Positions 1 to 64,000 of a stretch of DNA of 64,000 bases are shown in pieces (the stretch's first letter is position 1; every line of letters starts with the position of its first letter). The notes beneath the pieces are model-generated. The model was not told the origin of the DNA. It was given only the letters and a program-made list of their open reading frames with translations, and did not search any database. The stretch comes from Archangium lipolyticum. Its GTDB lineage: Bacteria > Myxococcota > Myxococcia > Myxococcales > Myxococcaceae. The position numbers and the translations under genes are program-made. Location: the NCBI RefSeq assembly GCF_024623785.1, contig NZ_JANKBZ010000002.1, positions 620,001 to 684,000 on the forward strand, written 5' to 3'.

Positions 1-904
1 GCAGCACCACCTTGCGGCCGCGCGCCGCGGGAATCTTCCCGTTGAGGAGCGCCGCCAGGCTCACCGCGCCCGCGCCCTCCACCACCGACTTCTCGCGCTC
101 GAGCAGCAGGAGGATGGCGTTGGCGATCTCCTCCTCGTCCACCGTGACGATGTCGTCCACGTAGCGGCGGATCATCTCGAAGGTGTAGTCACCGGGGCGC
201 CTCACCGCGATGCCGTCCGCGATGGTGGTGCCAGCGGGCAGCTCCACCAGCTTCCCCGCGTCCACCGAGGCCTTCATGCTCGCGATGGCCGAGGCCTGCA
301 CGCCGATGACCTTGATGCGCGGGTTGGTCTCCTTGAGCGCGCACGCCACGCCGGAGATGAGCCCGCCACCGCCGATGGGCACCACCACCATGTCCATGTA
401 CGGAATCTGCTCGAGCAGCTCCAGGCCGATGGTGCCCTGGCCCGCGATGACGAGCGGATCATTGAAGGGGTGGACGAAGACGCGGTTCTCGCGGTCCTGG
501 ATGCGCAGGGCCTCGGCATAGGCCTCGTCGAAGTTGGTGCCGTGCAGCACCACCCGGGCGCCGTAGGCGCGCGTGCGCGCGGCCTTGATGAGCGGGGTGC
601 GCTCCGGCATGACGATGGTGGTGTTCACCCCCTGGCGGCCCGAGTGGTAGGCGAGCCCCTGTGCGTGGTTGCCCGCCGAGGCGGCGATGACACCGCGGGC
701 CCGCTCATCCGGCGTGAGGGTGAGCAGCTTGTTGAGGGCGCCTCGCTCCTTGAAGGCGCCGGTGCGCTGCAGGTTCTCCAGCTTGCAGTACAGCGAGGAG
801 CAGTCCGTGATGTCCTTGAACTGCTCCGACCTGGTGCAGGGCGAGCGGTAGACGGCTTCACCGATGCGCTGCTGGGCGTCTTCGATTTGCTGGAGCGTGA
901 CCAT
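1..904 (-). CDS. ilvA: Threonine ammonia-lyase (threonine dehydratase), 3' end outside the window
   Basis: A PLP-dependent fold-type II enzyme that deaminates threonine to 2-oxobutanoate, the entry step to isoleucine or a catabolic step. About 301 residues are visible. They show the PLP lysine motif RTGAFKERGA (Lys52), the SAGNHAQG substrate/PLP loop (about 75-82) and a GGGGLISG phosphate-binding loop (about 173). The C-terminal part, where short myxobacterial versions carry an ACT domain, lies beyond base 1. The start is an ATG at 904. The gene lies 83 bases downstream of gdhA on the same strand, so the two amino-acid enzymes may be co-transcribed. TdcB-type catabolic and IlvA-type biosynthetic enzymes cannot be separated from this part. 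Confidence 0.93.
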   Translation of the reverse strand, partial: MVTLQQIEDAQQRIGEAVYRSPCTRSEQFKDITDCSSLYCKLENLQRTGAFKERGALNKLLTLTPDERARGVIAASAGNHAQGLAYHSGRQGVNTTIVMPERTPLIKAARTRAYGARVVLHGTNFDEAYAEALRIQDRENRVFVHPFNDPLVIAGQGTIGLELLEQIPYMDMVVVPIGGGGLISGVACALKETNPRIKVIGVQASAIASMKASVDAGKLVELPAGTTIADGIAVRRPGDYTFEMIRRYVDDIVTVDEEEIANAILLLLEREKSVVEGAGAVSLAALLNGKIPAARGRKVVL

Positions 905-987
905 GAGCTTGTGTCGCGCCTGATAACCGATGAGGTGCCCGGGCGAAAGAGGAGGGGACTGCGGGCCTGCGTCTGTCCGCCTGCCCG

Positions 988-2217
988 TCAAATACCTCTC
1001 AGTACCGTGGCCTTGCCCACCCGGCCGATGGCCAGGATGAATGCCGCGGTGCGCAACGTCACCTTGCGCGAGCGCGCCAGCTGGGCCACCCGGTCGTAGG
1101 CCTCCTTCATCGTCTTCTCCAGCTCCGCGTTCACCCGGTCCTCCTCCCAGGTGAGGTGCTGGAGATTCTGCACCCACTCGTAGTAGCTGACGGTCACTCC
1201 TCCCGCGTTGGCGAGGATGTCCGGTACCACCAGCACACCGCGCTTCTCGAGCAGCTCGTCGGCCTCGGGGTCCATGGGGCCGTTGGCGCCCTCGATGACG
1301 AGCCGGGCGCGCACCGCGTTGGCGTTGTTGCGGTGCAAAGCATTGCCGAGCGCCGCGGGGATGAGGACGTCACAGTCGGCGGCGAGCACGTCCTCGTTGG
1401 TGCAGGCCTGGCCGCCGCTGAAGCCGGTGACGGTGCCGGTGCGCTTCACGTGCTCGAAGAGGCCGGGGACGTCCAGGCCCTGGGGGTTGAACACGCCGCC
1501 GTACACGTCCGACACGGCCACCACCACGCCACCGTCCTGCCACAAGAGCTGCGCGGTGTGGCTGCCCACGTTGCCGAAGCCCTGGATGGCGAAGCGCGTG
1601 CCCTTCATGGGCAGGCCCGTGTCGCGGAGGATCTCGCGGGTGATGTAGAGCAGCCCGCGCCCGGTGGCCGAGTCTCGGCCCTTGGAGCCGTACAGCTCCG
1701 GGGGCTTGCCGGTGACGACGGCCGGCGAGTGCCCGTGGTAGCGCGAGTACTGGTCCATGATCCACGCCATCACCTGGGGGTTGGTGTTGACGTCGGGGGC
1801 GGCGATGTCGCGGGTGGGACCGATGACGTCTTGAATCTGGTCCACGTACTTGCGGGTGAGACGCTCGATCTCCTTGAAGGAGAGCTGGGTGGGGTCCACC
1901 GCGATGCCGCCCTTGGCGCCGCCGTAGGGCAGGTTCACCACGGCCGTCTTCCACGTCATCAGCGAGGCGAGCGCCACGCACTCCTCCTGGGTGATGGAGG
2001 GGTGGTAGCGCAGGCCGCCCTTCATGGGGCCGCGGCTGTTGTCGTGCTGGATGCGGTAGCCGTGGAAGGTGCGGATCTCCCCGTTGTCGAGCTCGATGGA
2101 GACCTGGACCTTCACCTCGCGGAGAGGGGTGGCGAGCAGGGTCTCGATGCGCTCACCCACGTCCATGATGCGCGCGGCCTTGCGGAAGTAATGGTGGATG
2201 CTGTCGACGGCGTGCAT
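988..2217 (-). CDS. gdhA: Glu/Leu/Phe/Val-family dehydrogenase, glutamate dehydrogenase
   Basis: Oxidative deamination of glutamate to 2-oxoglutarate, or the reverse, in the cytoplasm. The 409 residues match the family length. Visible are the substrate-binding block PMKGGLRYHP (Lys66), Lys90, the catalytic block YGGAKGGI (Lys102) and the dinucleotide loop GFGNVGS (about residue 215). The start is an ATG at 2217. The upstream neighbour is a divergent XRE regulator 62 bases away, which could control this gene. Cofactor preference (NAD or NADP) is not obvious from the sequence. Leucine or phenylalanine dehydrogenase is less likely because those enzymes are shorter. Confidence 0.93.
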   Translation of the reverse strand: MHAVDSIHHYFRKAARIMDVGERIETLLATPLREVKVQVSIELDNGEIRTFHGYRIQHDNSRGPMKGGLRYHPSITQEECVALASLMTWKTAVVNLPYGGAKGGIAVDPTQLSFKEIERLTRKYVDQIQDVIGPTRDIAAPDVNTNPQVMAWIMDQYSRYHGHSPAVVTGKPPELYGSKGRDSATGRGLLYITREILRDTGLPMKGTRFAIQGFGNVGSHTAQLLWQDGGVVVAVSDVYGGVFNPQGLDVPGLFEHVKRTGTVTGFSGGQACTNEDVLAADCDVLIPAALGNALHRNNANAVRARLVIEGANGPMDPEADELLEKRGVLVVPDILANAGGVTVSYYEWVQNLQHLTWEEDRVNAELEKTMKEAYDRVAQLARSRKVTLRTAAFILAIGRVGKATVLRGI

Positions 2218-2279
2218 GGCCGGGATGCTCTCCTGGACGCGAGACCTTAACAGACTGGGTGCGCTAGCATGGGTTCTCG

Positions 2280-2771
2280 ATGCGCTCCAGTTCCCCGTCA
2301 GCCCAGGATGCGAGCGGGCACCTGCAAGGGCTCGCGAAGCGCATCCGTGCCCTGAGGGAGCGGCGGGGGCTGACCCAGGAGGACTTCGCCGCGCGCAGTG
2401 GCATCTCGGTGAGCTTCGCGTCGCTGCTGGAGCGAGGGGAGCGCAGCCCCAGCTACGAGACGCTGGTGCAGGTAGCGGGGGCGCTCCAGGTGCCGTTGGC
2501 GGAGCTCTTCCGGGTGGAGGAGGACGAGGAAGCGGGGGCTCACCGGCTGGTGGAGCTCGTGCGAGCGCACCACCTGACGCGGGCGGAGGTGGACCGGCTG
2601 CTGGCGGTGGCGGAGGCGATGTTCACCGGACGAGCGCCCGGAGAGCGGCCCATGGAGGAGGCGCCGCGCTGCAAGGAGCCGGACTGCGGGAAGCCGGTCC
2701 TGGCGAAGGAACTCTGTGTCGCGCACTACCACCGGGCACGCCGGGCGAAGCCGGCGAAACCCTCACCCTGA
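2280..2771 (+). CDS. XRE-family transcriptional regulator with C-terminal zinc knuckle
   Basis: A 163-residue DNA-binding protein. Residues about 15-80 form a classic Cro/cI helix-turn-helix (core GLTQEDFAARSGISVSFAS, then ERGERSPSYETL). An acidic linker and a helical segment follow. The tail (131-152) has Cys131-x4-Cys136-x9-Cys146-x2-His149 followed by YHRARR. That matches the small zinc finger found at the ends of many phage and bacterial proteins, which suggests metal binding. It is divergent from gdhA with only 62 bases between starts, so local autoregulation or control of gdhA is plausible. No effector domain is visible. A REP-like palindrome follows the stop. Confidence 0.88.
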   Translation: MRSSSPSAQDASGHLQGLAKRIRALRERRGLTQEDFAARSGISVSFASLLERGERSPSYETLVQVAGALQVPLAELFRVEEDEEAGAHRLVELVRAHHLTRAEVDRLLAVAEAMFTGRAPGERPMEEAPRCKEPDCGKPVLAKELCVAHYHRARRAKPAKPSP

Positions 2772-2827
2772 CCCTCGGGTTTCGACCCTCTCCCTCTGGG
2801 AGAGGGCCGGGGTGAGGGTATTCGACC
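2759..2827. repeat. REP-like palindromic element, copy 1
   Basis: A nested GC-rich palindrome: outer arms of the CCCTCACCC/GGGTGAGGG type and an inner CCCTCTCCC-tct-GGGAGAGGG hairpin, followed by a GGTATTCGA tail. The same core occurs at 19231-19270 and 62731-62770. It lies between a plus-strand stop and the 3' end of a minus-strand gene, so it may also act as a bidirectional terminator. Confidence 0.85.
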
Positions 2828-2861
2828 CCGTGCTCCCCGGCTGGGTGCCATACCCGCCGGC

Positions 2862-5288
2862 TTACCGGCGCCGGGCCCGCTCCAGCTTCAGCGTCTTCTC
2901 GCCGTGCTGCTTGCCGTTGAGGGCCTCGAAGGCGGGCACGTCCTCGTCGGCGATGAAGACGTACGCGTAGGTGGGCTTGAGCTCCACGCGCTGCACCTTG
3001 CCCGCCGGGGCGCCCAGTCCCTCCAGGGCGCTGGTGAGGGCGGCCTCATCCAGCCCGTCGGAGCGGCCCAGACCGACCCACAGGCGCGCCTGGCCGGGCA
3101 CCTCGGGCGTGGACTCCTGGCGCTCGGGGCGGGGCGGGCGCTCGCGGAAGCCGCGGGGCTTGTGCCGATCCACCTTCAGGGCCTTCTCGCCGTGCTGCTT
3201 GCCGTCGAGTGCCTCGAAGGCCTGCGCCTCCTCCTCGGGCACGTAGGCGTAGCCGTAGTGGGGGCGGAGCACCGCCTTGTTCACCTTGCCCGCGGGGGCG
3301 CCAGCGGCCTCCAGGGCGGCGATGAACTTCGCCTCGTCGAGGCCGTCGTCCATGCCCAGGTTGAACTTCAGCTTCACCTCGCCGGGGCCGGCGTCGGGCG
3401 AGGGAGGCGGCCGGTTGGGGTCTCGCTCGCCCCGGGGCCGGCTCTTCTCCACCTTCAGCGCCTTGTCCTTGTACGGCTTGCCGGTGAGGGCCTCGAAGGC
3501 GGCCAGGTCCTCCTGGGCGATGAAGACATAGGCGAAGCCCGGCTTGAGATCGGCCCGCACCACCTTGTTGGCGGGGGCGCCGGCCTCCTCCAGGGCGGTG
3601 ACGATGCTGCCGGGGCCCAGGCCGTCATCGGTGCCCAGGTTGACCCACAGCTTCACCTCGCCAGGGGCGGCCTCCTGCGCCGCGGGGCCACGCTCGCCGC
3701 GCTCCCGGCGGCGCCTGTCGCCACGCTCCCCGCGCTCGCCACGCTCACGCGACTCGCCGGACGGCTCCGCGCGGCCCTCCCGGCGCTCCTCGCGGCGGGG
3801 CTTGTCCCTGTCCCGCTCCCTGTCGCGAGGACGCTCGCCGCGCTCGCGCTCCTTGCGGCGGCCCTCGGGCTTGCCGCGCTCCTGCTGCGGCTCGCGCTCG
3901 GTCTCTCCGGCGGCCTGGGCCTTCTCCATGCGCAGGTGGCTGAAGAAGTACTTGAGCAGGAAGGCGACGAGGTCATCCGCGTCCGCCCGTCCCTTGATCT
4001 GGGCGGCCAGGGGGAGGAAGCCCTCGAAGATGGAGCCGGAGGCGGCCTCGCGGATTTCGCGCACGTGGCGCTCGGCCCACAGGCGCATGGCCTCCTCGGG
4101 GGCGGGCATCTCGCGCTTCTCGAACTTGATGCCGAACTTCTTCTCCAGCACGGAGTAGGTGGCCAGCTCGCGGCCGGAGAAGAGGTTGATGGCGGTGCCC
4201 TTGTTGCCGATGCGGCCGGTGCGGCCCACCCGGTGCAGGTAGACGGCCGGGTCCTCGGGCAGCGAGTAGTTGATGACGTACTCGAGGCCGGAGATGTCGA
4301 TGCCGCGCGCCGCGATGTCCGTGGCGACCATGAAGGCCACCTCGCCGCGCTTCACCTTGCCCATCACCCGCTCGCGCTCCTTCTGCGGCAGGTCGCCGTT
4401 GAGCAGGTCCGCGTCGAAGCCGTTGCGGTTGAGCACCGCCGTCACCAGCGCCGTGTCATCCCGCGTGTTGCAGAAGATGATGGCGTTGTGCGGCTCCTCC
4501 GCCTCCAGCACGTAGATGAGGTTGCGCGGCTTGGGGAAGGCGTCCGACACGTCGTAGCGGATGTGGTGGATGTGCTCGACGGTGAAGACGTCGCCGGAGA
4601 GCAGCAGCGTCTCGGCGTTGGTGGTGTAGCGGGCAATCAGGTTCTGGATGTCCGTGGGCACCGTGGCGCTGAAGAGCAGCACCTGCCGGTCCTTGGGAAG
4701 CCGGTCGAGGATGCGCGTCACTTCCTCGTAGAAGCCCTGGTTGAGCATCTCGTCGGCTTCGTCGAGCACCGCGTGGGAGCAGGCCTCGAGCTTGAGGTTG
4801 CCGCGGTTGATGTGGTCGAACACGCGGCCGGGGGTGCCGACGATGATCTGCGTGCCCTCCTCGAGCGCGTCCTCCTGCTGCTTCATGGAGGCGCCGCCGT
4901 AGATGGCCGCGACCTTGACGCCCTTGTGCTTGCCCAGGGCGGAGAGCTCCTCGGACACCTGGAGGGCCAGCTCGCGGGTGGGGCAGAGGATGAGGGCGCG
5001 CACGCGCTTGTCCTCGGCGGAAATCTTCTCGAGCAGGGGCAGGCCGAAGGCGGCCGTCTTGCCCGTGCCCGTCTTGCTACGGACAATGAGATCCCTCCCC
5101 TCCATGACGGGCCGGAAGGCCTTGGCCTGGACGGGGGTAGGGTGGGTGTAACCGCGCTCCGTGATGCCGCGCCGTAGGGGCTCGGAGAGGTTCAGGTCAT
5201 CGAAGCTGACGTCCGCGACGTACTCGGCGGGGCGGGTCGGGGCTTCGGCAGTGGTTTCCGGCTGCTCCGGAGGTTGAATGTCGCTCAT
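2862..5288 (-). CDS. DEAD-box RNA helicase with three tandem DbpA-like RNA-binding domains
   Basis: An ATP-dependent RNA helicase of about 808 residues; DeaD/CsdA and DbpA are the nearest well-known relatives. The core (about 30-400) shows SKTGTGKT (Walker A), PTRELA, TPGRV, LDEAD (176-180), SAT (208-210), ATDIAARGID and HRVGRTGR (353-360). Residues about 455-540 are a highly charged Arg/Glu linker. From about 544 to the end there are three copies of a roughly 75-residue unit starting GEVKLWVNLG, GEVKLKFNLG and GQARLWVGLG. Each contains a DDGL/SDGL block and ends in FEAL-G-K and ALKV or TLKL. They resemble the DbpA RNA-binding domain, of which DbpA has one. The ATG at 5288 is preferred to the TTG one codon earlier. 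It is divergent from the sigma gene. Likely roles are ribosome assembly or cold-shock RNA remodelling. Confidence 0.92.
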   Translation of the reverse strand: MSDIQPPEQPETTAEAPTRPAEYVADVSFDDLNLSEPLRRGITERGYTHPTPVQAKAFRPVMEGRDLIVRSKTGTGKTAAFGLPLLEKISAEDKRVRALILCPTRELALQVSEELSALGKHKGVKVAAIYGGASMKQQEDALEEGTQIIVGTPGRVFDHINRGNLKLEACSHAVLDEADEMLNQGFYEEVTRILDRLPKDRQVLLFSATVPTDIQNLIARYTTNAETLLLSGDVFTVEHIHHIRYDVSDAFPKPRNLIYVLEAEEPHNAIIFCNTRDDTALVTAVLNRNGFDADLLNGDLPQKERERVMGKVKRGEVAFMVATDIAARGIDISGLEYVINYSLPEDPAVYLHRVGRTGRIGNKGTAINLFSGRELATYSVLEKKFGIKFEKREMPAPEEAMRLWAERHVREIREAASGSIFEGFLPLAAQIKGRADADDLVAFLLKYFFSHLRMEKAQAAGETEREPQQERGKPEGRRKERERGERPRDRERDRDKPRREERREGRAEPSGESRERGERGERGDRRRRERGERGPAAQEAAPGEVKLWVNLGTDDGLGPGSIVTALEEAGAPANKVVRADLKPGFAYVFIAQEDLAAFEALTGKPYKDKALKVEKSRPRGERDPNRPPPSPDAGPGEVKLKFNLGMDDGLDEAKFIAALEAAGAPAGKVNKAVLRPHYGYAYVPEEEAQAFEALDGKQHGEKALKVDRHKPRGFRERPPRPERQESTPEVPGQARLWVGLGRSDGLDEAALTSALEGLGAPAGKVQRVELKPTYAYVFIADEDVPAFEALNGKQHGEKTLKLERARRR

Positions 5289-5292
5289 CAAG

Positions 5293-5311
5293 GCAGGGGC
5301 ATAACCCCTGC
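5293..5311. promoter_or_regulatory. Perfect inverted repeat between the helicase and sigma genes
   Basis: GCAGGGG-CATAA-CCCCTGC, two 7-base perfect arms. It starts 5 bases upstream of the helicase ATG inside a 69-base divergent intergenic region. It could be an operator shared by both genes or a 5' hairpin in the helicase mRNA. It does not match the CIRCE element of heat-shock operons. Confidence 0.5.
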
Positions 5312-5357
5312 ATTACCCTCTGGCAACAATCGGCTCACTTTGCATAAGGAACTCCCC

Positions 5358-6449
5358 ATGGCGAATGGGAGGAAGAAAACGGGAGGTACGGCAACCCGGA
5401 CCCGGGCGAAGCGTCCGGCCGCGGCCCCGCCCCCCGAGGAAGCAGAGGTCGTGGAGGCGGAATCCTCCGAGCCGGAACCGGACGCCCTGGAGCCGGCCCC
5501 CGAGGAGCTGGAGGAGGTGGAGGCCGAGGTGGAGGAGGTCCCCCAGGTGCCCGCCAGGGCCCTGGTGAAGGCCAGCGAGACGGGGCTGGCCCGGGCCGAC
5601 CCCCTCCAGGCGTACATGGCCGAGGTGACGCGCCACCCGCTGCTCACCCGGGAGGAGGAGACGGCGCTCGCCCGGCGCTACCGGGACACGGGTGACGTGC
5701 AGGCGGCCTACCGGCTGGTGGCGGCCAACCTGCGACTGGTGGTGAAGCTGGCCCACGAGTACCACCGCAACCCGCTGTCCCTGCTGGACCTGGTGCAGGA
5801 GGGCAACATCGGGCTGATGCAGGCGGTGAAGAAGTACGATCCGGAGCGGGGGGTGAAGCTCAGCTCCTACGCCGCATGGTGGATACGCGCCTACATCCTG
5901 CGTTACATCATGGACAACTGGAAGATGGTGAAGCTGGGGACGACGGAGGCCCAGCGGAAGCTCTTCTTCAAGTTGCGTCAGGAGCAGGACAAGTTGATGG
6001 CGCAGGGCTTCGAGGTGACGCCGAAGATGCTGGCCGAGCGCCTCAACGTCACCGAGCAGGACGTGGTGGAGATGGACCAGCGGCTGGGTCACGACGAGAT
6101 GTCGTTGGACGCGCCGGTGGGGGGAGAGGACTCGTCGGCGACGCGGATGGACCGTTTCCTGCCGTCGGCGGCGCAGGGGGCCGATGAGCGGCTGGGCAAC
6201 GAGCAGCTCAAGGCGCTCTTCCGGGAGAAGCTGGGGGAGTTCGCGAAGTCGTTGGAGGGCAAGGAGCGGTTCATCTTCGAGAACCGGCTCATCGCGGACG
6301 AGCCGCTGACGCTTCAGGACATCGGTGACAAGTACGGGGTGAGTCGCGAGCGGGCGAGGCAGATAGAGGCCGCGCTCATCAACCGGATGCGCGACTACAT
6401 GCGCGAGCACATTCCGGACTTCGATCTGGTGGCGGTGCCGAAGGGATGA
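5358..6449 (+). CDS. RpoH-like (sigma-32 family) RNA polymerase sigma factor
   Basis: An alternative sigma factor of 363 residues from the ATG at 5358, which has an AAGGA ribosome site. An in-frame upstream start would add 28 residues but lacks a site. Residues 1-80 are an unusual acidic Glu/Pro-rich extension. Region 2 shows NLRLVVKLAHEYH, DLVQEGNIGLMQAVKKYDPE and SSYAAWWIRAYILRYIMDN. Next comes the RpoH box QRKLFFKLRQ. Region 4 ends with DIGDKYGVSRERARQIE. Myxococcus xanthus has several such sigma-32-like factors (SigB, SigC) used in development and stress, so the exact role cannot be assigned. A DEAD-box helicase is divergent from it. Confidence 0.92.
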   Translation: MANGRKKTGGTATRTRAKRPAAAPPPEEAEVVEAESSEPEPDALEPAPEELEEVEAEVEEVPQVPARALVKASETGLARADPLQAYMAEVTRHPLLTREEETALARRYRDTGDVQAAYRLVAANLRLVVKLAHEYHRNPLSLLDLVQEGNIGLMQAVKKYDPERGVKLSSYAAWWIRAYILRYIMDNWKMVKLGTTEAQRKLFFKLRQEQDKLMAQGFEVTPKMLAERLNVTEQDVVEMDQRLGHDEMSLDAPVGGEDSSATRMDRFLPSAAQGADERLGNEQLKALFREKLGEFAKSLEGKERFIFENRLIADEPLTLQDIGDKYGVSRERARQIEAALINRMRDYMREHIPDFDLVAVPKG

Positions 6450-6478
6450 AGTGGGTGGGGAGGTGGGGGCGCGGACCC

Positions 6479-6895
6479 TCACCCCTCCCGGCGGGCCACG
6501 TGGAGCAGCCACGAGACGTATTGGCTGAGCGGGGTCCGCTCGGGGGCGAGGTCGTTGGCGCCCTGCCACTCGAAGCCGAAGAACCCGCGCTGCTGCTCCC
6601 CGTTGTCACGCATGAAGAGACGGGGGCGCGAGCCCGCTGGCAGCGGGTCGAGGTGCGAGGGCGTGTCGTTCAACTCCAGCGCGTTCTTCAATCGCAGCCA
6701 GCGCTCCTTGAGCGGGGGATGGCTGGAATAGAGATAGACGCGAAGGACACCATTGTGGAGCGCGTCGACGCCGATGTACTGCCTCGTGCCGATGCGCACG
6801 GTCCGGTAGGGCGTGTCGCCGCCGGTTTTCGCTCCTGGAGCGGCGCCGGGCCGCAGGAGCCCCTCCGTCCATGTCAGGAACGTTTCGCGATCCAT
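6479..6895 (-). CDS. Hypothetical protein
   Basis: 138 residues from the ATG at 6895, which follows an AGAGGGAG purine run; a GTG at 6919 would add eight residues. No family is recognised. It is rich in charged and aromatic residues (RWLRLKNALEL, RGFFGFEWQGAND), with no signal peptide or membrane segment, so probably a soluble cytoplasmic protein. It converges with the sigma gene across 29 bases. The upstream region, 6896-7026, is locally AT-richer than its surroundings and likely holds its promoter. Codon use is typical of the window. Confidence 0.7.
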   Translation of the reverse strand: MDRETFLTWTEGLLRPGAAPGAKTGGDTPYRTVRIGTRQYIGVDALHNGVLRVYLYSSHPPLKERWLRLKNALELNDTPSHLDPLPAGSRPRLFMRDNGEQQRGFFGFEWQGANDLAPERTPLSQYVSWLLHVARREG

Positions 6896-7026
6896 GAGCT
6901 CCCTCTGGGCTCGGTCCACCTCATGACTTTGGAGGTGATGATGAAAAACGGGAATATACTACTTCCGGAGTTCACCGATTGCCACAAGGGAGTGTCTGGG
7001 TGGGAGCTCCTGGCCAGGCGGTCCCG

Positions 7027-7425
7027 CTACCGTGCCGGGTCGCGCCGGTGGCGGCCCCGGAAGTGCCGGTCGAGGTAGTCCTCCACCTCGGGCCCACGCG
7101 CCTCGCCCGTGGCGGCGAGCAGCGCATGGGCTCCATCCACCACCGAGAGCGCCTCCTCGAGGGACACCTCGCCCTCGGAGAGCGCGGAGAAGAGCTGGCA
7201 GTGGTAGCGGCGGCAGCCCTCGGGGCGCTCGGCGTAGGCGGTGCACCGTCGCCCATCCAGCGCGGCGCAGCGCTGCGGGAGCACGGACCTTCCATCCTCT
7301 CGCTCCCTCACCGGCAGGCCGAGGGCCTTCAACGGGGCGACCTCGCCCGGCCGGAGTGGCACGTGGGTGAAGAGCGTGCCGTCGCAGCACAGGCCACAGC
7401 GCAGGCAGAGCGTGGAGAGGGGCAT
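7027..7425 (-). CDS. YkgJ-family cysteine cluster protein
   Basis: 132 residues with the family signature CLRCGLCCDGTLF near the N-terminus (residues 7-19), followed by cysteines in QRCAALDGRRC and EGCRRYHCQLF. These proteins are thought to bind zinc or an Fe-S cluster through the conserved cysteines; their reaction is unknown in most cases. The start is the ATG at 7425. The gene stands alone between unrelated genes on the same strand, and its last residues are Arg/His-rich. The family call is firm but says little about function. Confidence 0.86.
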   Translation of the reverse strand: MPLSTLCLRCGLCCDGTLFTHVPLRPGEVAPLKALGLPVREREDGRSVLPQRCAALDGRRCTAYAERPEGCRRYHCQLFSALSEGEVSLEEALSVVDGAHALLAATGEARGPEVEDYLDRHFRGRHRRDPAR

Positions 7426-7506
7426 GGGGGCGCGTCGACTCCGGGGAGCGGGGAGCCCCCTTGCTAGTGGTGGACGACCCGCCGGGCAAGGGCCGCGCCG
7501 TACGCC

Positions 7507-8364
7507 CTATTTCTTGTAGTCGCGGAATGTCGCGACCTCCTCCATCCGGGCGTCGGCATAACCCCAGTGCTCGACGTCCACATTGTACTGCCCCTTGGCG
7601 ATCAACATTCCCCGGCAGAGCTTCTTCTTCTCGGGCTCGTTGTGCTGGTTGCGGGCGCGCTCGAGCAGCTCGTCCCAGACCCAGCGGGGCACGTGGTCGC
7701 GCTGGCCCGGGTAGCTGAAGCGGTAGAAGGTCAGGTGGGCCAGGAGCACCTCCCAATGCGGGTCGAACCGCATCATCAGGTGCTTCCAATCCATCTGCTT
7801 GCCGCGGGCGAGGATGAGGTGGTTGATGTCCGTGCCGTCGAAGCGCTCGCGCTCACAGACGAACGCCTTGGACCAGATGATGTCCTCGGGCGGTGCCACG
7901 AGGATGGGCAGCCCGTGGATGACGCCCGGGTGGGCGGCGTCGATCCAATGGTCGTCCACGATGGCGACGCCGTTGCCCGAGCTGAAGATGAGGTCGGCGA
8001 AGTACTCGTCATTGGCGTAGGCCTTCGCGATCCACACCGGATCATGCATCTTCGTCTGGAAGCCCATGCTCCCCAGGGCTTCCATCGCGCGCTCCACGTG
8101 CTCGCGCTTGAGGAAGAGGTCCAGATCCTTCGTGTCGCGGTAGATGCCCGTGTACAGGTGGAGCGCGTAGGCGCCCGCCACCACGAAGGGAATCTCCGCG
8201 TTCTTGAGCGTGCTCAGCGCCAGCAGGTGCGCGCCCCGCTCGATGGGGGGACGCTGATCCGCCTGCATGGGAGGTGGCGCCTTGCTCGGCCTGCTCTCCT
8301 GCTCGTGAGCTGCCTGCTTGCTGTCCTGCGTGTGCGGCAGCTTGTCGGTCTCTTGAACATTCAT
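7507..8364 (-). CDS. Nucleotidyltransferase-fold protein
   Basis: 285 residues. The first 40 are polar and probably disordered. Then comes a minimal nucleotidyltransferase signature: VVAGAYALHLYTGIYR followed by DTKDLDLFL, with the metal-binding pair Asp80/Asp82. The rest matches the shape of AbiEii/MNT-like transferases seen in many myxobacteria. It would transfer a nucleotide to an unknown protein or small-molecule target. No HEPN, AbiEi or other toxin-antitoxin partner is adjacent, so a defence role is not supported. The start is the ATG at 8364. Confidence 0.8.
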   Translation of the reverse strand: MNVQETDKLPHTQDSKQAAHEQESRPSKAPPPMQADQRPPIERGAHLLALSTLKNAEIPFVVAGAYALHLYTGIYRDTKDLDLFLKREHVERAMEALGSMGFQTKMHDPVWIAKAYANDEYFADLIFSSGNGVAIVDDHWIDAAHPGVIHGLPILVAPPEDIIWSKAFVCERERFDGTDINHLILARGKQMDWKHLMMRFDPHWEVLLAHLTFYRFSYPGQRDHVPRWVWDELLERARNQHNEPEKKKLCRGMLIAKGQYNVDVEHWGYADARMEEVATFRDYKK

Positions 8365-8473
8365 GGCACGCCCTCGGTGTCCTGCCAGGGAGGTTAGGTT
8401 CGGGGGCAGCCGGGGGGCAGGTCAGCGGACGGTGCACCAGCCCGGTCGGCTGCTTCCCAGACGAGGAGGGACG

Positions 8474-8695
8474 TCAGCTCGGGTTTGCCCAGAGGGCCGT
8501 TCCCGGCTCCGTTCCATTCACCTGCCGCTCCGCATGGCGGTAGGCGCGAGCCTTGGAGGGAGCATCGACCTTCATCCGCTCTCCACGAGGGCCATGGAGC
8601 TCCAGATGATAGCGCTCTTCCCGTTGCCCCTCGTTCGCGATGCTCCAGCCGGCCTGCTTGATGTGTTTCTTGCACACGCGCTCTCGTCCTCGCAT
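8474..8695 (-). CDS. Small basic hypothetical protein
   Basis: 73 residues, strongly basic, with the segment MKVDAPSKARAYRHAERQVNG. The start is supported by a strong AAGGGGG ribosome site a few bases before the ATG at 8695. No domain is recognised. It is divergent from the 91-residue unknown at 8974. The 278 bases between them (8696-8973) are GC-rich and show no further gene or motif that I can name. Confidence 0.6.
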   Translation of the reverse strand: MRGRERVCKKHIKQAGWSIANEGQREERYHLELHGPRGERMKVDAPSKARAYRHAERQVNGTEPGTALWANPS

Positions 8696-8973
8696 GTCGA
8701 CCCCCTTCCTTTCCTTCGCGGCCGCAGGGCGCGGCCATCGTCACGAAGATTCAGGATCTGTCCGCCCGAGCGCGGTTGCATGCCCTCGCCGGAGGCTCCG
8801 GGCTCGTATGCTCGTCCCCCGGCCCGGCGGAGGGCACGGCCCTGGCCGCCAGCCCCCTGCGAGGCTTCTGGGGGGAGCGCCTTCCGGAGTGTCAGCCGGG
8901 CCCCCCGGCGTGGAACCCACCCTGGCACGCCGGGCCGAGGCGGTCCCATGGTGAGGCCAGAGGGTTCGACACC

Positions 8974-9249
8974 ATGGCACTCCCCAAGCACGTAGACGAA
9001 GCTGCTGACCGGCTGCACGAGGCCTTCGCACGAATCGAGGCGGCCCGTGCCGCGCCCACGAGCACGGAGAGCCTCCGCGAGTGGCTGACCGCGCTCACCG
9101 ACTACGCCCAGGCCCTGATGGACCTGCACGAGTTCACCAACGAGTCGGTTCACGAGAAGCTGCACGTCCTGGCGGGGCAGCTCAACCTCCGGGGCTTCCC
9201 GGAGGATGCCGTCCGGGACCTCGAGCCAGCGCAACCTCCAGGGCAATGA
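8974..9249 (+). CDS. Small helical hypothetical protein
   Basis: 91 residues from the ATG at 8974 (MALPKHVDEAADRLHEAF). A longer in-frame reading back to 8776 has a composition typical of non-coding frames, so the shorter form is preferred. It is predicted all-helical with a repeated leucine/alanine pattern, with no signal peptide and no recognised family. It converges with the metallo-hydrolase gene, leaving only 12 bases between the stops. Confidence 0.6.
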   Translation: MALPKHVDEAADRLHEAFARIEAARAAPTSTESLREWLTALTDYAQALMDLHEFTNESVHEKLHVLAGQLNLRGFPEDAVRDLEPAQPPGQ

Positions 9250-9261
9250 CAGGGCAATGAC

Positions 9262-10812
9262 TCACGCCCCGCGGCGTGCCGGGATGCCGCCGAACGGCCA
9301 GCGGAAGCCCGGCTGCTGGAGGACGTCCGGTGCCTTGCGTCCCCGCCAGGCCAGGGACTCGCCGGGGCGGAGCAGCAGCGCCTGGGGCCCGTGCCCCACC
9401 TGCCGGCGCACCTGCTTCAGGCGCTCGGGGTACGGATCCGCGTCTGGGTTCTCGTCCAGGGTGCTGGCGCCACTCACCGGCTCGCCGGGGTAGCCCGGGT
9501 AGCGTGGGCCCATGCCCTCGCGCCAGTACCAGGGGGCACCGCCGTCGGCGCAGGGCACCACGTAGCGCGCGCCGAGCAGCTCGCCATAGCGCAGGGCCTC
9601 CTCCGGCCCGGCCATGAGCTGCTGCGGCGTGGCGAGCGCGTCCAGGGGCACGTCGACCAGGTAGGCGTCCAGGGTGGTGTAGCCGAAGAAGAGCGGCTTG
9701 AGCCGGAAGCCCCGCACGCCACAGAAGAGCACGTCCACCGGTGCCTCCTCGCGCAGCGCGCGGCACACGCCGTCCATGTCTCCGCGCACGTCGTGCCCGG
9801 CATCGGCGAAGAAGGCCGCCGAGAAGTCCGGCGTGCGCACCAGCCAGGTGTTCCCCTCGTTGAAGAGGCCCGGGTAGAGGCCCTCGCCGTCGGTGGGCTG
9901 CTCGCCGTGGAAGGGCAGGGCGCGCACGGTGATGTCGCCCACCCGCCGCTCCTCGCCCCAGCGCAGGGGCTCGACGCGGGTGTACCCGAGCTGCTTCAGC
10001 CGCAGCACGCAGTCGGTGGAGAAGAGGCTCTCGCGCTCCACCGCGGGCACGAAGATGCGTGTGTCTCGCGGGAGCTGGAGCAGCGAGCCCAGGTGGAAGT
10101 GGTCCCCGTGCGAGTGGGTGATGACCACCGCGTCCACCGGGCCGAGGTCCCTCGGCTGCATCGGCTGGTAGTCCGGCCGGTCGAGCCCGCTGGCGGGGCG
10201 GAAGTACGGGTCCACCAGGACGCGGGCCTGGGCGCTCGCCACCAGCACGGTGTTGTGGCCGACGAAGAGGGCCCCCGGGGTGGGCACCTCCACCGGACCC
10301 TCGTGGCGGACCAGCCAGCCCACGCTCGACATGTCCGCGAGCAGCTCGCCCACCGCGGGCTCCAGGGCGAGGGCCCGCAGCTCGGCCCGGGTGGCTCCGC
10401 GCGCCAGGGAGGCGAAGAGCTCGGCGAGGGCCGGCCACTCGCGGGCCTTCACGGGAAAGTCGAGCCCCCGCTCCTCCTGGCGCAGGTGGAGGACGCGTGG
10501 CTTGTGCTTCGCCGCGTCGGGGAAGAGCACCTCGTGACGCAGCGGGTAGCGCCCGCCCCTGCGCCGGTTGCCGTCACGCAGCGCGGCATAGCGCGGGGTC
10601 TCCTCCAGCCAGCGCACCAGGGACTTCGCCTCGCGCAGGGCGCGCTCCGGCCCCAGCTCCGCGAGCCGCTGTTTCAGGGGCACATGGGCCTGTCTCACGG
10701 GCCGGGCGGTGGGGCCCTGGATGCTGCACCCCAGGTCCTCATGGTGCTCCGCCTCGGTACGGGCCGAGGCGAGGACGGCGAGGCTGACGCCACGGTGGAG
10801 GGTGAGCCGCAT
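9262..10812 (-). CDS. Metallo-beta-lactamase-fold hydrolase
   Basis: About 516 residues from the ATG at 10812; in-frame upstream starts exist, so the N-terminus is uncertain. Residues 1-170 form a helical domain of unknown kind. From about 180 an MBL fold follows with HSHGDHFH (His233, His235, Asp237, His238), then a later FFADAGHD metal ligand block and a GYTTLDAYLVDVP region. This is closest to the UlaG/RomA-like branch that acts on phosphoester or lactone substrates; the substrate is unknown. It is divergent from a secreted protein gene. Confidence 0.83.
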   Translation of the reverse strand: MRLTLHRGVSLAVLASARTEAEHHEDLGCSIQGPTARPVRQAHVPLKQRLAELGPERALREAKSLVRWLEETPRYAALRDGNRRRGGRYPLRHEVLFPDAAKHKPRVLHLRQEERGLDFPVKAREWPALAELFASLARGATRAELRALALEPAVGELLADMSSVGWLVRHEGPVEVPTPGALFVGHNTVLVASAQARVLVDPYFRPASGLDRPDYQPMQPRDLGPVDAVVITHSHGDHFHLGSLLQLPRDTRIFVPAVERESLFSTDCVLRLKQLGYTRVEPLRWGEERRVGDITVRALPFHGEQPTDGEGLYPGLFNEGNTWLVRTPDFSAAFFADAGHDVRGDMDGVCRALREEAPVDVLFCGVRGFRLKPLFFGYTTLDAYLVDVPLDALATPQQLMAGPEEALRYGELLGARYVVPCADGGAPWYWREGMGPRYPGYPGEPVSGASTLDENPDADPYPERLKQVRRQVGHGPQALLLRPGESLAWRGRKAPDVLQQPGFRWPFGGIPARRGA

Positions 10813-10978
10813 GCCGGGAGCAGCTACCAACCCCCGGGGGAAGTGGCCAGCGCATTCGCTGACCGGCTTGCCAGCACGCGCCCTTTCCGCTGATGTTCCC
10901 GCGTCCATCGGGATTGTGGGCCGGAGTACCGGGCTGACTCCCGTGGAGCGCGACTTCCCGAACAGTGTGGAGGGGGAC

Positions 10979-11758
10979 ATGAACGACTTTTCCAGGACGG
11001 TTTTCGTCATCGCCGTGGGGTGCATCCTGCTCGGCTCGGCGGGTGAGGCGGGTGCGCAGCCCTCGAGCCCCTACCGGCAGTACAGCGGCAGCATGTTCGT
11101 CAACGGCAACCTCAAGCTCTTCTTCCGCAAGCAGTGGTGGGCTCACGATCTGCGGGAGCAGGCGAGGAACACGGCTGGGGGGCGCCAGGCCGTCGTGGGC
11201 ACGGAGGAGGCTTCCAGCATCCTGCAGGTGAAGCTGCCGCTCGCGGTGTCGTCGTTCCGCTCGGTGGGTGGGCCCATCGTGCCCCGCCGGCTGGCCGCGG
11301 GCCTCCAGGACATCGACGAGGCGCACCGTCAGTCGCTCGAGACCGCCTTCGCCGGGCTGCTGAAGGGTTATGACCAGCACCTGGATCGGAACGACGAGCA
11401 GCGGTTGAAGAACAACCTCGCCGGGGCCTTCAACTTCCTCTTCGCGTCGGCCTACCAGGCGCTCAAGAACCAGGAGCTGAACGGCGAGCAGCGGGAGAGC
11501 ATGCTGGAGCAGCTCAACGAGGGCATCGCCCTGGCGCTCAAGGAGCGGCGGCTGTCCGACCGCGACAAGCAGGAGATGTACGAGTCGGTGGTGCTCGCGG
11601 GCTCCATCGTCCGCGGGCTCTACACCGAGGGGCGCGACAAGGGGCGCCCGGACCAGCTGAAGCTGGCGCGGGAGCTGAGCAAGGACCTGCTGGAGCAGGC
11701 GATGGGCCTCACCCTGGACAAGGTGCACGTCGAGGGCGACGGCGTGAGGCTCGACTGA
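10979..11758 (+). CDS. Secreted hypothetical protein, possibly DUF6683 family
   Basis: 259 residues with a signal peptide: basic MNDFSRT, then a hydrophobic stretch ending GSAGEAGAQ. The start is fixed by an AGGGGGAC ribosome site before the ATG at 10979. The mature part is helical (LAGAFNFLFASAYQALKN, LLEQAMGLTLDKVHVEG). It resembles proteins annotated DUF6683 in myxobacteria; I recall this family only loosely. The function is unknown and it is likely periplasmic. A large stem-loop follows 14 bases after the stop. Confidence 0.75.
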   Translation: MNDFSRTVFVIAVGCILLGSAGEAGAQPSSPYRQYSGSMFVNGNLKLFFRKQWWAHDLREQARNTAGGRQAVVGTEEASSILQVKLPLAVSSFRSVGGPIVPRRLAAGLQDIDEAHRQSLETAFAGLLKGYDQHLDRNDEQRLKNNLAGAFNFLFASAYQALKNQELNGEQRESMLEQLNEGIALALKERRLSDRDKQEMYESVVLAGSIVRGLYTEGRDKGRPDQLKLARELSKDLLEQAMGLTLDKVHVEGDGVRLD

Positions 11759-11772
11759 TGCGCGGTGGGCGT

Positions 11773-11827
11773 GCGTAGCCTGGGAGGCAACGACCTCCGT
11801 CAACGGGTGTTGCCTGCCGGGCTACGC
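11773..11827 (+). terminator. Two-tier stem-loop after the secreted-protein gene
   Basis: Outer arms GCGTAGCC (11773-11780) and GGCTACGC (11820-11827) are perfect 8-mers; inner arms AGGCAAC (11785-11791) and GTTGCCT (11809-11815) are perfect 7-mers. The arms are separated by small internal loops. There is no U-tract directly after it, so it is either a factor-assisted terminator or an mRNA-stabilising structure. Confidence 0.55.
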
Positions 11828-11968
11828 GTGCTCATACCCGAGGTGTGTGAGAATCTTTTTACGATTCACTCCCTGGCGTACCGCCCGCCGACTGTGATTG
11901 CCTTTGGGTGAGCCGTGAAGGCTTCCGTCCCGCCAGAGGGGCGGGCGGTTCTCGAGGGGGAAGCACGT

Positions 11969-12502
11969 ATGAAGAGCATGAAGGTATTGGCATGGCTGGC
12001 TTGCGGGCTGGGGGCCGTGGCGTGCGGTGGTTCCGAGCGGGATGCGGAGTCCTCGTCGCTGTCGCGGCCGAAGCCCGATGCGCGGGAGGCGGTCCGGGCC
12101 GGCAAGCTGGTGGTGAATCCGCAGCTCCAGCAGGTGCCGGCGCGTGACAAGTCGGCGCTGGCCTTCGACATCCAGGCGTTCGGGTTCGTCTTCGTGTGCG
12201 AGCGGGTGGACGGCCAGGACTACTGCGAGGACGTCCGCGACTACCCCGACACCTACTACAACTGGAACGGGACGGTGGGCGTGTGGACGTACGAGTACGG
12301 CACCGCGAGCACCTACTTCTCCACCTTCGCGAACTCGGCCGTGTACCAGGACGAGACCAAGCCCCTGTACGACACCAACAACATGATGGTGGGCCTGTGG
12401 CGCCACTACACGCTGCAGAACGTGACCAGCGGGAGCTTTGTCTCGCAGGTCACTTCGGCCTTCAACAACCAGAACTGGTCGGACACGCTCTACATCTACT
12501 GA
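11969..12502 (+). CDS. Lipoprotein of unknown function
   Basis: 177 residues from the ATG at 11969, which follows a GAGGGGG ribosome site. The signal peptide ends in the lipobox LGAVACG, so the protein should be lipid-anchored. The mature part starts with a polar linker and then a compact Tyr/Thr/Asn-rich domain (YYNWNGTVGVWTYEYGTAS) with two cysteines (VCERVDGQDYCED) that could form a disulfide. No family is recognised. The 210 bases upstream hold the stem-loop above and a short AT-rich hairpin at 11851-11867. Confidence 0.78.
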   Translation: MKSMKVLAWLACGLGAVACGGSERDAESSSLSRPKPDAREAVRAGKLVVNPQLQQVPARDKSALAFDIQAFGFVFVCERVDGQDYCEDVRDYPDTYYNWNGTVGVWTYEYGTASTYFSTFANSAVYQDETKPLYDTNNMMVGLWRHYTLQNVTSGSFVSQVTSAFNNQNWSDTLYIY

Positions 12503-12517
12503 GCGCGGACGCGCCGG

Positions 12518-12542
12518 GGGGCGGGTGGAACGAGCCCGCCCC
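12518..12542. terminator. Bidirectional hairpin between convergent genes
   Basis: GGGGCGGG and CCCGCCCC, perfect 8-base arms around a 9-base loop, between the lipoprotein stop (12502) and the ketosynthase stop (12555). There is no U-tract on either side. Confidence 0.6.
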
Positions 12543-12554
12543 TCGGGGTGCGCT

Positions 12555-14168
12555 TCAGCGCCAGGGGCGCGAGATGACGCAGGCGTTGATGCCGCCCACG
12601 CCCATGGAGAGCTTGCCGGCGCAGCCCTGGGGCGCGGCCACCGCCTTGTCGAAGACGTAGCGGCTGTGCAGTTGGCCAAGTCCCTTGTTGAGCTCCGCCT
12701 CGGCCAGCGGGGTGGGGAACACCTGGCCCCGGGCATAGCCGAGGTACTGGGCCGTCAGCTCCCAGCCGCCACCGGCGCCCATGCCGTGGCCGAAGGTGCC
12801 CTTGCGCGCCGTCACCAGCACCGTCTCGGGCAGCACCGCGCGCAGCGTCTCCATCTCCAGGACGTCGCCCGGGGTGGCGGTGGCGTGCAGGTCCCAACTG
12901 CCCACCTCGGCCGGCGTGATGCCCGCGGACTGCAGGGCCTCGTGGATGGCCACGGAGGGGCCCTCCTTCGAGGGCGTGATGATGTGGTCCGCGTCCGCGG
13001 TGACGCCCACGGTGACGGGCTCCATGCCCAGCGGCTTGAAGCCCTTGGCGGTGAAGTGCTCCAGGTCACCGAGGATCCACACCACCGAGCCGCCGGCCAC
13101 GTGCGTGCCGCGCAGCTGCGTCAGCGGCTTGGACACCGCGCCGTCCGCGCTCACCACGCGCGCGTTGTAGAAGCCACCCACCGTGAGCTCGTGCGGGGGC
13201 GGATCCGTCATCCCCATCACCACCGCCTTGGCATCACCCCGGCGGATGGCATCCAGCGCCAGCTTCAGCCCGTAGCCGAACGAGGAGCACGCGGCCACCG
13301 GCGCGAACGTCATGCCGGTGAGCTTGCCCATCATCGAAATCTGCGAGGCGGGGGTGTTGTGGATGTTCCAGAGGATCTCCGCCGGCACCGCGTTCCAGGG
13401 CGGCTCGGGTGCGCCCCACTTCTTCTGCAGACGCTGGTTGCGCGTCCGCTTCTCCTTGATGACGGCCAGCTTGGCGGCCTCCACGTTGCCACCCTCGACG
13501 CCCAGGCCCTCGATCTCCTTCTGCTCGGCGAGGTACTCGCGCAGCTCGGGGGACTTGCCGGCCCAGAAGTGCCACCAGGCCTCCTCGGCCACGTCGCGCT
13601 CGAGCTCCTCCACCGTGGAGGGCTCGGGAGGCATGCCCGGCAGAGGCTCGCGCGTCTCCTGCCAGCGGCGCAGGGCGCTGTTGCGCTCGGGCGAGGCCCA
13701 GAACCGGTCCCACCGCCGCTGGGCGCGGTGCAGGCCCAGGGTGATGTCGTGGATGGTCGGCAGATCTCCCAGCCCGGTGCCCACGTACACGTGCGCGCGA
13801 GGCCCCAGCCCCTGCAGCTCCTGCTCGAGCCCCGGGTTCTGGCCCAGCGCCTGGATGAAGGAGCCGATGGCCATCTTCGTGGGCATGCCCATCTTCTTCT
13901 CGAGCTGGGCGAAGCGCGTGGCGGGGAAGCGCGCGTCGATCCACGGCTTGTACTCCGTGAAATCGAAGTCCGGCTGGCCCACCAGGAAGTTGTTGGGACC
14001 GAAGCCCTCGAAGGGGGAGAGCCAGCTCTCCGCCGATGCCAGGTTCCGCTCGAAGGCCTCGATGTTCCGCGAGCGGGGAGCGACCACTCCCCAGCCAAAG
14101 ATTCCGACTCTGCGCACGTTGGTACCCCTGACCTCTGATGATCCGCCGCTGGTCATGTCCCGACTCAC
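12555..14168 (-). CDS. Atypical beta-ketoacyl synthase (thiolase fold)
   Basis: A 537-residue condensing-enzyme homologue. The catalytic set is complete: Cys294 in APVAACSSFGYG, His428 in DLHATATPGD, Lys456 and His461 in KGTFGHGMGAGG. An insertion of about 110 residues (roughly 147-260, highly charged and helical) lies before the active-site cysteine, which falls near residue 163 in FabF. It starts at a GTG (14168) that overlaps the previous stop as GTGA, so it is translationally coupled to the LamG-like gene. No acyl carrier protein, ketoreductase or acyltransferase is near. It may serve a specialised lipid or a non-FAS acyl condensation. Confidence 0.85.
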   Translation of the reverse strand: MSRDMTSGGSSEVRGTNVRRVGIFGWGVVAPRSRNIEAFERNLASAESWLSPFEGFGPNNFLVGQPDFDFTEYKPWIDARFPATRFAQLEKKMGMPTKMAIGSFIQALGQNPGLEQELQGLGPRAHVYVGTGLGDLPTIHDITLGLHRAQRRWDRFWASPERNSALRRWQETREPLPGMPPEPSTVEELERDVAEEAWWHFWAGKSPELREYLAEQKEIEGLGVEGGNVEAAKLAVIKEKRTRNQRLQKKWGAPEPPWNAVPAEILWNIHNTPASQISMMGKLTGMTFAPVAACSSFGYGLKLALDAIRRGDAKAVVMGMTDPPPHELTVGGFYNARVVSADGAVSKPLTQLRGTHVAGGSVVWILGDLEHFTAKGFKPLGMEPVTVGVTADADHIITPSKEGPSVAIHEALQSAGITPAEVGSWDLHATATPGDVLEMETLRAVLPETVLVTARKGTFGHGMGAGGGWELTAQYLGYARGQVFPTPLAEAELNKGLGQLHSRYVFDKAVAAPQGCAGKLSMGVGGINACVISRPWR

Positions 14169-15025
14169 AGCGGCTGGATCTTCAGGTTGTCGAAGAAGAG
14201 CTGGGCCTCCCAGCTGGAGAACCCCAGGCGATCATGCCCCCTTCCCTCGAGGGGAATGGGGTCATCGAACTCCATGAACGGCTTGCCGTCGATGGTCCAG
14301 CGTAGCAGCGAGCCCCTGCGCTCGATACGCCAGTGATAGGTGCGGCCGATCTCCACCGGGTAGGGCCGGGCCTCCACGCGCATGTGCGTGTCCTCGCGGA
14401 AGACGCCCGTCTCCACCAGGCCCTCGCCCTTGCCGCCATTCTTCTCGGCCACGCGCCGGGCCTGCCGCTGGAGCGCCTCCAGCGGGGTGCCGTGCTCGTC
14501 CAGCCGGGCGATGATGGACAGCGAGTTGTTCCACCCGCCATGGATGAACACGTACCCGGACGCGTGGTCCGTGCCGTCGCCGAAGACCTCCACCTTGATG
14601 TCGCCCTCGGGAGACTCGGAGCGGACGTCGAACTCGATGGCCACGTCGCGCGGCAGCTTCGCCTGGAGCCACAGCGGGTTGTTCTTCACGCCGGGTGACA
14701 GCAGCTGCCCGTCCACCACGCGCCAGTGGCCGCCAGTGGAGAAGAAGTCGCGCTGCACCACGCCCGGATCCGAGAAGTCCTGCTGGTAGGGAACGGTGGT
14801 GGTGGTGTCCGCCTCGCCCCGGAAGAGGGCGTAGTGGATGAGCGGGAACTGGATGAAGAGGAGGACGGCGGCGAGCACCGCCCAACCCCGGCGCGACAGC
14901 CCCTCGGGCTTCTTCCAGGGCACGGGGGAACCGGCGTCCGCGCCCGCGGCGGGAGCGCCCTCCGCATCGGGGCGCGGTGGCTCCTTCGCCTCCGGGTTCT
15001 TCTCCTTGCGCTTGGCCTGGCCCAT
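14165..15025 (-). CDS. Membrane-anchored protein with LamG/concanavalin-like domain
   Basis: 286 residues. They comprise a charged cytoplasmic N-terminus (MGQAKRKEKNPEAKE), a Pro/Ala linker, one membrane segment (about 48-68, WAVLAAVLLFIQFPLIHY) and an extracytoplasmic beta-sandwich. The sandwich shows the pattern of sugar-binding or DUF1961/1080-type jelly rolls: QDFSDPGVV, WRVVDGQLLSPG, RGSLLRWTIDGKPFMEF, FSSWEAQLFFDNLKI. It lies upstream of, and is coupled to, the ketosynthase by a 4-base overlap. A carbohydrate-binding role is inferred from the fold pattern only. Confidence 0.75.
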   Translation of the reverse strand: MGQAKRKEKNPEAKEPPRPDAEGAPAAGADAGSPVPWKKPEGLSRRGWAVLAAVLLFIQFPLIHYALFRGEADTTTTVPYQQDFSDPGVVQRDFFSTGGHWRVVDGQLLSPGVKNNPLWLQAKLPRDVAIEFDVRSESPEGDIKVEVFGDGTDHASGYVFIHGGWNNSLSIIARLDEHGTPLEALQRQARRVAEKNGGKGEGLVETGVFREDTHMRVEARPYPVEIGRTYHWRIERRGSLLRWTIDGKPFMEFDDPIPLEGRGHDRLGFSSWEAQLFFDNLKIQPL

Positions 15026-15113
15026 CGGTGTCGCTCGTCCCCCGAGGGGGGGTGCAGGGGGGCGCGGACTCTACGCGCGGCCCCGGTTGGAGGTAAAGGT
15101 CGCTCCGAGGTGC

Positions 15114-15833
15114 CTACTCGCCACCCCGGGAGGCGCTCCAGCGCTTCTCCAGGGCCTTCTGCTCGGCCTTGCGCATCTTCAACCGCTGGCGCTCGGCGTT
15201 CTGCCGCTCGACCTCCTCGGGAGAGGGCCGCACGGCGATCTGGTAGACACTGCCGGCCAGGGCGAAGAGCCCCGCGGCGATGATGAGGCCCCAGGGCTGG
15301 CTGGCCATGGCGGTGACGAGCCCGCCGAACTGGTGCAGGGCGGCCAGCGCGCCGATGACGAGCATCCACGCCCCCAGCATGGAGGCCAGGATGGCGGACA
15401 CCTGCCGGTTGAGCACCGCGGCGACGAGGCCTCCGAGGATGAGGCCCGGCGCGAAGCCGACGAGGTAGTCCTTGGGCCCGGCGATCTCCCCTCCGAGCAG
15501 CCCCACGGGGATGCCCACGCCGAGGTAGACGACGGCGGGAGGGAAGAGGAACCCCACCATGGCGAGCACCGCGGCGGCGGCGGTGGGCAGGCGCGGGTCG
15601 GTGCCGGTGACGCCGAACTTCGCGAGCAGCACGCCCGTCCAGCCCAGGCCGATGAGCGCGCCCATGGGACCGGCCAGCACGCGGAAGAAGCGCCCGCCGC
15701 CGAAGAGCAGCAGCAGGAGCCCCAGCACGCAACACACGATGCCGGCCCACATGGGGAGGAGCCGGTAGATGGCCACCCAGCCGGAGGGATTGAAGGTCTG
15801 ATAGGCCTTGAGGGCCGCGAGGTAGGCGTCCAA
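15114..15833 (-). CDS. Polytopic membrane protein
   Basis: 239 residues with about five to six hydrophobic segments (for example GIVCCVLGLLLLLFGGGRFF and LVGFAPGLILGGLVAAVL) and a basic, helical cytoplasmic tail (EEVERQNAERQRLKMRKAEQ). Translation appears to start at TTG (15833) with an AGGA site overlapping the stop of the upstream gene 9 bases away. No ATG or GTG fits better. No family is recognised. It is probably co-transcribed with the 86-residue protein upstream. Confidence 0.75.
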   Translation of the reverse strand: MDAYLAALKAYQTFNPSGWVAIYRLLPMWAGIVCCVLGLLLLLFGGGRFFRVLAGPMGALIGLGWTGVLLAKFGVTGTDPRLPTAAAAVLAMVGFLFPPAVVYLGVGIPVGLLGGEIAGPKDYLVGFAPGLILGGLVAAVLNRQVSAILASMLGAWMLVIGALAALHQFGGLVTAMASQPWGLIIAAGLFALAGSVYQIAVRPSPEEVERQNAERQRLKMRKAEQKALEKRWSASRGGE

Positions 15834-15842
15834 GACGGTGTC

Positions 15843-16103
15843 CTAGGAACGCGTGGCGGCGAGCACCACGAGCAGCACGAGGATGAAGGCGCCCAGGGCC
15901 GCGAAGCCGTAGAGGGCGGGAGGCGTGGTGGAGCGGCGCAGCAGCTCCTCGGCCTGGAGCTTGTCGTCCGGCTCGGGATTGTCCGCCAGGATGCGCTCGG
16001 CCTCGCGGCGCGCGGCCACCACATCCCCCGAGTCCTTGAGCTTCCATGCCGCCTGCATCCGGGGGGAGGCAGGGTCTTTCGGCGTCTGTCCGCCTTTCGC
16101 CAT
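15843..16103 (-). CDS. Small tail-anchored membrane protein
   Basis: 86 residues. The soluble N-terminal half contains a helical hairpin of TPR-like character (AAWKLKDSGDVVAARREAER). One C-terminal membrane segment follows (LYGFAALGAFILVLLVVLAA). The start is the ATG at 16103. It is the first gene of a four-gene minus-strand set ending in the ketosynthase, and it is divergent from the DUF4159 gene with 55 bases between starts. Confidence 0.75.
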   Translation of the reverse strand: MAKGGQTPKDPASPRMQAAWKLKDSGDVVAARREAERILADNPEPDDKLQAEELLRRSTTPPALYGFAALGAFILVLLVVLAATRS

Positions 16104-16158
16104 GGGGGACCTCTATAGCGGGGAATGCAAGGGCGCGTCGACGGTATATAGAACCCCC

Positions 16159-16917
16159 ATGCCCGTGCGCCCCCTCAGCCGACGACACCTCCTGCTCGGC
16201 GGCGCGGCGCTCGTCCCGCTGCTGGCCGGACGTGCGTCCGCTTTTGGTGAGAAGAGCCGTTTCATCCCCGCCGTCGCCCGGCACGGCGGCCGGTGGGATG
16301 CCCGACTGTCTGGCCTCCGACGCATCGCGTGGGAGGTGCAGCGGCGCACCTCGGTGGAGGTGGTGCCGGACGCGCGCCCCTTCGCGCTCTCGAGCGCGGA
16401 CCTCTTCGAGTACCCCTTCCTCTACCTGGGAGGGGACGGGGGCTTCCCGCCCTTCAGCGACACCGAGGTGGAGAACCTCCGGCGCTATCTCACCTTCGGC
16501 GGCTTCCTCCTGGCGGATGCCAACGACGCCAGCGACGGGGACGGCTTCGACGCCAGCTTCCGGCGGGAGCTGGCGCGGGTGCTGCCGCAGAGCCCGCTCA
16601 CCCCGGTGCCCTCCAGCCACGTCGTCTTCAAGAGCTTCTTCCTGCTGGACTCGGCGCCAGGGCGGTTGCTCAACAAACCACAGTTGCTGTCGGCCAATAT
16701 CGGCAAGAGGGCGGCGGTGATGTACTCGCAGAACGACGTGGCGGGTGCTTGGAGCCGCAGCGAGGCGGGAGACTACGAGTTCGACGTCTCCCCGGGCGGC
16801 GAGCCGCAGCGCGAGCTGGCCATCCGGCTGGGCATCAACCTGTGCATGTACGCGCTCTGCCTGGACTACAAGGACGACGCCGTCCACCTGCCGCTCATCC
16901 TCAACAAGCGCCGCTGA
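16159..16917 (+). CDS. DUF4159 domain protein, Tat-exported
   Basis: 252 residues from the ATG at 16159. The N-terminus SRRHLLLGGAALVPLLAG is a twin-arginine signal. The mature protein matches DUF4159, a ThuA/GATase-like fold: YPFLYLGGDGGFPPFSDTE, LRRYLTFGGFLLADANDAS, HVVFKSFFLLDS. In many genomes DUF4159 lies next to von Willebrand and DUF58 membrane proteins of the BatA-like group, as here with the next gene 24 bases downstream. The molecular activity of the family is unknown. Confidence 0.85.
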   Translation: MPVRPLSRRHLLLGGAALVPLLAGRASAFGEKSRFIPAVARHGGRWDARLSGLRRIAWEVQRRTSVEVVPDARPFALSSADLFEYPFLYLGGDGGFPPFSDTEVENLRRYLTFGGFLLADANDASDGDGFDASFRRELARVLPQSPLTPVPSSHVVFKSFFLLDSAPGRLLNKPQLLSANIGKRAAVMYSQNDVAGAWSRSEAGDYEFDVSPGGEPQRELAIRLGINLCMYALCLDYKDDAVHLPLILNKRR

Positions 16918-16941
16918 CCCGAGAGGCCCTGGCCCACCTTC

Positions 16942-19227
16942 ATGGAAACCACACCCTTCAATGCCTGGAAGCTCGTCAGCCTCTCGCCACTGCCCGTGTG
17001 GGCGCTGGTGCTGCTGGGGGTGGGGGTGGCGCTCGGAGTGGGGCTGGCGGCGTGGGGAGTGAGGCGCGAGCCCTCACGGCTGCGGCGCTGGCCGTTGTGG
17101 CTCCTGCGCGCGGGCGCGGGCCTGGCGGCGCTCTTCTTCCTGCTGGAGCCCGGCATCCGCAACCTGCAGGTGGCGCGGATGAAGAACCGGGTGGCGGTGC
17201 TGGTGGACCGCTCGGCGTCGATGAACTTCCCGGTGGAGCCGGGGGGCATGACGCGCTCGGCGCAGGCGGCCGCCTTCCTGGAGCAGGCGGCGCCGGGGCT
17301 GGCGGCGTTGCAGGACCGGTACACGGTGGAGGTGTACGGCTTCGACCCGGAGCTGTCGCCCACGTCGGCCGAGGCGCTGGCGAAGGAGCCGGCGCGGGCG
17401 GGGACGTCGGACCTGCTGTCGGCGCTGCGCTCGGTGGGAGCGGGGGCACAGGGCTCGAAGAAGCTGGCGGGCGTGCTGATGGTGAGCGACGGCGCGGACA
17501 ACGTGGAGCTGGCGGGCGGGGCGGTGGGCCGTGCGCGCGCGGCGCTGGCGGACCTGGGCGTGCCGGTGTCGACGTTCCTCGTGGGCAAGGAGGCGTTGAA
17601 GGACCTGGCGGTGGAGCGGGTGAAGGTGGATGACTTCGCCTTCGTGCGCAACTCCATCACGGTGGAGGTGCAGGTGCACGGCCGGGGCTTCTCGGGGCAG
17701 GACGTGCCGGTGGTGCTGAAGCAGGAAGGCAAGGTGGTGGCGAGCAAGACGGTGCGCTTCGAGTCCTCGGACGACGTGAAGCCGGTGGGCTTCACGTTCA
17801 CGCCGGACCAGACGGGGCGCTTCGTCTACACGGTGAGCATGCCCGTGTACCCGGACGAGGCGGTGGGGGACAACAACACGCGCTCGTTCGTGCTGAAGGT
17901 GATTCGAGACCGCGTGCGCGTGCTGCTGGTGGTGGGCCGGCCCTCGTGGGACGAGCGCTTCCTGCGGGGCCTGTTGCGCCAGGATGCGAACGTGGACCTG
18001 GTGTCCTTCTACATCTTGAGGACGATGTCGGATGATCCGGGAGTGGTGAGCCAGGAGCGCGAGCTGTCGCTGATTCCCTTCCCGATGGAGGAGATCTTCG
18101 ACACGAAGCTGGACACGTTCGACGTCGTCATCTTCCAGAACTTTGGATACACGGACTCGTCGCTGTCGATTGCCCAGTACGAGCGCAACCTGGAGCGCTA
18201 CGTGCACAACGGCGGGGCGCTGGTGATGATTGGCGGGGACAGCGTGCTGGGCGAGGGCCGTGCGAACATGCCCACGCTGTACGAGTCGCTGCCGGTGGAG
18301 GGCGCGGGCCCGGCGAATCCGGAGGCCTTCAAGGTGCGGCTGACGCCCGAGGGCTTGAGGCACCCGGTGACGGCGATGGCCTCGGGAGGGGCGAGCACGG
18401 AGACGGCGTGGGCGGAGCTGCCGGCGATTCCGGGAGCGAACCTGACGAGGGCGAAACCGGGGGCGACGGTGCTGATGGACCATCCGTTCATGACGGTGGA
18501 CGGGAAGAACGCGCCACTGGTGGCGGTGTGGGACTACGGGCGGGGCCGGGCGATGGTGGTGGCCACGGACGCGAGCTGGTACTGGGCGTTCACGGCGCAC
18601 AAGGGGGGCTCGCCGAGCCGCACGTATGAACGGTTCTGGGGCAACGCGCTGCGCTGGCTGGTGAGAGACCCGGACCTGACGACGCTGAACGTGACGGCGG
18701 ATCCGCCCTCGGTGGAGCCCGGGAAGCCGGTGGGGGTGGTGGTGTCATCGAGGACGGCGGACTACCAGCCGGCGCAGGACGCGCAGGTGCGGGTGGAGCT
18801 GGTGTCGGTGGACACGCAGAAGCCGGTGGCGGTGCAGGTGGGGCAGACGGGGCCGGACGGGGTGGTGCGGCTGGAGTTCGCGCCGCCAGCGCCGGGCCCA
18901 TACAAACTGGTGGCGACGGCGAAGAAGGGCGAGACGGACCTGGGGAAGGGCGAGGACGCGGTGGCGGTGCGAGCGGTGGGCCCGGAGCTGTCGGACGCCT
19001 CGGTGAGGCCGGAGCTGATGGAGCAGATCGCGAAGTACACGAGCGGCAAGGCCTTCCGGCTGCCGATGAGTGGGCTACCGGATGACGTGCCGCTGCTGGA
19101 CCCACCGGTGGTGGAGGTGGGGCGGGCGAAGGACCGGCCGCTGTGGGATCGCTGGTACTACCTGGTGGCGCTGGTGGGGCTGCTGGGAACGGAGTGGTTC
19201 CTGCGCCGCCGTTTCGGGTACGTGTGA
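16942..19227 (+). CDS. Membrane protein with VWA-like and glutamine amidotransferase-like domains
   Basis: 761 residues. Two N-terminal membrane segments (20-40, 50-70) precede a von Willebrand A domain with an intact MIDAS, VLVDRSASM (Asp89, Ser91, Ser93), and VLMVSDGADNVEL. A beta-sandwich region and a GATase1-like fold follow (VRVLLVVGRPSWDERFLRG, ALVMIGGDSVLGEGR). A final membrane segment sits near the C-terminus (YLVALVGLLGTEWFL). It probably forms a membrane complex with the preceding DUF4159 protein. The substrate or partner is unknown. A REP-like palindrome follows the stop. Confidence 0.85.
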   Translation: METTPFNAWKLVSLSPLPVWALVLLGVGVALGVGLAAWGVRREPSRLRRWPLWLLRAGAGLAALFFLLEPGIRNLQVARMKNRVAVLVDRSASMNFPVEPGGMTRSAQAAAFLEQAAPGLAALQDRYTVEVYGFDPELSPTSAEALAKEPARAGTSDLLSALRSVGAGAQGSKKLAGVLMVSDGADNVELAGGAVGRARAALADLGVPVSTFLVGKEALKDLAVERVKVDDFAFVRNSITVEVQVHGRGFSGQDVPVVLKQEGKVVASKTVRFESSDDVKPVGFTFTPDQTGRFVYTVSMPVYPDEAVGDNNTRSFVLKVIRDRVRVLLVVGRPSWDERFLRGLLRQDANVDLVSFYILRTMSDDPGVVSQERELSLIPFPMEEIFDTKLDTFDVVIFQNFGYTDSSLSIAQYERNLERYVHNGGALVMIGGDSVLGEGRANMPTLYESLPVEGAGPANPEAFKVRLTPEGLRHPVTAMASGGASTETAWAELPAIPGANLTRAKPGATVLMDHPFMTVDGKNAPLVAVWDYGRGRAMVVATDASWYWAFTAHKGGSPSRTYERFWGNALRWLVRDPDLTTLNVTADPPSVEPGKPVGVVVSSRTADYQPAQDAQVRVELVSVDTQKPVAVQVGQTGPDGVVRLEFAPPAPGPYKLVATAKKGETDLGKGEDAVAVRAVGPELSDASVRPELMEQIAKYTSGKAFRLPMSGLPDDVPLLDPPVVEVGRAKDRPLWDRWYYLVALVGLLGTEWFLRRRFGYV

Positions 19228-19230
19228 ATC

Positions 19231-19270
19231 ACCCCTCTCCCTTCGGGAGAGGGACGGGGTGAGGGTATTG
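19231..19270. repeat. REP-like palindromic element, copy 2
   Basis: Core CCCTCTCCCttcGGGAGAGGG followed by ACGGGGTGAGGGTATTGG, beginning 4 bases after the stop of the VWA gene. It matches copies 1 and 3 apart from single-base changes. It may serve as the transcript end of the DUF4159/VWA pair. Confidence 0.85.
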
Positions 19271-19372
19271 GAAGAACGAGGGTTCGCCTCCCTCCCCACC
19301 ACGGTTCTTTGATTGACAGGTAGATTCCTCTTGTCCAATCCTGGGGTTTCACTTGCAGTCCCAGGAGTCATC

Positions 19373-19633
19373 ATGCTGCGTCGTCACCTGCTTGCGTTTG
19401 CTTTTGCTCTCGTCACGGTCACCACGGGCTGTGGTGGTGTCGAATCCGAGCAGGAGATTTCGTCCGAGAGTGCTTCTCCTCAAAGCGAAGCCCTTGCCAC
19501 CTCGTGCGAGTCCATGAACTACACCTTCTGCCGCGTGGAAGGTTCTGAGACCACGTGTGTCTTCAACAATGGCACGCCTGGGCTCTGCCAGTGCTCGAGC
19601 CGTCGCTGGGCGTGTGGGGCGGACATGTGGTAG
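19373..19633 (+). CDS. Small cysteine-rich lipoprotein
   Basis: 86 residues from the ATG at 19373 with an AGGAG ribosome site at 19363. The lipobox is TVTTGCG. The mature peptide has six further cysteines (SCESMNYTFC, TTCVFNN, LCQC, RWAC), which suggests a small disulfide-stabilised module. No family is recognised. A TTGACA at 19313 could be a -35 element, but no good -10 follows. Confidence 0.75.
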   Translation: MLRRHLLAFAFALVTVTTGCGGVESEQEISSESASPQSEALATSCESMNYTFCRVEGSETTCVFNNGTPGLCQCSSRRWACGADMW

Positions 19634-19646
19634 GCAGGGAGTGGCT

Positions 19647-19679
19647 GGGACGGCGTGCGGTTCGACCCGCTGCCGTCCC
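19647..19679. terminator. Hairpin between convergent genes
   Basis: GGGACGGC (19647-19654) pairs perfectly with GCCGTCCC (19672-19679), with a further GCGG/CCGC helix around a TTCGA-type loop. It sits in the 52 bases between two convergent stops, so it can end both transcripts. No U-tract follows. Confidence 0.6.
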
Positions 19680-19685
19680 GGCGAA

Positions 19686-20486
19686 TCACCACCGCTCGTC
19701 TCCGCTGTGGTGAACCCAGTCGTTTTTCTTCACGCGCGTGTAGACCCAGAATTTATTGGTTCGACGCATCTCATCGTGGCTCAGTCCCCAGATGGCCGCG
19801 ACGATGCCGCCCTTGATGGGTCCCTGGTCGTTGACTTCGAGGACGATCCGGAAATGGTCGTCACTCCGCGAGGTCTGCGTTCGGATCTGCACGTATCTGC
19901 CACCCGCCAGGGGATGCGGTAGCTCGCGCAGAACGGCTGGCTGGTTGACAGGATGATTCATGATGTTCTTGGAGGCCCTGCTCTTGGGGTTGGCCTGGGT
20001 CGCCGCATCGATGTACTCCTGCTCCCAATGGCGGGATTTGGTCTCGAGCGGAGTTTCCTGCTTGAGCGCCAGGGTCGAAGCGGGTTTGGCTTTTGGCTTT
20101 TTCTCCGGCTGAGGCTTGCCGAACATGCGCACCAGCTCGTTCAGGCCCTCATCGCTCTCGCTATCACTCTCGTTCTCGCTCTCACTCTCGCTGTGGCTCC
20201 TGCCCTTGGGTCCGGGGGAGGTCGTGTTCTTGGGCTTGGGCGGAGGGCCCTTGGGAGTCGCCTCCCGCTTGAGGGCCTTGAGCTTTGTTTCGAGCTCCTT
20301 GTACCCGGTTTCGGGGATCTTCTTCGCGGTGAGCGCATCGAGCTTCTCGAGGAGCTTCTCGTTCGAAGCCTTCTCGAGCAGCGCCCGAACCTCGCTCTCC
20401 AACGTGATCAGGTTTTTTTCCGCCTCCGTGTAGCGGAATCGACCCTTGACGAACCACCAGACCAGACGCTCGAATTGAAGTGGCAT
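19686..20486 (-). CDS. Hypothetical protein with acidic Ser/Glu low-complexity segment
   Basis: 266 residues from the ATG at 20486. An N-terminal helical, Lys/Glu-rich region (LESEVRALLEKASNEKLLEKL) precedes a Pro/Lys linker and an acidic run (SHSESESENESDSESDEG). The C-terminal domain of about 90 residues has well-mixed composition (RYVQIRTQTSRSDDHFRIV, then AAIWGLSHDEM and a Trp-rich end). Base composition is lower in GC than its neighbours and includes a T7 run, hinting at transfer. The architecture of a variable linker followed by a compact C-terminal domain recalls secreted or polymorphic effectors. That is inference, since no signal or toxin motif is recognised. Confidence 0.65.
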   Translation of the reverse strand: MPLQFERLVWWFVKGRFRYTEAEKNLITLESEVRALLEKASNEKLLEKLDALTAKKIPETGYKELETKLKALKREATPKGPPPKPKNTTSPGPKGRSHSESESENESDSESDEGLNELVRMFGKPQPEKKPKAKPASTLALKQETPLETKSRHWEQEYIDAATQANPKSRASKNIMNHPVNQPAVLRELPHPLAGGRYVQIRTQTSRSDDHFRIVLEVNDQGPIKGGIVAAIWGLSHDEMRRTNKFWVYTRVKKNDWVHHSGDERW

Positions 20487-20666
20487 TGGAATCACCCGTG
20501 AGCGGCGCGGGCCAAGGGCGTGGACGTCGCGCAGCACTGGCGATCCGCGCGACCGGGCGCTTGCTGCTCCAGCAACCAGCTCGGGCATTATGGGGTTTGC
20601 CGTGTTTTCCCGTCAATACAGGGTGTCGGGAAACAGGGAGCACACCACCCAGGTGGGCCCGTGGAG

Positions 20667-21812
20667 CTACGGGTCACTCCGGGTGTTCGCGGTGGCTCTC
20701 GTGCGCAGGAACGCCGCCACCCGCTCGGACGCATTGCGGCGGATGTTCATGTAGAAGAGTTGGAACTCCACGGGATGGTAGTTGCCCGCGCCCAGCGTGT
20801 GGTCGAGCAGCCGGCTCATGAAGTCGCGCTGCAGGTCTTCGCCGAGGAGGACCTCCAGCTTCCCCTCCTTGCATTGCGCACCGGTGAGTCCTGGCATCAC
20901 CCGGGGTGGGGTCGCTTCGAGGAACACGGCTCCTTCGTTTCTCTCCCGTGGGGCCGGTTCCGTGTCGTGCCGCCAGGTCAGGGGATTCACGCAGAGGGAG
21001 GGACCCGACGCGGCGGTCGTGTCCGTCACGGGCTCCCGCACCTGGATGCGCTCCGTGTAGCCAGCGCCGCGTGCGTTCCAGCTGATGAGACAGCCGGTCT
21101 GCTCGGGCGACGTGCAAATGGGAATGTCGGGAAGGCTCTGCCGGAGCGCACCCTCTGGCATGGGAATCCCAATGAGATACGCGGCGACGAGCTGGTGCCG
21201 CAGTGGAGTCCCGCTCACGGCTTCACGGAGGAGGCGCCTGGCATGCACGGTCCCCTGGCTGTGTGATGCGAGGATGAAGGGCCGTCCGTGATTGTATTTC
21301 TCCCGCCAGTGGCGGAACGCCGCGGCGACGTCCTGATATGCGAGGTCCACCGCGGCCTGGCTCTCCTCAACCTGTCCGGTGAGGGCGGTGATGTTCGCCT
21401 GCCGGTAGCGAGGCGCGTAGATGGCGCAACAGGCATTGAAGGCGCTCGCTTGAACGAGCGTCGCCACCCGGTCGGTCGCCGCATTGAGGGAGGTGTCATC
21501 GATGGGGCCATTCCACTCGCCGCCGACATAGGTGGTGGGATGGACGTAGAAGACGTCCACGAGCGCCTGGGATTGATCGAGCCCCGGGCTCGACGGCGGG
21601 AGCGTGTCCGCGAGATCGTGGAGCTCGGGAAGTGCGCTCCAGGCGGAGGCCTGGCTGTAGTCGGGCGGAGCGGGGCGGCGTGCTTCGCTGAACGGAGTGC
21701 TGGGGGTGATCGACCAGAAGAAGATGGACGCGAAGTTCATCACCAGCAGCACACCCAGCAGGGTGCATGCCGAGAGCGTGGCGATGATGAAGATCCTGAA
21801 CCTGTTCCGCAT
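20667..21812 (-). CDS. DUF3089 family alpha/beta hydrolase
   Basis: 381 residues from the ATG at 21812. A membrane or signal segment (about 7-33, FIIATLSACTLLGVLLVMNF) precedes an alpha/beta-hydrolase domain. The family marker VFYVHPTTYVGGEWNGP and the nucleophile elbow ASHSQGTVHARRLL (Ser in HSQG) are present. DUF3089 proteins are predicted serine hydrolases of unknown substrate, here probably facing the periplasm. The 180 bases downstream (20487-20666) separate it from the acidic protein gene, and I see no feature there. Confidence 0.83.
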   Translation of the reverse strand: MRNRFRIFIIATLSACTLLGVLLVMNFASIFFWSITPSTPFSEARRPAPPDYSQASAWSALPELHDLADTLPPSSPGLDQSQALVDVFYVHPTTYVGGEWNGPIDDTSLNAATDRVATLVQASAFNACCAIYAPRYRQANITALTGQVEESQAAVDLAYQDVAAAFRHWREKYNHGRPFILASHSQGTVHARRLLREAVSGTPLRHQLVAAYLIGIPMPEGALRQSLPDIPICTSPEQTGCLISWNARGAGYTERIQVREPVTDTTAASGPSLCVNPLTWRHDTEPAPRERNEGAVFLEATPPRVMPGLTGAQCKEGKLEVLLGEDLQRDFMSRLLDHTLGAGNYHPVEFQLFYMNIRRNASERVAAFLRTRATANTRSDP

Positions 21813-21883
21813 TGGGGGACGATAGGGAGGCTGGACGGAGCCTGTCAAAGCCACGGGAGGGTTGCCTGCCCAACCGCTGTGCG

Positions 21884-23905
21884 TCAGTCCGTGCTGACCT
21901 CTTCGGACACGCCCGGCCGCTTGCAGCCGGGCTTCATGCAGAGCTCCACCGCGACCCGGGACTTGGGGAGCTGAAGTCCAAGTGCCGCGGGCGAGAGGTG
22001 GAGAAGCACCGACGGGTGTTCGCACCTCACTCCGATCTGGAGCTGCTCCGGGTCTTCGTAGGCGCCAGCGTATCCACCGAGCTTGACGGCACGGGGCGCC
22101 AGTAACCCGTTCTGCTCGAGGAACATGCGGTAGCGCTTCTCGTCGAAGCCCTTCTTCACGAGCGTCCGTGCCTCGTGGACATCGGGATAATCCACGAAGT
22201 GCACGGGCGCTTTCGTCTTCCCGGGCGCGCCTGCTTCCACGAGGACCTGAAGCTTGTCGGGCGTGGGCTCCTCGCGAGCACACGCCTCGCACTCGTAGAT
22301 GCGGACCGTCCGAGCGCCGAGGGTCTTGCCCAGCTTGGGGATGCGCAGCTCCGCTTTCGGAGCGATGGACGCGCCGCACTCCGGGCAGCGCACCTTGGGC
22401 GTCTTCACCCGGTGGAATTCGAGCGCCCAGGCTTCACGGCCCTCGATGCCTCGCGGCGCTGCCACCTTCTCCTCGCGGAAGCGGGTGAGACCCGCCGGAA
22501 GCCCCGCCTTCACGACCTCTTTCAGCGCGCGCTCGAGCTCCTCATCGGGGAGGGGCCACAGCTGCAACTTTCGTCCATCCTCCTTCCATGCGAGCACGTG
22601 CTGGGCGAGCCAGACGAGTCCCTCGGGAGCCGGCTTCTTCGCGTTCGCCTCCGCCGCTCGTCGAAGGAGCGAGGAGAGGGCCTCCGCGAGGCTTCGACGC
22701 TCCACCCACCGGATGGCATCCAGCCAGCGGCCGAGCCCGGCGCTGGAGGCGAGCCCGTTCTTCTCCGCCTGAGCGAGCAGCGCGCGCTTGCGGTTCGCGG
22801 GCACGCGCTCGGGCGCCATGCGAAGGACGGCTCGGAGCTCCCACTCCTCGGTCCCCACCGGCGCCTTGCCCGCCACCGCGAGCAGGACGTTCATCCGGGG
22901 TCCGAGGGTCGCGACATACCCGCGTTTCTCGCCCGCCGCGGCAGCCGCGGTGAACCAACCGGGCTGGGTGCGCTTCACGTCTCGGAGCGTCTCGAGGGTG
23001 TCTCGCCGTTCGGCCACGAGCCTCTCGATCGTCGGGCGGTCCGCATCCAGCGCCCGCTCCATCGCGTAATCCACCCACTCGAGAAGGTCCTTGCTGCGAC
23101 CCAGCGGAAACTTCCGGGGCCAGCTCGAGACGTCCTCGAAGAGCCTCTTGCGCCGTTCGAGCTCCTCGGGCGCGAGCAAGGTGATGCCCACGTCACGGAG
23201 AATCCCGGGAGCCCCCAGCGCCTGCTTCGCGTTCTGGGGATGCAGCTCGGCGAAGCCCTCGAAGCTGTCTTCCGCGTTGGGATGGAGCCCGAGCTCGCGG
23301 AGCCGTCTTCTTGCGGAGGAGAGTGCCTCTTTCCAGTTCGGGGGAAGCGCATCCGTGAGAAGGGGCTCCTTGAAGTTTCGTCCACAGGAACCGCAGCGCG
23401 TGGCCGTCCGCTGGACCGGCGCGCCGCAGCCGCACACGAGCCCCCGTTCAGCGGGGGCCTTCGCTGGCGCGGTCTCGAGCTTCTTCGCCTCCTCGCGCAG
23501 CCCCTTCTGGATGAAGCGATAGTCGGCCTGGACGTGCCTGGCCTCGGGCTCCGCCTCGACGAACTTCTTCCGCTTGCCGTCCCACACCTGACACAGGAAG
23601 GCATTCCCCTCCAGGGGGAAGCGGGCCCACTCCGCGTGCGCACCTTTCGCCGCCGCCGCCGAGGCGAGGCCCGCGACCTGTGCGGCAATGGAATCGATGT
23701 CGCTCGCCGCCACCACGCCTTGCAGCTCCACGAACCAGTCGCTCGAGGCGGCCACCTCGAACGCGGGCCGCTCCTTGAGTGCTTCGAGGATCTCCTCGAC
23801 GGACTGCCCATCCCCGAGCTTCAGCTTCGGCCACGCTTTGCGCGCCGAGCGCCCAGGCGTGGTGAAGTTCAGCCGCGCCGCGATTCCTTCGTACTGCTTC
23901 CCCAT
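21884..23905 (-). CDS. Large zinc-ribbon protein of unknown function
   Basis: 673 residues from the ATG at 23905 (MGKQYEGIAARLNF). Two putative zinc ribbons are visible: CGCGAPV...CGSCG around residues 175-195, and CPECG...CEACA around 525-565. The rest is helical and rich in Arg/Glu/Leu, with no catalytic motif I recognise. The N-terminal 150 residues look like a separate alpha/beta domain. There is no signal peptide. It stands alone, divergent from the FAD monooxygenase across 145 bases. A nucleic-acid or protein-interaction role is a guess from the ribbons. Confidence 0.72.
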   Translation of the reverse strand: MGKQYEGIAARLNFTTPGRSARKAWPKLKLGDGQSVEEILEALKERPAFEVAASSDWFVELQGVVAASDIDSIAAQVAGLASAAAAKGAHAEWARFPLEGNAFLCQVWDGKRKKFVEAEPEARHVQADYRFIQKGLREEAKKLETAPAKAPAERGLVCGCGAPVQRTATRCGSCGRNFKEPLLTDALPPNWKEALSSARRRLRELGLHPNAEDSFEGFAELHPQNAKQALGAPGILRDVGITLLAPEELERRKRLFEDVSSWPRKFPLGRSKDLLEWVDYAMERALDADRPTIERLVAERRDTLETLRDVKRTQPGWFTAAAAAGEKRGYVATLGPRMNVLLAVAGKAPVGTEEWELRAVLRMAPERVPANRKRALLAQAEKNGLASSAGLGRWLDAIRWVERRSLAEALSSLLRRAAEANAKKPAPEGLVWLAQHVLAWKEDGRKLQLWPLPDEELERALKEVVKAGLPAGLTRFREEKVAAPRGIEGREAWALEFHRVKTPKVRCPECGASIAPKAELRIPKLGKTLGARTVRIYECEACAREEPTPDKLQVLVEAGAPGKTKAPVHFVDYPDVHEARTLVKKGFDEKRYRMFLEQNGLLAPRAVKLGGYAGAYEDPEQLQIGVRCEHPSVLLHLSPAALGLQLPKSRVAVELCMKPGCKRPGVSEEVSTD

Positions 23906-24050
23906 GGCCCCTCCAGAGCAGCGGTACCCTAGCGGAATACAGCTCGAGTGCGCAGGCAGGTCGACGTCCAGGTGATACCGTGGCCGCCAGTCACCCAGAC
24001 GCCTCGTACCAGGTGAGGGGCGCACGCCCTGCTTTCAGGAGACAGCCAGG

Positions 24051-25175
24051 ATGGCCCGTGTGAACAAGGTGTTGATTGTCGGTGGTGGGATTGGAGGCTT
24101 GTCGTTGGCTTCGGGCCTGCGCAACCGGGGCATCGAGGTCGAGCTCGTGGAGGTCAAGAAGGAGTGGACCGTCTACGGCGTTGGCATCATCCAGCAATGC
24201 AACGTCATCCGGGCCATGGCCCAGCTGGGTCTGGTCGACCGCATTCTCGAAGCGGGATTCGCGTACGAGAACATGGGCCTCTACACGGCGGCGGGCGAGC
24301 TTCTGCGGATGTTGCCCGGGGCGCGTGCGGCGGGGCCGGAGTACCCGGCCAACCTGGGCATCTCCCGGCTGGCGCTCCATCAAGTGCTCAGCACCACCGC
24401 GGTGGAGAAGGGCACCACCATCCGCTTGGGCCTCACGGTGGAGCACCTCGAGCAGGACCCCGACGGCGTGGAGGTCCTGTTCACCGATGGCACGCGGGGC
24501 CGGTATGACCTCGTCGTGGGTGCCGACGGGCTCTACTCCAAGGTCCGGAGCATGGTCTTCGGGAAGGAGCTGAAGCCGCGCTTCACGGGACAGTCGGTCT
24601 TCCGTCACAACTTCCCGCGCCCACCCGAGGTCGACCATCTGGTGGTCTGCTACGGGAAGAATCACAACGCCGGGCTCTGTCCCTTGTCCAAGGACCTGAT
24701 GTACATGTTCTTGACATCCTCGGAGCCGGGCAACCCGAGGATGCCGGAGGACCAGCTCGCGGAGCTCATGAGGGAGCGCCTGATGGAGTTCGGCGGGCTC
24801 CTCGGCCGGTTGCGAGAGCAGATCACCGACCCGAAGCAGGTGGTCTACAAGCCCATGGAGGTGATCTTCGTTCCCGAGCCCTGGTACCGGGGCAGGGTGG
24901 TGCTGATGGGCGATGCGGCCCATGCGATGACGCCGCACCTCTCGCAGGGGGCGGGCATGGCCGTCGAGGACGCGGTGGTGCTCTCGGAGCTGCTCGCGGA
25001 GGTCGCTCCGGTGGAGGCGCTCCTGTCCCGATTCATGCAACGGCGCTACGAGCGCTGCAAGTTCATCGTCGAGAGCTCGATCCAGATCGGCGACTGGGAG
25101 ATGCAGGGGGCGCCCCAGACCGACCGCTCCGCGCTCGTGAAGAAGATGATGGAAGTCACGGCCCAACCCATCTGA
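24051..25175 (+). CDS. FAD-dependent aromatic-ring hydroxylase family monooxygenase
   Basis: 374 residues, the usual length for single-component flavin hydroxylases (PHBH fold). It has the FAD loop VLIVGGGIGGLSLASGL at residues 7-23, the VVGADGLYSKVR (DG) motif and the ribose-binding GDAAHAMTPHLSQGAGM (GD) motif. The AGGAGAC site at 24037 supports the ATG at 24051. It should use NAD(P)H and O2 to hydroxylate an aromatic or similar compound; the substrate is unknown. No reductase or ring-cleavage gene is adjacent. Confidence 0.9.
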   Translation: MARVNKVLIVGGGIGGLSLASGLRNRGIEVELVEVKKEWTVYGVGIIQQCNVIRAMAQLGLVDRILEAGFAYENMGLYTAAGELLRMLPGARAAGPEYPANLGISRLALHQVLSTTAVEKGTTIRLGLTVEHLEQDPDGVEVLFTDGTRGRYDLVVGADGLYSKVRSMVFGKELKPRFTGQSVFRHNFPRPPEVDHLVVCYGKNHNAGLCPLSKDLMYMFLTSSEPGNPRMPEDQLAELMRERLMEFGGLLGRLREQITDPKQVVYKPMEVIFVPEPWYRGRVVLMGDAAHAMTPHLSQGAGMAVEDAVVLSELLAEVAPVEALLSRFMQRRYERCKFIVESSIQIGDWEMQGAPQTDRSALVKKMMEVTAQPI

Positions 25176-25197
25176 ACAGCGGTCTGGAAAGGCGTTT

Positions 25198-25266
25198 CCA
25201 ATGGCAGCGCCCCTTCCCCCCGCCGGACAATTCGCCATTGACAGACCTCGTCATGACTGCCAATGG
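25198..25266. promoter_or_regulatory. Cluster of three related half-sites upstream of the secreted hydrolase
   Basis: CCAATGGCAG (25198), CCATTGACAG (25235) and an inverted CTGCCAATGG (25257). The last two face each other over 12 bases with a single mismatched pair. The cluster ends 54 bases before the ATG of the hydrolase, consistent with an operator for an unlinked regulator. Confidence 0.45.
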
Positions 25267-25319
25267 ACCGCTACCAGCAGATGGGAGCGATTGCGCTCTC
25301 CTCGGGGAAGGACAACCAG

Positions 25320-26213
25320 ATGAATCGCACGAGAATCGGGTCATGGATGATGGGGATTGCCGCTGCCGTGCTCCTGGTGGGAGCCACTTCAGCCAGGGCA
25401 CAGGTCTCCATTCGAGATGTCTGGGTCGAGCAGGAGGGACTCTCGTTCCACGGCGTGTACTGGAACCACGGCAAGCAGAAGACAATCATCTACATCCCCG
25501 GATACGGCAACCCGGGCAGCACCGGGGATTCCATCTTCCACCGGGAGATCTTCGCGAATTACGCCGTTCTCTCCATCGACCCCCTCAACCAGGGGCTGTC
25601 GGACCATGCCACCAGGACCGACCTCGTCGGCCTGATGAACAAGGTCATTCTCGCCTTCATGAAGCAGGAGGGGATCCACAAAGCATACCTCGCGGGCCAC
25701 TCGGTCGGAGCGCTGCAGGTACTGGCCTTCCAGAAGGCTCATCCCAACCGGGTGCTCAACAAGGTGGTGCTCCTCGATGATGGACAGATCTCGCTCGGCG
25801 AGGTTCCGTCCATCCAGTTCCTCCCGGACAACGCCTTCGGCCTGCCCGCCGGACCCTACAGCGTGATCGACCTCGAGACCTTGTTCTTCGATCCGGTCTC
25901 CTCGGGCATGACGTACGACGAGTACATCACCGGGCTCACCGCCTATACCTACTTCGATGTGACGGAGACGTGGCCCGCGGTGCGGAAGGCGCTGCTCATC
26001 ACCCGTGACTTCAGCCTGCCCACGATTCCGCTTTCCCTGGGCGTCGACACAAGTGCCGCCGATTCGGCCTTCGAACAGGCCGCGATGGCGTTCGAGAGCA
26101 ACGTCCGGCATGGGCGCTGGGTCGAGCTCTCCGGGTCGACCCACAACATGTGGCGGGAACCGGCCTCGGCTGATGCCGCTGCCGCGCACATCGCCAGTTT
26201 CCTCTGCCCGTAG
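25320..26213 (+). CDS. Secreted alpha/beta hydrolase
   Basis: 297 residues from the ATG at 25320 with a GGAAGGAC site; a longer in-frame start at 25263 would hide the signal peptide. The signal peptide is MMGIAAAVLLVGATSARAQ. The alpha/beta-hydrolase core has the oxyanion-region IYIPGYGNPGS and the nucleophile elbow AGHSVGALQ. The late histidine is probably in SGSTHNMW. An esterase, lipase or lactonase acting outside the cytoplasm is likely; the substrate is unknown. Base composition is slightly less GC-biased than the rest. Confidence 0.82.
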   Translation: MNRTRIGSWMMGIAAAVLLVGATSARAQVSIRDVWVEQEGLSFHGVYWNHGKQKTIIYIPGYGNPGSTGDSIFHREIFANYAVLSIDPLNQGLSDHATRTDLVGLMNKVILAFMKQEGIHKAYLAGHSVGALQVLAFQKAHPNRVLNKVVLLDDGQISLGEVPSIQFLPDNAFGLPAGPYSVIDLETLFFDPVSSGMTYDEYITGLTAYTYFDVTETWPAVRKALLITRDFSLPTIPLSLGVDTSAADSAFEQAAMAFESNVRHGRWVELSGSTHNMWREPASADAAAAHIASFLCP

Positions 26214-26485
26214 ACGGGCTCGCCTGCCTCGGCACGTAGGAAAGATAGGAGGCCCATGGAGGTGGGCCCCGCCACGGAAGCATGCGTTTTTCAAGGAGTG
26301 GGCTGACGGACGGCTGCGCTTTGATTGTCAATCCATGCGTGTGGAACGGGCTGCCAGGCAGTGATGTCTTTCATCTCTGGCGGAGGCGCCACCTCGGGCG
26401 GGTGCGATTTTGCTTCGACATGATTCGTCCCTGAGATTACAGAGTGGAGACTCGGGTCCCGAGCCGACATCTGGAGGAGAAGAAC

Positions 26486-27361
26486 ATGTCCCGAATCTCC
26501 CACCTGCTTTTTTTCATGCTCATGCCTGTCCTTTGCACCGCGTGCACCGGGGCGAGGTCACCCGCTGCCGGCGCGCCGGCCTCCGCCGCCGAGGAGCCAC
26601 CTCCGATTCGTCTCTACGTGCTCGACTGCGGTCGGATCGAAATCAAGGACATGGGGTTCTTCTCGGGCAGCGGCGAGCCCACGGGCCAGGCCGGTACGCT
26701 CACCGTTCCTTGCTTCCTGATCCGGCATCCCCAAGGCGTGTTCTTGTGGGACACGGGGCTGAGCGACTCCATTGCCCAGGCGCCCGGAGCCGACCCGGTG
26801 GGGAATCGGACCTACGTCGATACTCCGCTGAGCACTCAATTGCGGCAGCTCGGTCTCGACCACCAGGACGTGCGCTATGTCGCCTTTTCACATCTGCATG
26901 CCGACCATGCCGGCAATGCCAATGCGTTCACCTCGTCCACGTGGCTCCTCCAGCGGCGCGAGTTCGACTGGGCGACCCAGACCCCGACGCCACTCGGTGT
27001 GGATGTGACGGTGTTCTCCGCATATCGCACGGCGAAGTTGCAACTCCTCGACGGCGATGCCGATGTCTTCGGCGATGGCAGCGTGCGCATCGTTCAGACG
27101 CCCGGCCATACTCCCGGACATCAGTCGCTCGTCGTCCGGCTCCCGCAGGCGGGCACGTTCGTCCTATCAGGCGATCTCTGCCATACGCGCGAGAACTGGC
27201 GGAGCCATGTCGTGCCGCACTTCAACCTCAGCCGCCCGGAGACGCTCGCGTCCTTCGAACGGGTCGAGGCGCTCATCCAGGACACCCACGGGCGTTTCCT
27301 GGTACAGCATGCGCCGGAGGACATTCGCGCACTGCCGAAGTTCCCGGCATATCTGGAGTGA
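26486..27361 (+). CDS. Lipoprotein metallo-beta-lactamase-fold hydrolase (lactonase-like)
   Basis: 291 residues from the ATG at 26486, with a GGAGGAGA site. Lipobox PVLCTAC. The catalytic domain has SHLHADHAGN (the HxHxDH metal site), PGHTPGHQS and VLSGDLCHT. This is the arrangement of N-acyl-homoserine lactonases (AiiA/AhlD) and related lactone hydrolases, so quorum-signal hydrolysis is a reasonable but unproven guess. The 272 bases upstream hold a small perfect palindrome (CTCGGG-T-CCCGAG, 26451-26463) and otherwise nothing I can name. Confidence 0.85.
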   Translation: MSRISHLLFFMLMPVLCTACTGARSPAAGAPASAAEEPPPIRLYVLDCGRIEIKDMGFFSGSGEPTGQAGTLTVPCFLIRHPQGVFLWDTGLSDSIAQAPGADPVGNRTYVDTPLSTQLRQLGLDHQDVRYVAFSHLHADHAGNANAFTSSTWLLQRREFDWATQTPTPLGVDVTVFSAYRTAKLQLLDGDADVFGDGSVRIVQTPGHTPGHQSLVVRLPQAGTFVLSGDLCHTRENWRSHVVPHFNLSRPETLASFERVEALIQDTHGRFLVQHAPEDIRALPKFPAYLE

Positions 27362-27408
27362 GGGGGCGGACTGTCCCCAGCAGTGGCTACTTCCGCGCGC
27401 TGAACCGT

Positions 27409-27888
27409 CTAGAGGACCCGCTCCATCCGGAAGTTGCGTAGCACCTCCCCGGCGACGGGTACGTCCTGCGCCGCGATGACGGTGAAGCCGTGGCGCTCGA
27501 AGAACGGCCGGGCGGTCAGGCTGGCCTCGGTGTAGAGGCGCCCGAGGCCCGCCTCCTTCGCACGGGCCAGGATGTGATTGAACAGCGCCGTTGCGACGCC
27601 CCGGCCTTGATGGTCCGCATGGACGAACAGCATGTCGATGTGGCCGTCGGGCTCCAGGTCGCTGAAGCCGGCGATCCGCCCATCCACCTCGGCGACGAAG
27701 GTGGGTCTGGCCTTCAGGCGCTCGATCCAGCGCGCCCGATCCATCCGCCCGGCCCAGGCCCGCACCTGGGCTTCGGTGTAGTCGCGCCGCGCCACCTGGA
27801 GCACCGCGGTGCGGAACAGGTCCATCAGGGCGTCCACGTCCGCGGGGCGGTAGTCGCGCACGACGACGGGGGTGAAGGTTCGACCCAT
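27409..27888 (-). CDS. GNAT-family N-acetyltransferase
   Basis: 159 residues, a complete GNAT fold. It has VRDYRPADVDALMDLFRTAV at the start, FVAEVDGRIAGFSDLEPDG, and the acetyl-CoA loop HQGRGVATALFNHIL. It ends RPFFERHGFTVIAAQDV, close to the YafP/ElaA-type group. It would acetylate a small molecule or a protein amine using acetyl-CoA in the cytoplasm. The start is the ATG at 27888. It is divergent from the DUF692 locus with 205 bases between the starts. Confidence 0.88.
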   Translation of the reverse strand: MGRTFTPVVVRDYRPADVDALMDLFRTAVLQVARRDYTEAQVRAWAGRMDRARWIERLKARPTFVAEVDGRIAGFSDLEPDGHIDMLFVHADHQGRGVATALFNHILARAKEAGLGRLYTEASLTARPFFERHGFTVIAAQDVPVAGEVLRNFRMERVL

Positions 27889-28020
27889 ACGAGGGCCCTA
27901 ACATCGATGGGTCTGGGCGACAAGGCAGCCCGACTCCACAGCGGGCATCCAGACAGGGCTCGCGTCTCCTCCCGCCTTTTCTCGTCACCTCCGGCGAGGG
28001 GCAACTCCACCTTCCCAAGT

Positions 28021-28050
28021 GAGCCGGACAGGTATTGCCTCGTCCGGCTC
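28021..28050. promoter_or_regulatory. Perfect hairpin upstream of the peptide gene
   Basis: GAGCCGGAC (28021-28029) and GTCCGGCTC (28042-28050), perfect 9-base arms around a 12-base loop, ending 43 bases before the ATG of the small Cys peptide. It could be an operator or a 5' leader structure controlling the DUF692 pair. Confidence 0.6.
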
Positions 28051-28093
28051 CTCACGCCCTCCAGCGTGTAACCCCCCAGTCAGGAAGAGAGCC

Positions 28094-28252
28094 ATGAACC
28101 AGAATCTCCGTGAGAAGGCCACCCAGCTCCTCGATGTGGCGAGCAACACCCAGGGAATGAAGTCGAGCAGTCCTCTTCCCTGTCCGGCCTGCGGCATGAT
28201 GATGGCGCTGCCCGAGTCCAGCCCCCAACTCGTGACCCCGGCCACCCGCTGA
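28094..28252 (+). CDS. Candidate RiPP precursor peptide with CPACG motif
   Basis: A 52-residue peptide from the ATG at 28094, with an AGGAAGAGA ribosome site 5 bases before it. Residues 1-23 are polar and helical, as in a leader. Residues 24-40 contain SSSPLPCPACGMMMALP, with the only two cysteines (30 and 33), flanked by prolines and followed by three methionines. A polar tail ends it. It lies 18 bases upstream of a DUF692 gene on the same strand. DUF692 enzymes modify cysteine (or other) residues of such peptides in methanobactin, 3-thiaglutamate and bufferin-type pathways. A plain zinc-knuckle peptide is the main alternative. Confidence 0.7.
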   Translation: MNQNLREKATQLLDVASNTQGMKSSSPLPCPACGMMMALPESSPQLVTPATR

Positions 28253-28270
28253 GCGGAACGAACAGCCGCC

Positions 28271-29416
28271 ATGCCGCCTCGCGTGGGTCTGAATCTTCTG
28301 ACCGATGACGCCTTCCGCGAGGCGGTACGGCCGCTCTTCGCCGAGGGGCTGGTCGCCGCGCTCGAGTGGGACATCGACGATTCCTGGGGATTCTCCACCA
28401 GGGCCCTCCCCGGCTGGACCGAGCGCATGCTCGACCTCTATGCGGAGGAGGGAGCCTTGTACGGCCACGGCGTGTGGCTGTCGGTGCTGACCGCCGCCTG
28501 GCAGCCTCGGCAGGAGGCGTGGATCGAGCGTCTCGCCCAGGAGTGCCGCCGCCGCCGCTACCGCCACGTCTCCGAGCACTTCGGCTTCACCGCCGCGGGG
28601 CCGTTCACCCGCAGCACCATGCTGCCCCTGCCGTATTGCACCGCCGCCGTGGACATCGGCCGCGACCGGCTCGAACGGCTGCGCGCCGCCACCGGCGGCC
28701 CCGTCGGCCTCGAGGTGCTGGCCAACACCCTCGCCCCCGTCGATGCGCTCCACCAGGGCCCGTTCCTCGATGCCGTGCTGACCCCCACCGAGGGCTTCCT
28801 GGTGCTCGACGTCCACAACGTGTGGACCCAGGCGGTCAACACCGGCCTGCCTCCAGAGCTCCTGCTCGAGACCTATCCGCTGGAGTGCGTCCGGGAAATC
28901 CACCTCTCGGGTGGGAGCTGGGGCCGCGCGCTCGGCGCCGGGGACTCCAGGCCCGTCCGGCTCGACAGTCACGACGGACCCCTCCTGTCACCCGTGCTGT
29001 CCCTGCTCCGCCGGGCGCTCGCCCTCTGCCCTCATTGCGAGGTCGTCATCGTCGAGCGGCGAAGCGAGACCCTCGAGTCAGAGGAAGTGCGCGCCGGGTG
29101 GCGCGCCCAGTACCGCGCCGTGGTCCAGCTGGTGGCCGAGGCCAGCGCAACCCCCGTCAGCCCGGTCCGTGTCTCCGCCTCCGCGCCGCCCCCCGAGCTG
29201 CTCGACACGGAGGAGCTCGCCCGGTACCAGCGCGAGCTGGTCACGGCCCTCGTCGAGGAGTCCGAGAGCCGGGTCATCCTGCAGAGGCTGCGCCAGGGCA
29301 TCGCCGGCGCACGGCTCGCGCCCTACCTCGAGACCTTCGATCCGCGCATGGTCGAGCTGCTGGCCATCCTCGCGTCACGCTGGTCCGCCTTCGACCCCGC
29401 TCGAGCCACTCCCTGA
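28271..29416 (+). CDS. DUF692 (multinuclear non-heme iron oxidase) family protein with C-terminal extension
   Basis: 381 residues with a TIM-barrel pattern. Conserved positions line up with the metal site of MbnB/TglH relatives: GLNLL at the start, His66 in YGHGVWLS, His103 in VSEHFGF, Glu148 in GLEVLANT, Asp180/Asn183 in LDVHNVWTQAVN, His211 in EIHLSGG, Asp232/His234 in DSHDGP and Glu262 in VER. Deviations are LEVLAN for the usual LEN and VERR for the usual ER/WD. Residues about 305-381 form a helical extension (TEELARYQRELVTALVEES) resembling the start of the DUF2063/TglI-type partner, which is otherwise absent from the locus. It probably oxidises the cysteines of the preceding peptide using iron and O2. 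Confidence 0.82.
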   Translation: MPPRVGLNLLTDDAFREAVRPLFAEGLVAALEWDIDDSWGFSTRALPGWTERMLDLYAEEGALYGHGVWLSVLTAAWQPRQEAWIERLAQECRRRRYRHVSEHFGFTAAGPFTRSTMLPLPYCTAAVDIGRDRLERLRAATGGPVGLEVLANTLAPVDALHQGPFLDAVLTPTEGFLVLDVHNVWTQAVNTGLPPELLLETYPLECVREIHLSGGSWGRALGAGDSRPVRLDSHDGPLLSPVLSLLRRALALCPHCEVVIVERRSETLESEEVRAGWRAQYRAVVQLVAEASATPVSPVRVSASAPPPELLDTEELARYQRELVTALVEESESRVILQRLRQGIAGARLAPYLETFDPRMVELLAILASRWSAFDPARATP

Positions 29417-29428
29417 CCCTCGAACAGG

Positions 29429-29447
29429 CGGCTCTCTTCCGGAGCCG
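29429..29447. terminator. Hairpin between convergent genes
   Basis: CGGCTC and GAGCCG arms around a 7-base loop, between the DUF692 stop (29416) and the Kelch gene stop (29472). No U-tract follows. Confidence 0.45.
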
Positions 29448-29471
29448 ACCCGTCCCGAGCGCCGCGCGGGC

Positions 29472-31655
29472 TCAGTTGCCCAGAAAGACTTCGCTAGAGA
29501 CCGCGTCTCCGGCTGCCAGCACCGTGCCATCCTGGAGGAGCGTCAGGCTGTGGTTGTTCCGACCCAGATTCATCGGCACGGTGGGAGACCAGCGCTCCGT
29601 CATGAAGTCGTAGGTATCCGCGCTGGACGCGATCATCCCAGGGCCGTACACGCCCCCCGAGACGAGCACGCGTCCATCCGCCAGCGGCTCGGCGGCATGT
29701 CCCCGGAGCGGCTGACGCATGGGCGCTGTCAGTGTCCAGGTGTTCGTCCCGGGGTCATACAACTCCGCGGTGGCGATGAGGCCGAGGGAGCTCGTCATCC
29801 CCCCCGCCACCAGGACCCTGCCGTCCAGCAGCAGCGTGGCCGTGTGGTAGACACGTGGGCTGGAAATGGCGCTGGCGGAGGCCCATCTGCCGGTAACGGG
29901 GTCATAGAGCTCGGCGCTGGACTCCAGGAGTCTACTGCCATTGCCCGCCGTGACCAGCACCCGTCCATCCGCCAGCGCCGTGGCTCGGTGCAGGTAGCGC
30001 GCGGTGACCATCGGGCGGGTGAAGGTCCAGGTGTCCAGGTCCGGATCGTAGATCTCCGCGCTCGCGAGGACCTGATTCGAGTTGCTGGAGGCATTTCCAC
30101 CCACCACCAGCACACGGCCATCGGGGAGCAGGGTGGCGGTGTGCCAGTTGCGCCCGATTTGCATCGGCGCGGCCGGGGTCCAGGTATGGGTCACGGGATC
30201 ATAGAGCTCGGTGCTCGCCAGGACGCTCCCATTGCTGCCTCCCGTGACGAGTACCTTGCCGTTGTAGAGCAGCGTCGCGGTCATGCCGGTGCGAGCCGTG
30301 CTCATCGCGCCGGCCGAGGACCAGGAGCCGGAGCCGGGCCCCACCGGATGGTAGCGCTCCGCGGCCGCCAGCCCGGTATTTCCCCATTGGAAGCCGCCCA
30401 CGACGAGCACGTCGCCATCCGAGAGCGCGACCGCGGCATGCATCCAGCGGATGCGCTCCATCGTGCCCACCATCCGCCAGCGCTCGTCGCGCACGGTGCC
30501 CAGCTCGGTGTTGCCGAGGGTGAGATCTACCTCCTGGCCGCCCACCACCAACACCGCGCCTCCCGGAAGCAGGGCCGCGCCATGTCCACCCCGGGTGTTG
30601 CTCAGCGTCCCCGCGGGGCTCCAGGTGCGCGTGGCCGGGTCGAAGCGCTCGGCACTGGACTGGTCCAGGCCCGCGACCACCAGCACGCTTCCATCCGCGA
30701 GCCGCGTGGCCGTGTGCCTGTAGCGGGGCACGGCCAGGGATGGCACCGGCGTCCAGGTATCGCTCGCCAGGTCGTACACCTCGGCCGAGGTGCCCAGGGG
30801 GTCACCGCCCGTGACGAGCAACTGGCCTCGGCCGGTCAGCCAGGTGGCGGTGTGCTGCAGGCGGGAGGCGTTCATGGGCCTGAGCGGAGCCCACTGGCCG
30901 GTGGAGGGATCGTAGCGCTCGGCGCTGGCCAGGTCGTTGGTCGCGTCGCGGCCGCCCGCGACGAGCACCGAGCCGTCCTCCAGCAGCGTGGCGGTATGGG
31001 AGGCGCGCGCGGTGCTCAGCGCCCCCGTCGCGGACCAGGTGTTCGAGACCGGGTCGTACAACTCGGCGGTGTCCAGGGCGGTGCCCTGGAAATCCTTCCA
31101 GCCGCCCACCACCAGCACCCGGCCATCCCGCAGCGTTGTCGCCGTGTGCTGATGCCGGGGCATGCTCATCGGCCTGACGGGCTTCCACAGCCGGGTGGGC
31201 GGGTCGTAGCGCTCGGTGCTGGTGAAGATGCCCAACCCGCTGGAACCTCCCACGACCAGAACGGCGTCGTCTGGCATCAGCGCGGCGGCATGGGAGCTGC
31301 GGGCGGTGTGCAGGGAACCGACCATGGACCACGTGCCGGTGGCCGGGTCGTACAGCTCCGCCTCCGCGAGCGTCGAGCCTCCCGAGGAGGAGACATGGAT
31401 TCCACCCGCGATGAGCACCTCGCCTCCCCGGAGCTGGGTGGTGGTGTGGAAGGCCCGGCTCACCTTGATGGCACTCGCGGGGGACCACGTCGCCGTCAGC
31501 GCTTCACGGCTCGCCGCGAGTGCTCGCGGCGCGGTGTCCTCCCGAGGTGTCACCTGGCAGCCCACGGCCAGGACCCCCAGGGTCAGGAGTACGGGCCACA
31601 AGGGGGAGGAGCGCGGGACGGGCAGGGTGGGGGGACTCGAGGCAAGTGGGACCAT
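29472..31655 (-). CDS. Kelch-repeat lipoprotein
   Basis: 727 residues from the ATG at 31655. A long signal peptide ends in lipobox LGVLAVGC. The mature protein is almost wholly Kelch/galactose-oxidase-type repeats. I count 13 full units plus a partial 14th, each about 48-52 residues with the pattern HTATLL-DGRVLV-GG followed by AELYDP-T-TW and a small Met. This gives one or two beta-propellers on the outer surface. Myxobacteria encode many such proteins, and their ligands are mostly unknown. It is divergent from another lipoprotein gene, with a CRP-type site in between. Confidence 0.9.
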   Translation of the reverse strand: MVPLASSPPTLPVPRSSPLWPVLLTLGVLAVGCQVTPREDTAPRALAASREALTATWSPASAIKVSRAFHTTTQLRGGEVLIAGGIHVSSSGGSTLAEAELYDPATGTWSMVGSLHTARSSHAAALMPDDAVLVVGGSSGLGIFTSTERYDPPTRLWKPVRPMSMPRHQHTATTLRDGRVLVVGGWKDFQGTALDTAELYDPVSNTWSATGALSTARASHTATLLEDGSVLVAGGRDATNDLASAERYDPSTGQWAPLRPMNASRLQHTATWLTGRGQLLVTGGDPLGTSAEVYDLASDTWTPVPSLAVPRYRHTATRLADGSVLVVAGLDQSSAERFDPATRTWSPAGTLSNTRGGHGAALLPGGAVLVVGGQEVDLTLGNTELGTVRDERWRMVGTMERIRWMHAAVALSDGDVLVVGGFQWGNTGLAAAERYHPVGPGSGSWSSAGAMSTARTGMTATLLYNGKVLVTGGSNGSVLASTELYDPVTHTWTPAAPMQIGRNWHTATLLPDGRVLVVGGNASSNSNQVLASAEIYDPDLDTWTFTRPMVTARYLHRATALADGRVLVTAGNGSRLLESSAELYDPVTGRWASASAISSPRVYHTATLLLDGRVLVAGGMTSSLGLIATAELYDPGTNTWTLTAPMRQPLRGHAAEPLADGRVLVSGGVYGPGMIASSADTYDFMTERWSPTVPMNLGRNNHSLTLLQDGTVLAAGDAVSSEVFLGN

Positions 31656-31745
31656 GTGTATTCGGGCCTTGGCGGAAGTCGGTGGCTCTCCGTGCGTCGC
31701 CCGAGGGATTTTTCATGGGAATTCTTTCTGGGCCCTCCGAGCGCG

Positions 31746-31761
31746 TGTGAAGCCGTTCACA
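31746..31761. promoter_or_regulatory. CRP-type binding site
   Basis: TGTGA-AGCCGT-TCACA, an exact match to the TGTGA-N6-TCACA core of the E. coli CRP site. It lies 60 bases upstream of the plus-strand lipoprotein ATG and 90 bases upstream of the Kelch gene. CRP/FNR-family regulation of one or both is inferred. Confidence 0.55.
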
Positions 31762-31821
31762 TCCGCCATCGGGAGGCAGTGCTATGCCGCGCGCTCCCGA
31801 AACCATACGAGGGGAAACATC

Positions 31822-32403
31822 ATGCGGACATTCATCCTGGCACTCACTGCCGCGGGCACGCTCCTGGCGTGCAAGGGGGACGGCACGGGAGGCGCGGCCG
31901 GTTCGACCAATTGCTCCACGTCCTCGGGCTCGTCCGGGCTCACGTCCTTCGAGGAGGGCCTCGTGGGCCCGCTGCTCTCGGACGTGCGCGCGGGCGTGCA
32001 GCCCTGGAGCGACCAGAGCATCGGCATCTGCAAGGGCCAGGGCCGCGACTGCGAGGAGTTTCTCGGCACCAGCGCCGAGGATCTGCCGCCAGGCGAGTAC
32101 ATGATGCGCGCTGAGCTCAAGGTGCCGCGCGTGGGCGAGAAGGGCACCTGGAAGGTGAAGTTCGAGGCGCAGTGCACCACGATGCGCAAGACGGAGCGCG
32201 GCGAGACGACCACCACGAGCACCACCAGCAAGGAGTACGAGGTTCAGTACGGCGGTACGGAGCGCGGCTCGCGGCTGTCGCCGCTCTTCACCATCCGGAG
32301 CCCGGACCCGAGCGGCGAGAAGCACTGCAACTACAAGCTCACCTCGCTGCACCCGGACAGCCCCTCGGAGTGGGCGGGCAGCTGGTCGGTGCCGCAGGGC
32401 TGA
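31822..32403 (+). CDS. Lipoprotein of unknown function
   Basis: 193 residues from the ATG at 31822, preceded by a GAGGGGA site. The signal peptide MRTFILALTAAGTLLAC contains the lipobox TLLAC. A Gly/Ser/Thr linker follows, then a beta-rich domain (GTWKVKFEAQCTTMRKT, SRLSPLFTIRSPDPSG). Four cysteines in the mature part may form disulfides. No family is recognised. Its expression may respond to the CRP-type site upstream. Confidence 0.78.
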   Translation: MRTFILALTAAGTLLACKGDGTGGAAGSTNCSTSSGSSGLTSFEEGLVGPLLSDVRAGVQPWSDQSIGICKGQGRDCEEFLGTSAEDLPPGEYMMRAELKVPRVGEKGTWKVKFEAQCTTMRKTERGETTTTSTTSKEYEVQYGGTERGSRLSPLFTIRSPDPSGEKHCNYKLTSLHPDSPSEWAGSWSVPQG

Positions 32404-32485
32404 GCGCCGCCCGCCCGCGGAGACCGGCGTGTGTGCTGATTCCCGGTGCCGGGCATGATGCGGCTGCCCATGTGTCCACCCTCCG

Positions 32486-33979
32486 TCAGGCCGCTCCTGA
32501 AGCCGCACTGTCGAGTTGGTGCTGGAAGAGCCTCGAGTTGGGCCCCAGCTCCACCGCGATCCCCACGCAATCCGAGACGTTGAGCACCGCGTGGTACCAG
32601 TACTGCGGCACGAACAGCACCTCTCCCGGCCCTTGCACGCACTCATGCAGCTCCGCCGCGAAGGGCTCCCGGTGGGCCCGGGCCCACTCGTGCATGGCAA
32701 TCGTCGTGGGGCCATGGAAGTGGAACGGTGGCAGCAGGAACCACCGCTTGTAGCCAAAGAGCAACGCGTTCCAGGCCGCCGTGTGTTGGTGGAAGCTCAC
32801 CCCCGAGTAGGCCGGCCCCACGTAGAACAACGCCCTGGCATGGCGCTGCTCCTCATCGAAGGCATACATGGGGCCCGCGAAATGCGGCGGGTGGCGGTAA
32901 TCGCTCTCCACCCCCTCGAGCAACTGCAATCCGAAGAGATAGAGCGGATCGCGCTCGCCCGAGGCCCCCTTGCCCATCACCTGCTCGACGTACTCACGCA
33001 GCCGCATGCGAGGCCGCTGGCGGCCTTCCTGGTAGTTGTCGTCCGTGACGTCGCTGCTCTTGCGCACCTGAACCCAGGTGTCCCCATGTCGTTGCAGGAG
33101 CGCGGACTTCGTCCAGTTCCGCCAGGCGGGCCAGTCCTCCAGGATTCCGCTGAGCAGCACGGGACGATTCTTGAGCGCGTACTCGGCAATGAACTCCTCG
33201 GGGCTCAACCGGTCCCGGCGCTCGATGTTCCGAAATGGGGAGTCCAGCTCGGGCACCCGTTCCACTGCCCACCCACCATCCGGATGCGCCCCGCTCGAAG
33301 TGGGCTCCTCCACCCTGGCCGCCGGTGAGCCATGCAGGATGTACGCGAGCATGCTGCCGTAGATGCCCGAGACGCGCGCGACCTGGGGCGGATACATCCC
33401 TTGCAGGTGCCGCGCGGCCTGACGGTACACCTCCAGGGCCTCCGCCGTGCGCCCCTGCTTGTGGAGCGCCACCGCCAGGATGTCTTGGAGCTGCCACCGC
33501 TCCGGGAACCGCTCCAATCCCCGCCGCGCGGTGGCTTCGGCCCTGGCGAGCTCCCGCGTCAGCAGCAGCGCGCGGCCGAGGTGGAAGAACGAAGTCCCCG
33601 CGGCTCGCTCTGGCGGGTTTCCCGATTCCAGCGCCGCGAGCTCGCTCGTCACGGCCTGCTGGTACGCCTCCACCGCGGCCGGCAGTTCGCCGAGCTGCTT
33701 GAGGCATTCGCCCCTCAGGCGCCAGACCTCCTGCGCGGTGGTGGCCGTCAGTTGCCACGGCGATATCTCCTCCAGCAACTTCAAGGCCTTCCGATGCTCT
33801 CCCCGCTGGCGGATGTACAAGTCCACGAGTCTGTACCTGTACTCCAGGTCCAGAGGCTCACGGGCCAGGGCACACTCGAGCGACTCCACGGAATCGAAAT
33901 CCACGGGAGGCGCGCAGCAGTGCTTGGACTCCTTGCCACTCCCACACGAGCAGGGCTCATTCGGGCCAAGGGCTGACAT
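32486..33979 (-). CDS. SEC-C / TPR / JmjC-like cupin protein (JMJD8-like)
   Basis: 497 residues from the ATG at 33979. Residues 6-22 are a SEC-C zinc motif (PNEPCSCGSGKESKHCC). Residues about 30-215 are TPR-like helices. Residues about 255-490 are a cupin_8/JmjC domain with LLSGILEDWPAW and GVSFHQHTAAWNALLFGYKR. The iron triad of active hydroxylases is HxD/E...H. Here it reads His397-Gln-His399...His463, as in JMJD8, so activity may be lost or altered. The domain order is unusual. A protein-modifying or scaffold role is likely, and the target is unknown. Confidence 0.85.
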   Translation of the reverse strand: MSALGPNEPCSCGSGKESKHCCAPPVDFDSVESLECALAREPLDLEYRYRLVDLYIRQRGEHRKALKLLEEISPWQLTATTAQEVWRLRGECLKQLGELPAAVEAYQQAVTSELAALESGNPPERAAGTSFFHLGRALLLTRELARAEATARRGLERFPERWQLQDILAVALHKQGRTAEALEVYRQAARHLQGMYPPQVARVSGIYGSMLAYILHGSPAARVEEPTSSGAHPDGGWAVERVPELDSPFRNIERRDRLSPEEFIAEYALKNRPVLLSGILEDWPAWRNWTKSALLQRHGDTWVQVRKSSDVTDDNYQEGRQRPRMRLREYVEQVMGKGASGERDPLYLFGLQLLEGVESDYRHPPHFAGPMYAFDEEQRHARALFYVGPAYSGVSFHQHTAAWNALLFGYKRWFLLPPFHFHGPTTIAMHEWARAHREPFAAELHECVQGPGEVLFVPQYWYHAVLNVSDCVGIAVELGPNSRLFQHQLDSAASGAA

Positions 33980-34098
33980 CCACGGGCCTCCGGGGCCCAG
34001 GACTCCTGAGCCAGAACCAGGTTTCCACTTCACCTACCCGCGTAGCGCACGTCAATGCCCCCCATGAGGCCCCGAGTCCATCTATCATTCCGTCCTCC

Positions 34099-35067
34099 AT
34101 GAGAACGACGCGCCGGCAGTTCCTCCGTGACTCGATGTGGACGACGGTCGCCCTGGCGGCGGGGTGCCGCTCCGGGACCGAATCCCCATCGCGGGCTCCC
34201 GCCTATCTCCCCACGTCCGACCGGACCGTGGTGCGGACGCTGCCGGGCCTCGCGACGACGGATGGCGCTGGCGTGCGGCTCACGCGCGCCATTGGCCAGC
34301 CCGCGCTGCGCCACCTCGACCCGTTCCTCATGCTCGACCGCTTCCACTCGGATGACCCGAACGCGTACATCGCCGGCTTCCCGTCCCATCCCCACCGCGG
34401 CTTCGAGACGGTGACGGTGATGCTCGACGGTCACATGCGGCACCGCGACAGCCAGGGGAACTCGGGGCTCATCCAGGGAGGCGGCTCGCAGTGGATGACG
34501 GCCGGTCGCGGCATCATCCACTCCGAGATGCCGGAGCAGGAGCAGGGGTTGATGTCCGGCTTCCAGCTCTGGCTCAACCTGCCGGCGAAGGAGAAGATGT
34601 GCCCTCCGTACTACCAGGACCTCGAGCCAACGCGGCTCGCCGAGTCGAAGCTCTCGTCGGCCGGGAGCCGGATGAGGGTCATCGCTGGCGCGCCGAACGG
34701 ACTCGCCGGTCCCGTGCGCGAGCGCCCAACGCAGCCGATCCTCCTCACCCTGACCCTGGAGGATGACCAGCCCTTCGAGCTCGAGCTGCCGGACGCTCAC
34801 ACGTCGTTCGCGTTCGTCTCCGGTGGAGAGGTCACCTTCGGCCCGGAGGCGGGGACGAAGAGGGTGGGCGCCGGCCAGCTCGCCCTCTTCGGTCCCGGCA
34901 AGCGGCTGCGGATTCGCGCGACGAACCAGCGCAGCGCGGTGCTCGTCGCCGCGGCGAAGCCGCTCCGGGAGCCCATCGTCCAGTACGGTCCGTTCGTGAT
35001 GAACACCGAGGCGGAGATCCAACGGGCCATCGAGGACTATCGGAACGGTGTGCTGGACAAGGCGTGA
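34099..35067 (+). CDS. Pirin-family protein with Tat signal
   Basis: 322 residues. The N-terminus RRQFLRDSMWTTVALAAGC is a twin-arginine signal ending in a lipobox-like Cys. The bicupin follows, with the pirin metal ligands in HPHRGFETVT, then HRDS and IIHSEMPEQE. Bacterial pirins such as YhhW have quercetinase activity, while others bind regulators. An exported pirin is less common than a cytoplasmic one. The start is the ATG at 34099. It converges with the GH43 gene. Confidence 0.9.
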   Translation: MRTTRRQFLRDSMWTTVALAAGCRSGTESPSRAPAYLPTSDRTVVRTLPGLATTDGAGVRLTRAIGQPALRHLDPFLMLDRFHSDDPNAYIAGFPSHPHRGFETVTVMLDGHMRHRDSQGNSGLIQGGGSQWMTAGRGIIHSEMPEQEQGLMSGFQLWLNLPAKEKMCPPYYQDLEPTRLAESKLSSAGSRMRVIAGAPNGLAGPVRERPTQPILLTLTLEDDQPFELELPDAHTSFAFVSGGEVTFGPEAGTKRVGAGQLALFGPGKRLRIRATNQRSAVLVAAAKPLREPIVQYGPFVMNTEAEIQRAIEDYRNGVLDKA

Positions 35068-35097
35068 GCCGCGAGGCCGGGAGCGCCCCTGCCGCCG

Positions 35098-37017
35098 CTA
35101 CTCCGGCATCAGGTGGAAGCGTTGGCAGATGTTGTCCAACCAGCTCCACTGGGCGATGTCGGTGCCGTCGGCGAGGCCACAGTTGGCCAGGTCGACGACC
35201 TTGCCGCTGTGCCGCGCGACCAACCGCACCGAGCCATCGGCGAGGAAATCGACGCGCCATTGACTCTGGGTGCCCGAGCATCCGCCCTGGTCGATGTTGG
35301 CGCCGTCCGCGGTGGAGCCTCCGCTGACCGCGAGGCAGCTGCTGGCGGCGTGGGTCGGCACGATCCGGTAGAAGCCGTTGTCGGTGTGATGGAAGGTCCA
35401 CTTCTGGCAGGTGGTGTCGAGCCAGGGCCATTGACGCACGTCGGCGCCGCTGGCGGTGGAGCAGTTGGCGACGTCGAGCACCTTGCCACTCTGCGCGCTG
35501 ACGATCGCCAGATTGCCCACCGGTTGCAGCCGCCACTGCTGGCAGTTGTTGCCCAGCCAGCCCCATTGACGGATGTCGGCGCCGCTGGTGGTGGAGCAGT
35601 TGGCGACGTCGAGCACCTTGCCGCTATGGCGGTTCTGCAGCCGGAACCAGCCGTCCGTGGTGGGGGTGACCTGCCATTGCTGGCAGGCATTGTTCACCCA
35701 GGCCCACTGGCGCACGTTGGTGCCGTCGCTGGTGCCACAGTCAGCCATATCCAGCACCTTGTTGCTGGAGCGGTTGACCAGCCGGTAGTAGCCGTCCGCG
35801 GTGGAGTCGAGCACCCACTCGGTGGAGGTCGTGCCGCAGGCGTGCTGTGCCACGTCGGCCCCGTCCGAGCCGGAACCGCCGGTCACTCCCGCGCACAGGC
35901 CACTGTTGCGGTTGACCAACTGGTACGCCGCACCTCGAACCGCGGTGGTGATCGGTCCGTGTTCCCCCGAGGGGACGGCCAGAGCGGTGCTGGTCGACAC
36001 GGGGGAGCCGAAGGACGGCGTGCCATTGGAGTTCCAGGAGAACGGCTGGGCCCGGGTGGACCGTGTCGAGCCACAGCCCTGACTGGAGCTCGCATTGCCG
36101 TGGTAGACGATCCAGTTCTCCTTGCCATCGGGTGAGGTGAAGAATCCATTGTGGCCCGGACCGTAGACGCCGTTGGCGGCCTGGAACACAGGGGTGGGGG
36201 ACTTGGTCCACGACGAGGCGCTGAGCGGATTGCTCCCGGTGAGGGTCAACAGGCCCAGCTTGTAGTACGGCGTGTTGCAGGAGCTGGCCGAGAACACGAT
36301 GTACGTCTGGCCATTGCGCTGCAACACCTCTGGACCCTCGTTGGTCCGGCCGCCCTCGATCTCCCAGCTATAGACAGGCTTGGAGATGTTCACCTTCGAG
36401 CCGGTGATCGTCCACGGATTGCTCATCCGCGCGATCCACAGACTCTGATCCGGGCCTTCCCATTCCGACCAGAGCAGGTAGAGGGCCCCGTTGAGCTGCA
36501 TATAGGTGCCGTCGATGTTCCAGGTCGTCTCCATCGGAGACCCCTTGAGCGAGTACGGGCCCATCGGGTCATCGCCGGCACTCTCCAGCACGGTGAGATG
36601 TTGGTAGTCGAGGGTGCCACTGCGGCCCGAGCTGTACATGTAGTACCAGCGGGTGCCATTGGGCCCGGTGAGCCGGTGGAACTCTGGCGCCCAGTGGCTG
36701 CAACACCGGTCCGCGGTCGTGTCCGACCACACGTGGACGGGAGCCGCGGTGCGCAGGCCCGCGAGCGTCGGTGCCTTGCGCATCACCACCTGGGAGTTCC
36801 ACGTCGTGGTGGCCAGATAGTAGTTGCCGTTGTGGTACTGCAACCAGGGGTCCGCTCCATTCTCCAGCAGCGGGTTGAGAAACGTGAGCTCCCCCGTGGC
36901 ATGGGCTCTCGACGCAGGAAGGAGAACGAGCGCCAGGCAGAGCAGCGGGACACAAATCCCGCTGACAACTTCTTCGGCTGCGAGCGTGAGTCGCCTCGTG
37001 ACGGATGACGAAGCCAT
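35098..37017 (-). CDS. Secreted GH43 glycoside hydrolase with two ricin-type lectin domains
   Basis: 639 residues from the ATG at 37017, with an AGGTAGGA site. The signal peptide ends ASRAHA. The five-bladed propeller of family 43 (about 42-370) shows the catalytic Asp56 (NGADPW), Asp169 (WNIDG) and Glu227 (RTNEGPE). Residues about 385-639 hold six ricin-B units ending in QxW-type motifs (TEW, QQW, QQW, QKW, QSQW, QRF), giving two beta-trefoils. It probably removes arabinose or xylose from plant polysaccharide outside the cell. A LacI-type operator-like site lies upstream. Confidence 0.9.
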   Translation of the reverse strand: MASSSVTRRLTLAAEEVVSGICVPLLCLALVLLPASRAHATGELTFLNPLLENGADPWLQYHNGNYYLATTTWNSQVVMRKAPTLAGLRTAAPVHVWSDTTADRCCSHWAPEFHRLTGPNGTRWYYMYSSGRSGTLDYQHLTVLESAGDDPMGPYSLKGSPMETTWNIDGTYMQLNGALYLLWSEWEGPDQSLWIARMSNPWTITGSKVNISKPVYSWEIEGGRTNEGPEVLQRNGQTYIVFSASSCNTPYYKLGLLTLTGSNPLSASSWTKSPTPVFQAANGVYGPGHNGFFTSPDGKENWIVYHGNASSSQGCGSTRSTRAQPFSWNSNGTPSFGSPVSTSTALAVPSGEHGPITTAVRGAAYQLVNRNSGLCAGVTGGSGSDGADVAQHACGTTSTEWVLDSTADGYYRLVNRSSNKVLDMADCGTSDGTNVRQWAWVNNACQQWQVTPTTDGWFRLQNRHSGKVLDVANCSTTSGADIRQWGWLGNNCQQWRLQPVGNLAIVSAQSGKVLDVANCSTASGADVRQWPWLDTTCQKWTFHHTDNGFYRIVPTHAASSCLAVSGGSTADGANIDQGGCSGTQSQWRVDFLADGSVRLVARHSGKVVDLANCGLADGTDIAQWSWLDNICQRFHLMPE

Positions 37018-37077
37018 CGGGTTCCTACCTTTCGTTGACGTTCGACGACGGAAGACGTCTGGGCGCGGCAACGGCTG

Positions 37078-37099
37078 GGCATGTGAGCGTTAACATGCC
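37078..37099. promoter_or_regulatory. LacI-type operator-like palindrome upstream of the GH43 gene
   Basis: GGCATGT and ACATGCC arms (perfect 7-mers) enclose GAGCGTTA. The inner 14 bases TGTGAGCGTTAACA (37082-37095) differ from the symmetric lac operator core at two positions. It lies 60-82 bases upstream of the GH43 ATG, suggesting sugar-responsive repression. Confidence 0.55.
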
Positions 37100-37250
37100 G
37101 TGGCAGGGTGAATGAATTCCGTACCGGGGGTCAAGACGTTGAATTCAGACAATTCCGGTAACGCGCCGCATCATCCAAGGGCCCGTCGCACCGGCTTGCC
37201 CGCTCCGCCGGCTCACGTGTCTCAGCTTCCGACGCCCGAGGAGATCGCTC

Positions 37251-38561
37251 ATGCCCCAGCAGCCGAAGCCCTACGAGCACCGCACCTATACCCACCTCCA
37301 GCTCATCGCCTGGGAACACTTCACCAACGACGCGACGAAGCCCGGCGACGAGCCCAAGGTCAACCCCACGCGGCCTGACGAGGACGCGAACAAGCCTCCC
37401 GTTGCGATCTTCGACGAGAAGATGGCGGTCGATGAGCGGATCCGGCTCAAACGCCTGTACGCCATCGTCGAGCTCGCGCGCGAGAAGCTCAAGAACACGG
37501 ACAGCTCCAAGACCCTCAAGATCTTCATGACGCCCGAGTTCACCTTCCGGCCGTGGAAGGACGCCTCCTCGAAGGCGAAGGACGATGGCATCGGCAAGGG
37601 CAACACCTACACCCGGGAGGCCATGACGCGGATCATCAGCAAGCTCCGGGAGCTGTTCAGCCACGAGAACTACCGCGACTGGCTGTTCGTGCCCGGGACC
37701 ATCTTGTGGAGCGAGCCCGTCAAGACCGAGAAGAGCACGATACTGGGGAGCAAGCTCGTCGACGACTACGCCTTCTTCAACACCGCCATCATGTTCAAGG
37801 GCGGGGCGGTGAACGCGCCGTTCACGTGCATCCACAAGCACGCCGTCTCGGACTCCGACAAGGTGGACGCGAGCAAGAGCGCCGAGAAGAACATCCTGTT
37901 CAAGGACCTCCTGGCGAAGAAGGACGACCCGAAGTTCAGCATGATCGGTCACAACGTCCTCGACACGGACGGCCTCCGCTTCGGCCTCGAGGTCTGCCTG
38001 GATCACGGCGCGAAGATCCTCAAGAACGCCGTGATGCGGGACTACTTCGTGAAGCAGAAGGGAGAAGGTCCCTGCGTCGACGTCCACCTGCTCGTGGCCT
38101 GCAACAAGGCGGTGGAGCCCGCCAACTTCGCCCTCTACGAGGATGGCTATTTCATGCGGGTGGACGGTGACCTCGGCGTGGCGAAGATGGCCACGCAGAT
38201 GGCCAGAGGTTACGGGCTGCTGCCCTATAAGTCCTCGAGCATCTTCCGCTGCGTACCGAAGAACGAGATGCCGCCGGAGTACGCCGAGGCTGCCAGGAAA
38301 GCCCAGCAGGCCAAGGACGCCAGCGAGGGCAAGCCCGCCAAGAACTACCAGGACCCCGAGGAGTACCTGGGCGAGCTCCCGGTGGTGAACGATCGCCCCA
38401 TCTATCTCTCCCACCTCGACGAAAAGGGGCAGACCCTGCTCGACCCCGCCTGGGTGGAGAAGCCCACGGGTGCGCTGGAGACCTGGGCGCCCGAGGGCAC
38501 GCAGCGGCTCGTCGCCTACAAGCCGCAACCCTTCACGCCGGTCAAGTTGCAGCTGCCCTAG
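37251..38561 (+). CDS. Divergent nitrilase-superfamily-like hydrolase
   Basis: 436 residues from the ATG at 37251 with a GAGGAGA site. The three nitrilase catalytic positions are recognisable in order: Glu96 in FMTPEFTFRP, Lys196 in CIHKHAV and Cys249 in GLEVCLDHG. Fold markers LFVPGTILWSE and FFNTAIMFKGG lie between them. It is longer than usual (about 270-340) because of an N-terminal extension of 85 residues, a Lys-rich insert (200-230) and a C-terminal extension of about 130 residues. There is no signal peptide. It should hydrolyse a C-N bond (amide or nitrile); the substrate is unknown. It is followed by the giant protein 56 bases downstream, so the two are probably functionally linked. 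Confidence 0.75.
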   Translation: MPQQPKPYEHRTYTHLQLIAWEHFTNDATKPGDEPKVNPTRPDEDANKPPVAIFDEKMAVDERIRLKRLYAIVELAREKLKNTDSSKTLKIFMTPEFTFRPWKDASSKAKDDGIGKGNTYTREAMTRIISKLRELFSHENYRDWLFVPGTILWSEPVKTEKSTILGSKLVDDYAFFNTAIMFKGGAVNAPFTCIHKHAVSDSDKVDASKSAEKNILFKDLLAKKDDPKFSMIGHNVLDTDGLRFGLEVCLDHGAKILKNAVMRDYFVKQKGEGPCVDVHLLVACNKAVEPANFALYEDGYFMRVDGDLGVAKMATQMARGYGLLPYKSSSIFRCVPKNEMPPEYAEAARKAQQAKDASEGKPAKNYQDPEEYLGELPVVNDRPIYLSHLDEKGQTLLDPAWVEKPTGALETWAPEGTQRLVAYKPQPFTPVKLQLP

Positions 38562-38617
38562 CCATCCCAGACGTCTGGTTGATCGCGGGACCTCCTCATC
38601 TACACGGGTGACTTGAA

Positions 38618-41600
38618 ATGAATAGCCAGGATTTGAAGAACGCGCTCCAGAGCGTGGACGGCAAGGTCGTCGCCAGCGCCGGGACCCTGACCTCGAACAT
38701 CGACAACCTGCTCATCGACTACTACGGCAACCAGCCCCTGGTCATCACCGGGGCCCAGCCCGCGCCGGAGAGCGGGTCCAACCAGGTGCGCGTCTCCGGC
38801 CGCTCCAGCTTCATGGAGATGCCGGACCTCCCCGTCGACGCCACGTTCTCCAGCCTCGCCAACGGCAACGTCGGGGCGGCGCTCTGGTACCAGCTCATCG
38901 GCGCCACCCCCGGGACGGACCGCTGGAAGTTCTCGCGCAGCCTGCCCGGGCTGCCCAGGGTCCTCAACTACGAGACCCCCATCCCCTCGCCGTATGACGG
39001 CAACTCCCCCACGCCCGTCGATCGCCTCGCCGGTCAGATTCCCTATCTCGACTCGCTGAACCTGTCCGACGCCTACCTCGTGGTGGCCAGCGAGCCGCGG
39101 GACGTGGAGCAGACCGGGCGCCGGCTCGAGCGCGGCATCAACTTCCTCGGCAAGCTCCGCCCCGACGGCCTCCTCGGCATCCTCCTCAACACCTTCGGCG
39201 GCGACGTGCCCCTGACACTGGGCGGGACCCTCCGCATTCCCAAGGAGACCGACGTCACCCTCCCACTCAATCCCCGCGAGTGGCCCTGGCAGCGCCAGGA
39301 CGTGCCCGGCGTGCTCCTCGACGCCTCGCTGGGCAAGGGCGGCTCGCTCGGCAAGGTCCGCTTCGAGAACCCGAAGCTCCGCATCTACAGCCCGCACGAC
39401 GAGAAGTGGATGCGCGAGCACCCCAGCTTCCAGCCCGTCGTGGCGTATACCGGCACGCTCGCCGTTCCGAGCGCTGGCATCGGCATCGACGTGACCGCGA
39501 CCAGCCGCTGGGGCGTGGACGAGCTCACGCTGTTCGGCGAGGTCCAGGGTGTCACCCTGGCGAAGCTCGCCGACCTCGCCGACCTCGCCGGTGGCGACGA
39601 CCTCATGAAGTACCTGCCCGACGAGCTCCAGAAGGTGGGCCAGGCGCTCGGCAAGCTGGCGCTGACCTACGTCTCCCTGTCACTCGGCGTGGGCACCAAC
39701 GGGCTGTACGTCAGCTCCGTCAACTTCACCATCGGCATGCCGGACTGCCGCTGGAAGGTCTGGGACGACCACCTCGCGGTGCGCGACCTCTCGTGCCAGT
39801 TCTCCATCTCCGACCCGTTCGGTCAGCGCCAGGTCTCGCTCGACGTGGGCGGCATCCTCGACATCGAGGGCGTGCCGTTCATGGTCCGCGCCAGCAACGC
39901 CAACGGTTTCGCCGTGTACGCCCGGATGCTCGGCGGGCGGAGCCTCCCGCTGGGCCAGCTGCTCGAGAGCTACGTGCCGGACCTCCCGCCCCCGGCGGAC
40001 CTGACCATCGACAGCATGAACGTCACGGTCGCTCCGGGCTCCTTCTACAGCTTCTCCGCGTCGCTGGCGGGTCGCCCGAACGAGTGGGTCCTCGATGTCG
40101 GGCACAAGAAGCTCAAGATGCAGGACGTCGCCCTCTCTCTCTCCTGTGCGAAGGGGGGCAAGGTGACCGGCTCCTTCGAGGGCAACATCGCCTTCGGCAA
40201 GAGCCGCATCTCGGCTCGCTACAACCACCCGGGTGAGTTCGCCATCCGCGGCAGCTTCCCGGAGATCCACGTCGGCGAGTTGATCGACAGCCTGTGTGAC
40301 CAGAAGGCGCCGCTGCCCGCGGGCTTCGACCTCACGCTGAAGAACTCGTCGGTGCTCATCCGCAAGCAGGGCAGCGGCTATGTCTTCCAGCTCGCCACCG
40401 CGCTCGACGGTGTGGGGCTCTTCGCCTTCGAGGCCAGCAAGACCGGGACGCAGTGGGGGTTCGCCGCGGGGATGGATCTGGGCTCCGTCCGGCTCTCGAG
40501 CATCCCGGGCCTCTCGGATCTCAAGCTCATCGAGGACGTCGTCCGGCTGCAGAAGCTGCTGCTGGTGATCTCCAGCCAGGACAACGCGAACCTCCAGTTC
40601 CCGGACCTGGCGCAGTTCAACGCTCCCCAGCTCGGCACGCAGAAGCTGGCCCTGCCCGCCCAGGCGGGAGGCGTCACCAAGGGCCTGATGGCCTTCGCCG
40701 AGTGGCAGCTCGATCCGAATGACCGGCAGCACGACCTGGTGATGAAGCTGCTCGGGCTCGGCGGCACGCAGCGCGTGACGGTGGCCATCAGCCAGAACCC
40801 GGCGGCGGGCTCCAAGCTCTTCTTCGGGCAGCGGACGAAGATTCAAGGCATGCCGTTCGACTACCAGCTCGGCGTCATGCTCACGAACGGCAAGCCGAGC
40901 TTCTTCCTCACCGGCACGCTGGCGGCGAAGATCCAGGGCCAGCCGCAGACCTTCGATGCCACGACGGTGTTCGTTCCCGGCGGCGCGTTCATGTCGGCGA
41001 CGATGAAGGGCGCCACGGCGATCAACTGCGGGCCGTTCAAGCTGAGCAACCTCGCGCTGCAGATGGGAGTGAACTGGGGCGGTATTCCCAGCCTGGGAAT
41101 CGCCGCGACGATCGACGTGAAGAACTTCGAGTCGTCGCTGGCGGTGTTCTTCGACTCGACGGACCCGTCGCGCAGCCTGGTGGCCGGGTCGATCAGCAGC
41201 CTCACGGCCAAGGACGTGGTGGACGTGCTGGTGGGGGGCAACCCCAAGACGCCGTTCGACGAGGTGCTCTCGGGTCTCGCCATCAAGGGCACGCACCAGT
41301 TCACCCTCCCGGCCAGCCTCGCCAGCGAGCTCGACGGCCTGGCCTTCGACAAGGTCTCGGCCGCGTTCGCCGCCGCGAAGGTGTCCATTCCGTCCGCGTC
41401 CCAGCAGCTCTCGCTGGTGGTGAACAAGAAGGGCGCGGCGTGGCACCTGACGGACCTCTCCACGATGCGGCACTACGAGCTGGAGCTGAAGGGGGGCGCC
41501 ATCCAGGCGCGGATCTCCCCGCAGTTCTACTTCGCGCCGCAGCCGACGTTCATCGGCACCATCAAGTACCCGCAGGGCTACTACCTCAACGCCGCCATCT

Positions 41601-42433
41601 CGTTCCTGGGCTTCGACGCCGCGGCCACCATCGACATCTCGCAGAACAAGGGCTTCTCCGTGGATGCGCAGATGGACAAGATCGTGCTCGTCGACGAGCG
41701 GTTCTTCTCCATCTCCGCGGCCCAGGGCGGCGGTGGACCGAAGCTCTCCATCTCGACGTTCTTCCAGCCCGAGCAACCGGTTGAGGAGTTCCGGCCTCCG
41801 CACTTCTACATCAACGGCGGCCTGACGATGTTCGGCGTCAAGCGCTCCCTGTTCGCGAGCGTGACCTCCAAGGGTATCGAGTTCGAGCTGAAGGGGCAGC
41901 TCGTGCCTGGCGCGAAATTCGACGTCGACGTGCGGTTCGGCAAGAGCGGCCTCGATGCGTCCGGGTCCGTCAAGGTGGGCATCGGGACCATCGACCTCGG
42001 CCCGCTGGGCAAGGCGAAGATCAACACCGACATCGAGGCCAGCATCGATATCGACATCGATGGCAAGAACATCGACATGGTGCTCGAGTCGAGCTTCGAG
42101 TTCGCCGGCCAGGGCTTCAAGATCGCGAAGTTCAAGCTCGACGCGACCCCCGATGCGTTCACGAAGCTGCCCGAGGTGATGGCGAAGAAGGTCGAGGCCG
42201 CGCTGCGCGACGCGTTCAGTGACGCCACCCGGTGGACCAACGCCGTCGGCAAGGGCGTGATGGAAGGGGTGAACGACACCGAGAAGGTGTTCCGGGACGT
42301 CTACAAGAAGACCGACAAGGAGGCCAAGGAGCTCGCCAAGGGCGTGAACACCGCCACCAAGGCCGTGGAGAACACCACCAAGAGCGTCACCAAATCGGTC
42401 TCGAAGGGCTTCAAGAAGGCATTCAAGTTCTGA
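38618..42433 (+). CDS. Giant beta-rich protein of unknown function
   Basis: 1,271 residues from the ATG at 38618. There is no signal peptide, lipobox or membrane segment. The body is a long series of amphipathic beta strands with recurring patterns such as GSFYSFSASLAG, LDVGHKKLKMQDVALSLS, VTGSFEGNIAFGKS and ASIDIDIDGKNIDM, suggesting an extended beta-solenoid or groove. The C-terminal 75 residues switch to a basic amphipathic helix region (EKVFRDVYKKTDKEAKELAK, then repeats of TK-V). No family is recognised. AsmA-like lipid-transfer proteins and structural shells are possible comparisons, without firm support. It follows the nitrilase-like gene. Confidence 0.8.
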   Translation: MNSQDLKNALQSVDGKVVASAGTLTSNIDNLLIDYYGNQPLVITGAQPAPESGSNQVRVSGRSSFMEMPDLPVDATFSSLANGNVGAALWYQLIGATPGTDRWKFSRSLPGLPRVLNYETPIPSPYDGNSPTPVDRLAGQIPYLDSLNLSDAYLVVASEPRDVEQTGRRLERGINFLGKLRPDGLLGILLNTFGGDVPLTLGGTLRIPKETDVTLPLNPREWPWQRQDVPGVLLDASLGKGGSLGKVRFENPKLRIYSPHDEKWMREHPSFQPVVAYTGTLAVPSAGIGIDVTATSRWGVDELTLFGEVQGVTLAKLADLADLAGGDDLMKYLPDELQKVGQALGKLALTYVSLSLGVGTNGLYVSSVNFTIGMPDCRWKVWDDHLAVRDLSCQFSISDPFGQRQVSLDVGGILDIEGVPFMVRASNANGFAVYARMLGGRSLPLGQLLESYVPDLPPPADLTIDSMNVTVAPGSFYSFSASLAGRPNEWVLDVGHKKLKMQDVALSLSCAKGGKVTGSFEGNIAFGKSRISARYNHPGEFAIRGSFPEIHVGELIDSLCDQKAPLPAGFDLTLKNSSVLIRKQGSGYVFQLATALDGVGLFAFEASKTGTQWGFAAGMDLGSVRLSSIPGLSDLKLIEDVVRLQKLLLVISSQDNANLQFPDLAQFNAPQLGTQKLALPAQAGGVTKGLMAFAEWQLDPNDRQHDLVMKLLGLGGTQRVTVAISQNPAAGSKLFFGQRTKIQGMPFDYQLGVMLTNGKPSFFLTGTLAAKIQGQPQTFDATTVFVPGGAFMSATMKGATAINCGPFKLSNLALQMGVNWGGIPSLGIAATIDVKNFESSLAVFFDSTDPSRSLVAGSISSLTAKDVVDVLVGGNPKTPFDEVLSGLAIKGTHQFTLPASLASELDGLAFDKVSAAFAAAKVSIPSASQQLSLVVNKKGAAWHLTDLSTMRHYELELKGGAIQARISPQFYFAPQPTFIGTIKYPQGYYLNAAISFLGFDAAATIDISQNKGFSVDAQMDKIVLVDERFFSISAAQGGGGPKLSISTFFQPEQPVEEFRPPHFYINGGLTMFGVKRSLFASVTSKGIEFELKGQLVPGAKFDVDVRFGKSGLDASGSVKVGIGTIDLGPLGKAKINTDIEASIDIDIDGKNIDMVLESSFEFAGQGFKIAKFKLDATPDAFTKLPEVMAKKVEAALRDAFSDATRWTNAVGKGVMEGVNDTEKVFRDVYKKTDKEAKELAKGVNTATKAVENTTKSVTKSVSKGFKKAFKF

Positions 42434-42451
42434 GGCTCGTGCGCCGGGGGG

Positions 42452-42473
42452 CCGGGGTGGTTATCCACCCCGG
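42452..42473. terminator. Strong hairpin between convergent genes
   Basis: CCGGGGTGG-TTAT-CCACCCCGG: perfect 9-base arms with a 4-base loop, between the giant-protein stop (42433) and the asparagine synthase stop (42496). There is no U-tract, but its stability suits a terminator for either strand. Confidence 0.65.
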
Positions 42474-42495
42474 TCCCGGACCGGGCCTCACTCCT

Positions 42496-44421
42496 TCACC
42501 CGGTGGAGAGCCGGTAGCGCTCCTGCAGCAGGGCGGTCGTCAACGCCATCATCAGCACCGGCTCCTGCGCCACCCGCTCTCGTGACGTGAGCGTGGGCAG
42601 CCGCTCCAGCAACGCCAGCACCTTCCCCGGGTCGAAGAAGGGCTGTGTCTTGAAGGCCTGGCTGCGGAGCACGTCTTGCACCAGGCCCTGTGCCCTCGAC
42701 GTGCCAAACAGTGTCAGGGGCGGCGCCATCAACGGGTGCTTCTGTCTTCGGTAGACCGCTTCCGTCAGGTACGGCCTCATCGCCTCGCGCAGCACGTACT
42801 TCTCCACCGGTCCCCGAATCTTCAGCTCCATCGGCACCGCGCGCGCGAAGTCGAACAGCTCGCCGTCCAGGAAGGGCAGTCGTCCCTCGACCCCGTGTGC
42901 CATTTCCATCCCGTCGCCCAGCGTCCGCAGGATGTAGTTGGCCAGCGCCAGCTTCGTCCACAGGTACAGCGACTGCTCCACCCGGTGCCGGCCCTCGAGC
43001 TGGCCCTCCACGTCCACTCCCGCCATCAGCACCGCGTACGCGTCCCGCCCCTCGAAGCGCCGCAGGAATCCCTCCGTCAGCACCCCGTGCACCCGTCTGC
43101 CCAGCGTCCCCTTCGCTTCCAGGAACCCCGGGATGAAACCCAGTGCCCTTCGCACCGCCTCCAGGGGCAGGGACTCGCCCTCGGGCAGTTGCACGCCCGC
43201 GGACGCGAGGTTCGTCTCCTCCAGCTTCCCCAGCCGCTCGGTCCTTCCCGCTCCCGCCGTCTCCGCCTGGAGCAGGTCCCTTCGCAGATGCGGGTAGCCC
43301 GCGAACACCTCGTCCGAGCCTTCTCCCGTCAGCACCACCTTGAAGCCCGCCTCGCGCACCGCCCGGCTCAGCAGGTGCTTGGCCACCAGGTGTCCGTTGA
43401 TGGCCAGCCCCTCGCCCTGTGCCACCGCCTCGGGTAGGCCCTCCACCAGCGCTTCCTGCCCCACACGCACCGGGTGTAGCACCGCCCCCACTCGCGCCGC
43501 CGTCTCCTCGGCCAGCGCCAGCTCGTCATAGCCCTCCGCCTCGAAGGCCAGCGTGAAGCAGTGAATGGGCTCCGCCACCTCCCGCGCCGCCAGCCCCACC
43601 ACCGCGCTCGAGTCCAGCCCTCCGCTGAGCTGGAACGCCACCGGTACGTCTCCCCTCAGTCTCAGCCGGACCGCCTCCACCAGCCGTGTCCGCACCCCCT
43701 CCACCCACTCCGCCTCCGTGCGCACCGGCCGCGCGCCCTCCAGGCGAGGCACGTCCAGGTCCCAGTACCGGCGTACCCGCACGTGCCCGTCCACCGCCAG
43801 CACCACATGCCCTGGTGGCACCTGCTTCACGCCCGCGAACAGCGTCCGGTCCGGCGGCACATATTGGAGGCTCGCCGCGTGGAAGAAGGCTCCCTCGTCC
43901 CACGCAGCGGGCAGCCCCGCCGCCAGCAGTGCCTTCGCCTCCGAGGCCAGCCACAGCCCTCCGTCCACCTGCGCGTAGCACAGCGGCTTGACGCCGAAGC
44001 GGTCCCTCCCCGCCAGCAGCAGCCGGTTGCGTCCGTCCCACAGCACGAAGGCGAACTCGCCGCGCAGGTGGCGCAGGCAGCCGGCTCCGTGCTCCTCGTA
44101 CAGGTGCACCAGCACCTCGCTGTCCGAGCGCGTCCGGAAGCGGTGCCCTCGTGCCTCCAGCTCCGCCCGCAGCCGCTCGTGCCCGTACAGCTCGCCGTTG
44201 ACGATGGCCCGCACGGCCCCGTCCTCGCTGGCGAGCGGCTGGGCCCCGCCCTCCACGTCCACCAGCGCCAGCCGCCGGTGCCCCAGCGCCACCCGCCCGT
44301 CTCCGGACACCCACAGCCCTTCGCCGTCCGGTCCGCGGTGGCGCAACGCTCCCACCGTCCGGTGCAGCGCCTCGGCCTGTACGGGCCGCTCCTCCGAGTA
44401 CCACGCCACCAGCCCGCACAC
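42496..44421 (-). CDS. asnB: Glutamine-hydrolysing asparagine synthase family protein
   Basis: 641 residues. An N-terminal class II glutaminase has Cys2 as the nucleophile after Met removal (MCGLVAW) and RHRGPDGEG; the glutaminase also has NGELYGHERLR. The synthetase domain has the pyrophosphate loop QLSGGLDSSAVV and a GEGSDEVFAGYPHLRRD block. The length fits AsnB-type enzymes. The start is a GTG at 44421 with a GAGGAGGAG site. It lies 15 bases downstream of an MDR dehydrogenase gene and is probably in one operon with it. That suggests amidation of a special metabolite or sugar rather than simple asparagine supply. Confidence 0.9.
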   Translation of the reverse strand: MCGLVAWYSEERPVQAEALHRTVGALRHRGPDGEGLWVSGDGRVALGHRRLALVDVEGGAQPLASEDGAVRAIVNGELYGHERLRAELEARGHRFRTRSDSEVLVHLYEEHGAGCLRHLRGEFAFVLWDGRNRLLLAGRDRFGVKPLCYAQVDGGLWLASEAKALLAAGLPAAWDEGAFFHAASLQYVPPDRTLFAGVKQVPPGHVVLAVDGHVRVRRYWDLDVPRLEGARPVRTEAEWVEGVRTRLVEAVRLRLRGDVPVAFQLSGGLDSSAVVGLAAREVAEPIHCFTLAFEAEGYDELALAEETAARVGAVLHPVRVGQEALVEGLPEAVAQGEGLAINGHLVAKHLLSRAVREAGFKVVLTGEGSDEVFAGYPHLRRDLLQAETAGAGRTERLGKLEETNLASAGVQLPEGESLPLEAVRRALGFIPGFLEAKGTLGRRVHGVLTEGFLRRFEGRDAYAVLMAGVDVEGQLEGRHRVEQSLYLWTKLALANYILRTLGDGMEMAHGVEGRLPFLDGELFDFARAVPMELKIRGPVEKYVLREAMRPYLTEAVYRRQKHPLMAPPLTLFGTSRAQGLVQDVLRSQAFKTQPFFDPGKVLALLERLPTLTSRERVAQEPVLMMALTTALLQERYRLSTG

Positions 44422-44436
44422 GTCCGTCGCTCCTCC

Positions 44437-45360
44437 TCAGCCCCGGCCCGGAGCGAAGAAAACCTTGCGCTCCTCACTGCGTCCCGCCGCCGCGAAGAGC
44501 GCCGCGTGCGCCTCCAGCGGGTGCACCTCGCCCAGCAGGTCGTCCACCTTCAAACGTCCCTCGGCCAGCAGCGCGAGCGCCTCGGAGAAGGGGCCGTAGG
44601 ACACCGCCCTCAGCGTCACGTCCTTGAGCACCGCCCGCGCCACTGGCAGCGCCACCGGCTCGTGCCGCCGGCTCTTGAGCACCAGCGTGCCGCCCGGCCG
44701 CAGCGCCTCCAGCATGTCCGCCAGCGCCTGGTCGGAGAGCTCCGTCTCGATGATGAAGTCGTACGCGTCCACCGCCAGCCGCTCTCCACGGCGCGGCGCG
44801 TACAGCGGCACCTCACCCATTCCGTGTGCGGCCAGCACCCGGCGCGTGAGCTGGGCGATGCGGTTGTCCCCGTAGATGAGCCCCCGCTGACCCGGCCGCA
44901 AACCCGCCCCCATCACTCCCAGCGCCGCGGCCACCGGCTCCACGTAGGCCCCCAGCGAGAAGGGCAGCCCCGGAGGCAGCCGGTACACCGCCGAGGCCGG
45001 CACCCGCACGTACTCGGCGAACGCCCCGTCGTGGTGCACTCCCAGCTGCGCTGGCCGCCCGCACCGCTCGCCCTTGCGGCACCCGGGACACTCGCCGCAC
45101 GCCAGCAGCGGGTGGACCGTGACGCGCTCGCCCGGTGGCAGGCCGCTCACCGACCGGCCCACCTCGGTCACCGTGCCGGCCAGCTCGTGGCCCAGCACCA
45201 GGGGAGGACGCACCGGCAGCCGGCCCTCGGCCACGTACACGTCCGTGCGGCACAGGCCCGCCACCGCGACCTGGATGATGACGTCATCCTCGCGCGACGC
45301 CACCGGCCGGGGTACCTCGCGCAGCCCCACCGTGCGTTCGTCCTTGACCAGCGCCTTCAT
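44437..45360 (-). CDS. Zinc-dependent MDR-family dehydrogenase, shortened
   Basis: 307 residues, shorter than the usual 340-350. The catalytic domain has GLCRTD, GHELAGTVTEVG and the structural zinc set CGECPGCRKGERC. The nucleotide-binding half is degenerate: the GxGxxG loop reads IYGDNRIAQ, and a strand is missing. NAD(P) binding may therefore be weak or different. The first gene of a pair with the asparagine synthase. The start is the ATG at 45360. The substrate is unknown. Confidence 0.83.
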   Translation of the reverse strand: MKALVKDERTVGLREVPRPVASREDDVIIQVAVAGLCRTDVYVAEGRLPVRPPLVLGHELAGTVTEVGRSVSGLPPGERVTVHPLLACGECPGCRKGERCGRPAQLGVHHDGAFAEYVRVPASAVYRLPPGLPFSLGAYVEPVAAALGVMGAGLRPGQRGLIYGDNRIAQLTRRVLAAHGMGEVPLYAPRRGERLAVDAYDFIIETELSDQALADMLEALRPGGTLVLKSRRHEPVALPVARAVLKDVTLRAVSYGPFSEALALLAEGRLKVDDLLGEVHPLEAHAALFAAAGRSEERKVFFAPGRG

Positions 45361-45476
45361 TCACATCCCGCCATGGTGCGGCCACCCGGAGTGACATCCG
45401 CTCCCTGACACCGCACCGCGTGGCCCATGTTAGCACACAGGGTCCTCGTGCTTCTCATGCACTAGACTCTCCCGGA

Positions 45477-46796
45477 ATGACGCGAGGATTCAGGGGCAAG
45501 AACGGCCTGGCCGTGCTGCTGTGCGTGGGGGCGCTGGGGTGTGTACGGGCCCCTGTCATCGAGGACGGTGGAGACGACGATGAATGGGTGTCTTCCGAGG
45601 AAGAGGCGCCCGGGGTCTCCGAGCCCCAGCCTCCCATCGAAGCCCTTGTCGCTCCTCCGCGTGCCTCCAACTTCCTGGTGATGGGCGGAGGCAGCGAGCC
45701 CGCCCGCAACGAGATCGCCCTGGAGAAGAACGTCCTCTACTTCCAACGGACGCTTCGGGCACTCGGGCTCGCTCCCGATTCCGCATCCATCTACTTCGCC
45801 AATGGGAATGACGGGAAGGCCACGGTCCGCTACCTCGGCGAGGGCTCGCGCGAGCTGTTCAAGGCCCCCGAGGTTCCCCACCTCAAGGGACCGGCGACCC
45901 TGGAGCAGTTCCTGGGGTGGTTGGAGCAGAGCACCCAGGGCTCGCCCCAGCGGCCGGTCTTCATCTACTTCACGGGCCACGGTGGACTGAACGGCCGGAA
46001 CCTGAACAACAACCACCTGGCGCTCTGGGACTCGGACACGCTGACGGTACGGGCCTTCGGTCTCTTCCTGGGCAGGCTTCCGAGCACCACCCCGGTCGTC
46101 ACGGTGATGTCGCAGTGTTACGCCGGCTCGTTCGCCAACTTCATCTACCAGGACGCCAACCCCCGGCGGCCCGTGGTGGCGCAGCCCCGCTGTGGCTTCT
46201 TCGCCACCGTGGAGTACCGCCCGTCCGTCGGGTGCACCCCCGAGGTGAACGAGGCGGACTACCGGGACTACAGCTCCAGCTTCTTCGCGGGGCTCGCGGG
46301 CGTCAGCCGGACGGGAAGCGCGGTGGGCTCGGCCGACCGTGACGGAGATGGACGGGTGAGCTACGCCGAGGCGCACGCGTTCGCCAAGGTGGATGGCGAG
46401 ACGACGGACCTGCCCGTCTCCACCTCGGAGGCCTGGCTGCAGCGGCGCGCCAGGGTGGGGGACCTGCGCCGCTTCCTCTCCACCCCCATCCTCGAGGTAT
46501 CGCGGACCGGGCGTCCGGAGCAGCGCTTCGTCGTGGAGTCACTCGTGCGGAGGTTGCACTTCGTCCCCGAGCGCTCCTGGGTCGAGAACATCGAGACCAC
46601 GACGCCGGAAACGGAAGAGTCCGACGCCTATGCCATGCGTCTGCGCATGGAGTTGCTCAACATCGGCATGGAGCAGAAGGTCCGCGAGGCGGGCGACTCG
46701 CAAGCGCTCGCCGTTCTCGATCGCCTGCTCCAGTGTGAGCGCGGCTCCTGGGACACGCCTCCGGTTTCGGCGACGGTCCCGGCGGGCTCTCCATGA
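45477..46796 (+). CDS. Caspase/C13-like cysteine peptidase lipoprotein with EF-hand
   Basis: 439 residues from the ATG at 45477. The signal peptide ends in lipobox GALGC (Cys22), followed by an acidic linker. The catalytic domain shows the clan CD dyad: His168 in VFIYFTGHGG and Cys214 in VTVMSQCYAGSFA, with ARNEIALEKNVLYFQRTL before it. Residues 287-298 (DRDGDGRVSYAE) form a complete EF-hand loop, so calcium may regulate it. A helical C-terminal part follows. Its stop overlaps the start of the S51 peptidase gene. The cleavage specificity cannot be read from the sequence. Confidence 0.82.
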   Translation: MTRGFRGKNGLAVLLCVGALGCVRAPVIEDGGDDDEWVSSEEEAPGVSEPQPPIEALVAPPRASNFLVMGGGSEPARNEIALEKNVLYFQRTLRALGLAPDSASIYFANGNDGKATVRYLGEGSRELFKAPEVPHLKGPATLEQFLGWLEQSTQGSPQRPVFIYFTGHGGLNGRNLNNNHLALWDSDTLTVRAFGLFLGRLPSTTPVVTVMSQCYAGSFANFIYQDANPRRPVVAQPRCGFFATVEYRPSVGCTPEVNEADYRDYSSSFFAGLAGVSRTGSAVGSADRDGDGRVSYAEAHAFAKVDGETTDLPVSTSEAWLQRRARVGDLRRFLSTPILEVSRTGRPEQRFVVESLVRRLHFVPERSWVENIETTTPETEESDAYAMRLRMELLNIGMEQKVREAGDSQALAVLDRLLQCERGSWDTPPVSATVPAGSP

Positions 46797-47533
46797 AGCC
46801 TCCGCTCAAGCCGCTCTTCCTCCTGGCGGATAGCTCACTCCTGTTCTGGCGCAGCGGGGACAGGCCTTTCCTCGAGTGCCTCCGCGTGCTGACGGGGGCG
46901 GACCTCGCTGTGCCCCCCATCCAGGCGGCCTACCTGGGCGCTTCCAACGGGGATGTGCCCGACTTCTTCGGCATCTTCACCGCCGCCATGGAGCTGGCCG
47001 GCATCTCCCACTGCCGGATGATTCCCTCGCAGCCCACCGCCGAGGATCGCGCCTGGCTCGCGGGGGCACACGTCATCCTGCTGGCGGGAGGAGATCCGCT
47101 CCTGGGGTGGGAGACCTTCCGGCGGAATGGCGTGGAGGCCGTCCTGCGGGAACGCTACTTCGACGGCGCGGTCCTCATGGGCATCTCCGCGGGCGCGATG
47201 CAGCTCGGAGAGCGGGCATGGAGCGAATCGGGGCCCGGCCCCGAGACCCTGTTCCCGGTGCTCGGACTGGCACCCTTCCTCGTGGGGGTCCATGAGCAGC
47301 CGGACTGGACGGAATTGAAGCGTGCGGTGCGGAGCGTCGGCCCGGGGTCGCGCGGAATTGGCATCCCAGCCGGGGGAGGCGCCCTCCTGTACCCGGACCA
47401 GCTCCTGGAGCCCGTGCGCTACCCGCTCGTCGAGCTCCGCCACGAGGAGGGCACCTGGCGCGAAAACCTGCTCTACCCACCACGGGAGCCCTTCCGGGGC
47501 GAGGTGCGGCTCCGGCTTCCCTTTGCGAACTGA
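46793..47533 (+). CDS. Peptidase S51 (cyanophycinase-like) family protein
   Basis: 246 residues. The ATG at 46793 overlaps the upstream stop as ATGA, so it is translationally coupled. The family fold is clear: QAAYLGASNGDVPDFF, ILLAGGDPLLGW and the nucleophile elbow VLMGISAGAMQLG (Ser122), then FLVGVHEQPDW. S51 enzymes include dipeptidase E (Asp-X) and cyanophycinase. There is no signal peptide, so it acts in the cytoplasm unless exported with its partner. The coupling to a clan CD peptidase suggests a two-step peptide process. Confidence 0.87.
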   Translation: MKPPLKPLFLLADSSLLFWRSGDRPFLECLRVLTGADLAVPPIQAAYLGASNGDVPDFFGIFTAAMELAGISHCRMIPSQPTAEDRAWLAGAHVILLAGGDPLLGWETFRRNGVEAVLRERYFDGAVLMGISAGAMQLGERAWSESGPGPETLFPVLGLAPFLVGVHEQPDWTELKRAVRSVGPGSRGIGIPAGGGALLYPDQLLEPVRYPLVELRHEEGTWRENLLYPPREPFRGEVRLRLPFAN

Positions 47534-47551
47534 GAGAGAACTGGCGCCGGC

Positions 47552-48940
47552 TCAGACGAGGCCCGGGAGCTCCCCGATGTAGTCCGGGTGCCCGAACGTC
47601 GTCCTCTTCGGAAGGCCGAAGGCGTTGGCGATGGAGACGAGCAGCTTGTTGTGGGCGACGGCCCCCTGGAGGATCCCCGAGCCCGTCCAGGTGCTGAGCG
47701 GGTCCACGCCGGGGCGCAGCCGCAGGTAGCGGCCCATCCGGAACCTGCCGCCCGCGCCCCCCGCCAGCACCATGGGGACGCCCACCCCCGTGTGGCCCGC
47801 GGGGTTGGCCAGCTCGTTCCCCCACAGGATGACGGTGTTGTCGAGCGCGGTGCCGTTCCCCTCGGGTACGGCGGCGAGCTGGTCCATCAGGTACGCCACC
47901 TGCTGGGTGTACCAGAGCTGCACCTTCACCATCCGCAGCCGCGTGGCCTCGCGCTGGCTCGCATCTCCCGAGTCCAGCATGTGCGCGATGTTGTGGTGGA
48001 CGTCCTCGTTGATGTCCAGCCACGGCATGGGCGGTCCCGCCATGAACAGGGTGACCACGCGGGTGAGATCACACGCGAACGCACGGGCGATGAGCTGCAT
48101 GTGCAGCTGGACGAGCGTCGGGTACAGGTCCAGGTTGGTGATCTCGTACTGGTTGTAGTTGTGCGCGGGCTCCCACGTGGGTTTGGAGCAGCCCGTCAGG
48201 CCGGAGGACTCGAGGCGCTTCTCCATGTCCCGCAGGGCCTGCAGGTGCGAGTCGAGCTTCTGGCGCTCGTTGGTGCCCAGCCGTCCCCGCAGCCGTGAGG
48301 CGTCCTTGATGAGGAAGTCCACCAGGCTCCTCCTGCGCGCGAGCGCACGCCGCGCGGCCTCGGGGTCCCCCGGATCCGCCATGTCACCGAACAGACGCGT
48401 GTAGACGTCGAACGGGTTGAGCTCGAACGGCATACGGGCGGCATTGGAGGCGAAGCTGATGCTGTTGTACTTGCTCTGCGGAGAGAGGCCGCCCTCCCAC
48501 GCATTGAGGTTCATCGAGCGGAAGCGGGTGGCGCCGCCGATGTGCGCGGCCTGGGCCAGCTCCTGGTCCAGCGAGATGCCCCCGGGGAACTCCTCGCCCC
48601 CGTTCATGTGCACCTTGCTTCCGGTGAGGAAGGTGACCGGGGCGCCCTCGTGGCCCATGGTGCCGTGCTCGTAGAGCACCCGGTAGTCCAGCCCGTCCAG
48701 GATGAGCAGCCTGGAGCGGTGCTTGTCGAGCGGCGCGAGGATGGAGTTCGGGTAGGTGATGTCGAAGTTCGTCTCGCCCCCCCGCGGGACCCAGTACTCG
48801 GGCACCGTTCCGTGTGGGGTGAACAGGGCGATGAAGCGCAGGGGAGGCGTCTGGGTCTGGGCCTTCGCCCCGAACGGCGCGGCCAGGGCCGTGCCAGCCA
48901 GCGCCTGCAGAATGGAGCGGCGGGAGAGGTTCGTGAGCAT
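47552..48940 (-). CDS. DUF1552 family exported protein
   Basis: 462 residues. A Tat-type signal, LSRRSILQALAGTALAAPFG, is followed by a DUF1552 (alkaline-phosphatase-like) body: RFIALFTPHGTVPEYWVPRG, LILDGLDYRVLYEHG, GHEGAPVTFLTGS and NTVILWGNELANPAGHTG. It is the usual partner of DUF1592-type cytochrome-like proteins in planctomycetes and myxobacteria. Here it starts 9 bases after the DUF1592 gene ends. The activity is unknown; a hydrolytic or scaffold role in the periplasm is assumed. Confidence 0.88.
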   Translation of the reverse strand: MLTNLSRRSILQALAGTALAAPFGAKAQTQTPPLRFIALFTPHGTVPEYWVPRGGETNFDITYPNSILAPLDKHRSRLLILDGLDYRVLYEHGTMGHEGAPVTFLTGSKVHMNGGEEFPGGISLDQELAQAAHIGGATRFRSMNLNAWEGGLSPQSKYNSISFASNAARMPFELNPFDVYTRLFGDMADPGDPEAARRALARRRSLVDFLIKDASRLRGRLGTNERQKLDSHLQALRDMEKRLESSGLTGCSKPTWEPAHNYNQYEITNLDLYPTLVQLHMQLIARAFACDLTRVVTLFMAGPPMPWLDINEDVHHNIAHMLDSGDASQREATRLRMVKVQLWYTQQVAYLMDQLAAVPEGNGTALDNTVILWGNELANPAGHTGVGVPMVLAGGAGGRFRMGRYLRLRPGVDPLSTWTGSGILQGAVAHNKLLVSIANAFGLPKRTTFGHPDYIGELPGLV

Positions 48941-48949
48941 GGGGAATTC

Positions 48950-50584
48950 CTAGGGGGAGGGGACGCGCCGCTGGGTGAAGGCCGGCGTACGGACCAGGGA
49001 CTCGAAGGCGGCGGCGATGGTGCGCTCGCCCGCTCTCAACTGGCTCCGCATGGACTCCAGCGACCGGAGATCTCCATCGAGCGAGTCACGCCCCAGGCCA
49101 TAACGGAACACCTGCAGCGCGAGGCAGTCCGCCACGCTGTCATCCACGGCGAGCTGGCGTGCGAGCTGCGCGCCTCCGGTGAAGGAGAACGTGCTGCCAT
49201 CCGCCAGCGGGACCGAGCCGCTCGCGTCCACGGTCCGCCCGTTCTCCTGCGTCCGGTACCCGCCGAGCCCATCGAAGTCCTCCAGGCCGAAGCCGATGGG
49301 ATCGATCCGCTGGTGGCAGCCGCTGCACATGGGGTCTCGCGTATGCGCCGCGGTGCGCTCGCGGGTGGTGCTGTCGGGACGGGGCTCGGGCGGGACGGTC
49401 ACCACATCCGGTGGCGGAGGCGGGATGTAGACGCAGAGCAGGCGATCCAGAACGAACTTGCCGCGCCGGATGGGAGAGCCGGAGTCGAAGGTGGAGTACG
49501 TGGCCAGGAGGCTGGCCTGGGTGAGGAGGCCCGCGCGCTGCGAGGGCAGCGGCACCCGCGAGAAGTCCGTGCCCGGGCGCTGGGTCAGGCCGTAGAACTC
49601 CGCCATCCGGTCGTCCGCGAAGGTGTAGTCCGCGGCGAGCAGCGCCCGCAGGCTGCCCTTCTCGTTGGCCAGGACATGGTCGATGAACGCGTCCGTCTCC
49701 CCCAGCATGGACTCGCGCAGCGAGGTGTCGAACTGGGGGAAGACGAGGTTGTTCTTGTTGAGCGAGCCCACCTTCGTCAGCCCCAACCACTCCACCACGA
49801 AGCGGTGGAGGTGCTTGCGCGCGGTGGGCGTGGCGAGCAGCCGGCGCACCTGGCGCACCCGCTCCTCGCCGTCCGCGAGCGCGCCCGATTCGGCCGCCGC
49901 GAGCAGCGTGGCGTCCGGCGGGCCGGCCGTCACAAGGTAGGAGAGGGCGGAGGCCACCTCGTGGGGGGTCAGCTCCACCACCGCGCCGGGGCTGGCGCCC
50001 GTGGGGCCGAGCTCGCCGCGGTACAGGAACGAGGCGGAGGAGAACATTCCCTGCAGCGCCAGCTCCACGCCGTCACGGAACGCGCCGTTCTCGCGGCCCG
50101 CCGTGTAGAGCGCGAGCAGGTCGCTCCGCTCCTCGTCGGTGAGGGGCCTCCGGAAGGCGCGCGCGCCCACGGTGGCGATGAGGTCTCGCGCACAGTCCTG
50201 CTCCGCCTGCCCGGTCTTGCAGGTGTGGAGCGCGGACAGGTCCTCCACGGCCTCCGTGGCGAGCGCGGCGGCCGCCGTGTCCACCTGATCCAGGAGCAGC
50301 GCGGAGACCTGCAGCTTGTCGTGCGTGGAATAGCCGAGCACGGTGTCCTCGGCGGCGAAGCTCTGCCCCACGGTGACGGGCCTGCCCAGCACCGCCGAGG
50401 CGGTGTTGTCGTACTCCGCGCGCGTCAGCCGGCGGACGCGTGTCGGGGCGGGTTCCTCGCTCGCCCCGGTGGGTGTCCCCGCATCGGGCTTCTCTTCGAT
50501 CGTGGGAGGCGGTTTCGTGCAGCCTGCGGCCAGGGCTCCGAGGAGCAGGGCGACTGCGAGGTGACGGGTGCCGGATTTACGCAC
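48950..50584 (-). CDS. DUF1592/DUF1588/DUF1585 lipoprotein with haem-c-like motif
   Basis: 544 residues from a GTG at 50584 with a TGGGGG site. Lipobox ALAAGC. The domains run DUF1587/1595 (RVRRLTRAEYDNTASAVLG), DUF1592 (FRDGVELALQGMFSSASFLY), DUF1588 (SPIRRGKFVLDRLLC) and DUF1585 (SVADCLALQVFRYGLGRD). A CSGCHQRIDPIGFGLEDFD segment carries CxxCH, typical of haem c attachment. It is likely a periplasmic electron-transfer protein working with the DUF1552 partner. The natural substrate of such pairs is not known. Confidence 0.88.
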   Translation of the reverse strand: MRKSGTRHLAVALLLGALAAGCTKPPPTIEEKPDAGTPTGASEEPAPTRVRRLTRAEYDNTASAVLGRPVTVGQSFAAEDTVLGYSTHDKLQVSALLLDQVDTAAAALATEAVEDLSALHTCKTGQAEQDCARDLIATVGARAFRRPLTDEERSDLLALYTAGRENGAFRDGVELALQGMFSSASFLYRGELGPTGASPGAVVELTPHEVASALSYLVTAGPPDATLLAAAESGALADGEERVRQVRRLLATPTARKHLHRFVVEWLGLTKVGSLNKNNLVFPQFDTSLRESMLGETDAFIDHVLANEKGSLRALLAADYTFADDRMAEFYGLTQRPGTDFSRVPLPSQRAGLLTQASLLATYSTFDSGSPIRRGKFVLDRLLCVYIPPPPPDVVTVPPEPRPDSTTRERTAAHTRDPMCSGCHQRIDPIGFGLEDFDGLGGYRTQENGRTVDASGSVPLADGSTFSFTGGAQLARQLAVDDSVADCLALQVFRYGLGRDSLDGDLRSLESMRSQLRAGERTIAAAFESLVRTPAFTQRRVPSP

Positions 50585-50638
50585 GCGATGGATCCCCCAG
50601 AAGGACAGCTGGGAGAATCCTGCAATAACTGGAATACA

Positions 50639-50657
50639 AGTTCAACAGTTTTGAACT
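50639..50657. promoter_or_regulatory. AT-rich inverted repeat upstream of the DUF1592 gene
   Basis: AGTTCAA-CAGTT-TTGAACT, perfect 7-base arms inside the most AT-rich stretch of this area, 55-73 bases before the DUF1592 start. It could be an operator, or the end of the hydrolase transcript on the same strand. Confidence 0.4.
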
Positions 50658-50688
50658 CATCCATGATCATTGCGCCATCGCGAGGTGC

Positions 50689-51297
50689 TCACACAGGAGC
50701 ATCGAGATGCGCCGCGACCCACGGTGAGATCTCCGCCGCGCGGTCGCGGGCGAACATGTGGTCGCCTCCCGCGAGCACCCGCAGCCGGGCCCTGGGCAGC
50801 AGTCGTTCGAGATGACGGCCGGCCGCCACGGGGCTGATGGGATCGGCATCGCCCCAGAGGAGCAGCGTCGGGATGGAGATACGGTGGAGCTGCGCCGAGT
50901 GATCCGTCCGCTCGGAGAGGATCCACTCCGCGGCCTTCGGGTATTCCGCGCGATAGGCCGCGCGCCAATCGCTGGCGCCGAGGCTCGCCACGTCGATGCC
51001 GCCGGAGGTCGCCGTCAGGACCAGATGGCTGATGCGCTCCGGATGGGTGAGTGCCAGCCTCACGGCGACGACGCCGCCCATCGATTGCGCCACGACCACA
51101 CTCGGGCGCTCCAGTCTGCTGGCGGCATGTGCCACCGCGTCGTCCAGGCTCTGGATCGCTGGCTCATGCGGCTCGTGGCCCAGACCCGGCCAGCTCAGAT
51201 AGGTCTTGCGCCAGCTCGCCGGCAGCAACGCGCCGAGCGGATGCCAGAAGGACGCGGCGCCACCGGCACCGGGCAGGAACAGGAGGTGGTGGTTCAT
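50689..51297 (-). CDS. Alpha/beta hydrolase
   Basis: 202 residues from the ATG at 51297. A GAGAGG site lies 9 bases before this ATG and directly abuts the alternative ATG at 51306. The fold shows FLPGAGGAASFWHPL, the nucleophile elbow VVAQSMGGVVAVRLAL (Ser in QSMGG), TLLLWGDADPISPV with the acid, and GGDHMFARD with the histidine. A small cytoplasmic esterase or lactonase-type enzyme is likely; the substrate is unknown. It starts 13 bases after the WYL regulator stop, so the two may be co-transcribed. Confidence 0.85.
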   Translation of the reverse strand: MNHHLLFLPGAGGAASFWHPLGALLPASWRKTYLSWPGLGHEPHEPAIQSLDDAVAHAASRLERPSVVVAQSMGGVVAVRLALTHPERISHLVLTATSGGIDVASLGASDWRAAYRAEYPKAAEWILSERTDHSAQLHRISIPTLLLWGDADPISPVAAGRHLERLLPRARLRVLAGGDHMFARDRAAEISPWVAAHLDAPV

Positions 51298-51310
51298 GTC
51301 CACCATCCTC

Positions 51311-52045
51311 TCATGGCGCGGTTCCGGTGCGACGCGAGCCGCCGGTGGTGCTCCTGGAAGCAGAACGGGCCTCCATCGAGTGGTGCCACCTGGAGCGGAG
51401 GGTTGCGGGACGTTCCGGGTAGCGATCGTCCAGGAACTCCGCGCCCACCACACGGTCCGTGCGGAAGCTGCGGAAGTCCCCTCGCAGCTCGCACCAGGCG
51501 ATCAGGATGCGCACGGTGTCCATGTAGCCGACGATGACGGGCCAGACGGTGCGGCGGCTCGTCCGTCCCTGCTCGTCGCTGTAGTCGAGGACGATCTTCC
51601 GGCCACCGTGGATCGCGGCGCGGGTCTGGGCGAGGTCCAGCCCGTCAGGCGCCGCGTTCCAGACGGGGGGCGTGCCGGAGGCCGGCTCGAGCACGAAGGG
51701 CCGCAGGCGCTCGGGCACGGCGGCCTGGATCTTCGCGATCAGATCCCTCGCGGCCCGGGCCAGGGCCGGATCGGCGCGCCTCGCCACCCATTGGGCTCCC
51801 AGCACCGCCGCTTCGATCTCGTCGGTCGTCAGCATCAGTGGCGGCATGTCGAAGCCGGCATCCAACACGTAACCGACACCCGCCTCTCCCCGGATGGGCG
51901 TCCGCTGGTCCATCAGGGCCGCGATGTCGCGATAGACACTGCGCTTGGAGGTCTCCAGCTCGGCGGCGATGGCGTCAGCGGTGACTGGCCCTCGCGCCCG
52001 CCGGAGGATCTGGATGATCTGGAAAAGGCGTTCGGCGCGTCTCAT
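51311..52045 (-). CDS. WYL-domain (YafY-type) transcriptional regulator
   Basis: 244 residues from the ATG at 52045. The N-terminal winged helix (MRRAERLFQIIQILR, then TADAIAAELETSKRSVYRDI) is of the HTH_11/DeoR-like type. The WYL domain follows (RKIVLDYSDEQGRTSRRTVW) and a C-terminal segment ends with RTDRVVGAEFLDDR. The last 30 residues are Ser/Arg-rich and may be disordered. It is divergent from the transferase gene with a 22-base near-palindrome between, so autoregulation and repression of the transferase are likely. Confidence 0.9.
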   Translation of the reverse strand: MRRAERLFQIIQILRRARGPVTADAIAAELETSKRSVYRDIAALMDQRTPIRGEAGVGYVLDAGFDMPPLMLTTDEIEAAVLGAQWVARRADPALARAARDLIAKIQAAVPERLRPFVLEPASGTPPVWNAAPDGLDLAQTRAAIHGGRKIVLDYSDEQGRTSRRTVWPVIVGYMDTVRILIAWCELRGDFRSFRTDRVVGAEFLDDRYPERPATLRSRWHHSMEARSASRSTTGGSRRTGTAP

Positions 52046-52066
52046 GAAGCCATCATCCCGAAAGGA

Positions 52067-52088
52067 TGCTGACAGCATGCTGGCAGCA
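52067..52088. promoter_or_regulatory. Operator candidate for the WYL regulator
   Basis: TGCTGACAGCATGCTGGCAGCA, a 22-base palindrome with one mismatched pair. It is centred in the 97-base region between the regulator (start 52045) and the glutathione S-transferase (start 52143). Confidence 0.7.
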
Positions 52089-52142
52089 GGGTGGCAGTAT
52101 CAAGAGGGGGTCGGCCACCAAGGCCGCGAAGGAGACGACACG

Positions 52143-52865
52143 ATGATCACCCTGGCCTGCACTGGTTCCCAATTTGGCCTGCCCGAAGCCAGCCCCTACG
52201 TCACCAAGACCGAGATCCACCTGCGAATGGCGGGCCTGGCCTACAAGAAGGTCCCTGCCATGCCGAACGCCTCGCCCAAGGGCCAGCTCCCCTTCATCGA
52301 GGACGCCGGGGAGTTGGTGGCTGACTCGACCTTCATCCGCGCCCACATCGAACGGAAGTACGGCGTGGATCTCGACGCGGGGTTGGATCCGGTCCAGCGC
52401 GCCCAGGCCTGGGCCATCGAGCGGATGCTCGAGAACCAGCTCGGTTGGGTCTCGACATGGTTCCGGTTCATGGTCCCGGAGAACTTCGAGAAGGGGCCGT
52501 CGCACTGGTTCGACGGCGCGCCAGAAGCGATGCGCGGGCAACTGCGCAAGGGCCTGTTGGAGAGCGTCGGGACCAATCTCCGCGCGGTCGGGGTGTCGCG
52601 TCACGCTCCGGAGGAGATCGCCGGCCTGGGAGAGCGCTCGCTGTCGGCCCTATCGAGCCTGCTGGGCGACAAGCCGTTCCTGTTCGGCGAGCGGCCGACG
52701 GGAACGGACGCCGTCGCCTTCAGCATCCTGGCGGGAATGCTGACACCGTTCTTCGACAGCCCCCTGCGCCGCAAGGCCGAGGGCTACGCCAACCTGACAG
52801 CCTATACGGCCCGGATGATGGCCCGGTTCTACCCGGACCATCCCTGGCACACTCCGGCTCACTGA
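52143..52865 (+). CDS. Glutathione S-transferase family protein
   Basis: 240 residues from the ATG at 52143 with a GAAGGAG site. The N-terminal thioredoxin-like half has SPYVTKTEIHLRMAGLAYKK and SPKGQLPFIEDAGELVADST, with the cis-Pro and Asp/Ser of the glutathione site. The all-helical C-terminal half ends YTARMMARFYPDHPWH. It would conjugate or isomerise electrophilic compounds in the cytoplasm. It is controlled, by inference, by the divergent WYL regulator. The stop overlaps the stop of the convergent gene by 7 bases. Confidence 0.86.
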   Translation: MITLACTGSQFGLPEASPYVTKTEIHLRMAGLAYKKVPAMPNASPKGQLPFIEDAGELVADSTFIRAHIERKYGVDLDAGLDPVQRAQAWAIERMLENQLGWVSTWFRFMVPENFEKGPSHWFDGAPEAMRGQLRKGLLESVGTNLRAVGVSRHAPEEIAGLGERSLSALSSLLGDKPFLFGERPTGTDAVAFSILAGMLTPFFDSPLRRKAEGYANLTAYTARMMARFYPDHPWHTPAH

Positions 52866-53665
52866 TCGTCGCAGGGCGTGCCCAGCCGGGCGCCGGTGTA
52901 GGGCCCCAGCTCGTTGTAGATGAGCGGCAGGTTCTCGGAGACGGGAACCGCGCGCAGCTCGAGCCGCTTCTTGTTCTGGATCCACATCGAGGGCTTCTGC
53001 TGGTCCACCACGAGCCGGAGGTCTCCCTTCTTCGTGGAGAAGATCTGCCCCTCCGAGTCGGAGACGAGGTTGACCATCTCCTGGAGCTTGAGATTGCCCT
53101 TGGGCCCGATGGACACCCGGAAGCGCTTCTCGTCCTCCGGATGGAAGCCCCGCTCGACCAGGTAGTAGATGCCCTTGCTGTCGCGCAGCAGGGCATAGGG
53201 CACGAACTTCTGCGGATTCACCTCGAACGAGGCGGCCTGGAGCAGCTCCCCGGCCTTCTCGGACTCGACGAAGGTGTAGGGGATGGTCCGCTCGCCGCAG
53301 CGGACCGCGCAGTTGCCCTTCTCCCTGTCGATGATGACCTCCGAGTACACGCGCATGTCCATGCCGCGGAAGCTCGGGTTGCGGCCCTTGTCGACGAAGC
53401 GCGGCTCGAGGAAGGTGTTGCTCATGTACCGGGCGAGGGGAACCTGCACGAACGTGCGGCCATCCCCGTAGAAGAGATGGTCCGGGCCGTCCTTGTTGGG
53501 TGAAAGGGCGAAGTAGTGGCCCTTCCCATCGGTGCAGACCGTGGTCTTTTCCAGGAGCCGCTTCTCTCCCAGGTTCTGGGCCTTGCCCCACGGCGGCTCG
53601 ATGGCCCATGAGGCGTTCGACAAGAGGACGACCACGGCGGCGGCGAAGATGTGACGAGCAGACAT
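52859..53665 (-). CDS. Secreted hypothetical protein
   Basis: 268 residues with a signal peptide (MSARHIFAAAVVVLLSNASWA). The mature part is a beta-rich domain (HYFALSPNKDGPDHLFYGDG, KGDLRLVVDQQKPSMWIQN) with four cysteines. No family is recognised. It starts 13 bases downstream of the lipoprotein gene and is the third gene of the kinase operon. It is probably periplasmic. Confidence 0.75.
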   Translation of the reverse strand: MSARHIFAAAVVVLLSNASWAIEPPWGKAQNLGEKRLLEKTTVCTDGKGHYFALSPNKDGPDHLFYGDGRTFVQVPLARYMSNTFLEPRFVDKGRNPSFRGMDMRVYSEVIIDREKGNCAVRCGERTIPYTFVESEKAGELLQAASFEVNPQKFVPYALLRDSKGIYYLVERGFHPEDEKRFRVSIGPKGNLKLQEMVNLVSDSEGQIFSTKKGDLRLVVDQQKPSMWIQNKKRLELRAVPVSENLPLIYNELGPYTGARLGTPCDDQ

Positions 53666-53678
53666 GACGTGCTCCGTC

Positions 53679-54497
53679 CTAGAGGTTTTTCTCGAAGTAC
53701 TGGATGGCGAAGTCTTCCTGGTTCGAGGCGTCCTGCTGTGTCGTCCAGGTCACCTGCCCCGCGTCGATGGACAGCTTCATGGCGTCGCCGAACTGGCAGC
53801 GCACCTGCCGCACCTTCTCGCGGATGATCCGCTTGCCCACGTTCGTGTCGCACAGCTTCTCCAGCGCGGTGAGCGGGTTCTCGCAGAAGGATGCGATGCT
53901 GTACGTCTTCAGCAGGTCATCCGAGATGGAGTCCCAGACGATTGACGCGGTCACCGAGGTGCCGCAGGTCTTGTTCATCGACTTCAACGTCTCGGCCAGC
54001 GACTGGTCGTGCCCGGCCATCGTACCCGGGCGGTCGAACGCCGCGAGCCTGGCGAGCGTGCCATCCGCCTTCTGCTTCTCGTACATCGAATAGATGAAAT
54101 AGATGTCCGCGGCCATCAGTGCCTGGGTGCGCGGCTCGTCGTAGGAGACGGTGATGCTGTCGTTGCGCCCGGGCACGGAGAGCAGGTGGTTTCGGGTTCC
54201 GTTCCGGGAGCGCACGATCAGGGTCCTGTAGTCGCTGCCCCGAAGCGTCGTGGTGTAGTCCTCCTTGCCATCGGATGCGCTGTGCTCGTGCAGGAGCGCC
54301 TTCCCGTCGAACTCGCTGCCCGTGCCCTGGACGTAGACGAGCGCCTTGTTCTCCTGCTCGGGCAGGAGCGGGATGACCGCGACCTCCTCGCCCTGCGGGC
54401 CCGAGAAGACCTTGCCCGCTCCGATGGGTGCACGGGTCGTGGCGCAACCGACCAGTCCCATCGCGATGATTGCTGTCAGGATGATTCGCACGTTCAC
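53679..54497 (-). CDS. Lipoprotein of the kinase operon
   Basis: 272 residues from a GTG at 54497; the overlapping ATG leads at once to a stop. A GGGGGGAG site precedes it. Lipobox MGLVGC. The mature protein is mixed alpha/beta (VAVIPLLPEQENKALVYVQG, QALMAADIYFIYSMYEKQK). No family is recognised. It lies 25 bases after the kinase stop and 13 before the secreted protein gene. Confidence 0.78.
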   Translation of the reverse strand: MNVRIILTAIIAMGLVGCATTRAPIGAGKVFSGPQGEEVAVIPLLPEQENKALVYVQGTGSEFDGKALLHEHSASDGKEDYTTTLRGSDYRTLIVRSRNGTRNHLLSVPGRNDSITVSYDEPRTQALMAADIYFIYSMYEKQKADGTLARLAAFDRPGTMAGHDQSLAETLKSMNKTCGTSVTASIVWDSISDDLLKTYSIASFCENPLTALEKLCDTNVGKRIIREKVRQVRCQFGDAMKLSIDAGQVTWTTQQDASNQEDFAIQYFEKNL

Positions 54498-54522
54498 ATC
54501 TCCCCCCGTGAAGGACGTGGGT

Positions 54523-56163
54523 TCAAAGGTTGATCTCATACTGCTTGCAGTACTGACGTACCCGGGTGCGTTCGGCCGCGGGGACCTTCGCCCACTGCGC
54601 CCGGGCATTGGCGAGATCGCTCTGGCGGCAGTGCGCCCGGGTGATGACCGAGTAGGACGCTCCGGTGATCTTCTTCCGCTGGCTGAGGCGAGCGAGCCGG
54701 AGGGCCTCCTCGGCGTTGTTCTTGCCCAGAGCCTCCTCCGCATCCGCCAGATCCTTCCGCACCTCCTCGGGTATGACCTCGGGAGGGCTCTGACGCGCGG
54801 GGGCGCGCGGGGTGGGCCGGGTTTCGGCGGCGCTGGTGGCGGCGACCTGCTCGGACGGCGCGGGCTCGTTCGGCTCGGATTCCGCGGGAGGCGTTTCGGC
54901 CGGAGTCGCGACGACGGCGGGGGGCGGTGTGGATGGTTTCGGGGATGGCTCCACCTTCGCCGTGCTCTCCGGTGCGCTGACGGCCGGGGGGGGTGGAGGT
55001 TGGGGCCGCAGCCACAATCCGGCCGCCACGGCACCCAGGAGCAACACCGCCGCACCCGCGATCAGCGGGGTCTTCGACTTTGGCTGGGCCGTGGGACCCA
55101 ACGGCACCGTGTTACCTGGAACCTCCGCCAGGGGTTGGGCCTGGGCCATGGGCCGCCCTGGCACCGTCCGCGCGGGTTCGTCCCCCCGGCGCGTCGGGAA
55201 CGAGGACGGGGACGGGGAACCCGGTGTCCTGGGGGCCGTCTCGGGACGGGCCACCGGCTGGGGCTGGGGCTGTGACGGAGGAAGGCTCTGGAGCGGGGCT
55301 CCCGTCAGCTCGGCGATGAACGACGCCACATCCGGGAAGCGGTCCTTCGGGTCCTTCGCGAGCGCCCGCTCCACCGCCGCGAGCACCGACGGGGGGGCGT
55401 CCGGACAAAGGTGTCCCAGGGCGTCCGGGGGCTCATACACGATGTTGTAGATGAGGCCCGCCACGGAGTCCCCGTTGAACGGAGGCCGGCCAGCCAGCAT
55501 CTCGTAGACGATGCACCCGAGGGCGAACAGGTCCGAGCGGGCATCCACCTCGCGGTTCTTGCCCATCGCCTGCTCGGGCGACATGTACCGCGGCGTGCCG
55601 AGCAGCACGTCCTCCTGGGTGTGGACCGTCTGGGCGGAGACGAGCTTCGAGATGCCGAAGTCGAGCAGCTTCACCTGCTGGCCCACCACGCCCCCGGACT
55701 CGGTGGGGACGAGGTACACGTTGCCCGGCTTCAGGTCCCGGTGCACCACGCCCGCTTGATGGGCGGTGTGGAGGGCCGAGCCGATCTGCCGCGCGATGAG
55801 GAGCGTCTCCTGGAGGGGGATGGCGCCCTGGCGGAGCCGCTTCGAGAGGCTCTCTCCGCGCAGGTGCTCCATCACCAGGTACGGCGTGCCGTCCTCCAGG
55901 CTGTGGAAGTCGAGCACCGCGACGATGTTCGGGTGGCCGAGCCGCGAGGTGATCTCCGCCTCACGGCGGAAGCGCGCGAACACCTCCGGGCTCGTCTCCT
56001 CCTGGGCGTGGAGGACCTTCACCGCCACCTGCTTGCCGGGAAGCCGGAGATGTTGTGCCAGGAAGACCGTGCCCATCCCTCCTCGGCCCAGCTCCGAGAC
56101 GAGCTCATAGGTGTCTCGAAGGACGGTTCCGATGCGGATGGGGCTTGTGACTGGTTGGGTCAT
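54523..56163 (-). CDS. Transmembrane serine/threonine protein kinase
   Basis: 546 residues from the ATG at 56163; a longer start at 56220 is possible. The kinase domain (about 18-285) is complete: ELGRGGMGTVFLAQH, Lys49 in VAVKVL, HRDLKPGN (Asp143), DFGISKL (168), GTPRYMSPEQ and DARSDLFALGCIVYEMLAG. A Pro-rich juxtamembrane linker, one membrane segment (about 366-385, PLIAGAAVLLLGAVAAGLWL) and a Pro/Ala/Glu-rich extracytoplasmic stretch follow. The end is a short helical TPR-like domain. A PknB/Hanks-type sensor kinase, first in an operon with two exported proteins that may act as its partners. Confidence 0.91.
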   Translation of the reverse strand: MTQPVTSPIRIGTVLRDTYELVSELGRGGMGTVFLAQHLRLPGKQVAVKVLHAQEETSPEVFARFRREAEITSRLGHPNIVAVLDFHSLEDGTPYLVMEHLRGESLSKRLRQGAIPLQETLLIARQIGSALHTAHQAGVVHRDLKPGNVYLVPTESGGVVGQQVKLLDFGISKLVSAQTVHTQEDVLLGTPRYMSPEQAMGKNREVDARSDLFALGCIVYEMLAGRPPFNGDSVAGLIYNIVYEPPDALGHLCPDAPPSVLAAVERALAKDPKDRFPDVASFIAELTGAPLQSLPPSQPQPQPVARPETAPRTPGSPSPSSFPTRRGDEPARTVPGRPMAQAQPLAEVPGNTVPLGPTAQPKSKTPLIAGAAVLLLGAVAAGLWLRPQPPPPPAVSAPESTAKVEPSPKPSTPPPAVVATPAETPPAESEPNEPAPSEQVAATSAAETRPTPRAPARQSPPEVIPEEVRKDLADAEEALGKNNAEEALRLARLSQRKKITGASYSVITRAHCRQSDLANARAQWAKVPAAERTRVRQYCKQYEINL

Positions 56164-56287
56164 GAGACGTAGCGGGGCGGATACGACACTGACTTCCTTA
56201 TGCTGCTTCTTCTCCCACATCCATCTGACCCTGTTCCAGAGACGCCGGGCGCATGTCTCCTTCCCAGGTTCCGCGCGGGTGAGAAAA

Positions 56288-56310
56288 CGGCGTGACGAGC
56301 CGTCACGCCG
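56288..56310 (-). terminator. Rho-independent terminator of the Cys-rich lipoprotein gene
   Basis: On the minus strand CGGCGTGACG-GCT-CGTCACGCCG, perfect 10-base arms and a 3-base loop, followed by TTTT. It lies 18 bases after the stop at 56329. This is the best classical terminator in the window. Confidence 0.85.
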
Positions 56311-56328
56311 GAACGCCCGGGCTCGTGC

Positions 56329-56733
56329 CTAGCTCTCCGGAGGCGGGCACACGATGGGGCAGGTCTGGTTCTTCTCCACGCACATGCCGCCACAGCAGCC
56401 CGTCAGGTACTCGCAGCCCGCGGTCTTGCCGCAGATGCTGGACGCCAGCCCGTCACAGGTGGCCTCGGGCAGGGCGCTCTGCTCGCCCGGCGGAGGCGGA
56501 CAGACGATGGGACAGGTCTGGTACTGGTCCACGCACATGCCGCCGCAGCAGCCCGTCAGGTACTCACAGCCCGCGGTCTTGCCGCAGGTGCTCGCCGGCA
56601 GCTCACCGCAGGAGAGGGTCAGTCCGGAGGTGGTCTGAGCGGTCTCCGTGCCCTCCTGCGTATCGGGCTGGCAGCCGACGAGCCCGGACACCACCAACAC
56701 CATCAGACCTGCGAGCAGATGCCTTGCGAACAT
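56329..56733 (-). CDS. Cysteine-rich lipoprotein with internal duplication
   Basis: 134 residues from the ATG at 56733. Lipobox SGLVGC. Two tandem copies of a 51-residue unit follow, each with nine cysteines in the same order, including CGKTAGCEYLTGCCGGMCV and TCPIVCPPP. The units differ at few positions, and the DNA copies (56351-56439 and 56504-56592) are about 90 percent alike, so the duplication is recent or held by conversion. No family is recognised. It is probably a disulfide-rich surface module. Confidence 0.8.
   Translation of the reverse strand: MFARHLLAGLMVLVVSGLVGCQPDTQEGTETAQTTSGLTLSCGELPASTCGKTAGCEYLTGCCGGMCVDQYQTCPIVCPPPPGEQSALPEATCDGLASSICGKTAGCEYLTGCCGGMCVEKNQTCPIVCPPPES
56351..56592. 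repeat. Direct repeat of about 89 bases within the Cys-rich lipoprotein gene
   Basis: Copies at 56351-56439 and 56504-56592, offset 153 bases (51 codons), with only scattered third-position and a few coding changes. They encode the duplicated cysteine module. Confidence 0.8.
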
Positions 56734-56832
56734 GAACAGTCCTTCGACACGGCGGGCGGCATTGCCCGCGGTGGGCGTGCAATAGCAAAGAGGACTGATC
56801 GAGCGAAAGGGTGAGGTGGAGAACACCCCCCT

Positions 56833-57270
56833 TCAGCGGGAGACGACGGGCGCCGGGCTCGCGGCGGGGAGCTCGGCGCGGCGCTGAAGCTTCACTACCT
56901 CGGCCGTCACCGTCACACTGCTGGGCAGCGGGATGAAGAAGAAGATGGCGCCGAGCACCTTCGTCACCGGCAGGTACTGCGTCTGGCGGAAGCGGACGTT
57001 GATGGCGCCATCGCCGCCCATCTCCCGCACCTGGGGGATGAGCACATCCTTGAAGCCGGCGTCGAGGTCCGTGCCCACCACGTCCACGAAGCCGAAGAGC
57101 AGCACGCCCGAGCGCGTGGCCTGGACCATGCCGAGCGACTCATGGGGCTCGGGGATGTCGCCCGCCGTCACGAAGACCTCCCTGCCGCTGCGGTCGGACG
57201 GGACGGTGGTGGTGTTGACGACGGTGCAGCCGGTGAGCGCCACGAGCACGAGCGCGAGGAGGGAACGCAT
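56833..57270 (-). CDS. Small lipoprotein, paralogue of the 57.8 kb gene
   Basis: 145 residues from the ATG at 57270. Lipobox VALTGC. The body shares with the 57751-58182 product the sequence blocks REVFVT, SGVLLFGF, MGGDGAINVRFRQTQY and FFFIPLPSSVTV. It is the third gene of a run of three. Resemblance to DUF4156/YbjQ-type periplasmic proteins is loose. Unknown function. Confidence 0.78.
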   Translation of the reverse strand: MRSLLALVLVALTGCTVVNTTTVPSDRSGREVFVTAGDIPEPHESLGMVQATRSGVLLFGFVDVVGTDLDAGFKDVLIPQVREMGGDGAINVRFRQTQYLPVTKVLGAIFFFIPLPSSVTVTAEVVKLQRRAELPAASPAPVVSR

Positions 57271-57281
57271 CGAAGGAGGCC

Positions 57282-57725
57282 TCACGGTTGGGTGGGGAGG
57301 AAGTGGATGATTTCACCGGTGACGGTGATGTTGCGGTCGCGCGTCTTCACTCCACCCTGGCCACGCGCCACGTTGTGGATGGACTCGGACAGGTCGGACG
57401 CGCGATCCACGTCGGTGGGCGGGTTCTCGTCCTCGAACTCGATGTGGATGACGCCGTCGCCACCCATCCTCAGGGCCGCGTCCACCAGCGCCTTCTTGAT
57501 GGTGCTGTCGAGGGCGGCATCTCCCACGTCCGAGATGCCCGCCACGGTGACGCCGTAGCCCATCACCTGGGCGAACCCGATGGTGCGGTAGGGCCGGGGC
57601 GAGCCGCCGGTGCTGAGGTACAGGCCGCGTCCGCCATCGGGTGGGTGGTCCGAGAGCTTCGAGCCGCGTGACACGGCACTGCATCCGACGCACAGCAGGA
57701 GGGAAAGGAGGAGCGGGAGTCTCAC
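57282..57725 (-). CDS. Small lipoprotein, middle gene of a three-gene set
   Basis: 147 residues from a GTG at 57725 with a GGAG site 8 bases upstream; no ATG fits. Lipobox LLLCVGC. The body has TIGFAQVMGYGVTVAG, ALRMGGDGVIHIEFED and TVTGEIIHFLP. The order of blocks is the same as in its two neighbours, so all three probably share one fold. 11 bases separate it from the gene after it and 25 from the one before. Confidence 0.75.
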   Translation of the reverse strand: MRLPLLLSLLLCVGCSAVSRGSKLSDHPPDGGRGLYLSTGGSPRPYRTIGFAQVMGYGVTVAGISDVGDAALDSTIKKALVDAALRMGGDGVIHIEFEDENPPTDVDRASDLSESIHNVARGQGGVKTRDRNITVTGEIIHFLPTQP

Positions 57726-57750
57726 CGGATTCTCCAGGAGCGGGGCGGGT

Positions 57751-58182
57751 TCAACGTGACGCCGTATCGGCCGAGGCCGGCACGGCACCCGGGGCGAGCC
57801 TCACCACCTCGCCACTGAAGGTGACCTCGCTCGGCAGGGGGATGAAGAAGAGCAGGGCGAAGAGGATGCGGGTGGGCAGCGGGTACTGCGTCTGCTGGAA
57901 GCGCACGTTCATGATGCCGTCGCCTCCCATGCGCCGCACCTCGGGGAGGAGCGACTCATGCAGTCCGCCCTCCAGGTCCGTCGACGCCAGGTCCGCGAAG
58001 CCGAAGAGCAGCACTCCCCGCCGCGTGGTCTGCACCAGGCCGAGACTCTGGTAGGGACCCTTCACGTCCGACGTGGTGACGAAGACCTCACGCGTATCAC
58101 CCATCGACGGCACCCGGACCACGTTCACCGAGGTGCAGCCGGCCAGCGCCATCAGAATGAGGAGTCCAGCCATCCCTCGCAT
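57751..58182 (-). CDS. Small lipoprotein, first gene of a three-gene set
   Basis: 143 residues from the ATG at 58182, preceded by GGGAGGG. Lipobox MALAGC. Blocks TREVFVTTSD, YQSLGLVQTTRRGVLLFGF and MGGDGIMNVRFQQTQYPLP are shared with the third gene (56833-57270). It likely arose by duplication within the operon. Function unknown; an outer-membrane or periplasmic location is expected. Confidence 0.78.
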   Translation of the reverse strand: MRGMAGLLILMALAGCTSVNVVRVPSMGDTREVFVTTSDVKGPYQSLGLVQTTRRGVLLFGFADLASTDLEGGLHESLLPEVRRMGGDGIMNVRFQQTQYPLPTRILFALLFFIPLPSEVTFSGEVVRLAPGAVPASADTASR

Positions 58183-58284
58183 GCGGTCTTGCCCTCCCTC
58201 GTCCGCGGGGGGGTCGAGGATCGGCGGACCCGGGTTCCCGGGGCAATCTTTATTTTCGCCGCCAGCCCGGCCGGAATTCCCTCA

Positions 58285-58294
58285 CGACATGTCG
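58285..58294. promoter_or_regulatory. Short palindrome upstream of the citrate synthase homologue
   Basis: CGACATGTCG, a perfect 10-base palindrome followed by a run of TCGA-containing repeats, 65 bases before the ATG. It is only a weak operator candidate. Confidence 0.25.
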
Positions 58295-58358
58295 AATGTC
58301 GAATCGAGTTTCGAGCCCTTGGACGGGTCATTACAGCCTGCATCGGAGGGACACGAGC

Positions 58359-59459
58359 ATGGATACGATGCAGGCACCAGTGCAGGCGGGTCTCGAAGGT
58401 GTGGTGGTGGCCGAGACCCGGTTGAGTGAAGTGGATGGAGAGCGGGGACGGTTGGTGATCGCCGGTGGCGACGTGGAGTCGCTCGCCGGTTCCGTCTCTT
58501 TCGAGGAGGTATGCGCGAGGCTCTGGGCGCCTCATGCGAAGGAGCCGCTCCCGGGCTCACTCCAGGCCGCACTGGGCGAGGCGCGGGTGCGTGCCTTCGG
58601 GCTGCTCGAGGGGCTGGGTGACGCGCTCTCGGCGGAGGATGGCATGGATGCACTGCGGGCCGCGGCGGCCCACGTGCCAGCGCACCCCGGTGGCGAGCTG
58701 GCGACACACCTCCTGCTGACGGGAGCCCTCGCGGTGTTCGCGGGTGCATGGGCGAGGCGCGGGCGCGGGCTGGCCCCGGTGCGGCCGGACCCGGCGCTGT
58801 CCCACGCGGCCGATCTGCTGCGCATGGTGACGGGGGAGTCCCAGCCCGACAGGGCCGCCGGGCTCGATGCCTATCTGGTTACCGTCTCCGACCATGGGCT
58901 GAACGCCTCCACGTTCACCGCGCGGGTGATTGCCTCGACCGGCTCCGACGCGGTGTCGGCGGTGGTGGGGGCCATCGGTGCCTTGAAGGGGCCGCTGCAT
59001 GGGGGAGCGCCCGGGCCGGTGCTGGACATGCTCGATGCCATCGCCCGGCCGGAGCGGGCCACGTCGTGGCTCGAGGAGGAGCTACGGACCGGGCGCCGCA
59101 TCATGGGCATGGGCCACCGCATCTACCGCGTGCGCGACCCACGCGCGGCGGTGCTGGAGCGTGCCATCGAGCGGCTCGAGCGCGGCGGTCTGCGCACCGA
59201 ACGGCTCGCCCTGGCTCGGGCGGTGGAGCGCGCGGCCGAGGAGCTTCTCCGCCAGCGCTACCCGGACCGCCCGTTGCGCGCCAACGTGGAGTTCTACACG
59301 GCCGTGCTGCTCGACGCGGTGGGGCTCGATCGGACGATGTTCTCGCCCGCCTTCGCCTGCGGCCGCGTCGCCGGGTGGCTCGGGCACGTCTCCGAGCAGC
59401 GGGCGACCGGGCGGCTCATCCGCCCCGCGTCGCGCTATGTGGGGCCGATGCCGGGCTGA
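58359..59459 (+). CDS. Citrate synthase family protein with Asp-to-Glu change at the active site
   Basis: 366 residues from the ATG at 58359 with a GGAGGG site. The catalytic histidines are in place: His179 (VSDHGLNAST), His214 (GPLHGGAP) and His253 (GMGHRIYRVRDPRA). The catalytic aspartate of the NVDFY motif is Glu311 here (NVEFYTAV). The N-terminal 100 residues are divergent. It would condense an acyl-CoA with oxaloacetate or a related 2-oxoacid. It may be a 2-methylcitrate-type or specialised enzyme rather than the main citrate synthase. It is not in an operon with other TCA or propionate genes. Confidence 0.87.
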   Translation: MDTMQAPVQAGLEGVVVAETRLSEVDGERGRLVIAGGDVESLAGSVSFEEVCARLWAPHAKEPLPGSLQAALGEARVRAFGLLEGLGDALSAEDGMDALRAAAAHVPAHPGGELATHLLLTGALAVFAGAWARRGRGLAPVRPDPALSHAADLLRMVTGESQPDRAAGLDAYLVTVSDHGLNASTFTARVIASTGSDAVSAVVGAIGALKGPLHGGAPGPVLDMLDAIARPERATSWLEEELRTGRRIMGMGHRIYRVRDPRAAVLERAIERLERGGLRTERLALARAVERAAEELLRQRYPDRPLRANVEFYTAVLLDAVGLDRTMFSPAFACGRVAGWLGHVSEQRATGRLIRPASRYVGPMPG

Positions 59460-59537
59460 TCGCCGGGAGCGCGTGCTTGCCTGGTGGGCATGGCGGCGGG
59501 TCAGGGGCAGCCAGGGGCGTGGTATGACGCCGCGACC

Positions 59538-61208
59538 ATGGATGCCCCACCCCCAGACGTCTTGGATGCCGCCTCGCCGCGGCCCCGGGCACGCCCGCTG
59601 GCCGCGCTTCGCGAGGCGGTGCGTACCTGTCCGTGGAACCTCGCCTCCGGTGTGCTGATGGGGGTGGCCACGGCGCTGGCGCTGGCCACCTTCCTCGACT
59701 ACGGGCTCACCTGGGACGAGAACATGCAGCGGCAGTACGCGGAGCGGGTGCTCGCCTGGTTCCGCACGCTGGGGCGAGACCGTTCCGCGGTCGATTTCGC
59801 CGACCTCTTCCTCTACGGGGGCTTCTTCGAGGCGCTCGCCCAGTGGGTGGGGGAACGCTTCCCCGCTGGTGTCTACGAGGGCCGCCACCTGGTCAACGGG
59901 CTGTTCGCGCTCGTGGGGCTCGGTGGCGCGTGGCGGTTGGGGAGCGTGTGCGGTGGCCCTCGCGTCGGCTTCCTCTCCGCGCTCTTCCTGTTGCTGCACC
60001 CCCTTTACTGGGGACACGCCTTCAACAACCCCAAGGATCTGCCCCTGGCCGCACTGTCCGTGTGGGCGCTCGCGGCCGTGGTGCGCGGAATGGAGCTCCT
60101 GCCGCGCGTGCCCTGGCGCCATGCGCTGCTCACGGGCGGAATCCTGGGTCTGGTGCTCGGGGTGCGCTCGGGCGCCATCTTCCACTTTGGTTACGTGGGG
60201 CTCGCCTGGGGTGGAGGGCTGCTCGTCCACCACTGGCGCACCGACTCGCGCAGCCGGGAGCTTCTCCGGGACGTGGGCCGGCTTCTCCTGGGGTTGCTGC
60301 TGGTGCTGGCCGTGGCCTGGGTGGTGATGGTGCTCTTCTGGCCCTACGGTCTGGTGCGCCCGTTCAAGAACCCGATCCATGCCATCAGCCAGGCAGCGGC
60401 GTTCGGATGGGACCAGCCTCTGCGCTTCCTCGGCCGGGATGTGCGTGGGCGGCAACTGCCCTGGACGTACCTGCCGGTGTCCATCGGCATCAGCCTTCCC
60501 GAGTTCTTCTACCTGGGACTGCTCGCGGGCGTGGGCGCCTGTGTTGCCCGCTGGCGCGCGGGGGGGCGGTGGGCCGGGGAAGGATGGATGAAGGCGGGAC
60601 TGCTGCTCTTCGCCGTCCTCTTCCCCATCGCAGCCGCCATCGTGGCGCGCTCCACCGTCTATGACGGCATGCGCCATTTCCTCTTCGTCCTGCCGCCGCT
60701 GGCGGTGCTGGCGGCGTGGGGCGTGTCCTCGCTGTGGGACGTGGTGGGGCCTCGCGCGGTGCGGGTGGGGGTCGCGGTGGCGTGCGCCGCCGGAATGGCC
60801 TGGGTGGTGGGGGAGATGGTGAGCCTGCACCCCTACCAGTCGGTGTACTTCAACCGGCTGCTGGCGGGGGGTCTGCGGGGCGCGGCCGGACGTTTCGAGA
60901 CCGATTACTGGGGCGCCAGCTACCGCGAGGCCGCCGAGTGGCTCCTGCGCGAGTACCACCCGGACACGAACGAGCCCATCGTCGTGGCCAACCGCTCCGT
61001 CGACTTCCTCTCTTCCTATTTCCTCGAGCGCGCCTCCGGGGGGCGTTTCATGGGGGCGTCCGATGGACGCGACCCCCACATCATCCTCACCACCGAGCGC
61101 TGGGACTGGCACAAGCGGACGCCGGGGCGGCTCCTCCACGTGGTGAGCCGCCAGGGCGTCCCGTTGGCCTACGTCTTCGAGGTGCGCCCACCCGCTCCAC
61201 GGCGGTGA
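59538..61208 (+). CDS. GT39-type (ArnT/PMT-like) integral membrane glycosyltransferase
   Basis: 556 residues from the ATG at 59538; a start at 59490 is also open. About ten hydrophobic segments. The first periplasmic loop has the acidic motif YGLTWDENMQRQYAERV, where GT-C enzymes carry catalytic Asp/Glu, followed by HPLYWGHAFNNPKDLPLAA. The soluble C-terminal part is short. Such enzymes move a sugar from a polyprenyl phosphate to lipid or protein at the outer face of the inner membrane. The acceptor is unknown. It follows the citrate synthase homologue by 78 bases. Confidence 0.84.
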   Translation: MDAPPPDVLDAASPRPRARPLAALREAVRTCPWNLASGVLMGVATALALATFLDYGLTWDENMQRQYAERVLAWFRTLGRDRSAVDFADLFLYGGFFEALAQWVGERFPAGVYEGRHLVNGLFALVGLGGAWRLGSVCGGPRVGFLSALFLLLHPLYWGHAFNNPKDLPLAALSVWALAAVVRGMELLPRVPWRHALLTGGILGLVLGVRSGAIFHFGYVGLAWGGGLLVHHWRTDSRSRELLRDVGRLLLGLLLVLAVAWVVMVLFWPYGLVRPFKNPIHAISQAAAFGWDQPLRFLGRDVRGRQLPWTYLPVSIGISLPEFFYLGLLAGVGACVARWRAGGRWAGEGWMKAGLLLFAVLFPIAAAIVARSTVYDGMRHFLFVLPPLAVLAAWGVSSLWDVVGPRAVRVGVAVACAAGMAWVVGEMVSLHPYQSVYFNRLLAGGLRGAAGRFETDYWGASYREAAEWLLREYHPDTNEPIVVANRSVDFLSSYFLERASGGRFMGASDGRDPHIILTTERWDWHKRTPGRLLHVVSRQGVPLAYVFEVRPPAPRR

Positions 61209-61226
61209 ACGCCGGGAGGGCCAGGG

Positions 61227-61814
61227 CTACTTCGTCACGACGCCGCAGCCGATGCGGTCACCGGCGTTGCCGGCGGGATCGCTCTGGTAGTCGTCCACAC
61301 CCGCGTGGACGACGATGGCCGCGCCGTCCTGGTCCTCCACGTCCTTCAGCTTCAGGCCATGGGCGAAGAAGTCGAACTGCACCTTGCCATCGGCGGGCAC
61401 GTGCAGGTTGGGCAGATCGCCCTCGTGCTTGCCCTCGGCGGCGAGGATGCCGTGCTTCTTCTTGGCCGGGTTGAGGTGGCCGCCCGCGGTCTTGAAGGGG
61501 GCCTCGCACTTGCCCGTCTCGTGGATGTGGATGGCGTGCTCACCCGCCGGGATGTTGGAGAGCGAGCCCTTCACCAGCACGCCATGGGGCGTCTCGGTGA
61601 GCGTCACCTCGCCCATGGACTGGCCCTTCTGGTCCTTCATCTCGGCGCGAGCGGTGGTGCCACCGGCGGCGGCCTGCTTGTTCTCGGTCTTCTCGGCGGC
61701 CTTCTCCTCCTTCTTGGTGGCGGCCTTCTCCTTGGCGGTGGGCGCCTTGCCCTGGGCGAACGCCGGGCCTGCGAGGCAGAGGACGGCAGCGGTCAGCAGC
61801 GCGCGAGTCTTCAT
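61227..61814 (-). CDS. sodC: Periplasmic Cu-Zn superoxide dismutase family protein
   Basis: 195 residues from the ATG at 61814 (GAAGGAGA site; the longer reading adds seven residues). Signal peptide ending AGPAFAQ. A Lys/Glu/Ala-rich linker of about 35 residues precedes the SOD fold. Metal ligands are visible in EHAIHIHETGKCE, GGHLNPAKKKHG, HEGDLPNLH and AAIVVHAGVDD, with the arginine and cysteine of GDRIGCGVV. It dismutates superoxide in the periplasm. The linker is unusual and may extend it from the membrane or bind an anionic partner. Confidence 0.93.
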   Translation of the reverse strand: MKTRALLTAAVLCLAGPAFAQGKAPTAKEKAATKKEEKAAEKTENKQAAAGGTTARAEMKDQKGQSMGEVTLTETPHGVLVKGSLSNIPAGEHAIHIHETGKCEAPFKTAGGHLNPAKKKHGILAAEGKHEGDLPNLHVPADGKVQFDFFAHGLKLKDVEDQDGAAIVVHAGVDDYQSDPAGNAGDRIGCGVVTK

Positions 61815-61902
61815 TCGGGGTATCTCCTTCTCCACGGGAATTCCCGGTTCCGGACTTCCGGGCCGAGAGTGAAGGTGGACACTAATGCGCCGTGCGCGTT
61901 CC

Positions 61903-63489
61903 TCAAGGCTGGAGAGCAGTCAGGGGAACAGGCACCACGCGCGAGGCGCCGTACACGGGGGCCCACCGTCGCTGCACCTCGGGGCCATTGAGGAAGCGCA
62001 CGATTGCCCGGAAGGCGGCGAGCGGGCCACCGAGCCCCTCGGCCCAGGCCAGTCCACGGGGAGACAGATTGGGCACGAGCGGGCCCAGGGATTCCCCGGA
62101 GGGGGTGACCCGGGTGATGTCGAGGCCCTCGTCACGTACACGCTGGGGCACGAGCAGGGGAGCGAAGCGGGCGTGCCGGTGGTCGTGCACACAACCTTCC
62201 TCCTCCAGGAGCGCGGCGGACAGGGGCAGCTCGCGCACGTTGAAGAGGAGCTTCACCGCGCCGCGATGCGGATCCCACGGGCCGCGCAGCCGGTGGTCGC
62301 CGCGGGGAATGAGGCGCCGGTCCAGGTAGCAGAAGGCGCGAGCCTCGGGGGGGAGGGTGCCGCGGTGGCGCGCGCCGGCGTAGCGGAAGAAGGGACGCAC
62401 GCAGGAGGAGTCCACCGCGAAGGGCGGTCCCTCCTTCAAGGCGCGCAGCTTGGGCAGCAGGGGCTCGGGAATCCCATGCGCGCGAGCGAACTCCCCGAGC
62501 GCCTCCAGCGGTGTGCGCGCGAAGTCCTCGAGGCGGGAGAGCAGCCGCCGGGGGTCCCCATCCACCAGCAGCTCATCGAAGCGCGTCTTCACGCCGGTGA
62601 GACTCACGGGGACGAGCGAGGTGAGCGGTTCTCCCTCGGAGCGCCAGCGGGCATCGAGCTCGGCGGCCTCCGGGGGAGTCGGAGCCAGACGCCACTCGGG
62701 GGCCTCGGGAGTGAAGGGAACCCCCACCATCCCCTCTCCCTCCGGGAGAGGGTCGGGGTGAGGGTATCTGGAGTACACGGCCCGAGCCCGTGCATCCAGC
62801 GGTGACGTCCACACGGTGATGCAGGTGCGCACCTGGGTGCCGGCGAAGGCGCCCGGACCGAGGTCCACCACCTGGCGCAGGGTCAACGTGCGCAGCAGCG
62901 TGGCGCGAAGGGGGGCGTAGAGGAAGGCGTCGAGGAGGCTGGTGGGGGTGATGAAGGCGAGGACGCCGGGGCGCGAGGAGAGCCGGTGCGCGGCGAGCAG
63001 GAGGAAGAAGGCGAAGTCATCGCGCAGGCTGGTGCCCGGAGGGAGCGCGAGGGGCAGCAGGGCGCGGAGGCGGGCGTAGGCGTCGCGGTCCTTCAGGAGC
63101 GAGGAGGTGCCGTTGTAGGGCGGGTTGCCGACCCACACCTCCCGGTGCGAGGGGGGAAGATTGGCGAGCAGGGGCTCGAGCCCGCCGCGCAACGCATCTC
63201 CCACGCGGACGTCCGCGCCGGGCACTCGGGCCTGACAGGCGCGGGCCACCTCGGGGGAGAGCTCCAGCCCGGCGAGGTGGGCCTCGGGGCGGGCGAGTGC
63301 CGCGGCGGCGAGGAAGGCTCCGGCGCCACAGGCGGGGTCCACCACGGCGAGCGGCCCGTCGCCGGCATGCGCGAGGGCGAGCGCCAGCGTGCGCTCCACC
63401 AGGGGGGCGGGTGTGTAGAAGGCTCCGAGCGCGCGCCGGTCGAGTCCGGAGAACTGATGGACGAGCGCCTCCTCGTCGAGTTGAGGCAT
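61903..63489 (-). CDS. N6-adenine DNA methyltransferase with in-frame REP-like insertion
   Basis: 528 residues from the ATG at 63489. The methylase domain has GAFYTPAPLVERTL, motif I DPACGAGAFL (51-60) and the catalytic motif IV NPPYNG (122-127), as in Eco57I/TaqI-type N6-adenine enzymes. The C-terminal half is probably the target-recognition domain. Residues about 240-253 (RYPHPDPLPEGEGM) are encoded by a REP-like element that is open in this frame and adds a Pro/Gly-rich loop. No nuclease or specificity gene is adjacent, so it is an orphan methylase or the single chain of a type IIG-like system lacking a visible nuclease motif. Confidence 0.85.
   Translation of the reverse strand: MPQLDEEALVHQFSGLDRRALGAFYTPAPLVERTLALALAHAGDGPLAVVDPACGAGAFLAAAALARPEAHLAGLELSPEVARACQARVPGADVRVGDALRGGLEPLLANLPPSHREVWVGNPPYNGTSSLLKDRDAYARLRALLPLALPPGTSLRDDFAFFLLLAAHRLSSRPGVLAFITPTSLLDAFLYAPLRATLLRTLTLRQVVDLGPGAFAGTQVRTCITVWTSPLDARARAVYSRYPHPDPLPEGEGMVGVPFTPEAPEWRLAPTPPEAAELDARWRSEGEPLTSLVPVSLTGVKTRFDELLVDGDPRRLLSRLEDFARTPLEALGEFARAHGIPEPLLPKLRALKEGPPFAVDSSCVRPFFRYAGARHRGTLPPEARAFCYLDRRLIPRGDHRLRGPWDPHRGAVKLLFNVRELPLSAALLEEEGCVHDHRHARFAPLLVPQRVRDEGLDITRVTPSGESLGPLVPNLSPRGLAWAEGLGGPLAAFRAIVRFLNGPEVQRRWAPVYGASRVVPVPLTALQP
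62731..62770. repeat. REP-like palindromic element, copy 3, inside a gene
   Basis: CCCTCTCCCtccGGGAGAGGG followed by TCGGGGTGAGGGTATCTGG, the same core as the copies at 2.8 and 19.2 kb. It lies inside the adenine methylase reading frame without disrupting it. The coded peptide is of the PHPxPLPxGEG kind known from REP elements read through in other bacteria. Confidence 0.88.
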
Positions 63490-63562
63490 CCGTTGTCCAT
63501 CCTCCTCCGGCGCGCTTTCCTTGCCGGGCCGGACCGTAGCAACATGGCCTCCAGGGTGCCCC

Positions 63563-64000
63563 ATGCCGCCTCCGCCGTCCAAGCCGAAGGTTCCAACGAA
63601 GGGTGTGCCGCTGGGGGAGGATGACGAGGCCCCCACGCAGATGCAGCCGCGGAAGATCGCCCTTCCGCGCACCCAGTCGCGCGAGAGCGAGAGGACCGTC
63701 GTCGGGCGGCCCGCCTGGTCGGGAGGGGACGGGTTCGAGACGTCCGAGGTGAAGACGAGCCCGGGGCGGCCGGCCTTCACCGGGGATGCCACCCTTCCGG
63801 GACGGCCGGCCTTCACCGGCGTGGCTCCCGAGGTCCGGAAGAGCCTCTTTCATGACCGCTCCGCCCCACCGCGAGGGCTGCTGCCGTCCGAGGCGCTCCT
63901 GGCGGGCCTGGACGAGGCGCTCCAGAAGGCCGCGCAGCTCAAGGCCCCCGTGGCGGCGGTGCGAGGGCAGCTCAAGAAGGACTGGCTCCCCCTGCTGCGC
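63563..64000 (+). CDS. Hypothetical protein, 3' end outside the window
   Basis: The first 146 residues from the ATG at 63563, open to the window edge. It begins Pro/Lys-rich (MPPPPSKPKVPTKG), then a basic segment (PRKIALPRTQSRESERTV) and two copies of PGRPAFTG (spaced 13 residues). A more regular helical region (SEALLAGLDEALQKAAQLKA) then begins. No family is recognised; the disordered start recalls FHA- or kinase-linked proteins. Divergent from the methylase with 73 bases between. Confidence 0.65.
   Translation, partial: MPPPPSKPKVPTKGVPLGEDDEAPTQMQPRKIALPRTQSRESERTVVGRPAWSGGDGFETSEVKTSPGRPAFTGDATLPGRPAFTGVAPEVRKSLFHDRSAPPRGLLPSEALLAGLDEALQKAAQLKAPVAAVRGQLKKDWLPLLR

Follow-up and report, generated by a model that had tools for sequence, protein, structure and literature searches.

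The window, that is, the whole stretch of 64,000 nucleotides from Archangium lipolyticum that was analysed, carries a compact locus in which a short peptide gene precedes the gene of an MNIO (DUF692) enzyme. Its features are as follows.

28021..28050, + strand: perfect 9-bp inverted repeat, GAGCCGGAC/GTCCGGCTC, with a 12-nt loop, lying 5' of the peptide gene and lacking a T-run
28094..28252, + strand: gene of a 52-aa precursor peptide of the chryseobasin type with an embedded core, very probably arlA of PMC12636315 (ORF, orthologues, mass)
28181..28204, + strand: core CPACGMMM, residues 30-37 (alignment of five precursors, DNA-pattern search)
28205..28249, + strand: post-core tail ALPESSPQLVTPATR, partly common to two orthologues as ALPxSSxxxVTxxxR (orthologue comparison)
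28271..29416, + strand: MNIO (DUF692, PF05114) maturation enzyme of the ChrH-like subfamily, 381 aa, very probably arlH (Pfam, NCBIfam, ligands)
29192..29413, + strand: ChrH-type C-terminal domain, about residues 308-381, here fused to the enzyme (sequences of relatives; low-confidence helical model)

What the preliminary description had read directly from these bases is present: a peptide of 52 residues with two cysteines (Cys30-Pro-Ala-Cys33-Gly-Met-Met-Met), the stop of which is separated from the start of the DUF692 frame by 18 bp, a good ribosome site (AGGAAG-like) before the peptide frame, and a perfect hairpin just upstream. The hairpin stems occupy 28021-28029 and 28042-28050. In comparisons with 200 shuffled versions each, 28010-28062 folds better than every one (z -5.0) and the longer 28000-28100 better than all but one; a T-run was sought at the hairpin and is absent. 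The four flanking genes that were scanned encode GNAT, metallo-beta-lactamase (MBL), kelch and TPR/cupin proteins. The MBL-fold protein (window:26489-27361) has an N-terminus that looks lipoprotein-like by eye. In NCBIfam an AttM-type lactonase comes closest (E 2.6e-41), although the score of 141.9 bits does not reach the cut-off of 390.

A full-length close relative of the enzyme occurs in 3 of the 145 genomes of the order, including that of the window; the other two are G074 (87% identity) and G083 (81%). The five other genomes of the genus that were searched gave weaker enzyme matches only, the best with E values from 1.8e-11 to 1.3e-17. Both orthologues are preceded by a precursor, CPACGMMMALPESS in G074 and CLACGRLQALPASS in G083, that stops 18 bp 5' of the enzyme gene. 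For the peptide frame, dN 0.20 / dS 0.52 was obtained against one orthologue and 0.39 / 0.66 against the other. The locus is not a product of chance, since orthologous pairs with the same 18-bp gap are found in two other genera of the family and the dN/dS values concern the peptide frame itself. None of six neighbouring genes of the window is matched (E <= 1e-5) in the 11-12 kb around the G074 or the G083 orthologue; the conserved unit therefore consists of two genes. The GNAT, MBL and kelch neighbours were considered as members of the unit and rejected on these grounds.

The CPACGMMM pattern, searched at the DNA level, occurs in 2 of the 145 genomes, once in each and both times adjoining an enzyme of the window type. 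At E <= 1 a search with the peptide alone matches 127 of the 145 genomes, and nearly all of these matches are, in our judgement, due to chance; only the window's own genome (G000), G074 and G083 fall below 1e-5, the next being G129 (0.002) and G089 (0.007). On contig 52 of the window's genome (L038:5580-6256) lies a second copy of the locus, now decayed, with 86% and 96% DNA identity over two stretches. In it a deletion joins approximately codon 9 of the peptide to approximately enzyme codon 66, and the copy lacks its 3' end.

The enzyme matches PF05114 over residues 48-273 (E 4.9e-32, 111.6 bits against a gathering cut-off of 25), and is thus an MNIO. Its best NCBIfam model is MNIO_ChrH (NF050165; E 4e-70, 236.7 bits), followed by BufB with 92.1 bits. 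By these scores its closest characterised relative is ChrH, which assigns it to the ChrH-like subfamily as described in PMC12636315; the score lies below the curated cut-off of 600 that marks a strict chryseobasin equivalog. PMC10880893 lists nine iron ligands of TglH, and the equivalents in the enzyme are H66, H103, E148, D180, N183, H211, D232, H234 and E262. Seven of them were placed through alignment to the TglH chain 8hci, H66 and H103 through 3BWW; judging from the pattern, the latter two are probably the counterparts of TglH His71 and His107. The nine positions are invariant in all five enzyme sequences aligned. The earlier statement that nearly all metal-ligand positions of MbnB/TglH are retained was in fact too cautious, as the TglH set is complete (9/9). 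Seven PF05114 matches are found in the window's genome, counting the window enzyme and the decayed copy.

The C-terminal extension had been read as a fused or reduced partner protein. The extension is real and some relatives encode the domain separately, but it is a ChrH-type domain and not one of the DUF2063/TglI type. According to PMC12636315, all ChrH-family enzymes possess a C-terminal helical bundle of ~7.8 kDa, which is a separate protein in Cyanobacteriota. Of 55 plasmid records, just one, from Hymenobacter, covers 80% of the query; the homologue on it matches residues 5-372 of the enzyme, a match that takes in the extension, and the precursor upstream of it ends in CPACGMG. At L041, a locus described below, the domain is a separate frame that overlaps the enzyme stop. 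A profile built from five tails (window, G074, G083 and Hymenobacter, all fused, and L041, separate) also finds the domain in all of the 19 further loci scanned, either inside the enzyme or directly behind it, the weakest being L085 (E 0.006). The domain lies within the enzyme frame in nine of these (L077, L078, L081, L083, L088, L089, L091, L092, L093) and in another frame near the enzyme stop in ten (L075, L076, L079, L080, L082, L084-L087, L090). With the five seeds, this makes 24 loci, 13 fused and 11 with a separate adjacent frame, although some of the separate frames in draft genomes could be sequencing frameshifts; the enzyme match of L090 contains one in-frame TGA. An AlphaFold model from a two-sequence alignment (mean pLDDT 50.7) predicts only helices in the extension. 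Taken together, the Hymenobacter homologue, L041 and the 19 loci identify the extension as the extra C-terminal domain of the ChrH-like subfamily, by comparison with relatives rather than with ChrH itself, its helicity being that of the low-confidence model. An origin from DUF2063/TglI was rejected through the domain profile, and no Pfam or NCBIfam match to a DUF2063, TglI or MbnC partner was found in the enzyme or the neighbours scanned, which sets the locus apart from systems of the bufferin, pearlin and methanobactin type.

As in the ChrH-like subfamily, the frame ending 18 bp 5' of the enzyme carries a CPxCG core. Cys30, Cys33 and Gly34 are invariant among the five precursors aligned, so the check proposed for the two cysteines beside DUF692 in relatives finds them conserved. 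For the flanking prolines its outcome is the opposite: the proline next to the core cysteine is lost in G083 (CLACG) and in L041 (CYTCG). Met36 and Met37 are likewise replaced in both (CLACGRLQ and CYTCGLVL). The only NCBIfam match of the window peptide is ChrA_rel_RiPP (NF050125; E 0.0085, 16.8 bits, under the curated cut-off of 40), with no match to NF050124 (ChrA) at E <= 1. At the same threshold three of the five aligned precursors match ChrA_rel_RiPP and one NF050124, the G074 sequence in this set being shifted by two residues, with two surplus ones in front and the final two missing; no NCBIfam model is matched by the precursors of G083, L041 and L075. The window peptide continues beyond CPACGM with MMALPESSPQLVTPATR. 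Its core is internal and has no closing Gly, in contrast to the C-terminal CPxCGxG that defines a strict chryseobasin precursor. The tail shares the pattern ALPxSSxxxVTxxxR in all three orthologues, the linker of residues 15-28 is variable, and the tails of L041, L075 and L076 are unlike that of the window. Judged by eye, no Sec or lipoprotein signal is seen on the window peptide.

These features are best appreciated against the described MNIO systems. ChrH is reported to act on the CPACGMG of ChrA, producing a macrocycle, an imidazolidinedione, thioaminals and a thiomethyl group (PMC10214503). The window unit shares with ChrA/ChrH/ChrI the CPACGM core and an MNIO with an additional C-terminal domain. 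It differs in that ChrA ends in CPACGMG and carries an SPI signal (PMC12636315), whereas the window core is embedded and a signal is not evident. The chr cluster moreover adds ChrI, an epimerase and an M42 peptidase (PMC10214503) to what is here a two-gene unit; ChrI (DUF1772), ChrE and ChrP are not among the four flanking genes. ChrI is, however, reported to be dispensable (PMC12452194, PMC12636315). The DybA/DybH pair of PMC12636315 is likewise a minimal precursor plus an MNIO that needs no partner protein, DybH requiring just the seven residues CPACGMG; DybA differs by its lipoprotein signal, its terminal CPACGMG and its sole reported product, an unmethylated -4 Da form. In MelA1/MelH/MelHc (PMC12636315) a C-terminal domain of the ChrH type is necessary for MelH activity, but MelHc is a separate polypeptide and the precursor has 34 kDa, in contrast to the fused domain and 52-aa precursor of the window. 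Methanobactin (MbnBC), 3-thiaglutamate (TglHI) and bufferin (BufBC) systems also employ PF05114 enzymes, and the iron ligands of the window enzyme are as in TglH; they differ by other cores and products and by separate partner proteins, and the ChrH-type C-terminal domain is reported to be absent from MbnB and TglH (PMC12636315).

The closest counterpart is ArlA/ArlH. The account in PMC12636315 (bioRxiv 1 Nov 2025) mentions that CPACGMMM has an internal position in the precursors of some Myxobacteria, and that E. coli producing ArlA together with ArlH from Archangium yields a -4 Da macrocycle/hydantoin product as well as an S-methylated form. These products were assigned by mass, while the structures of the ChrA and DybA products have been reported by others from NMR. 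Two ArlA masses are printed, 6453.07 Da for the unmodified and 6449.04 Da for the modified peptide. When Met1 of the window peptide is replaced by GSSHHHHHH, residues 2-52 give an [M+H]+ of 6453.07, and 6449.04 after the loss of 4 H; the calculated tagged masses thus equal both printed values. The tag was found by trial: for two peptides, 12 tags and the untagged form were each tried with Met1 and without it, 52 masses in total, so that a small look-elsewhere effect has to be reckoned with. When the 351 segments of 35-75 aa that start with Met in the six frames of the window (nested starts counted apart) are all given this tag, the window peptide alone falls within 0.015 Da. Because the calculated and printed masses agree, the window pair is taken as ArlA/ArlH: very probably it is that pair itself, or encodes an ArlA of the same composition. 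The embedded CPACGMMM, the myxobacterial host and co-expression without a partner are further points in common, and a comparison by calculated mass and by the published description found no difference. In the literature searched, PMC12636315 is the sole paper with the CPACGMMM motif. A 2025 survey of chryseobasins and partner proteins (PMC12452194) does not contain the string 'myxococc' in its main text.

We conclude with high confidence that these two genes form a minimal RiPP unit, which belongs to the ChrH-like MNIO subfamily and is of the embedded-core ArlA/ArlH type. Its mechanism can be proposed by analogy with PMC10214503 and PMC12636315. The enzyme, which carries the fused C-terminal domain, would hold iron in its TIM-barrel site, recognise the CPACGM of the peptide and carry out a four-electron, iron-dependent oxidation of Cys33. 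A thioether from Cys30 to the former beta-carbon of Cys33 would close the macrocycle, Cys33-Gly34-Met35 would become a hydantoin beside a thiohemiaminal, and S-methylation would be partial. The assignment to residues of the window peptide, and the view that the native host makes an equal product, are what this analogy suggests. Acceptance of an embedded core would be explained by the fact that all required atoms lie within CPACGM. Our best guess is a macrocyclic peptide made in the cytosol, the leader and tail of which are trimmed by general peptidases. The published account leaves the biological function of the family open (PMC12636315).

The proposal with which the locus was introduced, a new RiPP class in which CPxC and the methionines bind copper and the extension is a reduced partner of the DUF2063/TglI type, now appears very improbable. 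It could draw on the core being embedded and followed by MMALPESS in place of an MG end, and on both proteins scoring under the NCBIfam equivalog cut-offs. A RiPP precursor beside an MNIO is indeed what the locus encodes, but not one of a new class: CPACGM is the core of chryseobasin (PMC10214503) and occurs embedded as CPACGMMM in PMC12636315, contrary to the assertion that it fits no described core; ChrH is the best match of the enzyme; and the reported products of ArlA/ArlH, which have already been tested, are those of ChrH and DybH. Sequence matches in relatives mark the extension as a ChrH-type domain, and two of the methionines, Met36 and Met37, are lost in G083 and L041. Nor do all known DUF692 systems have a separate partner, as had been supposed, given that DybH (PMC12636315) and MovX (PMC12452194) act without one and ChrI is dispensable; the observation that no separate partner gene is found here, among the neighbours scanned, holds good. 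As for the suggested copper or other metal role, nothing was found in its support. The six neighbouring genes have no counterparts (E <= 1e-5) beside either orthologue, so that there is no conserved metal-homeostasis context, and the role is unsupported rather than disproved. The two-gene unit is an already known chryseobasin-type system and not a new class of peptide natural products.

Two other readings concern the peptide. CPxCG is a common zinc-knuckle pattern, and the profile score of the peptide is weak; the small frame might then be a zinc-ribbon-like fragment, or a chance frame beside an orphan enzyme, and no substrate at all. This is scarcely credible when its frame, start, core cysteines and 18-bp gap are kept in two other genera, when the CPACGMMM pattern turns up only next to the enzyme in the genomes of the order, and when ArlA is reported to be modified (PMC12636315). 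A second reading accepts the chemistry of the ArlA/ArlH type and regards the conserved tail as a functional follower, for recognition or export, so that the product would be freed from both sides of the core, unlike chryseobasin. It is suggested by ALPxSSxxxVTxxxR, common to 3/3 orthologues beside a variable linker, and by other relatives with non-terminal cores that, by eye, also lack a signal peptide. The three sequences sharing the pattern are close to one another, however, the tails of L041, L075 and L076 differ, and a follower would be unnecessary for recognition by DybH, for which the seven residues CPACGMG suffice. We regard a functional follower as a tentative idea, on balance rather unlikely.

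The wider relatives show how this chemistry is distributed. The ChrH profile finds 5 of 195 phylum genomes at E <= 1e-20. Two of these matches, G184 and G186, are partial (75-78 bits), and their loci (L045, L046) contain no CxxCG frame under 150 aa. Searching genome contigs with the enzyme produced a single relative, L041, a Deltaproteobacteria MAG labelled Myxococcota in the tree, the MNIO of which is 56% identical to that of the window. In this locus (L041:5847-7106) the precursor ends in CYTCGLVLSKGSI and has a GAG stretch before the core which, by eye, is a possible leader cleavage site. Among 289 genomes drawn from the class of L041, a ChrH-like enzyme was found at E <= 1e-30 in 22, that of L041 being one of them, with 23 matches in total; 19 of the 22 matches other than L041 were read as loci, leaving out the second match in G461 and those in G251 and G446. 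In 15 of the 19, the 700 bp before the enzyme contain a CxxCG frame on the coding strand; none was seen in this range at L078, L081, L083 and L088. Thirteen of the 15 frames end exactly in CxxCGxG, eight with Pro after the first Cys and five without it; in L075 and L076 a tail comes after the core, as in L041 and the window group.

Terminal-core precursors lie upstream in L077, L079, L082, L084-L087 and L089-L093 (n=12). By eye and with a loose pattern, eight of the 12 (L082, L084, L086, L089-L093) show a lipobox-like site after a hydrophobic stretch, in which they resemble the DAG-RiPPs of PMC12636315. The precursor at L080 (L080:1184-1465) ends in GGSGANCPLCGAG, lies beside a ChrH-like MNIO and has a leader of the NHLP type (TIGR03793; 65.6 bits, cut-off 50.9); here a chryseobasin-type core is joined to an NHLP leader. 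Three loci (L078:1480-3666, L081:1489-3633 and L083:226-2376 on the minus strand) have the ChrH-like MNIO and its C-terminal domain fused to a zinc-dependent dehydrogenase (PF08240 + PF00107); in none of the three do the 700 bp upstream contain even a CxxC frame on the coding strand.

In a tree of 27 sequences, of which three are outgroup fragments, two label changes are required to account for the six loci whose core is not terminal; a single change suffices in 56% of 200 bootstrap trees, so that a single origin of this group is possible but not shown. One could go further and propose that the non-terminal-core loci of myxobacteria form a distinct branch of the ChrH subfamily, in which CG-[MLR]-[MLV] and a tail stand in place of the CGxG end and no signal peptide is present. 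The window group would keep ALPxSSxxxVTxxxR as a follower, and the macrocycle/hydantoin would be formed within a cytosolic peptide, not at the terminus of one that is secreted or lipidated. We consider this doubtful; if true, the product would act intracellularly or leave the cell by a dedicated route.

The tempting call of a new RiPP class is thereby corrected, since descriptions of the core, of the enzyme subfamily and of the lack of a partner already exist and the pair itself has probably been assayed. The present comparison adds a few small points: the pair recurs while the surrounding genes do not, the tail is partly conserved, some cores lack the proline, the domain may be fused or separate, and dehydrogenase fusions and an NHLP leader exist. 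Among the myxobacterial relatives, precursors of several kinds seem to undergo this chemistry: some have a terminal core and others an embedded one, and some are lipoprotein-like or carry an NHLP leader. This comparative picture could help to find the purpose of the C-terminal domain and of the product, the question that PMC12636315 leaves open.
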